NCBI GenBank assembly: GCA_005502445.1
Contig: SCPB01000002.1
Coordinates: 1-64,000, forward strand
DNA length: 64,000 nucleotides
From: Microbacteriaceae bacterium X2B
Lineage (GTDB): Bacteria > Actinomycetota > Actinomycetes > Actinomycetales > Microbacteriaceae
Direction of reading: 5' to 3'
The notes below the pieces were generated by a model. The model was given only the letters and a program-made list of their open reading frames with translations, was not told the origin of the DNA and searched no databases. The position numbers and the translations under genes are program-made. Below are positions 1 through 64,000 of the stretch, piece by piece. The first letter of the stretch is position 1. Every line of letters begins with the position of its first letter.

Positions 1-903
1 GCGCCGGGCCCGGCCGTGTCGCCGCCCGAGCCGGGCACCCCTCCCCATCGGGTCATCGCCGTCTGGGGGCCGGCGGGCGCCCCGGGTCGCACCACGATCG
101 CGATCACGCTCGCCGCCGAGCTCGCCGCGCGCGGCCACCGCGTCTGCCTCGTCGACGCCGACACCTACGGCGGCACCATCGCCCCCGCTCTCGGACTGCT
201 CGACGAGGCGCCCGGCTTCGCCGCGGCGTGCCGGCTCGCTGCGAACGACGCGCTCGACGCCGGCGAACTCGACCGCATCGCGCTGACATACGGGGGAACA
301 GCGGCGCCATTCCGCGTGCTCACGGGCATCGGTCGCGCCCATCGCTGGCCCGAGCTCTCGCGCGAGCGCGTGACGCGCGCGCTCGAGGCAGCCCGCCTGT
401 GGAGCGACGTCGTCGTGATCGACACGGGCTTCAACCTCGAGACCGACGAGGAGGTCTCGAGCGACCTCCTCGCACCGCGCCGCAACGCCGCGACGATCGC
501 GGCGCTGCGCGGGGCCGACGATGTGGTGGTGATCGGCGCCGCGGATCCGGTCGGGCTCGCTCGACTGCTGCGAACCCACGCCGACCTGCTCGACGTCGTG
601 ACGACCGATCGGGTGCACGTCGTCGCCAACCGCGTGCGGGCGAGCGTGCTCGGGGTCGATCCGGCCGGCCAGGTGCGCCAGATCCTCGACCGGTTCGGCG
701 GCATCGCCGACCCCGTGCTCGTCGCCGACGACCCGAGTGCGGCCGACGCCGCCCTGCTGAGCGCCCGAACGGTCGTCGACGTCGCCCCCCGCTCGGCGCT
801 TCGAGCGGGGGGCGCGGCGATCGCCGACCGCCTCGGCTACGGTCTCGCCGCCGGGGGAGCGCGTCGCGGTCGCGGGCGCGGCCTGATCCGTCGAACGGGG
901 TAG
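1..903 (+). CDS. ParA/MinD-type P-loop ATPase (CpaE-like), 5' end outside the window
   Basis: The reading frame is open from base 1; the first possible start is GTG at 16, but no stop precedes it, so the true start is probably upstream. The visible part begins with a deviant Walker A motif (GPAGAPGRTT), then a switch region with DADTYGG and a Walker B-like strand VVVIDTGF, the order seen in MinD/ParA/CpaE ATPases. Such proteins position division, partition or secretion machinery at the membrane; which role applies here cannot be read. A basic, glycine/arginine-rich tail ([10 protein letters not shown]) ends the protein. Its TAG stop is also the first three bases of the TAGCCT -10 element of the next gene. 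Confidence 0.75.
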   Translation, partial: APGPAVSPPEPGTPPHRVIAVWGPAGAPGRTTIAITLAAELAARGHRVCLVDADTYGGTIAPALGLLDEAPGFAAACRLAANDALDAGELDRIALTYGGTAAPFRVLTGIGRAHRWPELSRERVTRALEAARLWSDVVVIDTGFNLETDEEVSSDLLAPRRNAATIAALRGADDVVVIGAADPVGLARLLRTHADLLDVVTTDRVHVVANRVRASVLGVDPAGQVRQILDRFGGIADPVLVADDPSAADAALLSARTVVDVAPRSALRAGGAAIADRLGYGLAAGGARRGRGRGLIRRTG

Positions 904-906
904 CCT
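901..906 (+). promoter_or_regulatory. -10 element TAGCCT of a leaderless promoter for the pdtaS-like gene
   Basis: TAGCCT lies 6 nt before the GTG start, so transcription is expected to begin at or next to the start codon. No Shine-Dalgarno sequence precedes the GTG. The same spacing recurs at many genes in this window. Confidence 0.55.
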
Positions 907-912
907 GGCCAG

Positions 913-2412
913 GTGTCGACCCTCTCCGACCTCGTTCACGAGCACGCGGCCCTGGGCGAGGCCGACATCGAGTGGCTGCACCTGCTCATCGCCGAGGGCC
1001 AGTTGCTCGCCGACCTCGCCTTCGCCGACATCGTCCTGTGGGTGCCGACGACCGAGGGCGGCTTCGTCGCCGTCGCTCACGCCCGGCCCTCGAGCTCGGC
1101 GACCCTGTTCTATCGCGACTTCGTCGGCCAGCAGATCAAGCCCGAGTGGCGCCGCCAGGTGACGCAGGCCTTCGAGAGCGCGCAGATCGTCGACTCGAGC
1201 GCGCCCGACTGGTACGAGGAGACCCCGACGCGCGTGCGGGCCGTTCCCGTTCTGCGGCGGCTGACGCCGGGCGGAAAGGCGGTGAGCGAGCATCCGATCG
1301 CGGTCATGACGCGGCACACCAACCTGAGCGAGGCGCGCATGCCGAGCCGGCAGGAACTGACCTTCAACGAGTGCGCGAACGACCTCTTCCAGATGATCGC
1401 GAGCGCCGACTTCCCCGACATGGCGGCACCGAGCGGGCCGCGCCGCGGCGCCCCGCGCGCCTCGGACGGGCTGATCCGCCTCGACGTCGACGGCATCGTC
1501 ACCTTCGCGAGCCCCAACGGGCTCAGCGCCTTCAACCGCATGGGCTTCGCCGGCGAGCTCGAGGGCGAGTCGCTCGCCGACGTCACGACGCGACTGCTGC
1601 ACGGCAAGCTCGTCGTCGACGAGTCGCTGCCGCTCGTCGTCACCGGCCGCGCGCCGTGGCGCACCGACATCGACGCCCGGGGCGTGACCGTGAGCCTGCG
1701 GGCGATCCCGTTGCGGCTCGGCGGGGCGCGCATCGGGGCGATCGTGCTGTGCCGCGACGTGACGGAGGTGCGGCATCAGGAGCGCGAGCTCATCACGAAG
1801 GATGCGACGATCCGCGAGATCCACCACCGCGTGAAGAACAATCTGCAGACGGTCGCCTCGCTCCTGCGCATCCAGGCCCGTCGCACCCACAGCGAGGGGG
1901 CGAGGGATGCCCTGACCCAGGCCATGCGCCGCGTCGCCGCGATCGCCGTCGTGCACGACACCCTCTCGGAGGGACTCAATCAGAACGTCGACTTCGACGT
2001 CGTCTTCTCGCGCGTGCTCATGCTCATCGCCGAGGTCGCGTCGAGCCACAACACCGTCGTGCGTCCGAAGTCGACGGGCAGCTTCGGAACGCTGCCGAGC
2101 GAGTACGCGACACCGCTCGCGCTCGCGCTCACCGAGCTCGTGACGAACGCCGTCGAGCACGGTCTCGCCGGTCGTACCGATGGCGAGGTCGAGATCGTGG
2201 CGAGCCGCACCGACGACACGCTGTCGGTGAAGGTTCGCGACAACGGCGGCGGACTGCCCGAGGGCAAGGTCGGATCGGGGCTCGGCACGCAGATCGTGCG
2301 CACGCTCATCCAGGGAGAGCTCGGCGGCACGATCGACTGGCACACCCTCGAGGGCGAGGGAACGGAGGTCACGATCGAGGTGCCCCTGCTCTACCTCAGG
2401 CGACGCGCCTGA
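913..2412 (+). CDS. pdtaS: PdtaS-type sensor histidine kinase (HisKA_2 family)
   Basis: Cytosolic histidine kinase of 499 residues. Residues about 1-165 match the GAF-like sensor of PdtaS; residues about 185-290 form a PAS-like domain; the HisKA_2 box REIHHRVKNN follows at 301-310, with the phosphoacceptor at His304 or His305. The C-terminal HATPase region has an N-box (ELVTNAVEHG) and a G-box (GSGLGTQIV). In actinobacteria PdtaS phosphorylates PdtaR, an ANTAR-domain RNA-binding antiterminator, in response to small-molecule signals; no pdtaR is visible here. There are no membrane helices. GTG was chosen as start because it sits 6 nt after a TANNNT -10 box. Confidence 0.9.
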   Translation: MSTLSDLVHEHAALGEADIEWLHLLIAEGQLLADLAFADIVLWVPTTEGGFVAVAHARPSSSATLFYRDFVGQQIKPEWRRQVTQAFESAQIVDSSAPDWYEETPTRVRAVPVLRRLTPGGKAVSEHPIAVMTRHTNLSEARMPSRQELTFNECANDLFQMIASADFPDMAAPSGPRRGAPRASDGLIRLDVDGIVTFASPNGLSAFNRMGFAGELEGESLADVTTRLLHGKLVVDESLPLVVTGRAPWRTDIDARGVTVSLRAIPLRLGGARIGAIVLCRDVTEVRHQERELITKDATIREIHHRVKNNLQTVASLLRIQARRTHSEGARDALTQAMRRVAAIAVVHDTLSEGLNQNVDFDVVFSRVLMLIAEVASSHNTVVRPKSTGSFGTLPSEYATPLALALTELVTNAVEHGLAGRTDGEVEIVASRTDDTLSVKVRDNGGGLPEGKVGSGLGTQIVRTLIQGELGGTIDWHTLEGEGTEVTIEVPLLYLRRRA

Positions 2413-2515
2413 ACTCGCGAGCGCTCACGACGCGCGTCCGGCGCGGACTCGCGGGCAGAAGAACGCCCCGCCTCCGCGCGGTGATCGCTGCGACGACGGG
2501 GCGGCTCGAGTGGAG

Positions 2516-2764
2516 CTACGAGGCGCGGCGAGCGCGAGCGGCGCGGCGCTTGAGGGCGCGGCGCTCGTCTTCGCTGAGGCCGCCCCAGACGCCCGAGTCC
2601 TGGTTGGTCTCGAGGGCGTACTGCAGGCAGGTCTCGGTCACCGAGCAGCGACCGCACACCGTCTTGGCCTTCTCGATCTGGTCGACCGCGGGGCCGGTGT
2701 TGCCGACCGGGAAGAACAGCTCGGGGTCAGCGGTGAGGCAGGCTGCCTTGTCACGCCAGTCCAT
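2516..2764 (-). CDS. whiB1: WhiB1-type iron-sulfur transcription factor
   Basis: 82-residue WhiB-family regulator. Cys9, Cys37, Cys40 and Cys46 provide the C-Xn-C-X2-C-X5-C ligands of the [4Fe-4S] cluster, followed by the GVWGG beta-turn and a basic tail (RRALKRRAARARR). Length, cysteine spacing and the MDWR start match mycobacterial WhiB1, an essential NO-responsive factor that binds the C-terminal domain of the primary sigma factor. The frame is open further upstream, but the ATG at 2764 has a good ribosome-binding site (AAGGAG, 2779-2774, 9 nt spacing) and gives the family's normal length. It is convergent with pdtaS. About 200 bp upstream, shared with the divergent membrane gene, hold its promoter. 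Confidence 0.93.
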   Translation of the reverse strand: MDWRDKAACLTADPELFFPVGNTGPAVDQIEKAKTVCGRCSVTETCLQYALETNQDSGVWGGLSEDERRALKRRAARARRAS

Positions 2765-3034
2765 GGGACAGTGCTCCTTGGGTTGGGTGCGGGCGTCGGG
2801 AAAGCGGCTGAGGTGACGCACCGCGACCTCGGGGCGAACCGAGGTGTGAGTGGGGAATGAAGAGATTCTTCGGGATGGCCCACGGCATTGTAGGCGGCAC
2901 ATCAACTACGGATAGGCTCGCATGTAACACGCTCGAAATCAAGAGTTTTCACGAGGACGGTTACCCTGCCCGACACTCGCCGTACACCTCTCGTCATCCT
3001 GCTCGTCATCATCCTCGCCTCGGAGTCGGCCCTC

Positions 3035-3373
3035 ATGGTCGGCATGACCGCACTCCTGACGGTGGAGCTCGTCTCGACGCCCGCGACCTCGATCGGCACC
3101 GCGATCGCCCTCGTCGTCCTGTGCGCGATCGCCGCCGCCTGGCTCCTGGTGATCACCGCGGCGACCTGGCGGGGACGCTCGTGGACGCGCGGCGGCGCCC
3201 TCGTGTGGCAGTTCCTGCAGGTGGCCGTCGGCGTGGGGAGCATCCAGGGGTTCCTGCCGCGCCCCGACATCGCGGCCTGGCTGCTGCTGCCGGCGATCGT
3301 CGCGATCGTGCTGCTGCTGACGCCCGCGGTGAGCGCGTACCTCGCACCGGGCGACGACGCCCCCGAGCCGTAA
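3035..3373 (+). CDS. small integral membrane protein, conserved in actinobacteria, function unknown
   Basis: From the first conventional start (ATG 3035, weak GGAG at 3022-3025) this is 112 residues with about three hydrophobic helices. In the same frame, upstream codons from 2966 encode another good transmembrane stretch (LVILLVIILASESALMVGM), but they contain no ATG, GTG or TTG; a CTG at 2966 preceded by GAGG at 2954-2957 could be the real start and would give a four-helix protein of 135 residues. I do not recognise a function. It lies divergent from whiB1 and convergent with bcp. Confidence 0.7.
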   Translation: MVGMTALLTVELVSTPATSIGTAIALVVLCAIAAAWLLVITAATWRGRSWTRGGALVWQFLQVAVGVGSIQGFLPRPDIAAWLLLPAIVAIVLLLTPAVSAYLAPGDDAPEP

Positions 3374-3392
3374 CCCGACGTGCGCGCCGCTG

Positions 3393-3869
3393 CTACTCGT
3401 CGATGCCGAGCCTCTTGCGCAGGCTCGAGACGTGCCCTGTGGCCTTGACGTTGTAAAGGGGCAGGGTCACGACGCCGTTCTCGTCGATGACGAACGTCGA
3501 GCGGATCACACCCGTCACGGTCTTGCCGTACATCGACTTCTCGCCGTAGGCGCCGTACGCCTGGTGCACCGTCAGGTCGGGGTCGCTCAGCAGCGGGAAG
3601 GTCAGGTTCTCCTCCTCGGCGAACTTCTGCAGCGCCGCGCCCTGATCCTTCGAGACGCCGAGCACCTGATAGCCCGCCGCGGCGAGCGAGTTGAGGCTGT
3701 CGCGGAAGTCGCACGCTTGCGTCGTGCAGCCGGGGGTCGAGGCCGCCGGGTAGAAGTACACGACGACCTTCCGGCCCGCGAAGTCACCCAACGATACGGG
3801 CGAGCCGTCCTTGTCGGGCAGCGTGAAGGCGGGGGCCGGAGTGCCGGCTTCGAGGCGGGCCTCGGTCAT
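3393..3869 (-). CDS. bcp: thioredoxin-dependent thiol peroxidase (Bcp/PrxQ peroxiredoxin)
   Basis: 158-residue atypical 2-Cys peroxiredoxin that reduces H2O2 and organic hydroperoxides with electrons from thioredoxin. The motif STPGCTTQAC contains the peroxidatic Cys48 and the resolving Cys53 five residues on, diagnostic of the PrxQ class. Length is normal for the family. An AAGGAG-type ribosome-binding site precedes the ATG. It is convergent with the small membrane gene and divergent from tRNA-Lys. Confidence 0.93.
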   Translation of the reverse strand: MTEARLEAGTPAPAFTLPDKDGSPVSLGDFAGRKVVVYFYPAASTPGCTTQACDFRDSLNSLAAAGYQVLGVSKDQGAALQKFAEEENLTFPLLSDPDLTVHQAYGAYGEKSMYGKTVTGVIRSTFVIDENGVVTLPLYNVKATGHVSSLRKRLGIDE

Positions 3870-4033
3870 GATGGGCTCCTTGAAGAGGGCGAGGGATGCG
3901 CGGGGCCGCGTTCGCGCCGCCCCGCTTGCTGGTCAGTGTATGGACGCGCGCTCCCCGGCGGCTGAGCGCCCGCCGAGTGGATGGGCCGCGTCGAAACCTG
4001 CTATCGTTTCCTCTCGGTCCGCTCGCGGATCGC

Positions 4034-4161
<128 letters not shown>

Positions 4162-4303
4162 ACGCGCGCCTTCGCCCCGGGTTGCCCGCAGCTTGAACCC
4201 GCTCGAAATGTTCGGGTCGGGATCACTCCGCGCCACAATACGCCGACGCTCTTCGGAATCGTCGCCAGCTGAGGGCGCATTGCATGGTGTGCCTGTTTCG
4301 GCC

Positions 4304-4525
4304 TCAATCGACGCGCTGTTCCTTGACCATCGTGAGATATCGGTTGTACTCCTGCTGCACGCGCTTCGCTACGGTCACGAGCGTCCCCTCCTCCATGCGG
4401 TAGGTCCTGTCGGCGGCACCGACGGGCGCCGCGCATGGCACTTGTACGGGTGTGAACACCGCCTCGACGACCCCGCGGTCGAGTACCCGGACGGCCACCC
4501 GGAGTATTGGATCGAGGGCGTGCAA
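4304..4525 (-). CDS. hypothetical protein in the tRNA-Lys element
   Basis: 73-residue frame from a TTG codon; no family recognised. The second half (EEGTLVTVAKRVQQEYNRY) looks like a genuine helical protein segment and codon use is reasonable, but the start is weak and the frame could be the 3' fragment of a larger lost gene. It lies downstream of the toxin gene on the same strand, 32 bp away, so it could be a third cistron of that operon. Confidence 0.4.
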   Translation of the reverse strand: MHALDPILRVAVRVLDRGVVEAVFTPVQVPCAAPVGAADRTYRMEEGTLVTVAKRVQQEYNRYLTMVKEQRVD

Positions 4526-4557
4526 CTGACCGAGCTCGCGCCACCGGGCGCTGATCG

Positions 4558-4836
4558 CTAGTCGGGCCGGTAGACGTCGGCGCGGTGCGCGATGCGCATC
4601 ACCCGCACGAGCCGAGCGTCCTCGTCAATGCGGACGAGGACCCGGTAGGCGATCCCTACGTAGCCGGCGCGCTGTCCTTCGAGTTCGGCGCCGAGTGGCT
4701 TCGTAGCGCGCATCGGGTTCTCCGAGAGCGGGCCCTCGAGGAAGCGGAGCACTGCGTCGACGAGCTTGGGGCTCAGCCGACCCAACGCCCGTGCGGCTGG
4801 CCTGGACAGTTCGATGCGGTAGGGCGTCTCGGTCAC
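4558..4836 (-). CDS. RelE/ParE-superfamily toxin
   Basis: 92-residue type II toxin of the RelE family (mRNA interferase fold). Typical features are the N-terminal RIELSRPAARALGRL helix, a central basic GQRAGYVGIAYRVLVRID strand pair and the C-terminal VMRIAHRADVYR. The GTG start overlaps the antitoxin stop by 4 nt (GTGA), so the two are translationally coupled. RelE toxins cleave ribosome-bound mRNA; the substrate here is not known. The pair is cargo of the tRNA-Lys element and may be what keeps this remnant in the chromosome. Confidence 0.85.
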   Translation of the reverse strand: MTETPYRIELSRPAARALGRLSPKLVDAVLRFLEGPLSENPMRATKPLGAELEGQRAGYVGIAYRVLVRIDEDARLVRVMRIAHRADVYRPD

Positions 4837-5102
4837 CGCTTCGCCAGTTGCGCGCGCACTTCCTCGAGGGAGAGCATCCGTCCGCTGGCGATGTCATCCT
4901 CTGCCTCGGCCATCTCGGCCGCGTGGTTGGGGTCGGAGAGCCACGCCAGCGTCTCCTGCAGGGAATCAAGGTCCTCCGGCGAAATGAGCACGGCGGCGGG
5001 CTTGCCGTGGCGGGTGATGACCACGGCGTCGTGGGTGGATTCGACGCTCTCCACCAGGGTGGAGAGCTTGTCCTTGGCCTCGCTGACAGACATGGTTTGC
5101 AT
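4833..5102 (-). CDS. Phd/YefM-family antitoxin
   Basis: 89-residue antitoxin. The N-terminal part (MSVSEAKDKLSTLVESV and VVITRHGKPAAVLIS) is the Phd/YefM DNA-binding fold; the acidic C-terminal part would wrap around the toxin. The first ATG (5102) is preferred because TATCAT lies exactly 6 nt upstream, as at other leaderless genes here; ATG at 5093 is the alternative. Together with the downstream toxin gene it forms a two-gene operon, expected to be autoregulated by the toxin-antitoxin complex. Confidence 0.85.
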   Translation of the reverse strand: MQTMSVSEAKDKLSTLVESVESTHDAVVITRHGKPAAVLISPEDLDSLQETLAWLSDPNHAAEMAEAEDDIASGRMLSLEEVRAQLAKR

Positions 5103-5108
5103 GGCCCT

Positions 5109-5129
5109 ATGATAGCCTGTTTATAGGCT
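5109..5129 (-). promoter_or_regulatory. toxin-antitoxin promoter with palindromic operator
   Basis: On the minus strand TATCAT (5114-5109) is a -10 box 6 nt before the antitoxin ATG. Immediately upstream is the inverted repeat AGCCT-GTTTAT-AGGCT (5114-5129), between the -10 and the expected -35. That is where a Phd/YefM antitoxin would bind to repress its own operon. The binding role is inferred. Confidence 0.5.
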
Positions 5130-5360
5130 CTTTTTCTAGCCGAAAATGACGCCAATAACGCCGTTATGTCGGTTAGGGTGTTCGTCGCCGCGTTTCACCG
5201 CTCCCCGAGGGGGACGTTCGGCTTGCTGATGCCCGCCTCGGTGGTGGTGGCGGCGATGGTGAGGGTGATGGTGTTCGCGGGCATTGGATCTGACCTTCCG
5301 GTTGATGTCAGCGTCCGCCCATGCGGGCGACCGGTCAGCGCTGAGCTGCGCCTCACTGAA

Positions 5361-5687
5361 TCCGCCCAATATCGAGCGATTCGCTACACCGAGCGGCTCG
5401 TCGAAGCCGGCGCCCTCGCATCGGTCGGATCTCGGGGCGACTCGTATGGCAACGCTCTGGCCGAGGCATTCAACTCGCTTTTCAAGGCCGAGCTCGTTCG
5501 CCATCGCGGGCCCTGGAGATCGATCGACGATCTGGAGTTCGCGGTTGCTGAATACATCGACTGGTTCAGCCACCGCCTGCACTCCGCGATCGGGATCATC
5601 CCACCGATCGAGGCCGAGCAGGGATACGACGATTCACCCCACGCGCCCGTCGCGGACAGCGAACGGGTCACCGCGAGACTCCGATGA
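5361..5687 (+). pseudogene. IS3-family transposase, C-terminal fragment
   Basis: From about 5361 the frame encodes the end of an IS3 OrfB integrase core: AQYRAIRYTERL, SVGSRGDSYGNALAEAFNSL (with the last catalytic Glu), RGPWRSIDDLEFAVAEYIDWF and RLHSAIG. The first two catalytic Asp residues are absent and the 60 preceding codons are unrelated, so the protein is inactive. No terminal inverted repeats were found. It lies inside the tRNA-Lys element. Confidence 0.8.
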
Positions 5688-5728
5688 ACCCGGGGCGCAA
5701 CAACATTCCAGGTTGTGCCGAACCCTTC

Positions 5729-5818
5729 TCAGTGGGCTCCGGGTTCAAGTCCCGGGGGGTGTACGAAACCCCGGTTCGCTCTCGCCAGCTGCCGGGGTTT
5801 TTTCGCGCCCGGCGCCGC
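5729..5818 (+). repeat. attR-like direct repeat (second copy of tRNA-Lys 3' half plus terminator)
   Basis: Second copy of the 90-bp repeat. It lacks the 5' half of the tRNA and cannot itself make a tRNA. The copy lies inside the 3' end of the gntR reading frame on the opposite strand. Confidence 0.85.
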
Positions 5819-6568
5819 CGCTCGATCCGTGCGCGGTTGCCCGAACTCCGTGCGCACGACGTACCGATCGGCGATCACGCAGGTGCGTCGGAACTCGATC
5901 GCGGTTCCTCCGCTCCACCCGGTGCGCTCGATGCGGAAGAGCGTCGTGCCCGGCTCGCAGTCGAGCAGTTGCGCCAGCGCGGTGTTCGCGCTCTCGGCGC
6001 GCAGCTCCTCCGTGCCGCCGTCGAGGGTGATGCCGCTGCGTTCGGCGAGTTCCTTGTAGAGCGCCGTCTCGGTGAAGTCGACGTCGAGCAGGGCTCGCCC
6101 GGTCTCTTCGGGCAGCCAGATCTGGTCGACGGCGAGCGGCGACTCGTCGGCGAATCGCACCCGCGCGAGCTCGAAGAGCGCAGCGTCGGCGGCAAGGCCG
6201 AGTCGGCTGGCGGCCTCGGCATCCCGGGTCACGCCGTGAGCGATGACCCTGCTCCGCTGCGAGAAGCCCGCCGCGGTCACGGCCTCGAAGAGGCTGTAGA
6301 CGGGTCCGAACGCTCCCTGGGTCTGGTCGATGACGATCCGCGGCTGCTGACCGCGCCGGGCCGACACCACGCCGCTCTCCCGCAGAGGGCGAAGCGCGGC
6401 GCGGATCGTGCCGCGACTCACGCCGTACTCGGCGGACAGCGCGATCTCGCCCGGGAACACATCGGCGAACTCGCCTCGGAGGACGCGCGCCCGGAGGTCG
6501 TCCCTCACCGCCTCCCAGAGTGGCGAGCCGCTCGCGCGGACGCGGGCGAGCGGTGCGGAATCGCTCAT
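5729..6568 (-). CDS. GntR-family transcriptional regulator, HutC/UTRA type
   Basis: 279 residues. The N-terminal winged helix-turn-helix (PLWEAVRDDLRARVL, EIALSAEYGVSRGTIRAALRPL) is followed by a UTRA ligand-binding domain to about residue 245 (FRRTCVIADRYVVRTEFG). The last 30 or so residues are translated from the antisense strand of the attR repeat, and the stop is in the duplicated tRNA fragment, so the tail is not part of the family fold. It is divergent from the dsbA-ccdA operon; a GTNTANAC palindrome in the shared promoter suggests it controls itself and that operon. The ligand is unknown. Confidence 0.85.
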   Translation of the reverse strand: MSDSAPLARVRASGSPLWEAVRDDLRARVLRGEFADVFPGEIALSAEYGVSRGTIRAALRPLRESGVVSARRGQQPRIVIDQTQGAFGPVYSLFEAVTAAGFSQRSRVIAHGVTRDAEAASRLGLAADAALFELARVRFADESPLAVDQIWLPEETGRALLDVDFTETALYKELAERSGITLDGGTEELRAESANTALAQLLDCEPGTTLFRIERTGWSGGTAIEFRRTCVIADRYVVRTEFGQPRTDRAAAPGAKKPRQLARANRGFVHPPGLEPGAH

Positions 6569-6586
6569 GGGTTTCGCTTTCGGGCT

Positions 6587-6602
6587 AAATGTTTATACAT
6601 TT
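6587..6602. promoter_or_regulatory. predicted GntR operator
   Basis: Perfect inverted repeat AAATGT-TTAT-ACATTT containing GTTTATAC, the GTNTANAC core typical of GntR-family operators. It overlaps the -35 box of the dsbA promoter (6601-6606) and a TATAAA -10 candidate for gntR on the minus strand (6597-6592), so one bound dimer could block both. Confidence 0.65.
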
Positions 6603-6629
6603 GACGGGTCAATGATCACATCGTAGACC
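6601..6629 (+). promoter_or_regulatory. sigma70-type promoter of the dsbA-ccdA operon
   Basis: TTGACG (6601-6606), 17-bp spacer, TAGACC (6624-6629). The transcript would start near 6636, with a GAGG ribosome-binding site before ATG 6653. Confidence 0.65.
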
Positions 6630-6652
6630 GACGCACAGTAGAGGAACGGATC

Positions 6653-7384
6653 ATGAGCGCAGGTTCCCCCCGCACCGCCGACCGACGCGACACCGCCCTC
6701 CGCTGGCTCTGGATCGGCGGGGGGCTCGTGGTCGTCGTCGCCGTTATCGTCGCCGGCGTCATCGCGCAGCAGTCCACCGGCACCCCGACGGCGCAGCCCT
6801 CCGCGGGGGCGGGTTCGAGCAGCGAACCGGCGTTCGATCTGGCGCGTCGCATCGAGGGTGATCCGCTGGCGATGGGCGGCGTCGACGCCCCCGTCGTGAT
6901 CGTCGAGTACGCCGACTTCCGCTGCCCGTTCTGCGCGCTGTTCGCGCGCGAGACCCTTCCGACGATCATCGACGAGTACGTCGACACCGGCCTCGTGCGG
7001 ATCGAGTGGCGCGATATGCCGGTATTCGGCGAGGAGTCGATCATCGCCGCGATCGCCGGGCGGGCGGCGGCCCAGCAGGGCTTGTTCTGGGAGTACGTCG
7101 ATGCGATCTACGCCGACTCCCCCGAGCGGGCCCACCCCGACCTCTCGCGCGAGCGCCTGATCGCCTACGCCGAGCAGGTCGGCATCCCCGACATCCCCGC
7201 CTTCACGGCGGCTCTCGACGATCCCGCCCTGCGCGAGGCCATCGCGGCCGATCAGCAGGAGGGCTATTCGATCGGGGTCACGGGAACGCCGACCTTCCTG
7301 GTCAACGACAGTCCGCTCGTGGGCGCGCAGCCGATCGAGGCCGTTCGCGCCACGATCGAGCAGGAGCTTCAGGAAGCCGGCTGA
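6653..7384 (+). CDS. membrane-anchored DsbA-like thiol-disulfide oxidoreductase
   Basis: 243 residues: short cytosolic N-terminus, one membrane anchor (about 19-38), a Ser/Thr/Ala linker, then a thioredoxin-fold DsbA domain from about residue 60. The active site is FRCPFC; the cis-Pro loop is GVTGTPTF. It would make, break or isomerise disulfides in exported proteins outside the membrane. The next gene, ccdA, starts 3 bp after the stop and could supply it with electrons, so the pair may form a reductive thiol-redox system. Expression is probably controlled by the divergent GntR regulator. Confidence 0.88.
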   Translation: MSAGSPRTADRRDTALRWLWIGGGLVVVVAVIVAGVIAQQSTGTPTAQPSAGAGSSSEPAFDLARRIEGDPLAMGGVDAPVVIVEYADFRCPFCALFARETLPTIIDEYVDTGLVRIEWRDMPVFGEESIIAAIAGRAAAQQGLFWEYVDAIYADSPERAHPDLSRERLIAYAEQVGIPDIPAFTAALDDPALREAIAADQQEGYSIGVTGTPTFLVNDSPLVGAQPIEAVRATIEQELQEAG

Positions 7385-7387
7385 GGA

Positions 7388-8257
7388 ATGGCGATCGGTT
7401 ACGCGGGCGCCCTGCTCGGCGGCATCCTCAGCCTGCTGAGCCCCTGCTCGGTGCTGCTCCTGCCCGCCTTCTTCGCCTACGCCTTCACGAGCCCTGCGCG
7501 ACTGCTGGGTCGCACGGCTCTCTTCTACGCCGGCCTGGTCGTCACCCTCGTGCCGATGGGGCTCCTCGCCGGCCTCGTGGGGTCGTTCGTCACCGAGAAC
7601 CGCGTCGTCATCGTGAGCATCGCCGCCGCCCTCGTCATCGGCATCGGCGTCATCCAGATCGCCGGCATCCCGCTGCCGGGCTTCACGCGTGGTTCCGGCA
7701 CGGAGGGCACCTCATCGGTCTCGGTCTTCGTGCTCGGCACCGTCTACGCCGTCGCCGGGGTCTGCACCGGCCCGATCCTCGGCTCGGTGCTGACGGTCGC
7801 CGCACTCGGCGGGTCGCCGCTCTACGGGGGCTTGCTGCTGGCGGTCTACGCCCTCGGCATGACCGTTCCGCTGCTGGTTCTCGCCCTGCTCTGGAAGCGA
7901 CTGCGAATGGCCGAACGCGGTTGGCTGCGGCCGCGGGAGGTGCGCATCGGCGGCTGGCGCAACACCTGGTGGATGATCGCCTCCGGCGCGCTCTCGATCG
8001 GAATCGGGGTGCTGCTCATCGTCACCGAGGGCACGGCGGAACTGCCGAGCCTGCTCACGATCGACCAGCAGTACGCGGCCGAGACCTGGGTGATGGACGC
8101 CAGCACGGGCATCCCGAATCTCGTGTTCGGAGCGATCGCGCTCGTGCTGCTGCTCGGCGTCGTCGTGCTGTACCGGCGCCGGTCGCGCGCGACGAGCCGG
8201 GACGAGCCGGACCGCCCGCTGCAGGCGGAGGGCGGCGAGGGAGCGGCGGTGTCGTGA
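7388..8257 (+). CDS. ccdA: CcdA/DsbD-type transmembrane thiol-disulfide transporter
   Basis: 289 residues with about six membrane helices. The conserved cysteines lie in LLSPCSVLLLPAF (helix 1) and GVCTGPILGS (helix 4), the pair that passes electrons from cytosolic thioredoxin across the membrane in CcdA/DsbD. A charged cytosolic tail follows the last helix. The likely extracytoplasmic partner is the DsbA-like protein encoded 3 bp upstream. Cytochrome c maturation genes are absent nearby, so a general thiol-reducing role is as likely as haem attachment. Confidence 0.88.
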   Translation: MAIGYAGALLGGILSLLSPCSVLLLPAFFAYAFTSPARLLGRTALFYAGLVVTLVPMGLLAGLVGSFVTENRVVIVSIAAALVIGIGVIQIAGIPLPGFTRGSGTEGTSSVSVFVLGTVYAVAGVCTGPILGSVLTVAALGGSPLYGGLLLAVYALGMTVPLLVLALLWKRLRMAERGWLRPREVRIGGWRNTWWMIASGALSIGIGVLLIVTEGTAELPSLLTIDQQYAAETWVMDASTGIPNLVFGAIALVLLLGVVVLYRRRSRATSRDEPDRPLQAEGGEGAAVS

Positions 8258-8546
8258 GGCTCGTGCTTCACGTGTTCGACGACGTCGACAGGCTGACGAC
8301 CCCCGCGCGGATCGCGGCGAACGCGCGGGCCGAGATCGGCCCGCGCGCCGAGATCGAGCTCGTGGCGCAGGGAGCAGTCGTGGCTGCGCTCACCTCCCGC
8401 GCGCCCGACTCGGGCGGACTGGTGGCCGGGCTCGAGGCGAGCGACATCGCGGTCGTCGTGTGCCGGAACAGCCTGGCATCGGCGGGGCTGTCTGCCGACG
8501 ATCTGCTCGAGGGCGTCGGGCAGGCCCACGCCAGAGGCTGTCTCCA

Positions 8547-8616
8547 GCAATTCATACGGAAAGGTGCACGTCACACGGCTCTTCCCGTGCGAGGTCCGCG
8601 TTCCCGTGTGAATTGC
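8547..8616. repeat. 70-bp imperfect palindrome (hairpin element)
   Basis: Two 32-nt arms (8547-8578 and 8585-8616) beginning GCAATTCA and ending TGAATTGC, 25 of 32 positions complementary, with a 6-nt loop. The outer sequence resembles that of another palindrome at 34509-34568. No T-run follows, so it is not a standard terminator. Confidence 0.7.
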
Positions 8617-8753
8617 GTGCGGACGACGTTCCGCGGGGCAGGTGGCGGCCCCGCCCATCCGAGGGTCCGACTCCCGACACCATCGATGACCTGCTCGTCA
8701 TCGATCCCGGCAAGCACTATCGGGCCGAGGAAGGAAGAACTTCGCGGCGCCAC

Positions 8754-8759
8754 TAGCAT
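8754..8759 (+). promoter_or_regulatory. -10 element TAGCAT of a leaderless promoter for the LysE-type gene
   Basis: TAGCAT ends 6 nt before GTG 8766, with no ribosome-binding site between. Confidence 0.5.
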
Positions 8760-8765
8760 CGGACG

Positions 8766-9398
8766 GTGATCCCCGGCCCCGAGCTGCTCGCCTTCGTGCT
8801 GACCTCGATCGTCGTCATCGTCGTGCCGGGCCCGGGAGTGCTCTTCGTCATCGGGCGGGCGCTCGCCCTCGGCACCCGGGCCGCGGTGCTGAGCGTGCTC
8901 GGCAGCGCCGTCGGGGTATCGCTGCAGATCGTCGCGCTCGCGCTCGGCGTCGGCGTCGTCATCACCCAGTCGGAGCTGCTGTTCACGCTGTTGAAGGTGG
9001 CCGGGGCGCTCGTGCTCGCCTGGCTCGGTGTGCAGTCGATCCGGCACCGCGCCGACCTGGACGAGGGGGAGGTCGACCCCGTGGCGCCGCGAACGGCGAC
9101 GCTCGTGCGCGAGAGCGTCGCCGTCGGCATCACGAACCCCAAGACGATCGTCTTCTTCATCGCGGCGCTTCCGCAGGCCGTCGTACCGGAGGCCGGGCAG
9201 CCGGTCGTGCAGATGCTCGTGCTCGGCGCGATCTTCCTGGTCATGGGCGTCGTGAGCGATTCGCTCTACGGCATCGCCGCCGGTCAGGCACGCGCCTGGT
9301 TCGCCTCGAACGGGCGTCGCATCGCGGCGCTCCGCGTCGCGGGCGGCGTCGCGCTCATCGTGCTCGGCATCGTCATGGCGCTCGCCGCGCCCGCGTAG
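8766..9398 (+). CDS. LysE/RhtB-family amino acid exporter
   Basis: 210-residue inner membrane protein with five or six helices. The family signature is visible at the N-terminus (PGPGVLFVIGRALALGTRAAVLSVLGSAVG) and in helix 4 (GITNPKTIVFFIAALPQ). LysE/RhtB proteins export amino acids or related metabolites by proton antiport; the substrate cannot be deduced. GTG was chosen because it lies 6 nt after TAGCAT. Confidence 0.88.
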   Translation: MIPGPELLAFVLTSIVVIVVPGPGVLFVIGRALALGTRAAVLSVLGSAVGVSLQIVALALGVGVVITQSELLFTLLKVAGALVLAWLGVQSIRHRADLDEGEVDPVAPRTATLVRESVAVGITNPKTIVFFIAALPQAVVPEAGQPVVQMLVLGAIFLVMGVVSDSLYGIAAGQARAWFASNGRRIAALRVAGGVALIVLGIVMALAAPA

Positions 9399-9444
9399 AG
9401 CGGCGCCCGCGCATCCCGGTCGAAAAGGGCCGGGACACAGGAAG

Positions 9445-9463
9445 TGAGGTTAGGCTACCCTGA
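9445..9463 (+). promoter_or_regulatory. predicted DtxR/IdeR iron box
   Basis: TGAGGTTAGGCTACCCTGA matches the DtxR/IdeR consensus TWAGGTWAGSCTWACCTWA at 16 of 19 positions, including the conserved GGTTAGGCT core. It is 46 bp before the ATG of the adenylation-acyltransferase fusion, a position suited to iron-dependent repression. Confidence 0.65.
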
Positions 9464-9508
9464 GTAAAGCGGCTCGAGCGAGTCGCGTCCGCCTCCCGAC
9501 TCAGGATC

Positions 9509-12235
9509 ATGACCTTCCTCTCCTCGCTGATCACCAGGCACCCCCGGGCTGACGAGCACCCGTTGCTCGCGGGGCGCGACGACGACACCGCGCTCGTGAC
9601 CGCGCGCGAGACGCTCAGCTATGCCGAGCTCAGGGCGCGCGTCGCCGAGCGGCGGGCACAGCTGGGCCACGACAGGCGGCTCGTACTGCTCGCGTGCCGA
9701 CGCGACATCGAGACCATCGTGAGCCTGCTCGCGGCCCTCGACGGGGGGCACCCGGTGATCCTCGTCGCGGAGGCTGCGGGGGGCGGCCGGGAGCCGAGCG
9801 CGCAGCGCGAGGCCATCCTCGACCGCTACCGGCCCGATGCGATGATCGAGCAGCGCGACGGCGCGACGACCATCGGCATCCGCGACGGCGGCGACCACGC
9901 CCTGCACCCGGACCTCGCCCTGCTGCTGAGCACCTCCGGCTCGACCGGATCGCCCAAGCTCGTCCGGCTCTCGCGTGACAATCTGCTGAGCAACGCGCGC
10001 AGCATCGCCGAATACCTCGACCTCACGCCGCGCGACCGCGGCGCGACGACGCTGCCGCTCAGCTACAGCTATGGGCTCTCGATCCTCACGAGCCACCTCG
10101 CCATCGGCGCGAGCGTGCTCGTCACCGACCGCTCGGTCGTCGACGACGAGTTCTGGCGCGAAGCGGCCGAGGCGGGCATCACCTCCCTCGCCGGCGTTCC
10201 GCACACCTTCGACCTCATCGAGGCCGCAGCGGCAGAGCCCTTCGCGCTGCCGAGCCTGCGCTGCATCACCCAGGCGGGTGGCCGGCTTGCGCCCGATCGG
10301 GTGCGGCGCTGGGCCCACGCGGCCGCCGTGCACGGCGTCGACTTCATCGTCATGTACGGCGCGACAGAGGCGACCGCGCGCATGGCATACCTGCCGCCCG
10401 GCCTCGCCGAGCGGAGGCCCCAGGCGATCGGCCGCGCCATCCCCGGCGGAGCGCTGCGCATCGACGCTCCCGACGTCGAGGGCGTCGGCGAGCTCGTCTA
10501 CACGGGCCCCAACGTGATGATGGGGTACGCCGAGTCCGCTGCCGATCTCGCGCGCGGCGCCGAATCGAGCGAGCTGCGCACGGGCGACCTCGCCCGCCGG
10601 GGCCCCGACGGACTGTTCGAGATCGTCGGCCGCGCGAGCCGCTTCGTGAAGCTCTACGGCCTGCGAGTCGACCTCGACCGCATCGAACGGCTGCTCGGCG
10701 AGGCTGGCTTCGAGGCGTACGCGGTCGAGCGCGAGCAGGGCATCCTGATCGGGGCTCTGCGAGAGGATGCGCCCGAGCGCGCCCCCGCTCTGCTGTCGCG
10801 CGCGACCGGCCTGCCGGCCCGCAGTTTCGGGGTCGTCGTGATCGAGTCGCTCGCGGTGACCTCGAGCGGCAAGCCGGACCGGTCGGCGCTGCGCCTGATC
10901 GCCGAGAGCGCCGCGCTGGCCGATGCCCCGCGCATCTCGGCCGACGCCGACGCCGTCGCCGTCGCCGACGCACTCGACGGCGCGACCGACGACGTGGCCG
11001 AAGCCGTGCGCGCGCTGCTCGCCACCGTGCTCGATCGGCCGGATGCGGGGGTCGACGACGGCTTCGCCTCGCTCGAGGGCGACTCGCTCTCGTACGTCGA
11101 GGTCGCCCTGCGGCTCGAACGGCTCATCGGTCCGCTGCCGCGCGACTGGCCGTCGTGCAGCGCGCGAGAACTCGCTGCGCTCGTGCCGACCGCTGCGCCG
11201 ACGCGGCCGTCGACCGGAACGCCCGCACGGGCCGAGGTGGCTGCGACGGCACCGTCATCGAGGGCGGATGACGCGCCGACGCGCCCGTCGCTGCGGCGGT
11301 CGCTGGGCGCCCTGCTCGCTCTCGCGCGCGTCGAGACCCCCGTCGTGCTGCGCGCGGTCGCGATCGTGCTCGTCGTCGGCACGCACGCCAACCTGCTCGG
11401 CGTGCAGGGCGGCGCGCACCTGCTGCTCGGGGTGCTCGGCTACAACCTCGCGCGGTTCCAGCTCGCGGCCGTGCGGCCGGCCCTCCGTGTGCGCAGCCTC
11501 CTGCGCGCTGCGGCGATGATCGCGGTGCCCGCAGTGCTGTGGATCGGCGGCGTGGCCCTCGCGACGGGAGCCTACGACCTGCCGACGGTCCTGCTGCTCA
11601 ACAGTGCGGTCTCCGACTCGGGCGCGTGGTCGACGCAATGGCGGTTCTGGTTCATCGAGGCAGCCGTCGGCGGGATCCTCGCGCTCGCGCTTCTCGCGGC
11701 CGTGCCCGCCCTGCACCGCGCCGAACGCCGCCGCCCCTTCACCGCAGCGCTCGTCGTCACCGCCGCGCTCATCTCCGTGCGTCTCGTCGCGCTCGGCGGC
11801 GTCACGGCGGGCCCCGTCGAGCGGTATCAGCTCGCGGGCGTCGCCTGGCTGCTCGCGCTCGGCTGGCTCGCCGCGCGCGCGACGAGCGGCGCCCAGCGCG
11901 CGGTCGTGTCGGTCGTCGCCGTCGTGGCGACGGTGGGCTTCTTCGGCGACCCGCTGCGCGAGGCGGTCGTGATCGTCGGTCTGCTCGTGCTGCTGTGGGT
12001 GCGAACGGTGCCCGTGCCGCGTCTCATCGTGCCGATCGTCGGGGTCGTGGCGTCGGCATCCCTCTTCGTCTACCTCGTGCACTGGGAGCTCTACCCGCTG
12101 CTCGAGGACGACGCGCCCCTCGCCGCGACCCTCCTGTCGTTCGCGGCGGGCGTCGCGGCGTGGTCGGTGTGGGGACTCGCGATGCGCTCGTCGCGACTCG
12201 CGCGCGGCCGGCGCCGCGCGGCCGATGCCGGTTAG
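9509..12235 (+). CDS. adenylation - carrier protein - acyltransferase-3 fusion protein
   Basis: 908 residues in three parts. (1) Residues 1-470: AMP-dependent ligase with TSGSTGSPK (142-150), YGATEATAR (283-291), RTGDLAR (357-363) and the catalytic lysine in SSGKPDRSA (Lys455). (2) About 485-560: carrier domain with GDSLS, phosphopantetheine site Ser526. (3) About 600-900: multi-helix membrane acyltransferase-3 domain with the Arg615-X10-His626 motif. It could activate a carboxylic acid, load it on its own carrier and pass the acyl group to a membrane or exported acceptor. The upstream iron box suggests expression in low iron, as for siderophore or envelope remodelling genes. Substrate and product are unknown. 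It is a single-gene unit, convergent with the next gene by 4 bp. Confidence 0.85.
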   Translation: MTFLSSLITRHPRADEHPLLAGRDDDTALVTARETLSYAELRARVAERRAQLGHDRRLVLLACRRDIETIVSLLAALDGGHPVILVAEAAGGGREPSAQREAILDRYRPDAMIEQRDGATTIGIRDGGDHALHPDLALLLSTSGSTGSPKLVRLSRDNLLSNARSIAEYLDLTPRDRGATTLPLSYSYGLSILTSHLAIGASVLVTDRSVVDDEFWREAAEAGITSLAGVPHTFDLIEAAAAEPFALPSLRCITQAGGRLAPDRVRRWAHAAAVHGVDFIVMYGATEATARMAYLPPGLAERRPQAIGRAIPGGALRIDAPDVEGVGELVYTGPNVMMGYAESAADLARGAESSELRTGDLARRGPDGLFEIVGRASRFVKLYGLRVDLDRIERLLGEAGFEAYAVEREQGILIGALREDAPERAPALLSRATGLPARSFGVVVIESLAVTSSGKPDRSALRLIAESAALADAPRISADADAVAVADALDGATDDVAEAVRALLATVLDRPDAGVDDGFASLEGDSLSYVEVALRLERLIGPLPRDWPSCSARELAALVPTAAPTRPSTGTPARAEVAATAPSSRADDAPTRPSLRRSLGALLALARVETPVVLRAVAIVLVVGTHANLLGVQGGAHLLLGVLGYNLARFQLAAVRPALRVRSLLRAAAMIAVPAVLWIGGVALATGAYDLPTVLLLNSAVSDSGAWSTQWRFWFIEAAVGGILALALLAAVPALHRAERRRPFTAALVVTAALISVRLVALGGVTAGPVERYQLAGVAWLLALGWLAARATSGAQRAVVSVVAVVATVGFFGDPLREAVVIVGLLVLLWVRTVPVPRLIVPIVGVVASASLFVYLVHWELYPLLEDDAPLAATLLSFAAGVAAWSVWGLAMRSSRLARGRRRAADAG

Positions 12236-12438
12236 CTGTCGATGAGCTGGAACGCGGGGTCGCCGGGCGACTTCTGGTCTTCGATGATCGTGCCGACGGC
12301 GATCGCGACGCTGATGCCCCAGCTGGCCCACATGAGAGCGAGACGCCAGTCCCGCGGACCTTTGCGGGTGGCGTTGATGACGCTCACGGCCGAGACGGCG
12401 GCGCTGATGATCGCGCCGTTGAACAGGTACTTGCGCAC
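12232..12438 (-). CDS. small membrane protein, function unknown
   Basis: 68 residues from GTG 12438, preceded by a strong ribosome-binding site (GAGGAGG). It has two hydrophobic segments (YLFNGAIISAAVSAVSVI and ALMWASWGISVAIAVGTII) joined by a basic loop. No family is recognised. Its stop overlaps that of the convergent fusion gene by 4 bp. Confidence 0.7.
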   Translation of the reverse strand: MRKYLFNGAIISAAVSAVSVINATRKGPRDWRLALMWASWGISVAIAVGTIIEDQKSPGDPAFQLIDS

Positions 12439-12593
12439 GGGCTGCCTCCTCGAGTCGGTTCCCCACGCTAGCGGGTGCGGGTGAACGGATGCGGCCCGCG
12501 TCCAGGCCCCGCACAGTTTCTCCCCGTCCGCGGCCGCGCCCCCGGCGGCGAGCCGGCTGGTCGACGGCGACGCCCCGCGCCGCGCACGCGGAC

Positions 12594-12629
12594 GAGAGCG
12601 GGCCGCGGGGTTCCCCGCGACCCGCTCTC
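12594..12629 (-). terminator. long hairpin terminator of the permease gene
   Basis: 17-bp stem (GAGAGCGGGCCGCGGGG against its complement, one mismatch) with a 2-nt loop, starting 22 bp after the permease stop. No U-run follows, as is common in GC-rich actinobacteria. Confidence 0.65.
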
Positions 12630-12650
12630 GTCGTTCTCGACGCTCGAGCG

Positions 12651-14183
12651 CTACTTCTGCTCGAACACCTCTTTGTCCATGGCGTCGTAGCCCTCGGCCT
12701 GCGGGTCGCGGTGCAGTCCGCCGCTCAGGGCGTACTCCTCCTCGGGCGAGAGCACGAGCCGGTGCCGGCCCCAGACGGCGAAGCCGACGAGGATCAGGAT
12801 GTACACGATCGCGATCGCGAAGATCGCGGTCGTGAACGCGGGGTTCAGCAGGGTGCCGAGGAACACCAGCGCGGCGATTCCCGCGGCGATGTATGCGCCG
12901 GCCAGCCCCCAGGGGCTGACGTACGGCCGCTTGGCGTTCGGGAACTTCTTGCGCAGGATGATGAACGACACCATCTGCAGGAAGTACGCGAGCACGGCGC
13001 CCCAGACCGCGATGTTCAGCACGACCGCTCCGGCGACGCCGCCCGTGCCACCGGCCGCGTCGACGACGACGAGCGCGATGAAACCGATGACGGCACCGAC
13101 GACGAGAGCGACCCACGGGGTCTGCGCCTTGCCGGTGAGCGAGAAGTACCGCGGGTAGTAGCCGGCGCGCGACAGCGAGTACATGTTGCGCCCGTAGGCG
13201 AACATGATGCCCTGCAGCGAGGCGAGAAGGCCGATGAGCGCGAACAGCGCGAGCACGGCGGCGAGCTCGTCGCCGACCATCGCCCGGAACCCGTCGAGCA
13301 GCGGCTCGCCCGCCACGCCCGTCGCCTCGGCGCCGATGATGCCCGTGTTGAGGAACAGCACGAGCAGGCCGGTGACGATGAGCGTGCCGCGCGCGATGAA
13401 ACCGGCCCGGGGGATGTCGCGCTCGGGATTGTGCGCCTCCTCCGCCGCGAGCGGCAGCTCTTCGATACCCAGGAAGAACCACATCGCGAAGGGCAGCGCG
13501 AAGAGGATCGGCAGCACGCCGAAGGGCAGGAAGGTGCTCTGCCCCGCCTCGGGGGCGATGTCCCACAGCTTGTCCCACTGGAAGGCGCCCGTCGCGATCG
13601 CCATGACCGAGAAGAGCAGGATGATCGCGATCGCGATGATCGAGACGACGATCGCGAACCGGAACGAGATGTGCGCGCCGGCGGCGTTGAGGGCGATGAA
13701 CGCGACGTAGAGGACGATCCACCAGACCCACGCGAGGCCCTGCTCGTTGAGCGAGAACCCGGTGAGCGTCGCCATGATCGGGTCGGCGTACGCGGCCGAG
13801 AAGTAGACGATCACCGCCGTCGTCGCGACGTACTCGATGGTCTCGGCGACGCCCGTGACGAGGCCGCCCCACGGGCCCATCGCCGATCGTGCGAACGAGT
13901 AGGCGCCGCCCGTGTGGGGCATCGCCGACGACATCTCGCCGATCGAGAAGATGAGGCCGTAGTACATCGCGACGAGGATCACGAAGGCGATGAGCATGCC
14001 GCCGAATCCCGCGAAGTCGATGCCGAAGTTCCAGCCCGAGAAGTCGCCCGAGATCACCGCGGCGACGGCGAGGCCCCAGAGGCCCCACACTCCCGCCGAA
14101 CGGCGCAGTCCGCGCTTCTCGAAGTAGCCCTGGTCGACGCGGGTGTACGTGACACCGCCGGCCGCCTTGGTCGTTTCCGCCAT
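12651..14183 (-). CDS. eutP: APC-family amino acid/ethanolamine permease
   Basis: 510 residues with about 12 membrane helices. Sequence character (QGYFEKRGLRRSAGVWGLWGLAVAAVISGDFSGWN, IGEMSSAMPHTGGAYSFAR, EELPLAAEEAHNPERDIPRG-like loop) is that of the ethanolamine permease branch of the APC superfamily. ATG 14183 has an AGGAGG ribosome-binding site. It is divergent from a glutamine-synthetase-like gene and the rest of a catabolic cluster, so it probably brings in that pathway's amine substrate. Ethanolamine is the best guess; a polyamine is the alternative. The symbol is by similarity only. Confidence 0.8.
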   Translation of the reverse strand: MAETTKAAGGVTYTRVDQGYFEKRGLRRSAGVWGLWGLAVAAVISGDFSGWNFGIDFAGFGGMLIAFVILVAMYYGLIFSIGEMSSAMPHTGGAYSFARSAMGPWGGLVTGVAETIEYVATTAVIVYFSAAYADPIMATLTGFSLNEQGLAWVWWIVLYVAFIALNAAGAHISFRFAIVVSIIAIAIILLFSVMAIATGAFQWDKLWDIAPEAGQSTFLPFGVLPILFALPFAMWFFLGIEELPLAAEEAHNPERDIPRAGFIARGTLIVTGLLVLFLNTGIIGAEATGVAGEPLLDGFRAMVGDELAAVLALFALIGLLASLQGIMFAYGRNMYSLSRAGYYPRYFSLTGKAQTPWVALVVGAVIGFIALVVVDAAGGTGGVAGAVVLNIAVWGAVLAYFLQMVSFIILRKKFPNAKRPYVSPWGLAGAYIAAGIAALVFLGTLLNPAFTTAIFAIAIVYILILVGFAVWGRHRLVLSPEEEYALSGGLHRDPQAEGYDAMDKEVFEQK

Positions 14184-14403
14184 GCATTCCTCCTGGGGGG
14201 ATGGACATCAGTCCTGGGTGGACAGGGGTGGTGCTGTCGCGCGCATCGATGGCAGGGCGCTTCGGTGCGCTGTTGGAGTGAGCATGCCGCTAAAGGTGGC
14301 TTGTGTCCACCATTGACGGAAAGAATTAGTGAAGGGGCGGCCTCCCGTGCCGCGTCGCTGTGGTACTAATGGTCGAAACATCGCCAGCCAAGGGAGACTC
14401 GAG

Positions 14404-15783
14404 ATGACCGCAGCACCCTCCGGGATCCGGTCGGGCAACCTCACCGCCGACGAGCTCGAGTCGAGCATCCTGGCCGGCGAGATCGACACCGTCATCGTCG
14501 CCTTCACCGACATGCAGGGCCGGCTGATCGGCAAGCGCGTCTCGGCGCGACTGTTCAGCGAGGAGGTCGGACAGCACGGCGCCGAGTGCTGCAACTACCT
14601 GCTCGCGGTCGACGTCGAGAACAACACCGTGGGCGGCTACGCGATCTCGAGCTGGGAGCGCGGCTACGGCGACATGGTCATGCAGCCCGACCTCGACACG
14701 CTGCGGCTGATCCCATGGCTGCCCGGCACGGCCCTGGTGCTCGCCGACCTGCTCTTCCTCGACGGATCGCCCGTCGCGCCGAGCCCGCGGGCGATCCTGC
14801 GCACGCAGGTCGACCGGCTGGCCGAACGCGGACTCGTGCCCTACGTCGGCACCGAGCTCGAGTTCATCGTGTTCGACGACGGGTACCGAGACGCCTGGCG
14901 CAAGGGCTACCGCGACCTCACCCCGGCGAGCGACTACAACATCGACTACGCGCTCATGGCCTCGACGCGCATGGAGCCGCTGCTCCGCGACATCCGCCTC
15001 GGCATGGACGGCGCCGGGATGTACTGCGAGGGGGTCAAGGGCGAGTGCAATCACGGCCAGCAGGAGATCGCATTCCGCTACGCGCATGCGATCGCGACGT
15101 GCGACAACCACTCGATCTACAAGAACGGCGCGAAGGAGATCGCCGACGCGCACGGCAAGGCGCTCACCTTCATGGCGAAGTTCAACGAGCGCGAGGGCAA
15201 CAGCTGCCACATCCACCTGAGCGTGCGCGGCGCCGACGGCTCGCCCGTCATGGCCGGCGACGGCGACCACGGCTTCTCGCCGCTCATGGAGCACTGGCTC
15301 GCGGGCCAGATCGCGGCGATGCGCGAGCTGACGCTCTTCTTCGCGCCCTCGATCAACTCGTACAAGCGCTACGTCGAGGGCAGCTTCGCCCCGACCGCGA
15401 TCGCGTGGGGCTTCGACAACCGCACCTGCGCCCTGCGGGTCGTCGGTCACGGCCAGAGCCTGCGCGTCGAGAACCGCGTGCCGGGCGGTGACGTCAACCA
15501 GTACCTCGCGACCGCCGCGATCATCGCCGCCGGGCTGCACGGCATCGAGAACGAGTTGACCCTCGAGGAGGCCTTCGCGGGAAACGCGTACGCCTCGGAC
15601 AAGCCGAGGGTTCCCGCGAGCCTGCGCGAGGCCGCCGCGCTCTTCGCCGAATCCGAGATCGCCCGCGCGGCCTTCGGGCAGGATGTCGTGGACCACTACC
15701 TCAACATGGCGCGCGTCGAGCAGCAGGCCTTCGACGCCGCCATCACCGATTGGGAGCGCTACCGTGGCTTCGAACGATTCTGA
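14404..15783 (+). CDS. glutamine-synthetase-family gamma-glutamyl-amine ligase (GlnA4/PuuA-like)
   Basis: 459 residues from ATG 14404 (GGGAG ribosome-binding site); the upstream ATG at 14329 is not supported. The N-terminal FTDMQGRLIGKR, metal-binding GTELEF and HIHLS, and the C-terminal RVENRVPGG belong to type I glutamine synthetases. The divergent C-terminus (DHYLNMARVEQQAF) and neighbours place it among ligases that join glutamate to an amine instead of ammonia. With an ethanolamine-type permease and an SDR next to it, gamma-glutamylethanolamide formation, as by Streptomyces GlnA4, is the most coherent role; a polyamine role (PuuA, GlnA3) remains possible. First gene of a five-gene operon. 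Confidence 0.85.
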   Translation: MTAAPSGIRSGNLTADELESSILAGEIDTVIVAFTDMQGRLIGKRVSARLFSEEVGQHGAECCNYLLAVDVENNTVGGYAISSWERGYGDMVMQPDLDTLRLIPWLPGTALVLADLLFLDGSPVAPSPRAILRTQVDRLAERGLVPYVGTELEFIVFDDGYRDAWRKGYRDLTPASDYNIDYALMASTRMEPLLRDIRLGMDGAGMYCEGVKGECNHGQQEIAFRYAHAIATCDNHSIYKNGAKEIADAHGKALTFMAKFNEREGNSCHIHLSVRGADGSPVMAGDGDHGFSPLMEHWLAGQIAAMRELTLFFAPSINSYKRYVEGSFAPTAIAWGFDNRTCALRVVGHGQSLRVENRVPGGDVNQYLATAAIIAAGLHGIENELTLEEAFAGNAYASDKPRVPASLREAAALFAESEIARAAFGQDVVDHYLNMARVEQQAFDAAITDWERYRGFERF

Positions 15784-16522
15784 GACGGGCCGCCGCCCGC
15801 TCATCGGCCTCACGACCTACCTCGAGCAGGCGAAGACGGGCGTCTGGGACGTGCCGGCCGCCTTCCTGCCCAAGGTCTACTTCGAGGCGATCACCCGCGC
15901 CGGCGGCTCGGTCGTGCTGCTGCCGCCGCAGCCCGTCGACGAGGCCGTGGTCGATCGCATCCTCGACGCGGTCGACGGGCTGATCCTCACCGGAGGCAAG
16001 GACGTCGACGCGGCGCGCTACGGGCAGGTCGCGCACCCGAGCAACGACGTGCCGCGCACCGATCGCGACGACCTCGAGTTCGCGCTCCTGCAGCGCGCGA
16101 TCGAGCGCGACATCCCCTTCTTCGGCATCTGCCGCGGCCTGCAGGTGCTCAACGTGCTGCGCGGGGGCACGCTCATCCAGCACCTGCCCGAGGCCATCGG
16201 CAGCGACCGCTACAACGCCGGGGGAGGGGTGTTCACGCCCAACGCCGTGGCGACCGTGGCGGGGTCGCGACTGGCTCAGATCGTCGGCGAGCAGGTCACC
16301 GTGCAGAGCTACCACCACCAGGCGCTCGACGAGGTCGGCGAGGGGCTCACGGTGAGCGCTCGCGGTGACGACGACATCGTTCAGGCGGTCGATGTCGACG
16401 GTATGACCTTCGGCATCGCCGTGCAGTGGCACCCCGAGGAATCCCGCGACGATCTGCGACTGTTCGACGCTCTCGTCGAGGCTGCGCGCGACCACGCCGA
16501 GAGCCGCCAGGTGCGCGCGTGA
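15764..16522 (+). CDS. class I amidotransferase-type gamma-glutamyl hydrolase (PuuD-like)
   Basis: 252 residues from GTG 15764, which has GGGAG upstream and lies inside the 3' end of the ligase gene (20-bp overlap). The nucleophile motif is FGICRGLQVLNV and the His/Glu of the triad are in QWHPEE. PuuD hydrolyses gamma-glutamyl-GABA; here it would release glutamate from the oxidised gamma-glutamyl product and so recycle the glutamate handle. Its stop overlaps the next start (GTGA). Confidence 0.87.
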   Translation: MASNDSETGRRPLIGLTTYLEQAKTGVWDVPAAFLPKVYFEAITRAGGSVVLLPPQPVDEAVVDRILDAVDGLILTGGKDVDAARYGQVAHPSNDVPRTDRDDLEFALLQRAIERDIPFFGICRGLQVLNVLRGGTLIQHLPEAIGSDRYNAGGGVFTPNAVATVAGSRLAQIVGEQVTVQSYHHQALDEVGEGLTVSARGDDDIVQAVDVDGMTFGIAVQWHPEESRDDLRLFDALVEAARDHAESRQVRA

Positions 16523-17877
16523 GCGAGACGACGCTCGTCAACCCGGCCGACGAGACGGTCATCGGCACGGTCGCGCACACCTCGCTCGAGGAGGTCGACG
16601 CCGCCGTCGAGCGCGCCGTGCGCGCGCAGCGCGACTGGGCGGCGCTCGCCCCGGCCGACCGGGGGCGCGCGCTGCGGCGCTTCGCCGCCGCCGTCGACGC
16701 CCACGTCGACGAGCTCGCCCTGCTCGAGGTCCGCAACTCGGGCCACCCGATCGGCCAGGCGCGATGGGAGGCGGGCCACGTTCGCGACGTGCTCGAGTAC
16801 TACAGCGGCGCGCCCGAGCGGCTGATCGGCCAGCAGATCCCCGTCGCGGGCGGCATCGACGTCACCTTCCACGAGCCGCTCGGCGTCATCGGCGTCATCG
16901 TGCCCTGGAACTTCCCCATGACGATCGCGAGCTGGGGCTTCGCGCCGGCGCTCGCCGCGGGCAACGCCGTGCTGCTCAAGCCCGCCGACTGGACGCCCCT
17001 CACGGCGATCCGCCTCGGGGAGCTCGCGCTCGAGTCGGGACTGCCCGACGGCCTCTTCCAGGTGCTGCCCGGGCGCGGCTCGGTCGTCGGCGAGCGCTTC
17101 GTCACGCACGAGAAGGTGCGCAAGATCGTCTTCACCGGCTCGACCGAGGTCGGCAAGCGCGTCATGGCCGGATGCTCGGCTCAGGTCAAGCCCGTGACGC
17201 TCGAGCTCGGCGGCAAGAGCGCGAACATCGTCTTCGCCGACGCCGACCTCGAGGCCGCGGCGGCCGGAGCGCCCGGCTCGGTGTTCGACAACGCCGGGCA
17301 GGACTGCTGCGCGCGCAGCCGGCTGCTCGTCGAGCGCAGCGTGCTCGACCGCTTCCTCGAGCTGCTCGAGCCGGCCGTGCGGGCTTTTCGCGTCGGCGAC
17401 CCGCTCGACGAGTCGGTCGAGATGGGCCCGCTCGTCTCGCGCGAGCACCACGTGAGCGTCTCGTCCTTCCTCGACGACGGCGCCCGCGTCGCCTTCCGCG
17501 GCAGTGCGCCCGACGGCCCTGGATTCTGGTTCGCGCCGACCGTGCTGCTGCCCGAGCGCGCCGACCGCGTCGCGACGGAGGAGATCTTCGGCCCCGTCGT
17601 CTCGGTGCTGCCCTTCGATGACGAGGCCGACGCGATCGCCCTCGCCAACGACTCGATCTACGGACTGTCCGGCTCCATCTGGACCCGCGACCTCGGCCGC
17701 GGAATCCGCGTCGCGCGCGCCGTCGACAGCGGCAACCTGAGCGTCAACTCGCACTCCTCCGTGCGCTACGCGACCCCGTTCGGCGGGTTCAAGCAGAGCG
17801 GACTCGGGCGCGAGCTGGGGCCGGATGCTCCGCTCGCCTTCACCGAGACCAAGAACGTCTTCTTCTCGCACGCCTAA
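16519..17877 (+). CDS. NAD(P)-dependent aldehyde dehydrogenase
   Basis: 452 residues from GTG 16519 (GTGA overlap with the previous stop). Typical ALDH landmarks in order are VPWNFPM, FTGSTEVGK, the catalytic Glu in ELGGKSANIV, the nucleophile in NAGQDCC, and EIFGPVVSVLPF. In this operon it probably oxidises the gamma-glutamyl aldehyde made by the SDR to the acid. The N-terminus is slightly short, but all core motifs are present. Confidence 0.9.
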   Translation: MSETTLVNPADETVIGTVAHTSLEEVDAAVERAVRAQRDWAALAPADRGRALRRFAAAVDAHVDELALLEVRNSGHPIGQARWEAGHVRDVLEYYSGAPERLIGQQIPVAGGIDVTFHEPLGVIGVIVPWNFPMTIASWGFAPALAAGNAVLLKPADWTPLTAIRLGELALESGLPDGLFQVLPGRGSVVGERFVTHEKVRKIVFTGSTEVGKRVMAGCSAQVKPVTLELGGKSANIVFADADLEAAAAGAPGSVFDNAGQDCCARSRLLVERSVLDRFLELLEPAVRAFRVGDPLDESVEMGPLVSREHHVSVSSFLDDGARVAFRGSAPDGPGFWFAPTVLLPERADRVATEEIFGPVVSVLPFDDEADAIALANDSIYGLSGSIWTRDLGRGIRVARAVDSGNLSVNSHSSVRYATPFGGFKQSGLGRELGPDAPLAFTETKNVFFSHA

Positions 17878-17887
17878 GGAGCACAGC

Positions 17888-18676
17888 ATGCCCATCACCC
17901 CCATCGATCTCACCCGCCGACTCGGCGGCAAGGTCGCCGTGATCACCGGCGGCGCGAGCGGCATCGGCTTCGCGACGGCGAAGCGCTTCGCGGCCGAAGG
18001 AGCGCACGTCGTCATCGGCGACATGAACCCCGCGACCGGCGAGGCGGCGGCCGCCGAGGTCGGCGGGCTGTTCGTCGCGGTCGACGTGACCGACGAGGCG
18101 CAGGTCAACCACCTCTTCGACACGGCGCAGAAGACCTACGGCTCGCTCGACATCGCCTTCAACAACGCCGGCATCTCGCCGCCCGACGACGACTCGATCG
18201 AGACGACCGAGCTGCCGGCGTGGAACAAGGTGCAGGACGTCAACCTCACGAGCGTCTACCTCTGCTCGCGCGCCGCGCTGCGGCACATGGTCGCGCAGCA
18301 GTCGGGCTCGATCATCAACACGGCCTCCTTCGTCGCGGTCATGGGCAGCGCCACGAGTCAGATCTCGTACACGGCCTCGAAGGGCGGAGTGCTCGCGATG
18401 ACGCGCGAGCTCGGCGTGCAGTTCGCCCGTCAGGGGATCCGCGTCAATGCCCTCTGCCCGGGCCCGGTCAACACGCCGCTGCTGCAGGAGCTCTTCGCGA
18501 AAGACCCCGAGCGAGCCCAACGCCGGCTCGTGCACATCCCGAAGGGGCGTTTCGCCGAGGCCGAGGAGCTCGCGGCGGCGGTCGCCTTCCTCGCGAGCGA
18601 CGACGCCTCGTTCATCACCGGATCGACCTTCCTCGTCGATGGCGGCATCAGCGCCGCGTACGTGACGCCGCTCTGA
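17888..18676 (+). CDS. short-chain dehydrogenase/reductase
   Basis: 262 residues from ATG 17888 with AAGGAG upstream. Classical SDR: TGGASGIG cofactor loop, NNAGIS, the active-site YTASK (Tyr-X3-Lys), and the C-terminal SSDDASFITG-like substrate region. An alcohol-oxidising SDR in a gamma-glutamylation cluster fits a hydroxyl-bearing substrate such as gamma-glutamylethanolamide, not a putrescine derivative, whose pathway needs a flavin amine oxidase. It is co-transcribed with the ALDH 10 bp upstream. Confidence 0.88.
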   Translation: MPITPIDLTRRLGGKVAVITGGASGIGFATAKRFAAEGAHVVIGDMNPATGEAAAAEVGGLFVAVDVTDEAQVNHLFDTAQKTYGSLDIAFNNAGISPPDDDSIETTELPAWNKVQDVNLTSVYLCSRAALRHMVAQQSGSIINTASFVAVMGSATSQISYTASKGGVLAMTRELGVQFARQGIRVNALCPGPVNTPLLQELFAKDPERAQRRLVHIPKGRFAEAEELAAAVAFLASDDASFITGSTFLVDGGISAAYVTPL

Positions 18677-18725
18677 GCGCCCGCCACGACATCCTCGAGA
18701 CCGCCGTCGACCGTCTGCTCCGTCC

Positions 18726-19463
18726 ATGACCGACACCGCTGCAGCACCGCCGCCCGAGGGGCTCGCGCTCGGTGCGCTCAACCGGCCCGTGCGCGGCGGC
18801 AACGCCTTCGAGGAGACGCTCGCGCGCCTGCTGCAGCTGATCCGCCTCGGCATCGTGCCGCCGGGGGAGGCCCTCCTGCCCGAGCGCGAGCTCGCCGCGC
18901 GGCTCGAGGTCAGTCGCGACACCGTGCGCGAGGCCATCCGGTCGCTCGTCGAGGCCGGCTACGTCGAGTCGCGGCGCGGACGCTACGGCGGCACCTTCGT
19001 CTGCGAGCCGCTGCCGCACCCGGAGGAGGGGCCGGGGCCGCGCGTCTCGCCGGACGAGGTGCGCGACGTTCTCGTCGTGCGCGACGTGCTCGAAGTGGGG
19101 GCGGCACGCGCCGCGGCATCCACGCCCCTGACGGCGGCGCAGCGCGACGACCTCGCCACGCGCATGCGCGAGGTCGCGGAAGCGGACGGCGCCGACTACC
19201 GCCGGCTCGACTCGCGCCTGCACCTGACGATCGCCGAGCTCGCCGGAAGCCCGACGCTCGTCACGCACCTGGCCGACAACCGGATGCGGGTCAACTCGCT
19301 GCTCGACCGGATCCCGCTGCTGCCGCGCAACATCCAGCACTCGAACGAACAGCACGAGCGCATCGTGTGGGCCGTGCTGAGCGGGGACGCCGACGGTGCG
19401 GCCGCCGCCACGGCCGAGCACCTCGAGGGCACGGCATCGCTGCTGCGCGGCTTCCTCGCCTGA
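18726..19463 (+). CDS. GntR-family regulator, FadR/FCD type
   Basis: 245 residues. N-terminal winged helix (LPERELAARLEVSRDTVREAIRSLVEAGYVESRRGRYGG) and an all-helical FCD ligand-binding domain ([42 protein letters not shown]). Last gene of the cluster, 49 bp after the SDR, so it is likely the pathway-specific repressor and acts at the divergent permease/ligase promoter. The operator there was not identified with confidence. Confidence 0.87.
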   Translation: MTDTAAAPPPEGLALGALNRPVRGGNAFEETLARLLQLIRLGIVPPGEALLPERELAARLEVSRDTVREAIRSLVEAGYVESRRGRYGGTFVCEPLPHPEEGPGPRVSPDEVRDVLVVRDVLEVGAARAAASTPLTAAQRDDLATRMREVAEADGADYRRLDSRLHLTIAELAGSPTLVTHLADNRMRVNSLLDRIPLLPRNIQHSNEQHERIVWAVLSGDADGAAAATAEHLEGTASLLRGFLA

Positions 19464-19490
19464 GCTCTGGGGCCTGGGGCCCGGAGCCCG

Positions 19491-20369
19491 TTATGCGGGA
19501 TGCACCGCCGCGGAAGCGAACGCCCAGGGGGCCGGCGATGGCGCGCGAGCGCTGCTGAACGCGGCGGGAGCCGGCAGCCGCTGAGCGAGGTGCTCGCGCG
19601 CGAAGTCGAGGGTCTCGCGCAGCCACCCGAGCCGCCGCGCCTCGTCGCGACCGCAGGCGCGCGAATTGATCTCGGCGACGACGTCGCCGTCGAATCCGCT
19701 CGCGGCGAGCGACCGCAGCACCTCGGCGACCGGCTGCGAACCGCGCCCGGGGACGAGGTGCTCGTCGAAGAGCGGGCGCGGTGCGGCGGCCCCGCCGTCG
19801 CACAGGTGCACGTGCCGCAGCCGAGGGCCCCACTGCGCCGCGAGAACGCTCGCCGGAACCCCGCTCACGGCGGCGTGGGAGAAGTCGAGGGTCACGGCAT
19901 CGACGTCGAGCTCTCCCGGGTTCCAGTGCGGAGCGTATGCATCGCGCGAGCGCCCGCTGACCTGGACCGGGAACATGTTCTCGATCGCGAGCGTGCGCCC
20001 CGACTCGGCGGCCAGTCGCCTGACGGTCGGCTGGAACTCGTCGACGAAGCGTCTCTGCCACCGGTACGGCGGGTGCGCGACGACGGTCCTGGCGTCGAGT
20101 TCGACGGCGAGCGCCACGCTCCGCTCGAGCTTGGCCCGCGGATCGCGCCCGAAGACGTGACTGCTGAACAGCAGCACCGGTGCGTGCACCGAGATCACCG
20201 GGAGGCCGTAGCGGTCGCTCAGCCGCCGGATCGCCTCGGCGCTCTGGGTCTCGCGCTCGCGGGTGACCATGATCTCGATGCCGTCGTACCCGGCGGCGGC
20301 GGCGAGACGGAAGGCGACGTCGAGCCGCCGCGGCAGCACGCTCGTCGCACTCAGGCCGATTCGCGTCAC
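19491..20369 (-). CDS. sugar phosphate isomerase/epimerase-like TIM-barrel protein
   Basis: 292 residues of the xylose-isomerase-like TIM-barrel family (AP_endonuc_2 fold). Segments include GYDGIEIMVTRE, VISVHAP, VVAHPPYRW, TLAIENMFP, VTLDFSHA and the metal-site region RHVHLCDG near a C-terminal VAEIN strand. The exact reaction is unknown. GTG 20369 is the chosen start because TATGGT lies exactly 6 nt upstream; the frame is open far beyond but without family similarity. The Ala/Pro-rich tail is unusually long. Confidence 0.75.
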   Translation of the reverse strand: MTRIGLSATSVLPRRLDVAFRLAAAAGYDGIEIMVTRERETQSAEAIRRLSDRYGLPVISVHAPVLLFSSHVFGRDPRAKLERSVALAVELDARTVVAHPPYRWQRRFVDEFQPTVRRLAAESGRTLAIENMFPVQVSGRSRDAYAPHWNPGELDVDAVTLDFSHAAVSGVPASVLAAQWGPRLRHVHLCDGGAAAPRPLFDEHLVPGRGSQPVAEVLRSLAASGFDGDVVAEINSRACGRDEARRLGWLRETLDFAREHLAQRLPAPAAFSSARAPSPAPWAFASAAVHPA

Positions 20370-20375
20370 GGGCAC

Positions 20376-20381
20376 ACCATA
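20376..20381 (-). promoter_or_regulatory. -10 element TATGGT of a leaderless promoter for the TIM-barrel gene
   Basis: TATGGT on the minus strand, 6 nt before GTG 20369. Confidence 0.45.
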
Positions 20382-20416
20382 CGAACGCGTGTCGCGAGCG
20401 GTTCCTGAAGGACGTG

Positions 20417-20500
20417 CGAACACTGGCCGAACGATCGCGAACTCTGGCCGAACGATTTCGAACGATTTCGAAACGACGTCGAACGACTCCGACGACGAGG
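20417..20500. repeat. 21-bp degenerate tandem repeat with helically phased CGAAC motifs
   Basis: Four units start at 20417, 20438, 20459 and 20480. GAAC (GAAAC once) occurs at 20418, 20429, 20439, 20450, 20460, 20470 and 20481, i.e. every 10-11 bp. The array fills most of the 238-bp region between the TIM-barrel gene and otsA. Confidence 0.75.
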
Positions 20501-20607
20501 CCGAGCGAATTGCTCTGAGAGAACGGTGATACCCGGCTGATACGGTTCCACGTGGTCCCACCCGACCGCGCACGCCTCCGCCGAGAATCGCACACGAAAC
20601 CGAAGAG

Positions 20608-22059
20608 ATGAACGCTGCCGCTCGCTCCCGATCCCGCACCCCCGCCGCGAAAGGTCGATTCGACTTCGTGGTCGTCTCGAACCGACTGCCCGTCGACCGG
20701 GTCATCGACGCCGACGGCACCGCCCACTGGAAGCGCTCGCCCGGCGGCCTGGTCACGGCGCTCGAACCGGTCATGCGCGCGGCCGACGGCGCCTGGGTCG
20801 GCTGGCCCGGAAAGCCCGACATCGAGGTCGACCCGCTCGAGGTCGACGGCATGCACCTCGTGCCGGTCGCCCTGAGCGCACTCGAGCTCGAGCAGTACTA
20901 CGAGGGCTTCAGCAACGACACGCTCTGGCCGCTCTACCACGACGTGATCTCGCCGCCGGCGTTCCACCGCGACTGGTGGGAGGCCTACCAGGCCGTCAAT
21001 CGACGCTTCGCCGAGGCGAGCGCGGCGGTCGCGGCGGAGAACGCGACCGTGTGGGTGCAGGACTACCAGCTGCAGCTCGTTCCGGCCCTTCTGCGCGCGC
21101 TGCGCCCCGACCTCACGATCGGCTTCTTCAACCACATCCCGTTCCCGCCCTACGGCATCTACTCGCAGCTGCCGTGGCGTCGCGCGATCGCCGAGGGGCT
21201 CCTGGGCGCCGACGTCATCGGCTTCCAGCGATCCTCCGATGCCGCGAACTTCTTCAGCGCCGTGCGCCGGCTGTTCGGCTACAGCACGCGCAGCCCCGAG
21301 ATCCGCGTGCCCGACGGCGCGGGCGGCCATCGCTCCGTCATCGCGAAGGCCTTCCCGATCTCGATCGACGTCGAGAGCTTCGAGGAGATCGCCCGCCGCC
21401 CGGAGGTCATCGAGCGCGCCCGGCAGATCCGCGAGGATCTCGGGAACCCGACGACGATCATGCTCGGCGTCGACCGACTCGACTACACGAAGGGCATCGG
21501 TCACCGGCTGAAGGCGTTCGGCGAGCTCCTGCGCGACCGCTCCGTGAGCACGGAGGACGTCACGCTCGTGCAGGTCGCGAGCCCGAGCCGCGAGCGCGTC
21601 GAGGCCTACATGCAGCTGCGCGACGAGATCGAGCTCACGGTCGGCCGGCTCAACGGCGACTTCTCGACCATCAGCCACCCCGCGATCGCCTACCTGCACC
21701 ACGGCTACCCGCGCGAGGAGATGGTCGCCCTCTACCTCGCGGCCGACGTCATGCTCGTCACGGCGCTCCGCGACGGCATGAACCTCGTGGCGAAGGAGTA
21801 CGTGGCCTGCCGCCACGACGAGGACGGCGTGCTGATCCTGAGCGAGTTCGCGGGTGCGGCCGACGAGCTGCGCAACGCGCTCCTGGTCAATCCGCACGAC
21901 ATCGAGGGCATCAAGGAGGCCATGCTCCAGGCCATCGAGATGCCCAAGCGCGAGCGCTCGACCCGCATGCGCGCCCTCCGCCGCCGCGTGCGCGAGAACG
22001 ACGTCGCGCGCTGGTCGCAGACGTTCCTCGACACGCTCCGCCACGTCGGGCACCGCTGA
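20608..22059 (+). CDS. otsA: alpha,alpha-trehalose-phosphate synthase (UDP/GDP-glucose)
   Basis: 483-residue GT20 glycosyltransferase that joins a nucleotide-activated glucose to glucose-6-phosphate, giving trehalose-6-phosphate. Seen: VVSNRLPVDR near the N-terminus, SPGGLVTALEPV, the WVQDYQLQLVP and NHIPFPPYGIY segments, RLDYTKGI and the C-terminal TALRDGMNLVAKEYVA. Length is normal. It is followed 3 bp later by otsB. The divergent upstream region contains the phased CGAAC repeat, a candidate regulatory element. Confidence 0.94.
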   Translation: MNAAARSRSRTPAAKGRFDFVVVSNRLPVDRVIDADGTAHWKRSPGGLVTALEPVMRAADGAWVGWPGKPDIEVDPLEVDGMHLVPVALSALELEQYYEGFSNDTLWPLYHDVISPPAFHRDWWEAYQAVNRRFAEASAAVAAENATVWVQDYQLQLVPALLRALRPDLTIGFFNHIPFPPYGIYSQLPWRRAIAEGLLGADVIGFQRSSDAANFFSAVRRLFGYSTRSPEIRVPDGAGGHRSVIAKAFPISIDVESFEEIARRPEVIERARQIREDLGNPTTIMLGVDRLDYTKGIGHRLKAFGELLRDRSVSTEDVTLVQVASPSRERVEAYMQLRDEIELTVGRLNGDFSTISHPAIAYLHHGYPREEMVALYLAADVMLVTALRDGMNLVAKEYVACRHDEDGVLILSEFAGAADELRNALLVNPHDIEGIKEAMLQAIEMPKRERSTRMRALRRRVRENDVARWSQTFLDTLRHVGHR

Positions 22060-22062
22060 TCC

Positions 22063-22893
22063 ATGAGTGCGATGACCCCGGCGCACGATTCGTCGTCCCG
22101 CCCCGCCGTCGACCCCGCCCTCGCTGCCGAGCTCGACCGCATCGCCGCCGTGCCGACGCTCCTCGTCGCGCTCGACGTCGACGGCACGCTCGCCCCGCTC
22201 GTCGACGACCCCGACGACTCCCGCGCCCTCCCCGCCGCGCGGGCCGCGCTCGACGCCCTCGCCGCGCTTCCGGGGACGGTCGTCGCCCTCGTCTCCGGCC
22301 GCTCGCTCGAGAGCCTCGCGCGCGTCGGCGAGGTGCCCGATGATCAGCCTCTCGTCGGCTCGCACGGTCTCGAGGTGCGCTTCGGTGCGGGGGATGCCCG
22401 CCCCGCCGTCGACGATGCCGACGCCGCCCGGGTGGTCGCGCTGCGATCGCGGCTCGAGCCCCTCGTGGCCGCCGTGCCGGGCGCGTGGATCGAGCCGAAG
22501 CCCGCGGGCCTCGCCGTGCATTCCCGCCGCGTCGACGACCCCGTCGCGGTGCGCGCGCTCACCGAGGCGGTGCACGCCGCGGCCGCCGAGGTCGACGACG
22601 CGCTGACGGTGCGCGACGGCCGGGACGTCGTCGAGTTCGCCGTGCGCGACGCCACCAAGGGCGACGGCCTGCGTGCGCTCGTCGAGCGCTTCGCCCCCGA
22701 CGCGGTCCTGTTCGCCGGCGACGACGTCACGGACGAGGATGCCCTCGCGGTGCTCGGCCCCGACGATCTCGGCATCAAGGTGGGGGAGGCCGAGTCGGTC
22801 GCCCGCGCGCGCGTCGCCGACGTCGATGCCATGGCGGCGGCCCTCGAGCACCTTCTCCGATCGCGCGAGCGGTTCACAGGCGGCGCTCGGTAA
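22063..22893 (+). CDS. otsB: trehalose-6-phosphate phosphatase
   Basis: 276-residue HAD-superfamily phosphatase that completes trehalose synthesis begun by OtsA. Motif I is LDVDGTLAPL; the trehalose-phosphatase segments GSHGLE, EPKPAGLAVHSR and motif IV GDDVTDEDA are all present. ATG starts 3 bp after the otsA stop, so the two form an operon. The TAA stop (22891) is also the first part of a TAAACT -10 candidate for the mrp operon. Confidence 0.92.
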   Translation: MSAMTPAHDSSSRPAVDPALAAELDRIAAVPTLLVALDVDGTLAPLVDDPDDSRALPAARAALDALAALPGTVVALVSGRSLESLARVGEVPDDQPLVGSHGLEVRFGAGDARPAVDDADAARVVALRSRLEPLVAAVPGAWIEPKPAGLAVHSRRVDDPVAVRALTEAVHAAAAEVDDALTVRDGRDVVEFAVRDATKGDGLRALVERFAPDAVLFAGDDVTDEDALAVLGPDDLGIKVGEAESVARARVADVDAMAAALEHLLRSRERFTGGAR

Positions 22894-22968
22894 ACTGGGA
22901 GCAGAGAGCGCTGGATCCGACGCCAGCCCTCTCCCGCCCGTGCCGCACCGACACTCGAGGGAGGACCG

Positions 22969-25878
22969 ATGTTCGTCCTCCTCGCGCTGTTCGGCCTCGG
23001 AGCTCTCGTGCTCGCCCGGCTCACGCGGGTGCTCAAGAACCGCGTCTTCCTCGTCGCCGCGCTCGTGCCCCTCGTCGCGTTCGTCCACGCGCTCGCCGCG
23101 GGCCCCGGCATCCTCGCGGGCGATCCGCTCGTCGAGCGCGCCGCCTGGGTGCCTCAGCTGCAGCTGACCCTCGACCTCCTCATGGACCCGCTCTCGTGGG
23201 TCATCACGCTCATCGTCACCGGGGTGGGCTCGCTCGTCCTCCTCTACTGCGCCGCCTACTTCACGCGCGAGAGCGAGGGCATCGGTCGCTTCGCCGCGAC
23301 GCTCACGGCTTTCGCCGGTGCGATGTACGGGCTCGTGCTCTCGGAGGACGTCTTCCTGCTCTTCGTCTTCTGGGAGCTCACGAGCGTCTTCTCCTACCTC
23401 CTGATCGGTCACTACCAGGGCCGCAAGGCCAGCCGAGGCGCTGCGCTGCAGGCCCTCATCACGACGACCCTCGGCGGTCTCGTGATGCTCGTGGGGCTCG
23501 TCCTCCTCGCTCAGCAGGCCGGGAGCGCGAGCATCCCCGTGATCATCGCGACGGCGCCCGAGGGCCCGCTCACGACGACCGCGATCATCCTCGTGCTCGT
23601 CGGCGCGCTGTCGAAGTCGGCGATCCTGCCCTTCCACTTCTGGCTCCCCGGCGCGATGGCCGCCCCGACGCCCGTGAGCGCCTACCTGCACGCCGCCGCG
23701 ATGGTCAAGGCCGGCATCTACCTCATCGCACGCTTCGCGCCCGGCTTCGCCGACGTCGCGTCATGGCGCGAGCTGCTCGTGGGCCTCGGTCTCGCGACGA
23801 TGATCCTCGGTGGGTGGGTCGCCCTGCGGCAGACCGACCTGAAGCTCCTGCTCGCCTACGGCACCGTCAGTCAGCTCGGGTTCCTCGTCGTCATCACCGG
23901 GTGGGGCACGCGCGACGCGGCGCTCGCCGCGGGCGCGCTCCTCGTCGCGCACGCGCTGTTCAAGTCGACCCTGTTCCTCGTCGTCGGCATCATCGACCAC
24001 GGGGCGGGAACGCGCGACCTGCGCACCCTCTCGGGGCTCGGCCGCCGAGCGCCCGTCCTCGCGGGCGCCGCCGCGCTCGCCCTCGCGTCGATGGCGGGGC
24101 TGCCGCCGCTGTTCGGCTTCGTCGCGAAGGAGGCGGTGCTGCACGCGCTGCTCGTCGACGCGCGCGACGGCATGGCCCTCGCCGTGATCGCGGTCGTCGG
24201 CGTCGTGGTCGGGTCGGCGCTCACGGCGGCGTACAGCATCCGTTTCTTCTGGGGCGCGTTCTCGACCAAGCGCGACGTCGAGGATGTCGCTGCTCTCGGT
24301 CACGTCAGCCCCGGCTTCCTCCTCGCGCCGGCCGTGCTCGCGGTCGCGGGGCTCGCGCTCGGCCCCCTCGCCGCCCTGGCGGACGCCGGCATCGCCCCCG
24401 CCGCGGCCGAGCTGCCCGCCGTCGCGAGCGCGTCGAGCGAGGTCTACCACCTCACGCTCGAGCTCGGTCTCTCGCTCGAGCTCGGTCTCTCGCTCCTCGC
24501 CCTCCTCGCCGGCGTCGCGATCTTCCTCGCCCGCGAGCCCATCGCCCGGGTTCACGCGCGCGTGCACAGCCCGGTGAGCGCCTCCGAGCTGTACTGGGAC
24601 GCCGTCGGCGGGGTCGATCGCCTCGCCGTCCGCGTGACGACGCTCACCCAGCGCGGCTCGCTGCCGTTCTACCTCGGCGTGATCCTCGTCGTGTTCGTCG
24701 CGGGCACGGGCGCGACCCTGCTGATCGGCTCGAGCGGCCCCGGCGAGGTGCGGCTGTGGGACACCCCGGCGCAAGTGGCGATCGGCGTCGTCATGGTCGC
24801 GTCCGCCGTGGCGGCGACGCGCGCGCAGAAGCGCTTCACGGCCGTCCTCGTCGTCGGCGTCACGGGGTTCGGGATGTCCGCGCTCTTCGCGATCATGGGT
24901 GCGCCCGACCTCGCGATCACGCAGATCCTCGTCGAGCTCGTCACGCTCATCGCCTTCGTGCTCGTCCTGCGACGCCTGCCCGCCCAGCTCGGCGACCGCC
25001 ACGGCAGCACCCGCAAGGGGCTGCGCGCCGTCATCGCCGTTGCGGTGGGCACGACCATGGGCGTCATCGCGCTCGTCGCCGCGGGCGCCAGGACCGAGGA
25101 GCCCATCTCGCTCGCCTGGCCCGAGCTCGCCTACGAGATCGGCCAGGGCCGCAACACCGTCAACGTCGCCCTCGTCGACCTCCGCGCGTGGGACACCCTC
25201 GGCGAGCTCGCCGTCGTGATCGCGGCGGCGACGGGCGTCGCGAGCCTGCTGTTCATCCGCGGCCGCGACGATGCCCTGCCCCGCCCCGCGCGCGGCTCGG
25301 TCCGCCGCCGCGTCGAGCAGCGCCTCGACCGCGTGCGCGAGCAGGGCCGCCCGGGAGAGCTGCGCAACGCGTGGATCCTCGCCGGCCCCTCCCTGGACCC
25401 GCGCAACCGGTCGATCCTCCTCGAGGTCGTCGTGCGGCTGACCTTCCACGCGACGATCGTCGTCTCGATCTACCTGCTCTTCGCCGGCCACAACCTGCCG
25501 GGCGGCGGCTTCGCCGGCGGGCTCGTCGCGGGCCTCGCGCTCGTCGGCCGGTACCTCGCCGGCGGTCGGTACGAGCTCGGCGCGGCCGCTCCCGTGGGCG
25601 CGGGCGCCGTGCTCGGGACGGGCATGCTCCTCGCGGCGGGCACGGCAGCGGTCCCGCTGCTGCTGGGGGCGGATGCCCTGACCTCCGCCTTCATCAAGAC
25701 CGAGCTGCCCGTCCTCGGCCCCGTCGAGTTCGTCACCTCGACGATCTTCGACATCGGCGTCTACCTCATCGTCGTCGGACTCGTGCTCGACGTCCTTCGC
25801 AGCCTCGGCGCCGAGGTCGACCGCCAGGCCGACCCGGTCGAGCGCTCCGCGGCCCCGACGACAGGAGGGCGCTCGTGA
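22969..25878 (+). CDS. mrpA: Mrp Na+/H+ antiporter subunit A (with MrpB-like domain fused)
   Basis: 969 residues. The first two thirds are an NDH-1 ND5-like proton-channel subunit (LLFVFWELTSVFSYLLIGHYQGRKASRG, KSAILPFHFWLPGAMAAPTPVSAYLHAA); the last third carries the DUF4040 and MrpB-like helices (GHNLPGGGFAGGL, TSTIFDIGVYLIV), so no separate mrpB is needed. In the Mrp complex it is the largest subunit of a cation/proton antiporter for Na+ and alkali resistance. GAGGGAGG ribosome-binding site at 22958; first gene of six. Its stop overlaps mrpC (GTGA). Confidence 0.93.
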   Translation: MFVLLALFGLGALVLARLTRVLKNRVFLVAALVPLVAFVHALAAGPGILAGDPLVERAAWVPQLQLTLDLLMDPLSWVITLIVTGVGSLVLLYCAAYFTRESEGIGRFAATLTAFAGAMYGLVLSEDVFLLFVFWELTSVFSYLLIGHYQGRKASRGAALQALITTTLGGLVMLVGLVLLAQQAGSASIPVIIATAPEGPLTTTAIILVLVGALSKSAILPFHFWLPGAMAAPTPVSAYLHAAAMVKAGIYLIARFAPGFADVASWRELLVGLGLATMILGGWVALRQTDLKLLLAYGTVSQLGFLVVITGWGTRDAALAAGALLVAHALFKSTLFLVVGIIDHGAGTRDLRTLSGLGRRAPVLAGAAALALASMAGLPPLFGFVAKEAVLHALLVDARDGMALAVIAVVGVVVGSALTAAYSIRFFWGAFSTKRDVEDVAALGHVSPGFLLAPAVLAVAGLALGPLAALADAGIAPAAAELPAVASASSEVYHLTLELGLSLELGLSLLALLAGVAIFLAREPIARVHARVHSPVSASELYWDAVGGVDRLAVRVTTLTQRGSLPFYLGVILVVFVAGTGATLLIGSSGPGEVRLWDTPAQVAIGVVMVASAVAATRAQKRFTAVLVVGVTGFGMSALFAIMGAPDLAITQILVELVTLIAFVLVLRRLPAQLGDRHGSTRKGLRAVIAVAVGTTMGVIALVAAGARTEEPISLAWPELAYEIGQGRNTVNVALVDLRAWDTLGELAVVIAAATGVASLLFIRGRDDALPRPARGSVRRRVEQRLDRVREQGRPGELRNAWILAGPSLDPRNRSILLEVVVRLTFHATIVVSIYLLFAGHNLPGGGFAGGLVAGLALVGRYLAGGRYELGAAAPVGAGAVLGTGMLLAAGTAAVPLLLGADALTSAFIKTELPVLGPVEFVTSTIFDIGVYLIVVGLVLDVLRSLGAEVDRQADPVERSAAPTTGGRS

Positions 25879-26309
25879 CCGTCTCCCTCGTCCTCATCGT
25901 CATCATGTCGGCGATGTACGCGTGCGCCGTCTACCTGCTGCTCGAGCGCAGCCTGACGCGCGTGCTGCTCGGGTTCCTCCTCGCCGGCAACGCGACGAAC
26001 CTGCTCATCCTGATCATGGTCGGCGAGGCGGGCATCGCGCCGATCTTCGACGAGTCGATCGACCCGGCCGAGTACACCGACCCGCTCCCGCAGGCGCTCA
26101 TCCTCACCGCGATCGTCATCACCTTCGCCGTCTCCGCCTTCCTGCTCGCGCTCATCTACCGCTCCTGGAGGCTCGCGAACGCCGACGACTTCAGCGACGA
26201 CGCCGACGACCTCGCCCTGCGCGACGGCGCCGTCGTCATCGAGGCGGAGGAGACCCTCCCCGAGGCCTCCACGACCGACTTCCCGCTCGAGCGGGAGGAG
26301 CCCCGATGA
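25875..26309 (+). CDS. mrpC: Mrp antiporter subunit C
   Basis: 144 residues, NuoK-like with three helices (LVLIVIMSAMYACAVYLLL, GFLLAGNATNLLILI, DPLPQALILTAIVITFAVSAF). The DPLPQALVLTAIVI-type motif is the family hallmark. The acidic C-terminal extension beyond residue 110 is longer than in many MrpC. GTG start overlaps the mrpA stop; ATGA overlap with mrpD. Confidence 0.92.
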   Translation: MTVSLVLIVIMSAMYACAVYLLLERSLTRVLLGFLLAGNATNLLILIMVGEAGIAPIFDESIDPAEYTDPLPQALILTAIVITFAVSAFLLALIYRSWRLANADDFSDDADDLALRDGAVVIEAEETLPEASTTDFPLEREEPR

Positions 26310-27883
26310 CCGCCCTCGTCCCTCTCGTCGTGCTCGTGCCCCTCCTCGGGGCCGCGCTCACCCTCGTCGTCGGCCGCCGCCCGCGCCCGCAGAGGGTCAT
26401 CGCGATCGGCGCTCTCGTCATCGAGCTGATCATCGGCATCGTCCTGCTGATCCACGTCGATCAGGTCGCCCCGCTCGTGATGGAGGTCGGCGGCTGGCAG
26501 GCGCCCTTCGGCATCGTGCTCGTCGTCGACCGCCTCGCGGCGCTCATGATCGTGGTGTCGTCGATCGTCCTGCTCGCGGTGCTCGTGTTCTCGGTCGGCC
26601 AGGGTCTCGCCGACGGGGATGAGGAGACCCCGGTCTCGATCTACAACCCGACCTACCTCATCCTCACGACGGGCGTCATGGTCGCGTTCATCGCGGGCGA
26701 CCTCTTCAACCTCTACGTCGGGTTCGAGATCCTGCTCGTGTCGAGCTACGTGCTCATCACGCTCGGCGGCACCGAGTCCCGCATCCGGGCCGGCGTCACG
26801 TACGTCGTCGTGAGCCTGCTGTCGTCGCTGCTCTTCCTCGCCTCGATCGCGATGATCTACGGCGCGCTCGGTACCGTGACGATCGCCCAGATCGCGCAGC
26901 GCATCGACGAGCTCCCGGTCGACGTGCAGATCCTCCTGCACGTCATGCTCCTCGTCGCCTTCGGCATCAAGGCGGCCGTCTTCCCGCTCTCGTTCTGGCT
27001 GCCCGACTCCTACCCGACGGCGCCCGCGCCCGTCACGGCGGCGTTCGCGGGCCTGCTGACGAAGATCGGCGTGTACGCGATCATCCGCGTCGAGACGGTC
27101 ATCTTCCCCGGCCCCGAGCTCAACCCCGCGCTCATGGTGCTCGCGCTGCTCACGATGGTCGTCGGCGCGCTCGGCGCCGTCGCGCAGGCCGACATCAAGC
27201 GGATCCTGTCGTTCACGCTCGTGAGCCACATCGGCTACATGATCCTCGGCGTCGCGCTCGGCACGGTCGAAGGAACCGCCGCGGCGATCTTCTACATCGT
27301 CCATCACATCGTCGTGCAGACGACGCTCTTCCTCGCTGCGGGCCTCATCGAGCGCGAGGCCGGCAGCACCTCGATCACGCGCATCGGCGGCCTGCTCGCG
27401 AGCGCTCCCGTCGTCGCCGCGCTCTTCTTCATCCCCGCCCTCAACCTCGGCGGCATCCCGCCCTTCTCCGGGTTCCTCGGCAAGCTCGGCCTCTTCCAGG
27501 CGGCGGCGCAGCAGGGGGATGCCCTCGCCTACGCCCTCATCGGCGCCGGAGCCCTCGTCTCCCTCCTCACCCTCTACGCGCTCATCCGCGTCTGGAACCT
27601 CGCGTTCTGGCGCTCGGCCGATGCGGTGGAGGGCGATGAATCGCGACTCCTCCGCTCCGTCGAGGAGGCCCCCATGAGCACGTCGACCGTGTCCGGCGCC
27701 CGCACGACCCCTCGCCTCATGACCCTCTCGACGGCCGGGATGGTCGCGGTCGGCGTCGCGCTCACGGTGTTCGCCGGGCCGGTCTACGGCGTCGCGAGCC
27801 GCGCGGGTGAGAACCTCGACGGCCCCGGCGCGTACATCCAGATGGTCTTCCCGCTCTCGAGCGAGGGCGGTGAGCTCGAGTGA
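26306..27883 (+). CDS. mrpD: Mrp antiporter subunit D
   Basis: 525 residues, a second ND2/ND4/ND5-like proton-channel subunit with about 14 helices. Seen: AGDLFNLYVGFEILLVSSYVL with the key Glu, KAAVFPLSFWLPDSYPTAPAPVTAAFAGLLTKIGVYA with the channel Lys, and GGIPPFSGFLGKLGL. ATG 26306 overlaps the mrpC stop by 4 nt. A long polar insert lies between the last two helices (residues about 440-475). Confidence 0.93.
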   Translation: MTALVPLVVLVPLLGAALTLVVGRRPRPQRVIAIGALVIELIIGIVLLIHVDQVAPLVMEVGGWQAPFGIVLVVDRLAALMIVVSSIVLLAVLVFSVGQGLADGDEETPVSIYNPTYLILTTGVMVAFIAGDLFNLYVGFEILLVSSYVLITLGGTESRIRAGVTYVVVSLLSSLLFLASIAMIYGALGTVTIAQIAQRIDELPVDVQILLHVMLLVAFGIKAAVFPLSFWLPDSYPTAPAPVTAAFAGLLTKIGVYAIIRVETVIFPGPELNPALMVLALLTMVVGALGAVAQADIKRILSFTLVSHIGYMILGVALGTVEGTAAAIFYIVHHIVVQTTLFLAAGLIEREAGSTSITRIGGLLASAPVVAALFFIPALNLGGIPPFSGFLGKLGLFQAAAQQGDALAYALIGAGALVSLLTLYALIRVWNLAFWRSADAVEGDESRLLRSVEEAPMSTSTVSGARTTPRLMTLSTAGMVAVGVALTVFAGPVYGVASRAGENLDGPGAYIQMVFPLSSEGGELE

Positions 27884-28434
27884 CCGATCACGAGTCGCGC
27901 GTGCTCGAGCGCGAGCGCGTCCCCCTCCGTCAGCAGCTGCCGCTCCTGGTGGCGCTCGTGCTGCTCTGGATGATGCTGTGGGGCTCGGTCACGGTGCTCA
28001 CCATCCTCACCGGCGCCGTCGTCGCCGTCCTCGTCACGCGAACCCTCTACCTCCCGCCGGTCGCGCTCTCCGGCCGGTTCCATCTCGGCTGGATGCTGGC
28101 GTTCCTCCTGCGCTTCGCCGTCGATCTCGTCGTCGCCTCGGTCGAGGTCGCCTGGTACGCCTTCCGTCCGGCGGGCGTGCGGCGGAACGCCGTCATCCGC
28201 GTCGACCTCACGACGCGCAGCGACCTCGTGCTCACGGGCACGGCGCTCGCCGTCTCCCTCGTCCCCGGCTCGGTCGTGCTCGAGGTGGATCGCCCGAACT
28301 CGGTGCTCTACGTGCATTCGCTCGGCATCGACACGCCGGAGCGCGTCGAGACCACGCGCGCGCACGTGCTCGAGTACGAGCGGCGACTGCTGCGGGCCAT
28401 CGGCTCGCGCGAGGAGTGGGAGGCGGTGCGATGA
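27880..28434 (+). CDS. mrpE: Mrp antiporter subunit E
   Basis: 184 residues with two N-terminal helices and a cytosolic domain. The conserved region SLVPGSVVLEVD and the following LYVHSLG are typical. GTG at 27880 overlaps the mrpD stop (GTGA) and its own stop overlaps mrpF (ATGA). Confidence 0.9.
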   Translation: MTDHESRVLERERVPLRQQLPLLVALVLLWMMLWGSVTVLTILTGAVVAVLVTRTLYLPPVALSGRFHLGWMLAFLLRFAVDLVVASVEVAWYAFRPAGVRRNAVIRVDLTTRSDLVLTGTALAVSLVPGSVVLEVDRPNSVLYVHSLGIDTPERVETTRAHVLEYERRLLRAIGSREEWEAVR

Positions 28435-28760
28435 GCATCCTCATCATCATCGCGAGCGCGATCCTCTCGGTCGCCGCGATCGTCGCCCTGTGGCGCGTCG
28501 TGCGCGGCCCGAGCATCGTCGACCGCGTCATCGGCTCGGACGTCCTGCTGACGACCCTCATCCTCGTCGTCGGCACCGAGATGGTCGCGACGGGCCACAC
28601 CCGCACGATCCCCCTCATGGTCGTGCTCGCGGCGACCGCGCTCCTCGGCACCGTCGCGGTCGCGCGCTTCGTGACTCGGCCCGAGGCGACCGCGACTCAC
28701 ACGGCGGCCACCGGGTCGGCCTCCGCGCGGCCCGACGAAACCGAGAAGGGGATGGACTGA
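28431..28760 (+). CDS. mrpF: Mrp antiporter subunit F
   Basis: 109 residues, three helices. The VRGPSIVDRVIGSDVLLTT segment with its Asp residues is the MrpF signature. A polar Thr/Ala-rich tail of about 20 residues follows the last helix. Its stop overlaps the mrpG start by one base. Confidence 0.9.
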   Translation: MSILIIIASAILSVAAIVALWRVVRGPSIVDRVIGSDVLLTTLILVVGTEMVATGHTRTIPLMVVLAATALLGTVAVARFVTRPEATATHTAATGSASARPDETEKGMD

Positions 28761-29215
28761 TGGTCGACGCCGAGCCGTGGGCGAGCATCCTCGACATCGT
28801 CGCGGGCGTGCTGCTCGTCGGCGGCGCGCTCCTGTCGCTCGCGGCCGCCGCCGGTCTCGTCCGCTTCCCCGACGCGCTCAGCCGCCTGCACGCCGCGACC
28901 AAGCCGCAGATCCTCGGCCTCGTGCTCGTCGTCGTCGCGCTCGCGCTCAGCCAGCGCAGCTGGGCCGCATTGCTTGTCCTCACCCCCGTCATCGTGCTGC
29001 AGATGCTCACGGCGCCCATCTCGGCCCACATGGTCGGCCGCGCCGGCTACCGCACGGGAGACTTCGACGCGTCGACGCTCGTGGTCGACGAACTGGCGGC
29101 GGATGTCGCGGACGCGGGTCGTTCGGACCTCCCCGGCTCGGCCGAGCCGACCGACCGCCCAACCGGTCGAGCGCCTCGGTCCGACGCGTCGGGGGAGCCC
29201 TCCGGCGAGGCATAA
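28760..29215 (+). CDS. mrpG: Mrp antiporter subunit G
   Basis: 151 residues. Three helices and the family motif VRFPDALSRLHAATKPQILGL are present. A Pro/Ser-rich cytosolic tail of about 45 residues is longer than usual. Last gene of the operon; its TAA stop (29213) forms the start of the TAAACT -10 box of ilvD. Confidence 0.9.
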   Translation: MVDAEPWASILDIVAGVLLVGGALLSLAAAAGLVRFPDALSRLHAATKPQILGLVLVVVALALSQRSWAALLVLTPVIVLQMLTAPISAHMVGRAGYRTGDFDASTLVVDELAADVADAGRSDLPGSAEPTDRPTGRAPRSDASGEPSGEA

Positions 29216-29218
29216 ACT
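29213..29218 (+). promoter_or_regulatory. -10 element TAAACT of a leaderless promoter for ilvD
   Basis: TAAACT ends 6 nt before ATG 29225 and overlaps the mrpG stop codon. No ribosome-binding site precedes ilvD. Confidence 0.55.
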
Positions 29219-29224
29219 CGACCC

Positions 29225-30919
29225 ATGTCGGAGATCGACCACAAGCCCCGTTCCCGCGTCGTCACGGACGGCATCGAAGCCACGACCTCGCGCGGCATGC
29301 TGCGCGCCGTCGGGATGGGCGACGACGACTGGGACAAGGCGCAGATCGGCATCGCGAGCTCGTGGAACGAGATCACGCCGTGCAACCTCTCGCTCGGGCG
29401 CCTTGCGCAGGCCGCGAAGGAGGGCGTCCACGCCGGCGGCGGCTACCCGCTGCAGTTCGGCACCGTGAGCGTCTCCGACGGCATCTCGATGGGCCACGAG
29501 GGCATGCACTTCTCGCTCGTGAGCCGCGAGGTCATCGCCGACAGCGTCGAGACCGTGATGCAGGCCGAGCGCCTCGACGGCTCCGTGCTCCTCGCCGGCT
29601 GCGACAAGTCCATCCCCGGCATGCTCATGGCCGCCGCGCGCCTGGACCTCGCGAGCGTCTTCCTCTACGCGGGCTCGATCGCGCCCGGCTGGGTCAAGCT
29701 CAGCGACGGCACCGAGAAGCCCATCACGATCATCGACTCGTTCGAGGCGGTCGGCGCGGTCAAGGCCGGCAAGATGAGCGCGGAGGACGCCCACCGCATC
29801 GAGTGCGCCTTCGCCCCCGGCGAGGGCGCGTGCGGCGGCATGTACACGGCGAACACGATGGCCTCGGTCGCCGAGGCGCTCGGCCTCAGCCTGCCGGGCT
29901 CGGCGAGCCCCGCGAGCTACGACCGCCGCCGCGACATGTACGCCCACCGCTCGGGCGAGGCGGTCGTCAACCTGCTCAATAAGGGCATCACCGCCCGGCA
30001 GATCCTGACGAAGGAGGCGTTCGAGAACGCCGTGACCGTCGCGATGGCGCTCGGCGGCTCGACGAACGTCGTGCTCCACATCCTCGCGATCGCGAACGAG
30101 GCCGAGGTGCCCTTCACGCTCGACGACTTCAACCGCATCGGCAACCGGGTGCCCCACATCGGCGACCTCAAGCCCTTCGGCCAGTACGTCATGAACGACG
30201 TCGACCGCCAGGGCGGGCTCCCCGTGCTGCTCAAGGCGCTCCTCGACGCGGGCCTCCTGCACGGCGACGTCATGACCGTGACGGGGAGGACGATGGCCGA
30301 GAACCTCGCCGAGCTGAACCCCGACCCGCTCGACGGCGAGGTGCTCCGCTCGCTCGACAACCCGATCCATGCCACGGGCGGCATCACCATCCTCCACGGC
30401 TCGTTCGCCCCCGAGGGCGCGGTCGTGAAGACCGCCGGATTCGATGCCGCCGTCTTCGAGGGGCCGGCGCGCGTGTTCGAGCGCGAGCGCGCCGCGATGG
30501 ACGCCCTGACCGCCGGCGAGATCTCCGCTGGCGACGTCGTCGTCATCCGCTACGAGGGCCCCAAGGGCGGCCCCGGCATGCGCGAGATGCTCGCGATCAC
30601 GGCCGCCATCAAGGGGGCTGGGCTCGGAAAAGATGTACTACTCTTGACCGACGGTCGATTCTCAGGCGGCACAACCGGACTGTGCATCGGCCACATAGCT
30701 CCCGAAGCGGTCGACGCTGGTCCGATCGCCTTCGTGCGCGATGGTGATCTCATACGGGTCGATATCGCTGCTCGCTCCCTCGACCTACTGGTCGACGCAG
30801 ACGAGCTGGAGGCGCGCCGCACCGGCTGGGCGCCCCTGCCTCCGCGCTACACCCGTGGCGTTCTCGCCAAGTACTCGAAGCTCGTGCGCTCCGCTGCGGA
30901 GGGCGCGGTCACCGGGTAG
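29225..30919 (+). CDS. ilvD: dihydroxy-acid dehydratase
   Basis: 564 residues; dehydrates 2,3-dihydroxy-isovalerate and -3-methylvalerate to the 2-oxo acids in valine/isoleucine synthesis. Iron-sulfur ligands are in [12 protein letters not shown] and [13 protein letters not shown], and the C-terminal [15 protein letters not shown] is the usual late motif. The last quarter (about 30620-30830) uses codons rare elsewhere here (GTA, CTA, TTG, ATA, ACA), although the protein stays conserved. First of four ilv genes and probably leaderless. Confidence 0.94.
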
Positions 30920-30962
30920 TCAGGCGCTCACCCTCCCTCGCACACGACCTCAGGACTCCTTC

Positions 30963-32762
30963 ATGCCTACGGAAGCAACCCCCGTGCCGGGCCCGTCCGC
31001 GCCGTCCCGCTCCGAGCCGCCCGTGCTCACGGGGTCCGGCGCCATCCTCGCCTCGCTCGAGAAGCTCGGCGTCACCGACGTCTTCGGCCTCCCCGGCGGC
31101 GCCATCATGCCGTTCTACGACGAGCTCATGGCCTCGACCGCCATCCGTCACATCCTCGTCCGCCACGAGCAGGGCGCGGGCCACGCCGCCGAAGGCTACG
31201 CCGCGGCGAGCGGGCGCCTCGGCGTCTGCATCGCGACCTCCGGCCCCGGCGCGACGAACCTCGTGACGGCGATCGCGGATGCCTACATGGACTCCGTCCC
31301 GCTCCTCGCGATCACCGGCCAGGTCTTCTCGACCTCGATGGGGACGGACGCGTTCCAGGAGGTCGACATCACGGGCATCACGATGCCCATCACGAAGCAC
31401 TCCTTCCTCGTCACCAAGCCCGAGGACGTCCCCGGCGTGCTCGCCGCGGCCGTGCACATCGCGACGACCGGTCGCCCCGGCCCCGTGCTCGTCGACGTCA
31501 CGAAGGACGCCCAGCAGAAGTCGGCGCCGTTCATCTGGCCGCCGAAGATCGACCTCCCCGGCTACCGACCGGTGACGAAAGCGCACGGCAAGCAGATCAA
31601 CGCCGCCGCCCAGCTCATCGCCGAGTCGCGCCGCCCCGTGCTCTACGTCGGCGGCGGCGTCATCCGTGCTGGCGCCCACGCCGAGCTCCTGCGCTTCGCG
31701 GAGGAGACGGGCGCCCCCGTCGTCACGACGCTCATGGCGCGCGGCGCGTTCCCCGACTCGCACCAGCAGAACCTCGGCATGCCGGGGATGCACGGCACCG
31801 TCCCCTCGGTGCTCGCGCTCCAGGAGAGCGACCTGCTCATCGCCCTCGGCGCGCGCTTCGACGACCGCGTGACCGGCAAGGTGAGCGAGTTCGCCCCGCA
31901 CGCCAAGGTCATCCACGTCGACATCGACCCCGCCGAGATCGGCAAGATCCGCGCCGCCGACGTGCCGATCGTGGGCGACGCCCGCGAGGTGCTCCTCGAC
32001 CTGCTGCCCGCCTACCGCGACGCGGCGAAGGCGGTGAAGCCCGACTTCTCCGACTGGTGGAAGCGCATCGAGAGCCTCCGCACCCAGTACCCGCTCGGCT
32101 ACACGTTGCCCGACGACGGCCTCCTGTCGCCGCAGTGGGTCATCCAGAAGATCGGCGAGCTCTCGGGCCCCGAGGCCGTCTACGCCGCGGGCGTCGGCCA
32201 GCACCAGATGTGGGCCGCGCAGTTCATCAAGTACGAGCGCCCCGGCTCGTGGCTCAACTCCGGCGGCGCCGGCACGATGGGCTACGCCGTGCCCGCCGCG
32301 ATGGGCGCGAAGGTCGCTCAGCCCGACCGCCTCGTGTGGGCGATCGACGGCGACGGCTGCTTCCAGATGACCAATCAGGAGCTCGCGACCTGCACGATCA
32401 ACGAGATCCCGATCAAGGTCGCCGTCATCAACAACTCCTCGCTCGGCATGGTCCGCCAGTGGCAGACGCTGTTCTACGACGGCCGCCACTCGTTCACCGA
32501 CCTCAACACCGGGCACGACACGGCGATGATCCCTGACTTCATCAAGATGGCCGACGCCTACGGCGCGCTGGGCATCCGCGTCACGAAGCCGGAGGAGGTC
32601 GAGCCGGCCATCCGCCTCGCGATGGAGACCAACGACCGCCCCGTCGTCATCGACTTCATCGTCAGCCGCGACGCGATGGTGTGGCCGATGGTGCCGCAGG
32701 GCGTCGGCAACTCGCAAGTGCAGTACGCGCGCGACCACGCGCCCGAGTGGGAGAGGGAGTAA
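30963..32762 (+). CDS. ilvB: acetolactate synthase, large (catalytic) subunit
   Basis: 599-residue ThDP enzyme making acetolactate or acetohydroxybutyrate from pyruvate. The catalytic Glu is in [17 protein letters not shown]; the ThDP-binding GDGCFQM...NN motif is near residue 462. The frame is open from 30741, but ATG 30963 with an AGGA ribosome-binding site gives the family's normal N-terminus. ilvN follows 3 bp later, as expected for a two-subunit enzyme regulated by valine. Confidence 0.94.
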
Positions 32763-32765
32763 CCC

Positions 32766-34365
<1,600 letters not shown>

Positions 34366-34403
34366 CATCGACGCCGTCCGCGATGCGGGCGCTGTGCGTG
34401 CCG

Positions 34404-34429
34404 GTTCCGATGCGCTCGCGCATCGGAAC
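34404..34429 (+). terminator. hairpin downstream of ilvC
   Basis: Perfect 11-bp stem (GTTCCGATGCG / CGCATCGGAAC), 4-nt loop CTCG, no T-run. May stabilise the 3' end or act with the next hairpin. Confidence 0.45.
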
Positions 34430-34467
34430 GCCGACGGTTCAGCCGCCCGCTGGTCGCGGGTCGTGAC

Positions 34468-34501
34468 GAGGCCGGTCGCCCCACTCGGGGTGGCCGGCCT
34501 C
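34468..34501 (+). terminator. probable ilv operon terminator
   Basis: 15-bp stem GAGGCCGGTCGCCCC / GGGGTGGCCGGCCTC, loop ACTC. One G-U pair and one mismatch. About 100 bp after the ilvC stop. Confidence 0.6.
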
Positions 34502-34508
34502 TCGCGAT

Positions 34509-34568
34509 TCACACTGCTTCCGAGTTCGCACACTGGGTCATCGGTGTGCGGCGTCCGAAGCCGTGTGA
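34509..34568. repeat. 60-bp imperfect palindrome (hairpin element)
   Basis: Arms of 26 nt (34510-34535 and 34542-34567) beginning CACACTGCTTC and ending GAAGCCGTGTG with a 6-nt loop. Shares ATTCACAC and TCGCAC blocks and overall shape with the palindrome at 8547-8616. Confidence 0.6.
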
Positions 34569-34609
34569 GAAGCGCCCGCTCACGCGCGAAGCCGGCGGGT
34601 GGCAGCACG

Positions 34610-34682
34610 CCTGCACCCCGCGAGCGCGCCTGCACCCGCGAGCGCGCCGCACCCCGCGAGCGCGCCTGCACCCGCGAGCGCG
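34610..34682. repeat. 18/19-bp tandem repeat, four units
   Basis: Units CCTGCACC(C)CGCGAGCGCG at 34610, 34629, 34647 and 34665, nearly identical; units 1 and 3 have an extra C or a CTG-to-CG change, giving an A-B-A-B pattern. It lies immediately downstream of the DUF1353 gene stop. With the hairpins it fills the 321-bp gap after ilvC; no gene is seen there. Confidence 0.8.
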
Positions 34683-34686
34683 CGGG

Positions 34687-35460
34687 TCAGGCGGCGCGTC
34701 CCCGGCCGCCCGTCGGCTCGGGCTCGGCCGGCCAGCGCAGCGTGGGCTCGGCGCGCGGCGCGCGCTCGCGGCAGCCCGTCGCAAACCACACCACGAGAGC
34801 GAAGAGCTGCTCGATCCGCGAGGCGAGGAACGCGCCGAGCACGAGCGGCAGATACAGGGCGCCGAGGTACGTCGCAGCCGTGGTGAGAGGCGCGGCGCGA
34901 CCCCATGGCGCGGCTCCGAGCGCCGGTACGAGGACGAGCAGCAGCCACCACGGCGAGACGATCAGGCCGAGCACGACGGCGGCGACGAGGACGAGCGCCC
35001 CGATCACGACCTGAGCGATGAGCCCGGTGCCGCGTCTTCCGCCGAATCGCGCGTATCGCTCGAGGCCGACTGCGGCCCACATGACTCTCGCTCGCAGGCG
35101 GTGCACCCCGTTGTCGACGAGCGCGACCCGGAAGAGGTCGTCGGCGACGCGGCGGCGCTCGAGTCGTTCGGCGGCGGGCGCGCGCCGGGCATCCTCGACC
35201 ATTGCATCGTGCAGGATCGCCGGAAGGGTCTGCGGTCCGTAGTTGGCGATGAGCCCCCACAGAAACGGCGGCACCGAGGCGAAGTCGGTCGAGTTGCCCT
35301 CGGTCGGCGGCCGCGACACGTCGTGCGCGGGCACCGTGACGACCGAGCCGTCGCGCGGGTCGCGGTAGGCGAACGACGCCGTGACCTGGAACTCGCGGCC
35401 CATCCGGTAGAGCAGCGGCACGCTCTCGAGCGGTCGCCCGTCGACGGTCGTGAACGGCAT
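34687..35460 (-). CDS. DUF1353 family protein with C-terminal membrane helices
   Basis: 257 residues from ATG 35460, which has an AAGGGGGG ribosome-binding site; the longer frame lacks support. Residues about 1-130 are a DUF1353 domain, known also from phage and secreted proteins (STDFASVPPFLWGLI, ILHDAMVED). Residues about 150-225 form two or three hydrophobic helices and the tail is basic. DUF1353 has no proven function; the fused membrane part is notable. Confidence 0.75.
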   Translation of the reverse strand: MPFTTVDGRPLESVPLLYRMGREFQVTASFAYRDPRDGSVVTVPAHDVSRPPTEGNSTDFASVPPFLWGLIANYGPQTLPAILHDAMVEDARRAPAAERLERRRVADDLFRVALVDNGVHRLRARVMWAAVGLERYARFGGRRGTGLIAQVVIGALVLVAAVVLGLIVSPWWLLLVLVPALGAAPWGRAAPLTTAATYLGALYLPLVLGAFLASRIEQLFALVVWFATGCRERAPRAEPTLRWPAEPEPTGGRGRAA

Positions 35461-35643
35461 GGTCCCCCCTTCGGTTCGACGGTATCGCTCGTCGCCGACA
35501 TCGGCCCGGGATGCTCCCGAACCGCCTCCGCGTCGCCTCGCGTTCACGCGACACGCCCTCCGCTGCCGACCTCCGTTCACCGCGGGTCGCGACCGTGAAC
35601 GCTGAGCGGCCGACGCCCCCTCGGCGGCCGCCGGAGGAGGACC

Positions 35644-38600
35644 ATGCGCACCCTCGCGGCCCGAGCCAGCACGGAGGCCCGCCGCATCCGCGAGAGCCGA
35701 CCCGCTGTCGCGCTTGCCCTTCCCCTCGCGCTCGCCGTCGCCCTCGCCCCGGCGGTCGTCGCCGACCCGGTACGAGCGGCCGCCTCCGAGCGTCTCGCCG
35801 TCAGCCCCGTGCTCATCACCGAGGTCGCCCCGGGCTGGCTCGACCGCCCCCGCGCGAGCTTCGTCGAGCTGCGCAACGTCTCGGCCGAGAGCGTCGACCT
35901 CGGCGGATGGAACCTATACCGCTGCGACGGCGACGGCCTGCGCGCCAAGCGGGGAACCCCCGACTCCGACTTCGCGGGCGTCGTCCTCGCTCCCGGCGAG
36001 CACTACCTCATCGCCCGCGTCGGCGAGCGGCCCGGCGGCGCGACGCCCGACGACGCCCTGTCGTCGTCGCTCGATGCCGAGGGCTTCGGCTTCGTGCTCG
36101 AAGACCCCGACGAGCGCGTCGCCGACGCGGTCGCGGTGTACTCCACGACGCCGTGGATGACGCGCAGCGAGTGCGATCCCTCGGGCTCGTTGCCGAACAT
36201 CCTCGACGTCGCCGTGGGGGAGAGCTGGCAGCGGTTCGCCACGAGCGGGGATGCCGCGGCCGACTTCCGCATCTCCCTCGCGACGCCGGGCTCCCCCAAC
36301 CGACTGACGCACGCGCCGCGCGCGAGCGCGAGCGACGCCGAGGTGGCGATCGCCGAGGTCGCCCCCTTCGGGCCCGGCGGCAGCGGCGACGACCTCGTCG
36401 AGCTCGTCAACTCCGGCGACGAGCCGGTCGCGCTCGAGGGCTGGACGCTCTGGCGGTGCACCGCTTCGGGGGCGCGCGACGCCACGACCCTGCAGGCGAC
36501 GATCGGGGCGCGCACCCTCGATCCCGGCGCCCGCCTCGTGATCGGCGGGCCGGCATCCGCCGTGGACGACGCGATCGCGACGATGCCGATCTCGCTCGCC
36601 GACGCCGGGTTCGGGGTGCAGCTGCGCGATGCGCGCGGCGCGCTCGTCGACGAGGTCGCCGTCGCCCATCAGCTCGACTCCGCCTGCCAGGGCGGCCCCG
36701 AGAAGCTCCCGGCGACTCTCGACCCGGTGCGCGGAGAGAGCTGGCAGCTCGTCGACGGCTCGTCGCCCGCGCGGTATCTCATCGCTCCGCGCACCCCCGG
36801 GGCCCCGCCGCCTGCCCGCGCCGATTCCCTCGCCGCCCTGCGGCCGCTCGCTCGCCCGGGCGTCGTCGTGAGCGAGCTCGCGACCGATCCCGTCGACGTC
36901 GCCCGCATCGCGAGCCCGCAGAACTTCGTCGAGCTCGCCAACCGCGGCGACCGCCCGGTCGCTCTCGGCGGCTGGCGGTTGTGGGCATGCGACGCGCGCG
37001 GCCTCCGCCGCCCCGAGCCGCTCGCCGCTTTCGACGAGCGCACCCGGCTCGCGCCCGGCGAGGTGCTCGTCGTCGCCCTGCAGGGCACCGCGGCGGCCGA
37101 GTCGGCGGTCGCGCGATTCGCCGAGCCGCTGGACTTCCTCGGCGCCGGCGTGCTGCTCGAGACCGCCGACGGCGAGATCGCCGACCGGGCGGGCGCCTTC
37201 CACGTCAACGAGATGGACGAGAGCGTCGCGCCGTACTCCGTGTGCGGCAACGGCGTCTCGCTCGTGACCTTCCAGCCCGACCGCATCGGCGGCGAGAGCT
37301 ACCACCGCATCGACCGCTCGGGCGACGACCTGCGCGACTTCGTCACGGCGGCGAGCTCGCCGGGCTCCGTGACGGCGACGGCCGCGGCTCAGATCTCGGC
37401 GGCAGCAGAGCTGGCCGAGCCGGGCGAACCGGGCGAGGCTGCGGCGGCGCTCCGCGGCTTCGCGCGCGCCTCGGGCAAGGCCACCGCGGCGGCGGCGCTC
37501 GCGCTCGTCGAACCGCCGACGTCGCGGCCCGAGCCCGCTCGCGTCATCGTCGGGCGCAGCGTCGACGCGCCGCTGCCGACCGCCAGCTACCGCGGGATCG
37601 ACGAGCGCACCGTCGCGGTCGGCGACGCGATCGGATCGGAGGCGGCCGGCTTCGACTACCCGTACCTGCGGTTCGAGTTCGACGACGAGATCGGCGGCGC
37701 GTTCTCGTGGCGCGGAACGGCTCCGGCCGGGCATCCGGTGCGCCTCTCGGCGTGGTCGGCCGCCGCGACGGCGTGGATGCCCGTCGCCGAGTCCGACGCA
37801 GGCCCCGACGGCGCCGTCGCCCTCGGGGGCGAGCTGCCCGGCACGACGGCCCTGCTCGTCCAGGCCGTGCCGCGCACGACGAGCCGGCTCTCCACCGCCC
37901 CCGACGGCACGTTCGAGAACCCCGACGACACCGACTTCGCGATCGCGCACATCACCGACACGCAGTACCTCGCCGAGGGCTATCCCGAGGAGTACGAGCG
38001 CCTCACGCGCTGGCTCGCCGACTCGATCGACGAGCGCGAGCTCGTCGCCGCCGTGCACACGGGCGACCTCATCCAGTCGTGGGTCGACCCCGACCAGTCG
38101 GAGGACCGCGCGCGCATCGAGTTCGAGCGCGCCTCGCGCGCCCAGGCGATCCTCGAGCGCACGGGCCTGCCCTCCTTCGTGCTGCCCGGCAATCACGACA
38201 CCAAGCGCGGCATCGATCCCGGCCTGTACAACGAGTACTTCGGGCCGGAGCGCTTCGCCGCCATGGCCGGCTACGTGGCCCCCATCGCCCCGGGGGACAA
38301 CACCTCCAACTACGCGATCGTCGAGGAGGCGGGGGCGCGGATGCTCATCCTCTCGATCGGCTACGGCTACGGGCCGCGCGAGATCGAGTGGGCCGAGCGC
38401 GTCGTCCGCGACCACCCCGACGCCAACGTCGTCATCGCGACCCACGAGCACCTGACCCCGATGACGCAGCTCGACCCGCCTCGGCGGGCGAGCGACAACC
38501 GCTGGCTGTCGCGCGCCGACGAGCTGTGGTCGCGCGTCGTCGCCCCGAATCGCAACGTCGTGGCTGTGCTCTCGGGGCACTATCACGGCCTCGGAGCGAT

Positions 38601-39000
38601 CGTGACGGAGAACGCGGGCGGGATCCCCGGCCACACGGTCGTCGAGATGCTCGCGGACTACCAGGAGTTCCGCACCGACGCGGGGGAGCGCGCCACCGGT
38701 TTCCTGCGCCTGCTGCAGGTCGACGTCGCGGGCGGGCGCATCGCCGTCGACACCTACTCGCCTCGACTCGACAGCGCGCGCTCGGCCGCGTACGACTACC
38801 GGCAGTTCGTCGTCGAGAACGGCGACGCCGCTCGCGCCGCGAACGGGCGCCCCTGGAACATCCTCGACGCCGGCCTCAACGACCGCTACGGCATCACCGA
38901 CGAGGAGTTCGGGGTCGACGTGACGCTGCAGTACTCGAAGGCGATCGGCGCCGAGCGCGACGCCCTCGCGATCTCCGTCCGGGCGCCGGAGGCCGGCTGA
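35644..39000 (+). CDS. secreted lamin-tail-domain and calcineurin-like metallophosphoesterase protein
   Basis: 1118 residues from ATG 35644 (GGAGGAGGACC ribosome-binding site). An N-terminal signal peptide (helix about 20-42, then ADPVRAAA) is followed by three lamin-tail-like domains, each starting with an I(T/A)EVAP or SELATDP strand and a GGWxLxRC/WAC motif (about 52-215, 235-380, 405-560). After a linker a metallophosphoesterase domain spans about 755-1060, with HITDTQY, HTGDLI, PGNHDTK and SGHYHG as metal ligands. Probably an exported nuclease or phosphodiesterase; substrate unknown. No LPXTG or membrane anchor is seen. Confidence 0.8.
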   Translation: MRTLAARASTEARRIRESRPAVALALPLALAVALAPAVVADPVRAAASERLAVSPVLITEVAPGWLDRPRASFVELRNVSAESVDLGGWNLYRCDGDGLRAKRGTPDSDFAGVVLAPGEHYLIARVGERPGGATPDDALSSSLDAEGFGFVLEDPDERVADAVAVYSTTPWMTRSECDPSGSLPNILDVAVGESWQRFATSGDAAADFRISLATPGSPNRLTHAPRASASDAEVAIAEVAPFGPGGSGDDLVELVNSGDEPVALEGWTLWRCTASGARDATTLQATIGARTLDPGARLVIGGPASAVDDAIATMPISLADAGFGVQLRDARGALVDEVAVAHQLDSACQGGPEKLPATLDPVRGESWQLVDGSSPARYLIAPRTPGAPPPARADSLAALRPLARPGVVVSELATDPVDVARIASPQNFVELANRGDRPVALGGWRLWACDARGLRRPEPLAAFDERTRLAPGEVLVVALQGTAAAESAVARFAEPLDFLGAGVLLETADGEIADRAGAFHVNEMDESVAPYSVCGNGVSLVTFQPDRIGGESYHRIDRSGDDLRDFVTAASSPGSVTATAAAQISAAAELAEPGEPGEAAAALRGFARASGKATAAAALALVEPPTSRPEPARVIVGRSVDAPLPTASYRGIDERTVAVGDAIGSEAAGFDYPYLRFEFDDEIGGAFSWRGTAPAGHPVRLSAWSAAATAWMPVAESDAGPDGAVALGGELPGTTALLVQAVPRTTSRLSTAPDGTFENPDDTDFAIAHITDTQYLAEGYPEEYERLTRWLADSIDERELVAAVHTGDLIQSWVDPDQSEDRARIEFERASRAQAILERTGLPSFVLPGNHDTKRGIDPGLYNEYFGPERFAAMAGYVAPIAPGDNTSNYAIVEEAGARMLILSIGYGYGPREIEWAERVVRDHPDANVVIATHEHLTPMTQLDPPRRASDNRWLSRADELWSRVVAPNRNVVAVLSGHYHGLGAIVTENAGGIPGHTVVEMLADYQEFRTDAGERATGFLRLLQVDVAGGRIAVDTYSPRLDSARSAAYDYRQFVVENGDAARAANGRPWNILDAGLNDRYGITDEEFGVDVTLQYSKAIGAERDALAISVRAPEAG

Positions 39001-39007
39001 GCTCGCT

Positions 39008-39013
39008 TAGGCT
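39008..39013 (+). promoter_or_regulatory. -10 element TAGGCT of a leaderless promoter for moaD
   Basis: TAGGCT ends 6 nt before ATG 39020. Confidence 0.5.
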
Positions 39014-39019
39014 GGCGGC

Positions 39020-39322
39020 ATGACGAACGGGGCGGAGAGCGTGGAGCGTCGATCGGCGCCGATCGCGTTGCGCTACTTCGCGGCCGCGGCCGAGGCCGCG
39101 GGTCGCGCCGAGGAGTCGGTGGAGCGGGCGTCTGTCGTCGCGACCGGCGCCGAACCGCTCACGACGGGCGACCTGCGGGCCTGGCTCGTCGAGCGCTATG
39201 GCGAGCCGATGTCCCGAGTGCTCGCCGCGGGCTCGTTCCTCGTCGACGGCGTCGTCAGTCGCGATGACGCCCGAGTCGTCGGCGACCGCGTCGACGTGCT
39301 GCCGCCCTTCGCCGGCGGCTGA
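39020..39322 (+). CDS. moaD: MoaD/ThiS-family sulfur carrier (molybdopterin synthase small subunit)
   Basis: 100 residues with a ubiquitin-like fold ending in the essential Gly-Gly (PPFAGG) that is adenylated and thiocarboxylated by a MoeB/MoeZ enzyme. A short N-terminal polar extension precedes the first strand (IALRYFAAAAEAAG). Convergent with moaE, its partner in molybdopterin synthase; moeZ lies 3.2 kb away. Confidence 0.88.
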   Translation: MTNGAESVERRSAPIALRYFAAAAEAAGRAEESVERASVVATGAEPLTTGDLRAWLVERYGEPMSRVLAAGSFLVDGVVSRDDARVVGDRVDVLPPFAGG

Positions 39323-39344
39323 CAGCGCCGGGGCACTCGGGGGC

Positions 39345-39788
39345 CTATAAACCGACCCACTCGGTCGTTCCGCCGTCGACGTGCTGGCGCTTCCAGATCG
39401 GCACCGTCGTCTTGATGTCGTCGACGAGCTGCTCGATCGCGGCGAAGGCCGCCGCGCGGTGCGGCGCCGCGACCGCCGCGACGAGGGCGAGATCGCCGAT
39501 CGCGAGCCGCCCGACGCGATGCGCCGCGGCGACGCGCAGGCCGGTCTCGGCGGCGACGCGCTCGACCGACTCGCGCAGGAAGCGCTCGGCCTCGGGGTGC
39601 GCCTCGTAGTCGAGGCCCGTGACCGCCTCGCCGTGGTCGTGGTCGCGCACGACGCCGCGAAAGGTCACGATCGCCCCGTCGGCGCGCGTCGCGACGGCGG
39701 CCTCGATCGCCGCGGCATCGAGGGGTTCGGCGCTGATGCTCGCGAACGGCCGGCCCGCCTCACTCATGCGCGCGCCCGCCTCAGTCAT
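39345..39788 (-). CDS. moaE: molybdopterin synthase catalytic subunit
   Basis: 147 residues from ATG 39788, or 140 from ATG 39767; the two starts lie in a short direct repeat, and the first overlaps the moaCB stop, which favours coupling. Conserved segments are GAIVTFRGVVRDHDHG, LDYEAHPEAERFL, AHRVGRLAIGDLAL, AAVAAPHRAAAF and the active-site lysines in TTVPIWKRQ. It transfers sulfur from MoaD to precursor Z. Confidence 0.9.
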   Translation of the reverse strand: MTEAGARMSEAGRPFASISAEPLDAAAIEAAVATRADGAIVTFRGVVRDHDHGEAVTGLDYEAHPEAERFLRESVERVAAETGLRVAAAHRVGRLAIGDLALVAAVAAPHRAAAFAAIEQLVDDIKTTVPIWKRQHVDGGTTEWVGL

Positions 39789-40791
39789 GCGTGCCCCCGC
39801 CCGCGACCTGCGCGACGACGTGCTCGAGCAGCCCGTCGAGCACCGCGAGGCCGTCGCGCACGCCTCCCGTCGATCCGGGCAGCGTGACGACGACGGTGCC
39901 GTTCGCGACCCCCGCGACGCCACGGCTGAGCGCGGCGGTCGGCGTCGCGGCGACTCCGCGCGAGCGGATCGCCTCGGCGATGCCGGGCAGCTCGCGGTCG
40001 ATGACGGCGAGGGCGGCCTCGGGCGTGCGATCCGTGGGGCTCACGCCCGTTCCGCCCGTCGAGATGATCACAGCGGGCCGCGCCGCGACGAGCGAGGCGA
40101 GCGCGGGGCCGACGTGCGCGTCGTCGACGAGTCTCACCTCGTCGACCGCGAAGCCGCGAGCGGCGAGCCAGTCGGCGATCGCGGGGCCGGTCGTGTCCGC
40201 TCGCGCACCCGCGGCGCCGGAGGTCGAGGCGACGAGCACGGCGGCGGTGCGGGGGCGCACGCCGACGACGGCGGGCGCCGGCGCGGGCGCCTCGGCGCCC
40301 GCGCCATCCCGGGTCCAGGTGCCGTGCTTGCCGCCGGTCTTCTCGACGAGCATGACCTCGGTGAGCACGCCAGAGGGGTCGGCCGCCTTGACCATGTCGT
40401 GCAGCGTCAGCCCGGCGACGGCGACGGCCGTGAGCGCCTCCATCTCGACGCCCGTGCGGCCCGTCGTCCGCGCGGTCGCGGTGATCACGATCGATGAGTG
40501 CTCGAGGGCGAAATCGACCGAGATCGAGTCGAGCGGCAGCGGGTGGCACAGCGGGACGAGCTCGCTCGTGCGCTTCGCCCCGCCGATGCCGGCGAGGCGC
40601 GCGGTCGTGAGCACGTCGGCCTTGGGCAGGTCGTCGGCCCGCACGAGGGCGATGACGTCGGGGCGCGTCAGGTACCGGCCGGTCGCGGTCGCGACGCGCA
40701 CGGTCACGGGCTTGCCGCCGATATCGACCATGCGCGCGCGCCCGTCGGCGTCGAGGTGGCTGAGGCCGGGGGAGTCGTTCACAGCACCCAT
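39781..40791 (-). CDS. moaCB: bifunctional MoaC-MoaB/Mog molybdenum cofactor protein
   Basis: 336 residues. Residues about 1-160 are MoaC, cyclic pyranopterin monophosphate synthase (LSHLDADGRARMVDI, KRTSELVPLCHPLPL, GVEMEALTAV, KTGG). Residues about 175-330 are a MogA/MoaB-type molybdopterin adenylyltransferase (STGGTGVSPTDRTPEA, LPGSTGGVRDGL). Such fusions are known in actinobacteria. moaA is not in the window. Forms an operon with moaE, with overlapping ends. Confidence 0.92.
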   Translation of the reverse strand: MGAVNDSPGLSHLDADGRARMVDIGGKPVTVRVATATGRYLTRPDVIALVRADDLPKADVLTTARLAGIGGAKRTSELVPLCHPLPLDSISVDFALEHSSIVITATARTTGRTGVEMEALTAVAVAGLTLHDMVKAADPSGVLTEVMLVEKTGGKHGTWTRDGAGAEAPAPAPAVVGVRPRTAAVLVASTSGAAGARADTTGPAIADWLAARGFAVDEVRLVDDAHVGPALASLVAARPAVIISTGGTGVSPTDRTPEAALAVIDRELPGIAEAIRSRGVAATPTAALSRGVAGVANGTVVVTLPGSTGGVRDGLAVLDGLLEHVVAQVAGGGTHD

Positions 40792-40906
40792 GCTTCCACG
40801 ATCGCGACTCCCGCGACGTTCGCGATCATGACGGATGCCCCGGTCGCGGCGCGGATCGTGTGAGTTCAGGACGACGACTCGCAGGCATCACGCGGCGAGC
40901 GGCGCT

Positions 40907-40912
40907 TAGCCT
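40907..40912 (+). promoter_or_regulatory. -10 element TAGCCT of a leaderless promoter for the sulfite-oxidase-family gene
   Basis: TAGCCT ends 6 nt before ATG 40919. Confidence 0.5.
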
Positions 40913-40918
40913 GACGCC

Positions 40919-42517
40919 ATGCACCCACGCCGCCTCCTGCTCTGGACCGTCGTCAGCGGCCTCGTCGGGGCCGGGGCCGCCCTCGCCGCGACCGAGCTCG
41001 TCGCTCTCGCGATCGCGCCCGCCGCGGGTCCGGTGCTCGCCGTGGGCGCGCTCGTCATCGACCTCGCACCGAGCTGGCTGAAAGACATCACGATCGCGCT
41101 GTTCGGTACGAACGACAAGATCGTCCTGCTCGTCATGGTCGGCCTCCTCGTCGCCGTGCTCGCCGCCGCCGTCGGTGTGCTCGAGCGCCGTCGCCCGCCG
41201 TACGGCGCCATCGGGCTCGGGCTCGGCGGGGCGATCGCACTCATCGCCGTTCTGTCGAGGGCGGAGGCGGACCCCCTGTGGGCCGTGCCGACGGTTGTGG
41301 GGACCCTGTTCGGCGTCGTAGTGCTGAGAGTCGCGATCGCCCGCCTGAATCGGTGGGTCGCGGCCGGGCCGGCCGTCGCGCCCCCGGCTGTCGCTGTGCC
41401 GTCCGCGCCGGATCCCGCGGCCCGCCCGGCCCGGCCCACTGGCCCGCTCGATCCCCCCCCCTTCCTCGGCTTCATCGCTGCGACGGCGGCGAGTGCGGCG
41501 ATCGTCGGCATCGCCGCGCGCGCGGTCAACGCCGCGACGGCCACCGCGGCGACCGTGCGCGCCGCGCTGCGCCTTCCGCCTCCAACCCGCCGCGCCGCGC
41601 CGATCCCCGCCGGCGCGGCGCTCGACGTCCCCGGCATCACCCCGCTCGTCACCCCGAATGCCGACTTCTACCGCATCGACACCGCGCTGCAGGTGCCCCG
41701 CATCGACCCCTCGCAGTGGCGCCTGCGCGTCACGGGCATGGTCGAGCAGGAGGTCGAGATCGGCTGGGACGAGCTCGTGGCGCTGCCCTTGCAGGAGGCC
41801 TACGTGACGCTCATGTGCGTCTCGAACGAGGTCGGTGGCGACCTCACCGGCAACGCGCTGTGGCTCGGGTACCCGATCCGCGACATCCTCGCCCGCGCCC
41901 GGCCGCTGGACGAAGCCGACATGGTGCTCTCGCGCAGTCAGGACGGCTGGACGGCGAGCAGCCCTCTGGAGGTGCTGCAGGATCCGGAGCGGGATGCCCT
42001 GCTCGCGATCGGCATGAACGGCGAGCTGCTGCCGCTCGAGCACGGGTTCCCCGCGCGACTCGTCGTGCCGGGGCTCTACGGCTACGTCTCCGCGACGAAG
42101 TGGGTGGTCGAACTCGAGGTCACGCGCTTCGACCGCGACCTCGCCTACTGGAGCACGCGCGGCTGGTCGGAGCGCGGCCCGGTCAAGACGCATTCGCGCA
42201 TCGACGTGCCGACCGCGAACGCGGGGGTCGGAGCGGGCACTGTCGCCGTCGCGGGCATCGCGTGGGCGCAGCACACGGGCATCGAGCGCGTCGAGGTGCG
42301 CGTCGACGGAGGCGACTGGGCCGAGGCCCGGCTCGCCGAGGCGATCTCAGCCGACACCTGGCGGCAATGGGTCTACGAGTGGCGCGCCGAAGCGGGCACC
42401 CACCTCATCGAGGTGCGGGCGACCGACACGACAGGGTTCACCCAGCGTTCCCGTCCGGTGCCCGTGGCGCCCGACGGCGCCGAGGGGTATCACAGCGTTC
42501 TCGTGCAGGTGGCCTGA
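40919..42517 (+). CDS. membrane-anchored sulfite-oxidase-family molybdopterin oxidoreductase
   Basis: 532 residues. The first 210 form four or five membrane helices; the rest is an extracytoplasmic sulfite oxidase/YedY-like molybdopterin domain (PNADFYRIDTALQVPRID, LMCVSNEVGG with the molybdenum-ligating Cys, RLVVPGLYGYVSATKWV) and a C-terminal dimerisation-like beta domain (VEVRVDGGDW, WVYEWRA). It needs the cofactor made by the adjacent moaD, moaE, moaCB and moeZ. Substrate unknown: sulfite, methionine sulfoxide and others are possible. Confidence 0.87.
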   Translation: MHPRRLLLWTVVSGLVGAGAALAATELVALAIAPAAGPVLAVGALVIDLAPSWLKDITIALFGTNDKIVLLVMVGLLVAVLAAAVGVLERRRPPYGAIGLGLGGAIALIAVLSRAEADPLWAVPTVVGTLFGVVVLRVAIARLNRWVAAGPAVAPPAVAVPSAPDPAARPARPTGPLDPPPFLGFIAATAASAAIVGIAARAVNAATATAATVRAALRLPPPTRRAAPIPAGAALDVPGITPLVTPNADFYRIDTALQVPRIDPSQWRLRVTGMVEQEVEIGWDELVALPLQEAYVTLMCVSNEVGGDLTGNALWLGYPIRDILARARPLDEADMVLSRSQDGWTASSPLEVLQDPERDALLAIGMNGELLPLEHGFPARLVVPGLYGYVSATKWVVELEVTRFDRDLAYWSTRGWSERGPVKTHSRIDVPTANAGVGAGTVAVAGIAWAQHTGIERVEVRVDGGDWAEARLAEAISADTWRQWVYEWRAEAGTHLIEVRATDTTGFTQRSRPVPVAPDGAEGYHSVLVQVA

Positions 42518-42533
42518 GGGCGAACCACGCGGT

Positions 42534-43646
42534 TCAGTACCGCGCGACCGCGTCGTCGACGAGACGCGACCACGCGTCGATGCCGCCGGTGAGGTGCCGC
42601 ACGTCGAACCCCGCGGCTCGCAGCGTCTCGAGCGCGCGCTGCGATCGGATGCCGTGGTGGCAGTAGACGATGACGGGGCGATCGCGGTCGAGGGCATCCA
42701 TCGCCTGCGGAAGTTGCCCGAGGGGAATCGGCACGGCGCCGGGCAGGCGGGCGAGCTCGAACTCCCACGGCTCGCGCACGTCGACGAGTTGCGCCGTGCG
42801 CTCGTGCTCGGCCTCGCCGCTCAGCAGCGCGGCGAGCTCTGGAGCGGAGACCCCCGCGGGCTCGGCCGGGGCGGCCGGGGCGACCCCGCAGAACAGCTCA
42901 TAGTCGATGAGCCCGGTGATCGGTGCGGCCTCGGGGTCGCGGCCGTAGGCGAGCTCGCGGAACCCGCCGGTGAGCGCGTCGTAGGTCGTGACCCGCCCGA
43001 GCAGGGGCTCGCCGACGCCCGTGAGCAGCTTGATCGCCTCGGTGGCCATGATCGAGCCGACGACGCCGCACACGGTCGGCAGCACGCCGCCCGTCGCGCA
43101 GTCGAGCACCGATCCGGGCGGCGGGGGAGCGGGGAAGAGGTCGCGGTAGTCGGGCCCCTCGGCCGGCCGGCAGGCCCCCGCCTGCCCGCCGTACTGCAGC
43201 ACGGCGCCCCACACGAGCGGAACGCCCGTGAGCGCCGCGGCGTCGTTGGCGAGGTACCGGGTGGCGAAGTTGTCGCTGCCGTCGACGAGCAGGTCGTACC
43301 GCCCCACGATCTCGAGAGCGTTCGCGCTCGTGAGCCGCTCGGCGATCGGCTCGACGATCGTCGCGGGCGCGATCGCCGCGATCGACTCGGCCGCCGAGTC
43401 GACTTTGAGCCGCCCGATGTCGCGCACGCCGTGCAGGTGCTGCCGGTGCAGGTTCGACAGCTCGACGGTGTCGGCGTCGACGACGCCGATCGTGCCGACC
43501 CCCGCGGCGGCGAGCGCGGGGATGACCGTGCTGCCGAGACCGCCCGCGCCGATGACGAGCACGCGCGCCGCGCCGAGCGACTCCTGGGCTGCACGCCCGA
43601 AACCGGGCAGTGAGAGCTGGCGGGCGAAACGCTCGATGCCGGTCAT
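42534..43646 (-). CDS. moeZ: MoeZ/MoeB-type adenylyltransferase with rhodanese domain
   Basis: 370 residues from ATG 43646; the 447-residue frame upstream lacks support. Residues about 1-245 are a ThiF/MoeB E1-like domain (FARQLSLPGFG, GAGGLGSTVIPALAAAGVG, DGSDNFATRYL). Residues about 270-370 are a rhodanese with active-site Cys in VYCHHGIRSQ. It activates the C-terminus of MoaD-type carriers and transfers sulfur to it, for cofactor and possibly cysteine synthesis. CAGAAT lies 6 nt before ATG, a weak leaderless promoter. Confidence 0.9.
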   Translation of the reverse strand: MTGIERFARQLSLPGFGRAAQESLGAARVLVIGAGGLGSTVIPALAAAGVGTIGVVDADTVELSNLHRQHLHGVRDIGRLKVDSAAESIAAIAPATIVEPIAERLTSANALEIVGRYDLLVDGSDNFATRYLANDAAALTGVPLVWGAVLQYGGQAGACRPAEGPDYRDLFPAPPPPGSVLDCATGGVLPTVCGVVGSIMATEAIKLLTGVGEPLLGRVTTYDALTGGFRELAYGRDPEAAPITGLIDYELFCGVAPAAPAEPAGVSAPELAALLSGEAEHERTAQLVDVREPWEFELARLPGAVPIPLGQLPQAMDALDRDRPVIVYCHHGIRSQRALETLRAAGFDVRHLTGGIDAWSRLVDDAVARY

Positions 43647-43695
43647 GACACGATTCTGGCAGGGCGCGGCGGTCAGGGTTGTGCAGCGCGCTCGA

Positions 43696-43701
43696 TAAGG
43701 T
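43696..43701 (+). promoter_or_regulatory. -10 element TAAGGT of a leaderless promoter
   Basis: TAAGGT ends 6 nt before ATG 43708. Confidence 0.45.
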
Positions 43702-43707
43702 TGGCGC

Positions 43708-44175
43708 ATGACCGCCGACCGCCGCGAGGAGGCCCTCGACTGGGGCGACCCCGACGATCCGAGCTGGGTCGACCCGGGTGCGCCGGGCTCCGAGCCCGGC
43801 GCCGTGCTCGAGCACGAAGGCGCGGCCGACCCCGCTGCGGTCGCGGGCGGGGCGCACGAGACGAGCGCGGCATCCACGGCCGATCGCCGCCGCGCTGCGA
43901 TCGCGGCCGCGACGGGCGTGCTCGGCGGCGTGTACCTCGCCTATTCGGTCGGCTGGATCCTCTCCGTCGGCACCCTGCAGCTGCAGGGCGCGACGCTGCT
44001 CATCGAGGTCATGTACCAGTTCGGCGAGTTCCTCGCGATCATCGCCTGCGCCCTGTGGTTCGGTGCGGTCATGGCTCTCACGCGCGGCGGCCGCCCGGCC
44101 GTGCGCCTCGGCTGGCTCGCGCTGGGCACCCTCGTGCTCGTGCCGTGGCCGTTCCTGCTGGCGGTGCTGCGATGA
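43708..44175 (+). CDS. hypothetical membrane protein
   Basis: 155 residues: an acidic, Gly/Pro-rich cytosolic N-terminus of about 60 residues, then three hydrophobic helices (ATGVLGGVYLAYSVGWIL, QFGEFLAIIACALWFGAV, LGWLALGTLVLVPWPFLL). No family is recognised. Its stop overlaps the next start (ATGA), so the two membrane genes form a pair. Confidence 0.75.
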   Translation: MTADRREEALDWGDPDDPSWVDPGAPGSEPGAVLEHEGAADPAAVAGGAHETSAASTADRRRAAIAAATGVLGGVYLAYSVGWILSVGTLQLQGATLLIEVMYQFGEFLAIIACALWFGAVMALTRGGRPAVRLGWLALGTLVLVPWPFLLAVLR

Positions 44176-44525
44176 GCGCCGAATCGCGGGATGCGCCCGC
44201 CGCCGCACGCCCCCGCTTCGGCGCGGGCCGAGTCGCCGTGACCGTCGTGCTGGGGCTGCTCGCGGCCTGGTTCCTCTTCGACGGCGTCTCGAACCTGCTC
44301 GCCCTGCCCCAGCAGCTCGAGGCCCTCGGCCTCGCGGACCGCACCCCGTGGGTCGTGCTCGGGGCGAGCGTGCTCGCGCCGCCCGTGCTCTTCGCGCTCG
44401 GAGCGATCGTCGGCCGGCGGCTGCCGGTGACGCGTTACACCCTCGTGCTCATCGCGGCCCTCGCCGTCATCGCCACGACGCGGCTGAGTCTCATCGCCGC
44501 GGCATCAGCGCTCGTCGTCGGCTGA
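44172..44525 (+). CDS. hypothetical membrane protein
   Basis: 117 residues with three predicted helices (VTVVLGLLAAWFLFDGVSNLL, VVLGASVLAPPVLFALGAI, LVLIAALAVIATTRLSLI). Start overlaps the stop of the previous gene. Its 3' end overlaps the convergent thiD gene by 21 bp. No family is recognised. Confidence 0.75.
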   Translation: MSAESRDAPAAARPRFGAGRVAVTVVLGLLAAWFLFDGVSNLLALPQQLEALGLADRTPWVVLGASVLAPPVLFALGAIVGRRLPVTRYTLVLIAALAVIATTRLSLIAAASALVVG

Positions 44526-45368
44526 CACCGATCGTTGCGGCGCCGTATCGGCGCTGAGCCGGTGGAAGTGGTGCAGCGGCCCGGCGCCGTGACCGACCTC
44601 GAGCACCTCGGCGTCGCGCAGGGCCCCGCCGAGCCACTGCTTGGCGCGCGCGACCGACCGCGCCCAGTCGTTTTCGACCGCCTGCAGCGTCGCGAGCGCC
44701 GACGACAGAGCGCAGCCCGTGCCGTGCGTGTGGTGTGTGGCGACGCGCGGCGCGGACGCCTCGGTCAGTCGCGCTCCGCCGTTCGCGCGCGGCTCGACGA
44801 GCACGTCGACGGCGAGGTCGCCCGCGCCGTCGCCTCCCGTCAGCAGCACCCGGGTGCCCCACAGCGTCGCGGCCTCGACGGCGTCGTCGACGGCGCGCTG
44901 CCACTCGTCGGCGGGCGTCCGGCCGAGCAGCAGGGCGAGCTCGTCGCGGTTGGGGGTCACGAGGTCGACGCGGCGGATGAGCTCGCGAACGCTCCCGAGC
45001 GCTCGGCGCGAGGTGAGCCGCCCGCCCGTCGTCGCGCGCATGACGGGGTCGAGCACGACGATCGGCGGTCGGGCCCGACCGAGCCATGCCGCGACGGTGC
45101 GCGCCGCCGAGGAGCTGCCGAGCATGCCGATCTTGACCGCGTCGACCTCGACGTCGTCGCTCACGGCGTCGAGCTGCGCGGCGAGCAGGCGAGCGCTCAC
45201 GGGCCGCACCGCGCGCACGCCCGTCGTGTTCTGGGCGACGACCGCCGTGATCGCCGCCATCGCGTACCCGCCGAGGGCGCTGATGGTCTTGATGTCGGCC
45301 TGGATGCCCGCCCCGCCGGTCGGGTCGGTGCCGGCGATCGCGAGCACGCGCGGCGGTCGCCCGCTCAT
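44505..45368 (-). CDS. thiD: hydroxymethylpyrimidine/phosphomethylpyrimidine kinase
   Basis: 287 residues, ribokinase fold. Seen: GTDPTGGAGIQADIKT, DPVMRATTGGRL, TPNRDELALLLG and THGTGCALSSALAT with the anion hole and catalytic Asp region. Phosphorylates HMP and HMP-P for thiamin synthesis. ATG 45368 overlaps the thiE stop (ATGA). Fourth gene of the thiCMED operon. The C-terminal extension after ARAKQWLGGAL is about 35 residues. Confidence 0.92.
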   Translation of the reverse strand: MSGRPPRVLAIAGTDPTGGAGIQADIKTISALGGYAMAAITAVVAQNTTGVRAVRPVSARLLAAQLDAVSDDVEVDAVKIGMLGSSSAARTVAAWLGRARPPIVVLDPVMRATTGGRLTSRRALGSVRELIRRVDLVTPNRDELALLLGRTPADEWQRAVDDAVEAATLWGTRVLLTGGDGAGDLAVDVLVEPRANGGARLTEASAPRVATHHTHGTGCALSSALATLQAVENDWARSVARAKQWLGGALRDAEVLEVGHGAGPLHHFHRLSADTAPQRSVSADDER

Positions 45369-46029
45369 TCTCCCCACGCCGCGACGAGGGAGCGCGCGGC
45401 GCGGCGCGGATCCTCGGCGCTCCCGATCGCCGAGGCGACGGCGGCGCCGACCGCGCCCGCTCGGCGCAGGGCCGGCAGGTCGCTCGCCCGGATGCCGCCG
45501 ATCGCGACGCACGGCAGCGCGGTGCTCGCCGCGAGTTCGCCGATCCCGTCGACTCCGAGGGCGGGCGGGTGGTCGGGCTTCGTCGCCGTCTCGCGCACCG
45601 CTCCGACCCCGAGGTAGTCGACGCATCCTGCCGGAAGCCGCTCGACGGCGGCGAACTGCGCCGAGGTCTGCGCCGAGAGGCCGAGCACCGCCTCCGTGCC
45701 GATGAGCCGCCGCGCGAGCGGAGCGGGCAGGTCGTCCTGCCCGATGTGCACGCCGTGCACCGGCGCGCCCGAGGCGCGGGCGGCGAGGAAGACGTCGATG
45801 CGGTCGTCGACGATCACGAGCGCGCGATCGCCGACCGCGCGGGCGACGGCCGTGACGAGCTCGAGCTGCCGCGCCGCCGAGCCCGTCTTGTCGCGCACCT
45901 GCACGGTGCCGACGCCGGCGGCGACGGCGGCGCGCGTGGCGTCGACGAGCCCGCGGTCGCCGCAGACGGCGTGGTCGGCGACGAAGTAGACCCCCGTCGG
46001 CGTGGAGGGCCGGGCGATGCCGACGTGCG

Positions 46030-46033
<4 letters not shown>
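45365..46033 (-). CDS. thiE: thiamin-phosphate synthase
   Basis: 222-residue TIM barrel that couples HMP-PP and the thiazole phosphate. Motifs: [53 protein letters not shown] and VAIGGI. GTG 46033 overlaps the thiM stop (GTGA). Confidence 0.92.
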
Positions 46034-48708
<2,675 letters not shown>

Positions 48709-48756
48709 ATGCCGCCTACCGTAGCGCACGGCGGCGACCGGCCGCGCGCATCCCGA

Positions 48757-49134
48757 TCACGCGATCGCGACCCAGAGCACGACCGCGACGAGCGCGACCT
48801 GTGCGGCGAGCCGCGGCCAGAACGGCACCGCCACGCGGCCGAACCGCTCCGGATTGCGCGCCGCGTATGCATTCGCGGGGAAGACGCAGACGAGGAACAC
48901 CGCGAGTGCGACGCCGGCCGCGAGCCGCGTGGGCTCGAGCAGCAGACCCGCGCCGCCGGCGATCTCGCACACCCCGGTCACGATCACGAGAGCGCGTGCC
49001 GAGAGGGGCCGGTCGCGTAATCCGCGCGGGATCATCGCCGCCATGCCCCGCGCGATGGAGGGCACGAAGTGCAGCGCGCCCATCGCGGCGAAGAGCACCG
49101 CCGTGACGACGCGGGCGAGCTCGACGGGCGTCAT
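48757..49134 (-). CDS. DoxX-family membrane protein
   Basis: 125 residues with four helices, DoxX/MauE-like (FAAMGALHFVPSIARGMAAMIP, VTGVCEIAGGAGLLL, FPANAYAARNPERFG). ATG 49134 is preferred over ATG 49143 because CAGAAT, a -10-like box, lies 7 nt before it. Function of this family in actinobacteria is mostly unknown; a link to thiol or quinone redox has been proposed for relatives. Divergent from serA. Confidence 0.82.
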   Translation of the reverse strand: MTPVELARVVTAVLFAAMGALHFVPSIARGMAAMIPRGLRDRPLSARALVIVTGVCEIAGGAGLLLEPTRLAAGVALAVFLVCVFPANAYAARNPERFGRVAVPFWPRLAAQVALVAVVLWVAIA

Positions 49135-49244
49135 GGGGGTCATTCTGCCTGCGATACCCTGAGAGCACCGGCCGCCCCCGACGCGCGTGGCAGTCGCACA
49201 CCACCACCTCGTTTCGCGTACACCCCTGCGTTAGGACCGTCCTC

Positions 49245-50837
49245 GTGACCAAGCCGGTTGTGCTCATCGCCGAAGAACTCTCCCCCGCGACGGTCGACGC
49301 CCTCGGGCCCGACTTCGATGTCCGTCAGGTCGACGGCACCGACCGGCCGGCGCTGCTGGCGGCGCTCGCCGAGGCGCACGCGGTGCTGATCCGCTCGGCG
49401 ACGCAGCTGGATTCCGAGGCGATCGCCGCCGGTCGCAGCCTGAAGGTCATCGCCCGAGCGGGGGTCGGCCTCGACAACGTCGACGTCAAGGCGGCGACCG
49501 CCGCGGGCGTGATGGTCGTCAACGCACCCACCTCGAACGTCATCTCGGCCGCGGAGCTCGCGGTCGGCCACCTGCTGTCGCTCGCGCGGTTCATCCCCGA
49601 CGCGAACGCCTCGATGAAGCGCGGGGAGTGGAAGCGCTCGGCGTTCACGGGCGTCGAACTCTACGAGAAGACCGTCGGCATCGTCGGCCTCGGCCGCATC
49701 GGCACCCTGGTCGCCCAGCGCCTGCAGGGCTTCGGCGTCGACCTCGTCGGCTACGACCCCTTCGTGCCTCCGGCCCGTGCGCAGCAGCTCGGCGTGACGC
49801 TGCTGAGCCTCGACGAGCTCATGGAGCGCAGCGACTTCGTCACGATCCACATCCCCAAGACGCCCGAGACGACCAACCTCATCTCCACTGCCCAGTTCGC
49901 GAGGGCCAAGCCGACCCTGCGCATCGTCAACGCGAGCCGCGGCGGCATCATCGACGAGGATGCCCTCCGGGAGGCGCTCGCGAGCGGCCGCATCGCCGGC
50001 GCAGGGCTCGACGTGTTCGTCACCGAGCCGCCCGTCGGCTCGCCCCTGCTCGACCTGCCGACGATCCAGCTCACGCCGCACCTCGGCGCCTCGACCGACG
50101 AGGCCCAGGAGAAGGCCGGCGTGTCGGTCGCCCGATCGGTGCGCCTCGCGCTCGACGGCGAACTCGTCCCCGACGCCGTCAACGTCGCCGGCGGCATCAT
50201 CGACCCGAGCGTGCGCCCGGGCATCCCGCTCATGGAGAAGCTCGGTCAGGTCTTCGCGAGCCTCGCCGACCACTCGTTCGCGAGCATCGACGTCGAGGTG
50301 CGCGGCGAGATCGTCGCGCACGACGTCAACGTGCTCAAGCTCGCGGCTCTGAAGGGAATCTTCAGCCGCATCTCGAGCGAGCAGGTCAGCTACGTCAACG
50401 CGCCGCTGCTCGCCGATCAGCGCGGCGTGGCCGTGCGCCTCATCACCGACTCGACGAGCGAGGAGTACCGCAATCTGCTCACGATCCGCGGCGCTCTCTC
50501 CGACGGCACTCAGCTGTCGGTCTCGGGCACGCTCGTCGGCGCCAAGCAGATGCAGAAGATCGTCGAGATCAACGGCTACGACGTCGAGGTGCCGATGGCC
50601 GAGCACTTCATCGTCATGCTCTACACCGACCGCCCCGGCATCGTGGCGATCTACGGCAAAGAGTTCGGCGAGGCCTCGATCAACATCGCGGGCATGCAGA
50701 TCGCACGCCACGAGGCCGGCGGCCCCGCGCTCAGCGTGCTGACGGTCGACTCGCGCGTGCCCGATGAGCTGCTCGAGCGCGTGCGCACCGCGATCGACGC
50801 GACGGTCATGCGCGAGATCACGATCATCGAGGGCTGA
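49245..50837 (+). CDS. serA: D-3-phosphoglycerate dehydrogenase
   Basis: 530 residues, the long form. NAD-binding GLGRIGTLVAQRL, signature segments NAPTSNVISAAELAVGHLL, VNASRGGIIDEDAL and LTPHLGASTDEAQ, then an intervening domain and a C-terminal ACT domain (LYTDRPGIVAIYGKEFGEASINIAGMQI) for feedback control by serine. Catalyses the first step of serine synthesis. GTG start, weak ribosome-binding site. Confidence 0.95.
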   Translation: MTKPVVLIAEELSPATVDALGPDFDVRQVDGTDRPALLAALAEAHAVLIRSATQLDSEAIAAGRSLKVIARAGVGLDNVDVKAATAAGVMVVNAPTSNVISAAELAVGHLLSLARFIPDANASMKRGEWKRSAFTGVELYEKTVGIVGLGRIGTLVAQRLQGFGVDLVGYDPFVPPARAQQLGVTLLSLDELMERSDFVTIHIPKTPETTNLISTAQFARAKPTLRIVNASRGGIIDEDALREALASGRIAGAGLDVFVTEPPVGSPLLDLPTIQLTPHLGASTDEAQEKAGVSVARSVRLALDGELVPDAVNVAGGIIDPSVRPGIPLMEKLGQVFASLADHSFASIDVEVRGEIVAHDVNVLKLAALKGIFSRISSEQVSYVNAPLLADQRGVAVRLITDSTSEEYRNLLTIRGALSDGTQLSVSGTLVGAKQMQKIVEINGYDVEVPMAEHFIVMLYTDRPGIVAIYGKEFGEASINIAGMQIARHEAGGPALSVLTVDSRVPDELLERVRTAIDATVMREITIIEG

Positions 50838-50880
50838 GCCGACCCCGACCCCGCCCCGCGCACGGACGCGCGGCGAACGG

Positions 50881-50925
50881 CGACGGCGCCGCCCCCGGAA
50901 GGGAGCGGCGCCGTCGGTTGTTCTT
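50881..50925 (+). terminator. terminator between serA and the DUF6458 gene
   Basis: 12-bp stem CGACGGCGCCGC / GCGGCGCCGTCG with a 12-nt loop, followed by GTTGTTCTT. Placed 43 bp after the serA stop and just beyond the end of the convergent gene, so it may serve both. Confidence 0.7.
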
Positions 50926-50931
50926 GTGCTG

Positions 50932-51171
50932 CTACGCGATGTCCTCGCGACGGGTCACGCGATCGCCCGTGGCCGGGTCGACGGTGGTGTGCGAGGTCGA
51001 GACCGAGCGGCGACGGCTCATCAGCACGACGCCGATGATCACCGTCACGATGCCGGCGATCATCAGGATGTAGCCGATGGTCGACAACTCGATCCAGTCG
51101 AGACTGACGTTCACGGCGAAGGCGAGGATCGCCCCCAGCGCGAACATGAAGATTCCGAATCCGATGCTCAT
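50932..51171 (-). CDS. DUF6458-like small membrane protein
   Basis: 79 residues from ATG 51171 with a strong GGAAGGAG ribosome-binding site. Two helices (FGIFMFALGAILAFAVNV and TIGYILMIAGIVTVIIGVVLM), a short basic stop-transfer and a polar tail. The MSIGxGIFxxxxGAILAFAV pattern matches actinobacterial DUF6458 proteins. Function unknown. Confidence 0.8.
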   Translation of the reverse strand: MSIGFGIFMFALGAILAFAVNVSLDWIELSTIGYILMIAGIVTVIIGVVLMSRRRSVSTSHTTVDPATGDRVTRREDIA

Positions 51172-51379
51172 GGTGGAGCTCCTTCCGTATCCGAGAGCGA
51201 ACCTAGCGTTCGCTGGATGCTCCGCGAAAGCCCGCGGCGCGGCCCACCGTCGTGCAGCCGCTAGCCTGGAGGGGTCGCGAGCCGCGGAATTCCGGGCTCC
51301 ACCGCGCATGCTGTGAGTTCGCCGAATCGTCGCCCGACGTGAGACGGGATCCCCCGCACGAGACCTGAGAAAGGCCGCC

Positions 51380-52429
51380 ATGACCTCCACGCTCGACCTG
51401 GCCGTGATCCCCGGCGACGGCATCGGCCCCGAGGTCGTCGAGCAGGCTCTCCGCGTGCTGCGGGCCGCGGTGGGCGGCGACGTCGCCCTGACCGAGACGC
51501 GCTACGAGCTCGGCGCGGCCCACTTCCTCGCGACCGGCGAGGTCCTCGATGAAGGAACGATGACCGCGATCGCCCGGCACGACGCCATCCTGCTCGGTGC
51601 CGTCGGGGGAGACCCTCGCGACCCCCGCCTCGCGGGCGGCATCATCGAACGCGGGCTGCTGCTGAAGCTGCGCTTCGCCTTCGACCACTATGTCAACCTT
51701 CGGCCGACGCGCATCGTGCCGGGCGTCGTATCGCCGCTCGCGCAACCTGGAGCGGTCGACTTCGTCGTCGTGCGCGAGGGCACCGAGGGTCCGTACGTCG
51801 GCAACGGCGGTGCGATCCGCGTCGGCACCCCGCACGAGATCGCGAACGAGACGAGCGTCAACACGGCATTCGGCGTCGAGCGGGTCGTGCGCTTCGGCTT
51901 CGCGCAGGCCGCCGCGCGGCGCGGACGGTTGACCCTCGTGCACAAGACCAACGTGCTCGTCAACGCCGGTTCGCTCTGGCAGCGCACCGTCGACCGCGTC
52001 GCGACGGAGTTCCCGGACGTCGTCGTCGACTACCTGCATGTCGACGCCGCCACGATCTTCCTCGTCACCGATCCCGCCCGGTTCGACGTCATCGTGACCG
52101 ACAACCTCTTCGGCGACATCCTCACCGACCTCGCCGGCGCCATCAGCGGCGGTATCGGGCTCGCGGCCTCGGGAAACCTCAATCCCGCCGGCGACTTCCC
52201 GAGCATGTTCGAGCCCGTGCACGGCTCGGCGCCCGACATCGCGGGGCAGCAGAAGGCCGACCCGACCGCGGCGATCCTCTCGACCGCGCTGCTGCTGGAG
52301 CACAGCGGGCTGCCGGAGGCCGCCGCGCGCGTGACCGCAGCCGTCACCGCCGACCTCGCCGCACGGGGCTCCGCCGCGCGACGCACGAGCGAGGTCGGCG
52401 ATGCGATCGTCGCGGCGCTCGGGCACTGA
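51380..52429 (+). CDS. leuB: 3-isopropylmalate dehydrogenase
   Basis: 349 residues; oxidises and decarboxylates 3-isopropylmalate in leucine synthesis. Seen: [36 protein letters not shown], the metal-binding [18 protein letters not shown] and [13 protein letters not shown]. Related tartrate or isocitrate dehydrogenases are alternatives, but length, motifs and the ilvE neighbour support LeuB. Confidence 0.93.
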
Positions 52430-52499
52430 CCGCGGAGTACCCTGAATCCACACTCCACCGTTCGGGAGCATCCCGACGGCGACCCCCGAGGACGACGAC

Positions 52500-53609
52500 G
52501 TGAACCTGCTGCCGATGGCGACCCAGGGTCTCACCTTCCAGGTGACCCCGACAGAGAACGCGACGAGCGATGACGAGCGAGCGGCGATCCTCGCCGATCC
52601 CGGCTTCGGCAAGCACTTCACCGACCACATGGTCGACATCTGCTGGAGCGAGAAGGGCGGCTGGCACCGCCCGCGCGTGCAGCCGTACGGCCCGATCTCG
52701 CTCGAGCCCTCGGCCGCCGTGCTGCACTACGGCCAGGAGATCTTCGAGGGGCTCAAGGCCTACCGGCACGCCGACGGCTCGATCTGGTCCTTCCGCCCCG
52801 ATGCGAACGCGCGCCGTCTGCAGCGCTCCGCGCGACGGCTGGCGCTGCCCGAGCTGCCGACCGAGGCCTTCATCGAGTCGATCCGCCAGCTCATCGCCGT
52901 CGACGGCGACTGGGTGCCCTCGGCTTCCGAGACGAGCCTCTACCTGCGCCCGTTCATGTTCGCCAAGGAGGCCTTCCTCGGCGTGCGACCGGCCCACAAG
53001 GTCGCCTACTACGTCATCGCCTCGCCCGCCGGGGCGTACTTCCCCGGCGGCGTGAACCCCGTGAGCATCTGGCTCACGACCGAGTACTCGCGCGCCGGCA
53101 AGGGCGGAACCGGGGCGGCGAAGACCGGGGGCAACTACGCGGCCTCGCTCATCGCCCAGGCAGAGGCGTACGAGCACGGCTGCCAGCAGGTGCTCTTCCT
53201 CGACTCGGTCGAGGGCCGCTGGCTCGAAGAGCTCGGCGGCATGAACGTCGTCCTCGTGCTCCGCGACGGAACGCTCGTCACCCCGCACAGCGACTCGATC
53301 CTCGAGGGCATCACGCGCGACTCGATCCTGCAGCTCGCCGAAGACCGCGGCCACGCCGTCGAGCGTCGCCGTGTGAGCCTCGACGAGTGGCGCGAGGGGG
53401 TGGAGTCGGGCGAGATCGTCGAGGCCTTCGCCTGCGGCACCGCCGCCGTCGTCACCCCGATCGGGCTGCTCAAGGGCGACGGCTTCGAGATCGGCTCTGC
53501 CGACGCGGCACCGGGCGAGCTGACGATGTCGCTGCGCGCCGAGCTCACCGACATCCAGTACGGCCGCCGACCCGATCCCCACGGGTGGATGCTCCGTCTG
53601 GACGCCTGA
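52500..53609 (+). CDS. ilvE: branched-chain amino acid aminotransferase
   Basis: 369-residue fold-IV PLP aminotransferase. The PLP Lys is in GAAKTGGNYAAS; LHYGQEIFEGLKAY, LYLRPFMFAKEAFLGV and GTAAVVTPIG are typical of the class II BCAT. Final step in Ile, Leu and Val synthesis and first in their breakdown. GTG 52500 with GAGG upstream was chosen; ATG at 52515 is an alternative. Confidence 0.94.
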   Translation: MNLLPMATQGLTFQVTPTENATSDDERAAILADPGFGKHFTDHMVDICWSEKGGWHRPRVQPYGPISLEPSAAVLHYGQEIFEGLKAYRHADGSIWSFRPDANARRLQRSARRLALPELPTEAFIESIRQLIAVDGDWVPSASETSLYLRPFMFAKEAFLGVRPAHKVAYYVIASPAGAYFPGGVNPVSIWLTTEYSRAGKGGTGAAKTGGNYAASLIAQAEAYEHGCQQVLFLDSVEGRWLEELGGMNVVLVLRDGTLVTPHSDSILEGITRDSILQLAEDRGHAVERRRVSLDEWREGVESGEIVEAFACGTAAVVTPIGLLKGDGFEIGSADAAPGELTMSLRAELTDIQYGRRPDPHGWMLRLDA

Positions 53610-53617
53610 GCGTCGGC

Positions 53618-54052
53618 GTGGGCTCCTCGGCTCGCCTCGCGGCGCTGCGACGACTCGGGGAGACCGCCGTGGCGATTCTCGGCGGCGTCGTCATCGGGCT
53701 CATGGGCTCGTTCACGCATCAGTCAGTGCAACCCTGGGGCGCGGCGATCGCCCTCTCGACCGTCGCGCTGTACCTCAGCGGCCTGCGCGCGTGGGGCGAC
53801 GATCGTGGACCCGCCGGCGCGGGGGCGATCGGCATCGCCGGCGTCAGCGCGATCCTCGCCGCGCCGGGCGCCGACGGCTCGATCGTCATCCCTGCCAACG
53901 CAGCCGGCTACTCGTGGTCGCTCGGCCTCGTGCTCGTCGCCCTGATCGTGCTCGCCTGGCCCCGCGTTCAGCGCCCTCACCGCCGGCCGACGAGTAGCAT
54001 CGAGACGACCGCTCCGGACCGCCCAGAAGAGAAGGACCCGACAGCGCCGTGA
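53618..54052 (+). CDS. hypothetical membrane protein upstream of ferredoxin
   Basis: 144 residues from GTG 53618; longer versions of the frame run through ilvE and are rejected. Four short helices (VAILGGVVIGLMGSFTHQ, GAAIALSTVALYLSGLRAW, AGAIGIAGVSAILAAPGAD, SWSLGLVLVALIVLAWPRV) and a polar tail. Its stop overlaps the ferredoxin start (GTGA). May be a DUF6113-type protein; not certain. Confidence 0.75.
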   Translation: MGSSARLAALRRLGETAVAILGGVVIGLMGSFTHQSVQPWGAAIALSTVALYLSGLRAWGDDRGPAGAGAIGIAGVSAILAAPGADGSIVIPANAAGYSWSLGLVLVALIVLAWPRVQRPHRRPTSSIETTAPDRPEEKDPTAP

Positions 54053-54366
54053 CCTACGTGATCGCCCTGCCCTGCGTCGACGTGAAAGACCGCGCGTGCA
54101 TCGACGAGTGCCCCGTCGACTGCATCTACGAGGGCGACCGCATGCTGTACATCCACCCCGACGAGTGCGTCGACTGCGGCGCCTGCGAGCCGGTCTGCCC
54201 CGTCGAGGCGATCTACTACGAGGACGACCTGCCCGAGCAGTGGAGCGACTACTACCGCGCGAACGTCGAGTTCTTCCAGGAGATCGGCTCGCCCGGCGGC
54301 GCCGCCAAGGTCGGGGTGATCCACGCCGACCACGAGGTCGTCTCGGCGCTTCCGCCGCAGAACTGA
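54049..54366 (+). CDS. fdxA: seven-iron ferredoxin
   Basis: 105 residues. CVDVKDRACIDECPVDC supplies ligands for the [3Fe-4S] cluster and last Cys of the other, and CVDCGACEPVCPVEAIYYEDD those for the [4Fe-4S]; the pattern is that of actinobacterial FdxA. Soluble electron carrier. GTG start overlaps the previous stop; followed 18 bp later by dapC. Confidence 0.94.
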   Translation: MTYVIALPCVDVKDRACIDECPVDCIYEGDRMLYIHPDECVDCGACEPVCPVEAIYYEDDLPEQWSDYYRANVEFFQEIGSPGGAAKVGVIHADHEVVSALPPQN

Positions 54367-54384
54367 CGCCCGGCGCCCGACGAC

Positions 54385-55509
54385 GTGGCCCTCGACCTTC
54401 CCGACTTCCCGTGGGACTCCCTCGCCTCGCACGCGCGACGCGCGCGCGAGCACCCTGACGGAATCGTCGACCTCTCGGTCGGCTCGCCCGTCGACGCGAC
54501 GCCCGCCGTCGTTCGCGACGCCCTCGTCGCCGCGACCGACGGGCACGCGTACCCGCAGACGGCCGGAACCGCGCAGCTGCGCGAGGCGATCGTGCACTGG
54601 TACGCCCGTCGGCGCGGCGTCGAGCTGAGCGGGCCCGACGCCGTCATGCCGACGATCGGCTCGAAAGAGCTCGTCGCGCTCCTGCCCCTGCTGCTCGGGC
54701 TCGGGCCGGGCGACCTCGTCGTGCACCCGCGCACCGCGTACCCCACCTACGCCGTCGGGGCGGCGATCGTCGGCGCGACGGCGCTCGCCGCCGCCGACCC
54801 CGCCGACTGGCCCGAGGGCGCCCGCCTGATCTGGCTCAACAGCCCGGGCAACCCCGACGGCGCCGTGCTCGGCATCGACGCGCTGCGCGAGGCGGTGCGG
54901 CGGGCACGCGAGCTCGGCGCCGTGCTCGTCAACGACGAGTGCTACGCCGAGCTCGGCTGGGAGCCGGAGCGCTGGGCGCACCCGGCCGCGCCCGACCCGG
55001 ATCGCGTGCCCAGCATCCTCGACCCGCTCGTCGCCGGCGGCGACCACGCGGGCGTGCTGAGCGTCTACTCGCTGTCGAAGCAGTCGAACCTCGCCGGCTA
55101 CCGCGCCGCCTTCGCCGCCGGCGACCGCGCGCTCATCGGCCGCCTGCTCGAGGTCCGCAAGCACGCGGGACTCATCCCGCCCGCGCCCGTGCAGGCGGCC
55201 ATGATCGCGGCGCTCGACGACGACGCGCACGTCGCCGAGCAGAAGCGGCGCTACCGCGCCCGGCGGGATGCCCTGGCCGGCGCCCTGCGCGCCTCCGGAT
55301 TCCGCATCGACCGCTCCGAGGCCGGGCTCTACCTCTGGGCCACGCGCGACGAGCCGGCGCTCGACACGCTCGCGCACCTCGCCGAGCGGGGCATCCTCGT
55401 CGCGCCCGGCACCTTCTACGAGGGCGCGGGCTCGCGGCACGTCCGGTTCGCGCTCACGGCGACCGACGAGCGCATCGCGGCGGCCGCGGCTCGACTCCCG
55501 GGCGGGTAG
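54385..55509 (+). CDS. dapC: succinyldiaminopimelate transaminase
   Basis: 374-residue fold-I aminotransferase. PLP Lys in YSLSKQSNLAGYRAAF; NSPGNPDGAVL, NDECYAELGW and the C-terminal RFALTATDERIAAA are as in DapC of actinobacteria. It makes N-succinyl-LL-diaminopimelate; dapD and dapE of the same succinylase branch are 2-4 kb downstream. Commonly paired with fdxA in actinobacteria. Confidence 0.93.
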   Translation: MALDLPDFPWDSLASHARRAREHPDGIVDLSVGSPVDATPAVVRDALVAATDGHAYPQTAGTAQLREAIVHWYARRRGVELSGPDAVMPTIGSKELVALLPLLLGLGPGDLVVHPRTAYPTYAVGAAIVGATALAAADPADWPEGARLIWLNSPGNPDGAVLGIDALREAVRRARELGAVLVNDECYAELGWEPERWAHPAAPDPDRVPSILDPLVAGGDHAGVLSVYSLSKQSNLAGYRAAFAAGDRALIGRLLEVRKHAGLIPPAPVQAAMIAALDDDAHVAEQKRRYRARRDALAGALRASGFRIDRSEAGLYLWATRDEPALDTLAHLAERGILVAPGTFYEGAGSRHVRFALTATDERIAAAAARLPGG

Positions 55510-55763
55510 CGGGTAGCGGGTCGCGAAGCCGTCGCGAGTCCTTCGCGGGACGCCGGGGAGTCATCCGGGAGTCGGACGGCTGTCGGGCATCGCCGAGCGG
55601 TCTGTCGACGTCCGACAAGCGGCGCCGCGGCGACTTGGCCGATGCGGTACTGGTCGACGCGGTCGCCTAGGCTGTATCCGGGTTCACTTCCGCGCACCGG
55701 CACCACCCCGACCGCCGCGGTCATCCCGCCACCACCCCCGACCAACCAACGCGAGGAGGCGCA

Positions 55764-57047
<1,284 letters not shown>

Positions 57048-57210
57048 GGCCGGCCGCCGCGGGTCGAATCAGGTCGTCGCTCAGGGGTACTCCGCGTGCG
57101 CGTTGTCGCGCGCACCCGGCGCGCGAGCCGGCACGCGGGTCGCGCGGCAGCACGCACGGCAGGTCGCCGCATTCACCGGGTCTACGCGACACACCCGCGC
57201 GGCGCCGGAC

Positions 57211-57323
57211 GGCTACGCGCGCAAGCCGCTACGCGCGCAGGCCGGGGCGCGCACGGGCCTTCACGCGCGCAGGCCGGGTCGCGTGCGGGCCGCTGGGCGT
57301 GCAGGCAGCTACGCGTGCAGGGC
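57211..57323. repeat. degenerate 16-18-bp GC-rich tandem repeat
   Basis: About seven units of the form GCTACGCGCGCAGGCC(GG) starting near 57211, 57228, 57246, 57260, 57278, 57292 and 57308. The last unit overlaps the final codons and stop of dapD. Together with other GC-rich sequence it fills the 261-bp gap between gltA and dapD. Confidence 0.65.
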
Positions 57324-58274
57324 CTCGTTGAGCTGCACGCCCGCACCCGTGCGGGGCAGCACCTCGACTGCTCCGGTGACCGAGTTGCGCCGGAACAGCA
57401 GCCCGGCCACTCCCGAGAGCTGCGCCGCCTTCACGGTGCGCGGCCGGTCATCCTCGTCGACGGTGCCGTCGAGCACGACGACCTTCGTGCCGGCCGTGAC
57501 GTAGAGCCCCGCCTCGACCACCGAGTCGTCGCCGATCGAGATGCCGATTCCCGAGTTCGCGCCGAGCAGCGCCCGCGCGCCGATCGACACGCGGTGGCTG
57601 CCGCCGCCCGAGAGCGTGCCCATGATCGAGGCTCCGCCGCCGATGTCGCTGCCGTCGCCGACCACGACGCCCTGGCTGATGCGACCCTCGACCATCGAGG
57701 CGCCGAGGGTTCCGGCGTTGAAGTTCACGAAGCCCTCGTGCATGACGGTCGTGCCGGGCGAGAGGTAGGCGCCGAGGCGCACGCGCGAGGCGTCGGCGAT
57801 GCGCACGCGCGGCGGGGTGACGTAGTCCAGCAGCCGCGGGAACTTGTCGATGCCGAGCGGCGAGACGCCCGAGCGCTGGAGCGCGGGCCGGTGCGCGTCG
57901 AAGTCGTCGGGGTGCACGGGCCCGGCGGTCGTCCACATGACGATCGGCAGATACCCGAAGACGCCGTCGAGGCTGAGCGAATTGGGGCGGACGAGGCGGT
58001 GCGAGAGCAGGTGCAGCCGCAAGTACGCGTCGGGCGTGGATGCGGGGGCCGCCGACAGGTCGATCTCGACCGTGCGGGCCTCCAGCCTCACCCCTCGCCG
58101 CGGGTCGTCCGCTTCGAGATGCTCGATCTCGGCCGGCACGATGTGCGGGTCGCGGCCCTCGGGCAGCGTGCCGAGCGCGGGGGAGGGGAACCACGTGTCG
58201 AGCACCTCGCCGTCGGCGAGGCGGACGGTGGCGAGGCCGTAGCCCCAGGCGTGCGTGAGCGGGCTGTCGGGCAT
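57309..58274 (-). CDS. dapD: tetrahydrodipicolinate N-succinyltransferase
   Basis: 321 residues, actinobacterial type. The C-terminal half is a left-handed beta-helix of hexapeptide repeats ([60 protein letters not shown]). It transfers succinate from succinyl-CoA in lysine/diaminopimelate synthesis. TAGCCT 6 nt before ATG marks a leaderless start. Confidence 0.94.
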
Positions 58275-58280
58275 GGATCC

Positions 58281-58306
58281 AGGCTACCCGCGCCGCGAAC
58301 TAGGCT
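58281..58306. promoter_or_regulatory. face-to-face leaderless promoters of dapD and dapE
   Basis: TAGCCT on the minus strand (58286-58281) lies 6 nt before dapD ATG; TAGGCT on the plus strand (58301-58306) lies 7 nt before dapE ATG. The two -10 boxes are only 14 bp apart, so the two polymerases must overlap. Confidence 0.6.
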
Positions 58307-58313
58307 CGTGCCG

Positions 58314-59462
58314 ATGAACGCGCAGCCGATCGACGCCCAGCCGCTGGACGCCCAGCCCCTGACCGCCCAGCCCCTGGCCCCCGACCTCCTCGACGACGTC
58401 GTCGCGCTCACCGCGGCGCTGTGCGACATCCCGAGCGTCTCTGCCGACGAGCGCGCGCTCGCCGACACGATCGAGGCGACCCTGCGCACGCACGCCCCGC
58501 ATCTCGAGCTCATCCGCGACGGCGACGCGATCGTCGCGCGCACGAGCCTCGGCCGCGCCGAGCGCGTCGTCATCGCCGGCCACATCGACACGGTGCCGAT
58601 CAACGACAACCTGCCGACCCGCCGCAGCGTCGACGACGGCGTCGACACCCTTTGGGGCCGCGGCACGGTCGACATGAAGGGCGGCTGCGCGGTGCTCCTC
58701 GCGCTTGCCGTGCAGCTGACCGACCCCGCCTACGACATCACCTGGGTCTGGTACGACCACGAGGAGGTCGCGAGCGAGCTCAACGGCCTCGGCCGCCTCG
58801 CCCGCACGCGCCCCGAGCTGCTCGAGGGCGACTTCGCGATCCTCGGCGAGCCGAGCAACGCGGGCATCGAGGGCGGCTGCAACGGCACCCTGCGCCTCGA
58901 GCTCAGCACGACGGGCCGCCGCGCGCACTCGGCCCGCTCGTGGATGGGCGTGAACGCCGTCCACGCACTCGCCCCCATCCTCGAGCGCCTCGCGGCCTAC
59001 GAGCCCGCGACCGTGACGGTCGACGGCCTCGACTACCGCGAGGGTCTCAACGCGGTCGGCGTGAGCGGCGGCGTCGCCGGCAACGTCATCCCCGACTCGG
59101 CGACCGTGACCGTCAACTACCGCTTCGCCCCCTCCACGTCGCTCGCCGAGGCCGAGCAGCACGTGCGCGACCTCGTGGCCGATCTCGACCCGGCCGTCGC
59201 GGTCGTCGTCACCGACGCGGCGGCGGGCGCCCGCCCCGGTCTGGATGCCCCGCTCGCGCAGCGCTTCGTCCAGGCCGTCGGCGCCGAGCCCGCCCCCAAG
59301 TACGGCTGGACGGACGTCGCGCGCTTCAGCGAGCTCGGCATCCCGGCCGTCAACTACGGCCCCGGCGACCCGTCGCTCGCCCACACCGACGACGAGCGCG
59401 TGCCCGTCGAGCAGATCCTCGCCTGCGAGCGCGGGCTCCGGGCGTGGCTGACGCGCGACTGA
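58314..59462 (+). CDS. dapE: succinyl-diaminopimelate desuccinylase
   Basis: 382-residue M20 metallopeptidase-family enzyme. Metal ligands and catalytic residues are in [29 protein letters not shown] and [10 protein letters not shown]. Residues 2-22 are an in-frame pentapeptide repeat ([20 protein letters not shown]) not found in the core fold. Divergent from dapD with a shared compact promoter region. Confidence 0.93.
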
Positions 59463-60706
59463 GCCCGCCCGCCGCGAGCGGGCCGCGCAGCGCCGTCGGG
59501 CGACTGCGGGATGCCGCGGCGCGAGTTCCGTGGTGGGTCGCGGTGATCGCGATCTACAGCGCGTCGCGGCTGGTGACCACGGGCATCCTGATGTCGTTCG
59601 CGGCGCGCCAGGAGGCGAACGCCTGGACGGCCGCGCGCCCCGGCTACGGCGACTTCGCTCGCCTGTGGGACGGCCACTGGTACTACATCATCGCCGTGTC
59701 GGGCTACCCCGATGCGATCCCGCGCGACGCCTCGGGGCTGGCCCTCGAGAACGCCTTCGCTTTCATGCCCGTCTACCCCTTCCTCGTGCGCACGATCATG
59801 CTCGCGAGCGGCCTCGACTTCGCGACCGCGGCGGTCACGGTATCGGCCGTCGCGGGCGGCGCGGCCGCACTGCTGTTCCACCGGCTCATGCGGGTGTGGC
59901 TCGCGCGCGGCGCGGCGCTGCTCGCGACGACCCTGTTCTGCGTCGCCCCGCTGTCGCCGATCTACCAGGTGGCGTACGCCGAGTCGCTGCAGCTCGTACT
60001 GCTGCTCGCCGCTCTGCTGCTGCTCATCGAGCGCTGGTTCGTGCCGCTGGCGTTCGTCGTCACGGCGATGGCGCTCACCCGCCCGAGCGGCCTCGCCTTC
60101 GCCCTCGCGCTCGCGCTGTACGCCGTGTGGCGCTGGTCACGGCGCGCGATCGATCCCTTTCCGCCGCGCGAGCGGCTCACCGTCGTGGTCGTCACGGCCG
60201 TCGCGGGCCTCGCGGGCCTCGCATGGCCGGGCATCGTGGCGCTCGCGACCGGCGATCTCACCGGCTACGTCGACACCGAGCTCGCCTGGCGCCGCCCCTA
60301 CCTCGGCCCCGTCGAGCTCATGCCCTTCACGGCATGGTGGCAGGGAGCCCAGTGGTGGCTCGGCGACGTGCGGGGGCCCGTGCTGCTCGGGGTCGTGCTC
60401 GCGGCGGCGGCCGCGTCGTTCGCGCTCCCGGCGATGCGACGGATGCCCGTCGAGCTGCGCTGCTGGATCGTCGCCTACGCGGTCTACCTCCTCGCCGTCT
60501 TCTTCCCGCAGTCGAGCACCTTCCGACTGCTCGTGCCGCTCGCGCCGCTGCTCGGGGCGGTGGCAGCGGGTGCGCTCTCACCCCGGTGGCCGCGCGGGGT
60601 GCGGATCGCTCTCGCGGTCGCGCTGGTCGTGGCCTCGGTCGCGGCGCAGGCCGGCTGGGTGCACATCGCCTGGTGGGTCGACGGCTACGACTGGACGCCG
60701 CCGTGA
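59444..60706 (+). CDS. PIG-V-like integral membrane mannosyltransferase
   Basis: 420 residues from GTG 59444, overlapping dapE by 19 bp; the start is uncertain. Ten or so helices with the extracytoplasmic loop [16 protein letters not shown] (acidic catalytic-site region of GT-C enzymes) and [11 protein letters not shown], both typical of PIG-V-type polyprenyl-phosphate-mannose-dependent mannosyltransferases. Probably glycosylates lipids or proteins at the outer face of the membrane. Confidence 0.78.
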
Positions 60707-60812
60707 GCGGCGGCGGCCCGTCGTCATCCTGCCCCGATGCCGGCCGATTTAGCCGATGACGGCGCGTACGGGATAATGAGGGCAGAGCTTTCATCGAAAG
60801 GGGAGACCGCAT

Positions 60813-60980
60813 ATGGCCGCCATGAAGCCGAGAACCGGCGACGGACCGATGGAGGCTGTCAAGGAGGGGCGCTTGATCATCGTGCGCGTTCCGCTCGAGG
60901 GCGGCGGCCGCTTGGTCGTCTCCGTCAACGACGACGAGGCCAAAGAGCTGCACGACGCGCTCGCAGCGGCGATCTCCTGA
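60813..60980 (+). CDS. DUF3117 family protein
   Basis: 55 residues, near-invariant in actinobacteria: MAAMKPRTGDGPMEA, RLIIVRVPLEGGGRLVV and SVNDDEAKELHDAL. GGGGAG ribosome-binding site. A GGATAAT -10 candidate lies near 60772. Function is unknown. Followed by a strong terminator. Confidence 0.92.
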   Translation: MAAMKPRTGDGPMEAVKEGRLIIVRVPLEGGGRLVVSVNDDEAKELHDALAAAIS

Positions 60981-60999
60981 CGACAGCACCCGATGCGTG

Positions 61000-61033
61000 A
61001 ACGGGGTCGAGCCTTCGGGCTCGGCCCCGTTTC
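61000..61033 (+). terminator. terminator of the DUF3117 gene
   Basis: 14-bp stem AACGGGGTCGAGCC / GGCTCGGCCCCGTT with a TTCG tetraloop, followed by TTC. One G-U pair. Confidence 0.8.
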
Positions 61034-61053
61034 ACCTTTCGGGCGGTGCGACT

Positions 61054-61686
61054 CTACGCGGCGCGCTTGACGATCTGCAGCAGTCCGTCGCCGACGGACG
61101 ACAGGGCGACGTGCACGGCGCTCGAGCCCGCGAGCTCGCTGATCACGGAGCGGAACTCGCGCGTCGAGGCCTCGCGCTTGGCGGGGTCGGCGACGGTGTC
61201 GCGCCAGAGGGCGTGCGGCATGAGCACGATGCCGCCGACGCGCACGAGGCGCAGCGCGTGCTCGAGATACTCCAGCAGCCCCGTCACGTCGGCGTCGACG
61301 AGCACGACGTCGTAGCTCGACTCGTTCATGCGCGGCAGCACCTCGACGGCCGCTCCGGTGATCATGCGCACCTTCGCCGTCACGTGCCCGGCCTCGGTGA
61401 AGAACCGCCGTGCGTTCTGCTGGTGCTCGGCCTCGAGGTCGATGGTCGTGAGGTGCGCGTTCGGCGCGCCCCGGAGCATCCACAGGCCGCTGACGCCCAG
61501 CCCGGTGCCGATCTCGATGATCGCCTGCGCGTCGACGGCGGCGGTCGCGACGGCGAGGTGCGCACCGGTCGCGGCGCTCACGGGCTCCACGCCCTGCTCG
61601 AGCGAGTGGGCGCGGGCGGCGGCGATCTCGTCGGGTTCGACCGTCGCCTCTTCGACGAACTTCCACGACAGTTCCTTGCTGGCCAC
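61054..61686 (-). CDS. SAM-dependent O-methyltransferase
   Basis: 210 residues from GTG 61686 (GGGAGGG ribosome-binding site). Class I methyltransferase of the caffeoyl-CoA/catechol type: IIEIGTGLGVSGLWM binds SAM, DLEAEHQQNARRFF follows, and DVVLVDADVTG is the metal-binding region. Substrate unknown. A related gene neighbours tatB in other actinobacteria. Confidence 0.87.
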   Translation of the reverse strand: MASKELSWKFVEEATVEPDEIAAARAHSLEQGVEPVSAATGAHLAVATAAVDAQAIIEIGTGLGVSGLWMLRGAPNAHLTTIDLEAEHQQNARRFFTEAGHVTAKVRMITGAAVEVLPRMNESSYDVVLVDADVTGLLEYLEHALRLVRVGGIVLMPHALWRDTVADPAKREASTREFRSVISELAGSSAVHVALSSVGDGLLQIVKRAA

Positions 61687-61737
61687 GAACCCTCCCTCTC
61701 GCAGACAGCCTAGGGGCGGCGCTCCGCTTCGCCCGGC

Positions 61738-61743
61738 TATTCT
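61738..61743 (+). promoter_or_regulatory. -10 element TATTCT of a leaderless promoter for tatB
   Basis: TATTCT ends 6 nt before GTG 61750, which therefore is favoured over the GTG at 61744. Confidence 0.5.
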
Positions 61744-61749
61744 GTGCGG

Positions 61750-62148
61750 GTGTCCTTCGGCCTGACGTTCGAGAAGCTGCTCCTGATCGGGCTCATCGCC
61801 GTCTTCCTCATCGGTCCCGACCGGCTGCCCGGTTACGCCGCGCAGTTCGCCCGCCTCATCCGCTCGCTGCGCGACATGGCCAATGGCGCGAAGGACCGCA
61901 TGCGCGAGGAGATGGGGCCCGACTTCGACGACGTCGACTGGAAGAAGCTCGACCCGCGCCAGTACGACCCGCGGCGCATCATCCGCGAGGCGCTGCTCGA
62001 CGATGAGGCGCCGACGACGCCGGGTACGGCCGCGGGGGGCTCCGCCGACGCGACGGCCGGCGCGCCCGAGAGGGAGTCGGCCTACGCGCAACGCCAGCGA
62101 CTGCTGCGGGAGGGCGCGGCCGCCCCCTTCGACGGCGAGGCGACCTAG
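61750..62148 (+). CDS. tatB: Sec-independent (Tat) translocase subunit TatB
   Basis: 132 residues: one N-terminal helix (LTFEKLLLIGLIAVFLIGPDRLP), with the FxLIGPxxLP hinge, then an amphipathic helix and a long charged tail (DDVDWKKLDPRQYDPRRIIREALLDD, a pattern seen in actinobacterial TatB). Acts with TatC in binding twin-arginine signal peptides. Confidence 0.88.
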   Translation: MSFGLTFEKLLLIGLIAVFLIGPDRLPGYAAQFARLIRSLRDMANGAKDRMREEMGPDFDDVDWKKLDPRQYDPRRIIREALLDDEAPTTPGTAAGGSADATAGAPERESAYAQRQRLLREGAAAPFDGEAT

Positions 62149-62284
62149 CGGGTGAAGCCCAGCCCCGGAGCGGTGCGACCGCGGTAGAGCGCTCTCGGCG
62201 TCTCAACCGAGCATAAGTGGCGGTCAAACCATCGCGTGACGCTTTATGATAATCATGATGAGCGTTGCAAACGGAGTTACAAAC

Positions 62285-63430
62285 ATGTTGTTCCAGGCGC
62301 CTCAACTCGACGACCGCGAACTGAACGTGCTGGAGCAGATCGGCGCGCTCAAAAAGTCCCTCCGTTGGCAGCTCTACGAACCGCGCAGATGGTCGGGGGC
62401 GCTTCGCCGGATGGCGTTCGCGCGGAACATCCAGGGCTCGAACAGCATCGAGGGCTATGAGGCCGCCCTCGATGACGCGGCCGCTGTGGCACTCGGCGAA
62501 GAGCCGCTGGACGCGACAACCGAGACTCGGCTCGCTCTTGAGGGCTACCGAAACGCTATGACATACGTACTGCAAGTGGTACAGGAGCCCGATCTCGTCA
62601 TCTCTGAGGACTTGGTCAAGAGCCTTCACTTCATGATGACGAGCTACGACCTCAAGAACCGCCCGGGGCGCTGGCGAGTCGGCCAGATATTCGTCCGGAA
62701 CGACCGCACGGGCGACATCGTGCATGAGGGGGTCGACATCGAGCGAGTACCGGAACTGATGTCGGCCCTCATCACGTCGATGAATGGTGGCGCCGGCGAC
62801 GCCGTCGTCCGCGCGGCGATGGCTCACCTGAACCTCGTCATGATCCACCCCTTCCGCGACGGCAACGGCCGGATGGCTCGCTGTCTGCAAAGCCTCGTGC
62901 TCGCAGCCGATGGCACGCTCGCGCCGGTGTTCATGAGCGTTGAGGAATACCTCGGACGGAACACGCAGGATTACTACGACGTGCTCGGCGATGTCGGTGG
63001 CGGTGGTTGGCAGCCTGAACGTGATGCGCGCCCCTGGATTCGCTTCATGTTGACGGCTCATCTCAAGCAAGCGATCACGCTGCAGCGTCGAGTGCGTGCG
63101 AGTGAGCAGGTATGGTCTGAGCTCGAGCGGCTCACTCAGGACCGTCGCGTTCCCGAACGCACTCTTCCGGCCTTGTTCGATGCCGTTTTCGGATATCGCG
63201 TGCGAAGGGCGACTTACATGGCGGCTCTCGAGGACAGCGATGTTGTTGTTTCGGAGCAGACCGCGACGCGCGACTTCAAGGCCTTGGTCGACGCTGGTCT
63301 GCTCGAGCCACACGGCGACAAGCGCGGTCGCTACTACACAGGTGCTGGACCGTTGACCGATATCCGCGAGCGCGTGCACGAGACGAGGGCGCCGAAGGAC
63401 CGATCGGATCCATTCGCCGACGCCGGGTAG
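62285..63430 (+). CDS. Fic-domain protein (AMP-transferase type)
   Basis: 381 residues from ATG 62285 with GGAG upstream; the earlier ATG 62246 lies within a TATGAT -10 candidate (62245-62250) and is unlikely to be in the mRNA. N-terminal helix bundle with the inhibitory-type helix region (RNIQGSNSIEGYEAAL), the Fic core HPFRDGNGRMAR with catalytic His, and a C-terminal winged-helix (VVSEQTATRDFKALVDAGLLEPHG). Fic enzymes mostly AMPylate proteins. Codon choice is looser and more AT-rich than in neighbours, suggesting acquisition. Confidence 0.87.
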   Translation: MLFQAPQLDDRELNVLEQIGALKKSLRWQLYEPRRWSGALRRMAFARNIQGSNSIEGYEAALDDAAAVALGEEPLDATTETRLALEGYRNAMTYVLQVVQEPDLVISEDLVKSLHFMMTSYDLKNRPGRWRVGQIFVRNDRTGDIVHEGVDIERVPELMSALITSMNGGAGDAVVRAAMAHLNLVMIHPFRDGNGRMARCLQSLVLAADGTLAPVFMSVEEYLGRNTQDYYDVLGDVGGGGWQPERDARPWIRFMLTAHLKQAITLQRRVRASEQVWSELERLTQDRRVPERTLPALFDAVFGYRVRRATYMAALEDSDVVVSEQTATRDFKALVDAGLLEPHGDKRGRYYTGAGPLTDIRERVHETRAPKDRSDPFADAG

Positions 63431-63463
63431 TGGCCGAGCGCCCCGCCTGGTTCTGCAGCGCCC

Positions 63464-64000
63464 CTACGGCGTGCGGTAGCGCGCCGAGACGAGTTCGGCC
63501 TCGTGCTGCAGCAGTTCGACGACGCGCCGCACGCTCGGGCGCTCGGCGCGGTCGGATCGCATGAGCACCGAGATCTGCCGCTCCGCCCGGATGCCCGCGA
63601 TGGGGCGGGTGATGAGCCCGTCGCCGTGGCTGCGCGTGGTGTACCGCGGCAGGATGGCGATGCCGACGCCCGCCGCGACGAGCGCCTCGACGATGAGGTT
63701 GTCCATGACGCGCTGCACGATGCGCGGGGCCCGCCCCGAGGCTGCCGCGAGCATGTCGTGCACGCGGTCGTACGGGTAGCCGACCGGCGCGCCGATCCAG
63801 GCCTCCTCGGCGACGTCGCCCGGCCGGATGGCCGCTTTCGCGGCGAGGGGATGCCCGACCGGCAGGGCGATGTCGAACGGCTCGCTCATGAGGTGTTCGG
63901 TCCGCAATCCCCGCTCGCGCCAGTGCGGCGGAACCCCTTGGGAGTCGGCGATCACGACGTCGTAGTCGGGGGTCAGGCTCGCGAAGTCGGGCAGGGCGAG
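63464..64000 (-). CDS. LysR-family transcriptional regulator, 5' end outside the window
   Basis: The last 179 or so residues of a LysR-type effector-binding domain, open to the window edge. The frame continues past the first ATG (63955) to base 64000 (LALPDFASLTPDYDVVIADS), so that ATG is internal. Seen: ALPVGHPLAAKAAIRPGDVAEEAWIG, VEALVAAGVGIAILPR. The DNA-binding part and target genes are outside. Confidence 0.85.
   Translation of the reverse strand, partial: LALPDFASLTPDYDVVIADSQGVPPHWRERGLRTEHLMSEPFDIALPVGHPLAAKAAIRPGDVAEEAWIGAPVGYPYDRVHDMLAAASGRAPRIVQRVMDNLIVEALVAAGVGIAILPRYTTRSHGDGLITRPIAGIRAERQISVLMRSDRAERPSVRRVVELLQHEAELVSARYRTP

Follow-up and report, generated by a model that had tools for sequence, protein, structure and literature searches.

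Results

One gene codes for an adenylation, a carrier and a membrane acyltransferase domain

The window, by which we mean the whole 64-kb stretch of DNA that was analysed, contains a gene for a 908-residue protein that follows a DtxR/IdeR-type site and lies between genes for an exporter and a permease. The features are given below in order of position.

8766..9398, + strand: LysE-type exporter (PF01810), 5' neighbour of the fusion gene
9445..9463, + strand: DtxR/IdeR-type iron box TGAGGTTAGGCTACCCTGA, 16/19 to the consensus TWAGGTTAGSCTAACCTWA
9509..12235, + strand: adenylation-carrier-acyltransferase-3 (A-carrier-AT3) fusion gene, ATG start, stop included, 908 aa
9575..10882, + strand: adenylation (AMP-ligase) domain, residues ~23-458, from PF00501, PDB matches and the AlphaFold model
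10379..10381, + strand: codon of pocket Arg291, opposite VinN Arg331 in the phmmer alignment to 3wv4
10871-10873, + strand: codon of catalytic Lys455, within the adenylation domain
11000..11188, + strand: carrier (phosphopantetheine) domain, residues ~498-560, from PF00550
11084-11086, + strand: codon of Ser526, within the carrier domain
11318..12184, + strand: acyltransferase-3 / TmAT membrane domain, residues 604-892, from PF01757, the model, VIA-align and residue counts
11351-11353 and 11384-11386, + strand: codons of Arg615 and His626, the R-X10-H of the membrane domain
Ser851-X3-Tyr855 of the fusion protein: SxxxY motif of the membrane domain
12651-14183, - strand: amino-acid permease, 3' neighbour of the fusion gene

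Pfam placed PF00501, PF00550 and PF01757 in that order along the protein. The AMP-binding match covers residues 23-340 with 131.9 bits (cut-off 29.9) and the PP-binding match residues 498-539 with 25.2 bits (cut-off 20.8), while the Acyl_transf_3 match, at residues 613-882, scores 31.3 bits against a cut-off of 31.0, a margin of just 0.3 bits. Neither a condensation nor a thioesterase domain was found by Pfam in the 908-aa protein, and no siderophore gene adjoins the fusion gene in the 64-kb window, the neighbours being the LysE-type exporter and the amino-acid permease; on both points the preliminary description of this DNA was right. The LysE-type exporter was considered as a partner and rejected, as it is not among the commonest gene families when the genes near orthologues are clustered.

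The enzyme occurs in about one in six of the sampled Actinomycetes genomes

Matches at E <= 1e-60 were found in 50 of 296 Actinomycetes genomes, four of which (G278, G292, G326 and G355) match in the ligase part only and were left out, so that the enzyme is present in 46 of 296, the window's own genome included. The other 45 loci, taken with ~6.5 kb per side, make up our class-wide set (L215 stops early at a contig end). Within the Microbacteriaceae, 9 of 199 genomes carry the enzyme. A collection scan gave 349 further loci, the best 80 of which are mostly from Actinobacteria (Microbacteriaceae, Nocardioides, Mycobacterium, Nocardia, Arthrobacter, Parafrankia and others); the closest named loci among these 80 are from Microcella/Yonghaparkia, at 65% and 64% identity, which places the window's genome near them within the Microbacteriaceae.

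The residues singled out beforehand, Lys455, Ser526, Arg615 and His626 of a 908-residue protein, all lie where they had been placed and are near-invariant in relatives. Among 81 aligned sequences, the window's included, Lys455, Ser526 and His626 are kept in 81 and Arg615 in 80, and all 45 class-wide orthologues keep Arg291, Lys455, Ser526, Arg615, His626, Ser851 and Tyr855. The carrier serine sits in a GDSL-type motif. Judged by the Pfam matches and the residues kept in orthologues, the proposed A-carrier-acyltransferase architecture is intact.

Further afield, A-carrier-AT3 proteins of Alphaproteobacteria stand alone and not beside fbp genes, one of them near curli genes, and relatives of the ligase domain are stand-alone ligases inside polysaccharide loci. 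Outside the Actinobacteria, the architecture is without a tie to iron.

Iron boxes precede the gene and most of its orthologues

The site at 9445-9463 does match, at 16 of 19 positions, the consensus TWAGGTTAGSCTAACCTWA, which we take to be the DtxR/IdeR reference; the gap between box and ATG is 45 bp, and not the 46 bp first claimed. The box is the sole match with three or fewer mismatches in the 64 kb, and no such match turned up in any of 100 shuffles. With a weight matrix built from 37 orthologue sites, the window's own site being left out, it scores 23.5, compared with 15.8-32.1 for the training sites and less than 9 elsewhere in the window. A search of 9350-9560 found neither a consensus sigma-70 promoter nor a terminator.

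A lack of conserved boxes before orthologues had been named beforehand as an observation that would speak against iron control, and boxes turned out to be present upstream of most of them. In the first set of orthologues, for which 250 bp upstream were searched and the starts of control genes came from a simple ORF caller, sites of at least 14/19 precede 44 of 84 orthologues versus 10 of the 745 further genes predicted in these loci; at 13/19 or better the figures are 55 of 84 and 10 of 745. In the class-wide set, which has two near-identical rows in common with the first, 29 of 45 have their own upstream box at 14/19 or better and 31 of 45 at 13/19 or better. Among the 14 loci that have no box of their own at the lower threshold, 13 sit behind same-strand fbp genes, and in 11 of those 13 a box of at least 14 precedes fbpA. 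Three of the 45 loci (L192, L202 and L203) have neither their own box of at least 13 nor an upstream fbp box of at least 14. Two PF02742 matches in the window's genome represent DtxR-family regulators. Together with the linkage described below, the conserved boxes suggest that the fusion gene is repressed by iron.

The enzyme keeps company with a ferric importer

The genes adjoining many orthologues code for a lipoprotein, a fused permease and an ATPase. Compared with solved ferric-binding proteins, the lipoprotein matches 8k7n at 1.5e-115 and SfuA at 4.4e-112, followed by YfuA, HitA and FbpA. NCBIfam gave no ferric family above cut-off for the importer parts, its best families being phosphonate, molybdate and polyamine ones below their cut-offs. 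A gene of the FbpA type lies within 6.5 kb of the enzyme in 37 of 45 class-wide loci, the other eight having no importer in reach, and the same linkage was seen in 39 of the best 80 of 349 loci in the first collection scan.

It can be seen from the 37 linked loci that the arrangement is far from fixed: the binding-protein gene is upstream on the same strand in 16, downstream and convergent in 10, divergent in 6 and downstream on the same strand in 5. In several divergent pairs, the site upstream of one gene is the reverse complement of that upstream of the other, so one box is shared. In a quickly built tree of 47 sequences, with 14 of 44 inner branches open, the minimum number of changes is 14 for arrangement, 8 for adjacency and 5 for FbpA subfamily. 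With at least 14 changes of arrangement, the link has therefore been re-made, or kept, across many rearrangements.

Plasmids also carry these genes. On plasmids of Mycolicibacterium and Rhodococcus the four genes are found together, one or both units being preceded by a box of 14-16, and a Pseudarthrobacter plasmid has the enzyme, with a box of 16, and no importer genes. In three plasmid records with RefSeq-derived annotation an 'AMP-binding protein' adjoins 'iron ABC transporter' genes, and neither other biosynthetic genes nor condensation or release domains are annotated beside the enzyme in the three plasmid cassettes.

In the window's own genome the importer is on another contig, C69 (binding protein 85325-86329, permease 83702-85204, ATPase adjoining), where it is unlinked to the fusion gene. 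It has an upstream iron box with a matrix score of 23.0, and its binding protein matches 7w3w at 3.3e-76. Ferric-type binding proteins are encoded in 9 of 9 enzyme-bearing Microbacteriaceae genomes versus 45 of 199 overall (hypergeometric p 8e-7) and, when counted by genus, in 6 of 6 versus 24 of 85 (p 3e-4), neither value being corrected for kinship inside a genus. The enzyme had been described at first as a 'self-contained' machine; this is contradicted by the importer linkage in 37 of 45 loci and by the iron-boxed importer on C69. We conclude that the predicted iron-box regulation of the enzyme and its predicted partnership with the importer are well supported.

The adenylation domain probably does not take an amino acid

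The pocket read by motif alignment is Ser/Cys/Val-Tyr-Ser-Ala-Thr-Ala-Met-Ala-Arg-Lys, with variation at some positions. In adenylation domains of NRPSs, Asp235 reads and holds the alpha-amino group. At position 235 (GrsA numbering, assigned by motif alignment) the 81 aligned sequences have Cys in 79 and Ser in 2, and the class-wide orthologues have Cys in 34, Val in 9 and Ser in 2 of 45; Asp occurs in none of either set, and an amino-acid-specific A domain was rejected on this ground. Cys187 was likewise dropped as a signature of the family, since Ser takes its place in the window's protein and Val in 9 of 45 class-wide orthologues.

Arg291 in the pocket is invariant (81/81 and 45/45). The best PDB match around motif A5 is VinN (1.5e-9), whose Lys330-Arg331 fall opposite Ala290-Arg291 in the phmmer alignment to 3wv4. 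The VinN literature puts forward Arg331 as the residue that recognises the alpha-carboxylate of 3-methylaspartate (PMC7756342, PMC11253843), and passages on the related enzyme AfcQ are a source for the same carboxylate reading (PMC12186527). Arg291 thus suggests a non-amino acid with a second carboxylate as the substrate. What can be drawn from it is limited, because stand-alone ligases from polysaccharide loci have the same Arg, as do the alphaproteobacterial A-carrier-AT3 proteins; as judged from these alignments it is a trait of the wider family, and it was given up as proof of a dicarboxylic substrate.

PF01648 has one match in the window's genome, in a 125-aa frame of AcpS size, with no separate Sfp-type match in that search. 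The genome has no IucA/IucC-type synthetase, and the best other match to the adenylation protein in it is just 31% over 114 aa. A reading of the gene as a siderophore NRPS was rejected, as the protein is without a condensation domain and the genome without IucA/IucC.

The membrane domain is likely to be a TmAT-type acyltransferase

When modelled alone, the membrane domain has a mean pLDDT of 96. VIA-align placed it with human HGSNAT, a transmembrane acyltransferase, at Z 13.9 (rmsd 5.0, 258 residues), about the level that chance alone can produce with mostly helical models, and with GWT1 at Z 9.0; the next rows are apolipoprotein N-acyltransferases at 5.4 and lower. Foldseek returned nothing at E <= 0.001 for the membrane domain alone, and the matches of a fold search with the whole protein were confined to the A domain. 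A Naasia orthologue scores 32.3 against PF01757. In addition to R-X10-H in the first helix, SxxxY in helix 9 is conserved (S851 81/81, Y855 79/81), some R..R of the helix 3 RxxR occurs in 65/81 with at most 41 in one register, and the DxxR Asp of helix 1 was found in 0/81 and 0/45. GWT1 is also without DxxR, the Asp of this motif is dispensable in OacB, and conserved residues hold acyl-CoA in known TmAT members (PMC12423673). The missing DxxR Asp and the unfixed RxxR would fit a donor that is delivered by the carrier instead of acyl-CoA. Because TmAT members alone top the VIA-align rows, and both R-X10-H and SxxxY are in place, the domain is likely a TmAT-type transmembrane acyltransferase, and on the model and its alignment to HGSNAT the membrane acyltransferase-3 domain recognised at the outset probably has a transmembrane acyltransferase fold.

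Discussion

We put at about even the chance that this enzyme makes an extracytoplasmic iron ligand or surface group and in this way partners an FbpABC-type ferric importer in iron starvation. Iron-loaded DtxR/IdeR would repress the fusion gene, and when iron is short the enzyme would be produced alongside FbpABC. The adenylation domain would activate a small carboxylic acid that has no alpha-amino group; a di- or hydroxy-dicarboxylic acid drawn from central metabolism is one possibility. It would load this acid onto the carrier domain that follows in the chain, and the phosphopantetheine arm of the carrier would pass the acyl group on to the membrane domain at the C-terminus, which probably has the TmAT fold. 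This membrane domain would then move the acyl group through the membrane to an acceptor outside. The product would most likely bind iron outside the cytoplasm, either as a compound or as a group on the surface, taking up Fe3+ and handing it to FbpA. As such a product would form outside, the cell could do without an exporter, and the minimal set of four genes would be accounted for; as the cassettes have no gene for making the acid or the acceptor, these are expected to be ordinary metabolites or components of the surface. The architecture is seen directly; outward transfer is suggested by the acyltransferase family, and the acid, the acceptor, the product and its iron binding are what we infer.

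An iron ligand formed outside is the most economical reading, and its main rival is remodelling of the envelope. Here the enzyme would acylate a wall glycan, a teichoic-type polymer or a lipid, like a one-chain Dlt or OatA, and a change in charge or permeability would let Fe3+ reach FbpA, no iron ligand being made. AT3 proteins mostly acylate extracytoplasmic glycans, according to the parts of two sources cited here (PMC9558356, PMC9833829), and both the alphaproteobacterial proteins, standing alone or near curli genes, and the polysaccharide-locus ligases would suit such a role. However, it accounts poorly for the fact that the gene stays with a ferric importer although their arrangement changed at least 14 times, and we consider it unlikely, if clearly the strongest of the alternatives. 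The breadth of the family is also consistent with an ordinary acyl-ACP ligase/acyltransferase, with box and importer linkage reflecting co-regulation only, for example in an iron-sparing lipid pathway; the linkage is strong and recurrent, which makes this quite improbable. A shade less probable still is acylation of a protein, be it the lipoprotein FbpA or some other iron carrier on the surface: the constant company of fbpA and the outward transfer expected from the likeness of the membrane domain speak for it, but the partners belong to two different FbpA subfamilies with at least five switches between them. Equally improbable is an accessory loading module for an ordinary siderophore assembly line encoded elsewhere, which the iron box and the A-carrier pair would suit, but the window's genome offers neither an IucA/IucC-type synthetase nor a similar second adenylation protein and the plasmid cassettes have no other biosynthetic gene beside the enzyme.

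If an iron ligand or surface trap is indeed formed outside, these genes would amount to a new ferric-uptake system of Actinobacteria, four genes long and partly plasmid-borne. A single polypeptide would activate a common metabolic acid, carry it and flip it outward by way of a TmAT domain fed from the carrier, so that a chelator or surface iron trap is built outside with neither assembly line nor exporter and FbpABC collects the iron; this fuller proposal is tentative, and we rate it a little below an even chance. It would mean that about 1 in 6 sampled Actinomycetes genomes (46/296) carries the system, and that mining for condensation domains or IucA/IucC-type synthetases is likely to overlook its kind. 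The donor range of AT3/TmAT proteins would extend from acyl-CoA to a fused carrier, and there would be a hint as to how a Gram-positive FbpABC gets soluble Fe3+. The parts are of known kinds, and the combination of A-carrier-AT3, iron box and FbpABC appears to be new: open-licence PMC literature gave no description of this enzyme with FbpABC, and the passages of an AT3 review cited here name fusions to SGNH and alanine-racemase domains and none to AMP-binding or phosphopantetheine domains (PMC9558356).

Comparison with known systems

The binding proteins of the partner importer match the structures of SfuA, YfuA, FbpA and HitA, and thus resemble the FbpABC/SfuABC importers of Serratia, Haemophilus and Neisseria. 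To our knowledge, no adenylation-carrier-acyltransferase enzyme belongs to the FbpABC/SfuABC systems described so far. SfuABC-like genes are described in the Arthrobacter Rue61a paper, the relevant part of which mentions no such enzyme.

With the NRPS siderophore synthetases the fusion gene has in common A and carrier domains and an iron box, but its protein has no condensation or thioesterase domain and the three plasmid cassettes contain no extra biosynthetic gene. VinN-type enzymes share the aligned pocket Arg and give the best PDB match around motif A5; VinN uses Asp230 for the amino group, whereas the fusion protein and its orthologues have Ser, Cys or Val.

In the Dlt system, the ligase DltA, the carrier DltC and the membrane acyltransferase DltB activate an acid, load the carrier and transfer the acyl group outward. 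The sequence of activation, loading and transfer that we propose is the same, but it would be carried out by one chain with a probable TmAT-type (PF01757) domain, and not an MBOAT-type DltB, from a gene with an iron box and with no Asp at position 235 of its product.

Finally, the R-X10-H and SxxxY motifs and, probably, a ten-helix-type, HGSNAT-like membrane domain are common to the fusion protein and the AT3/TmAT proteins OafB, OatA, HGSNAT and GWT1. Known members use cytosolic acyl-CoA, as stated in the portions of the literature cited here (PMC9558356, PMC12423673), whereas the fusion protein lacks the DxxR Asp and has a loading enzyme and a carrier of its own fused to the membrane domain.

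The carrier domain and siderophore genes in the host genome

When the window's own genome was searched with the phosphopantetheinyl transferase family PF01648, the sole match (contig C3, 17480-17755) was in a 125-aa frame. As this frame is AcpS-sized, the carrier domain of the 908-aa A-carrier-AT3 enzyme may depend on AcpS. Despite the siderophore-uptake locus listed below, the same genome yielded no IucA/IucC-type synthetase. The iron boxes of this locus are strong, scoring 34.4 and 26.3 with the weight matrix built from the orthologue sites.

Contig C48, 11000-17405: siderophore-uptake locus (L133), with genes for Peripla_BP_2, FecCD, an ABC ATPase and a siderophore-interacting protein

The window region 12651-19463

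This region, which opens with an amino-acid permease (Pfam), is perhaps a cluster for polyamine use, judging from its predicted genes. Inspected by eye, the ORFs after the permease resemble a glutamine-synthetase-like enzyme, a PuuD-like hydrolase, an aldehyde dehydrogenase, a short-chain dehydrogenase and a GntR-type regulator.

Comparison with other loci

In Naasia (locus L028) the enzyme lies inside a 1755-aa open frame. Homology gives a gene of approximately 860 aa and the divergent importer lies upstream of it, so the length of the frame probably does not reflect a fusion. On Mycolicibacterium and Rhodococcus plasmids (L166 and L168), ArsR/SmtB regulators and P-type metal ATPases were seen near the four-gene cassette of enzyme and importer genes.

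A-carrier-AT3 genes of approximately 850-885 aa are also present in the Alphaproteobacteria Leisingera, Rhizobium etli, Sinorhizobium meliloti and Paracoccus (L169-L172), with curli genes near that of R. etli. There were no annotated fbp genes in the fetched stretches of these four loci, that of Paracoccus stopping approximately 650 bp past the gene.

At residue 187, where adenylation pockets usually recognise the amino group, the window's enzyme has Ser; Cys stands there in 79 of the 81 orthologues and Val in 9 of the 45 class-wide sequences. Two stand-alone ligases in polysaccharide loci were also compared:

L173, 7884-9275: stand-alone ligase, Parabacteroides
L174, 6386-7795: stand-alone ligase, Deinococcus

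The pocket, Arg included, is mostly common to the enzyme and these ligases.
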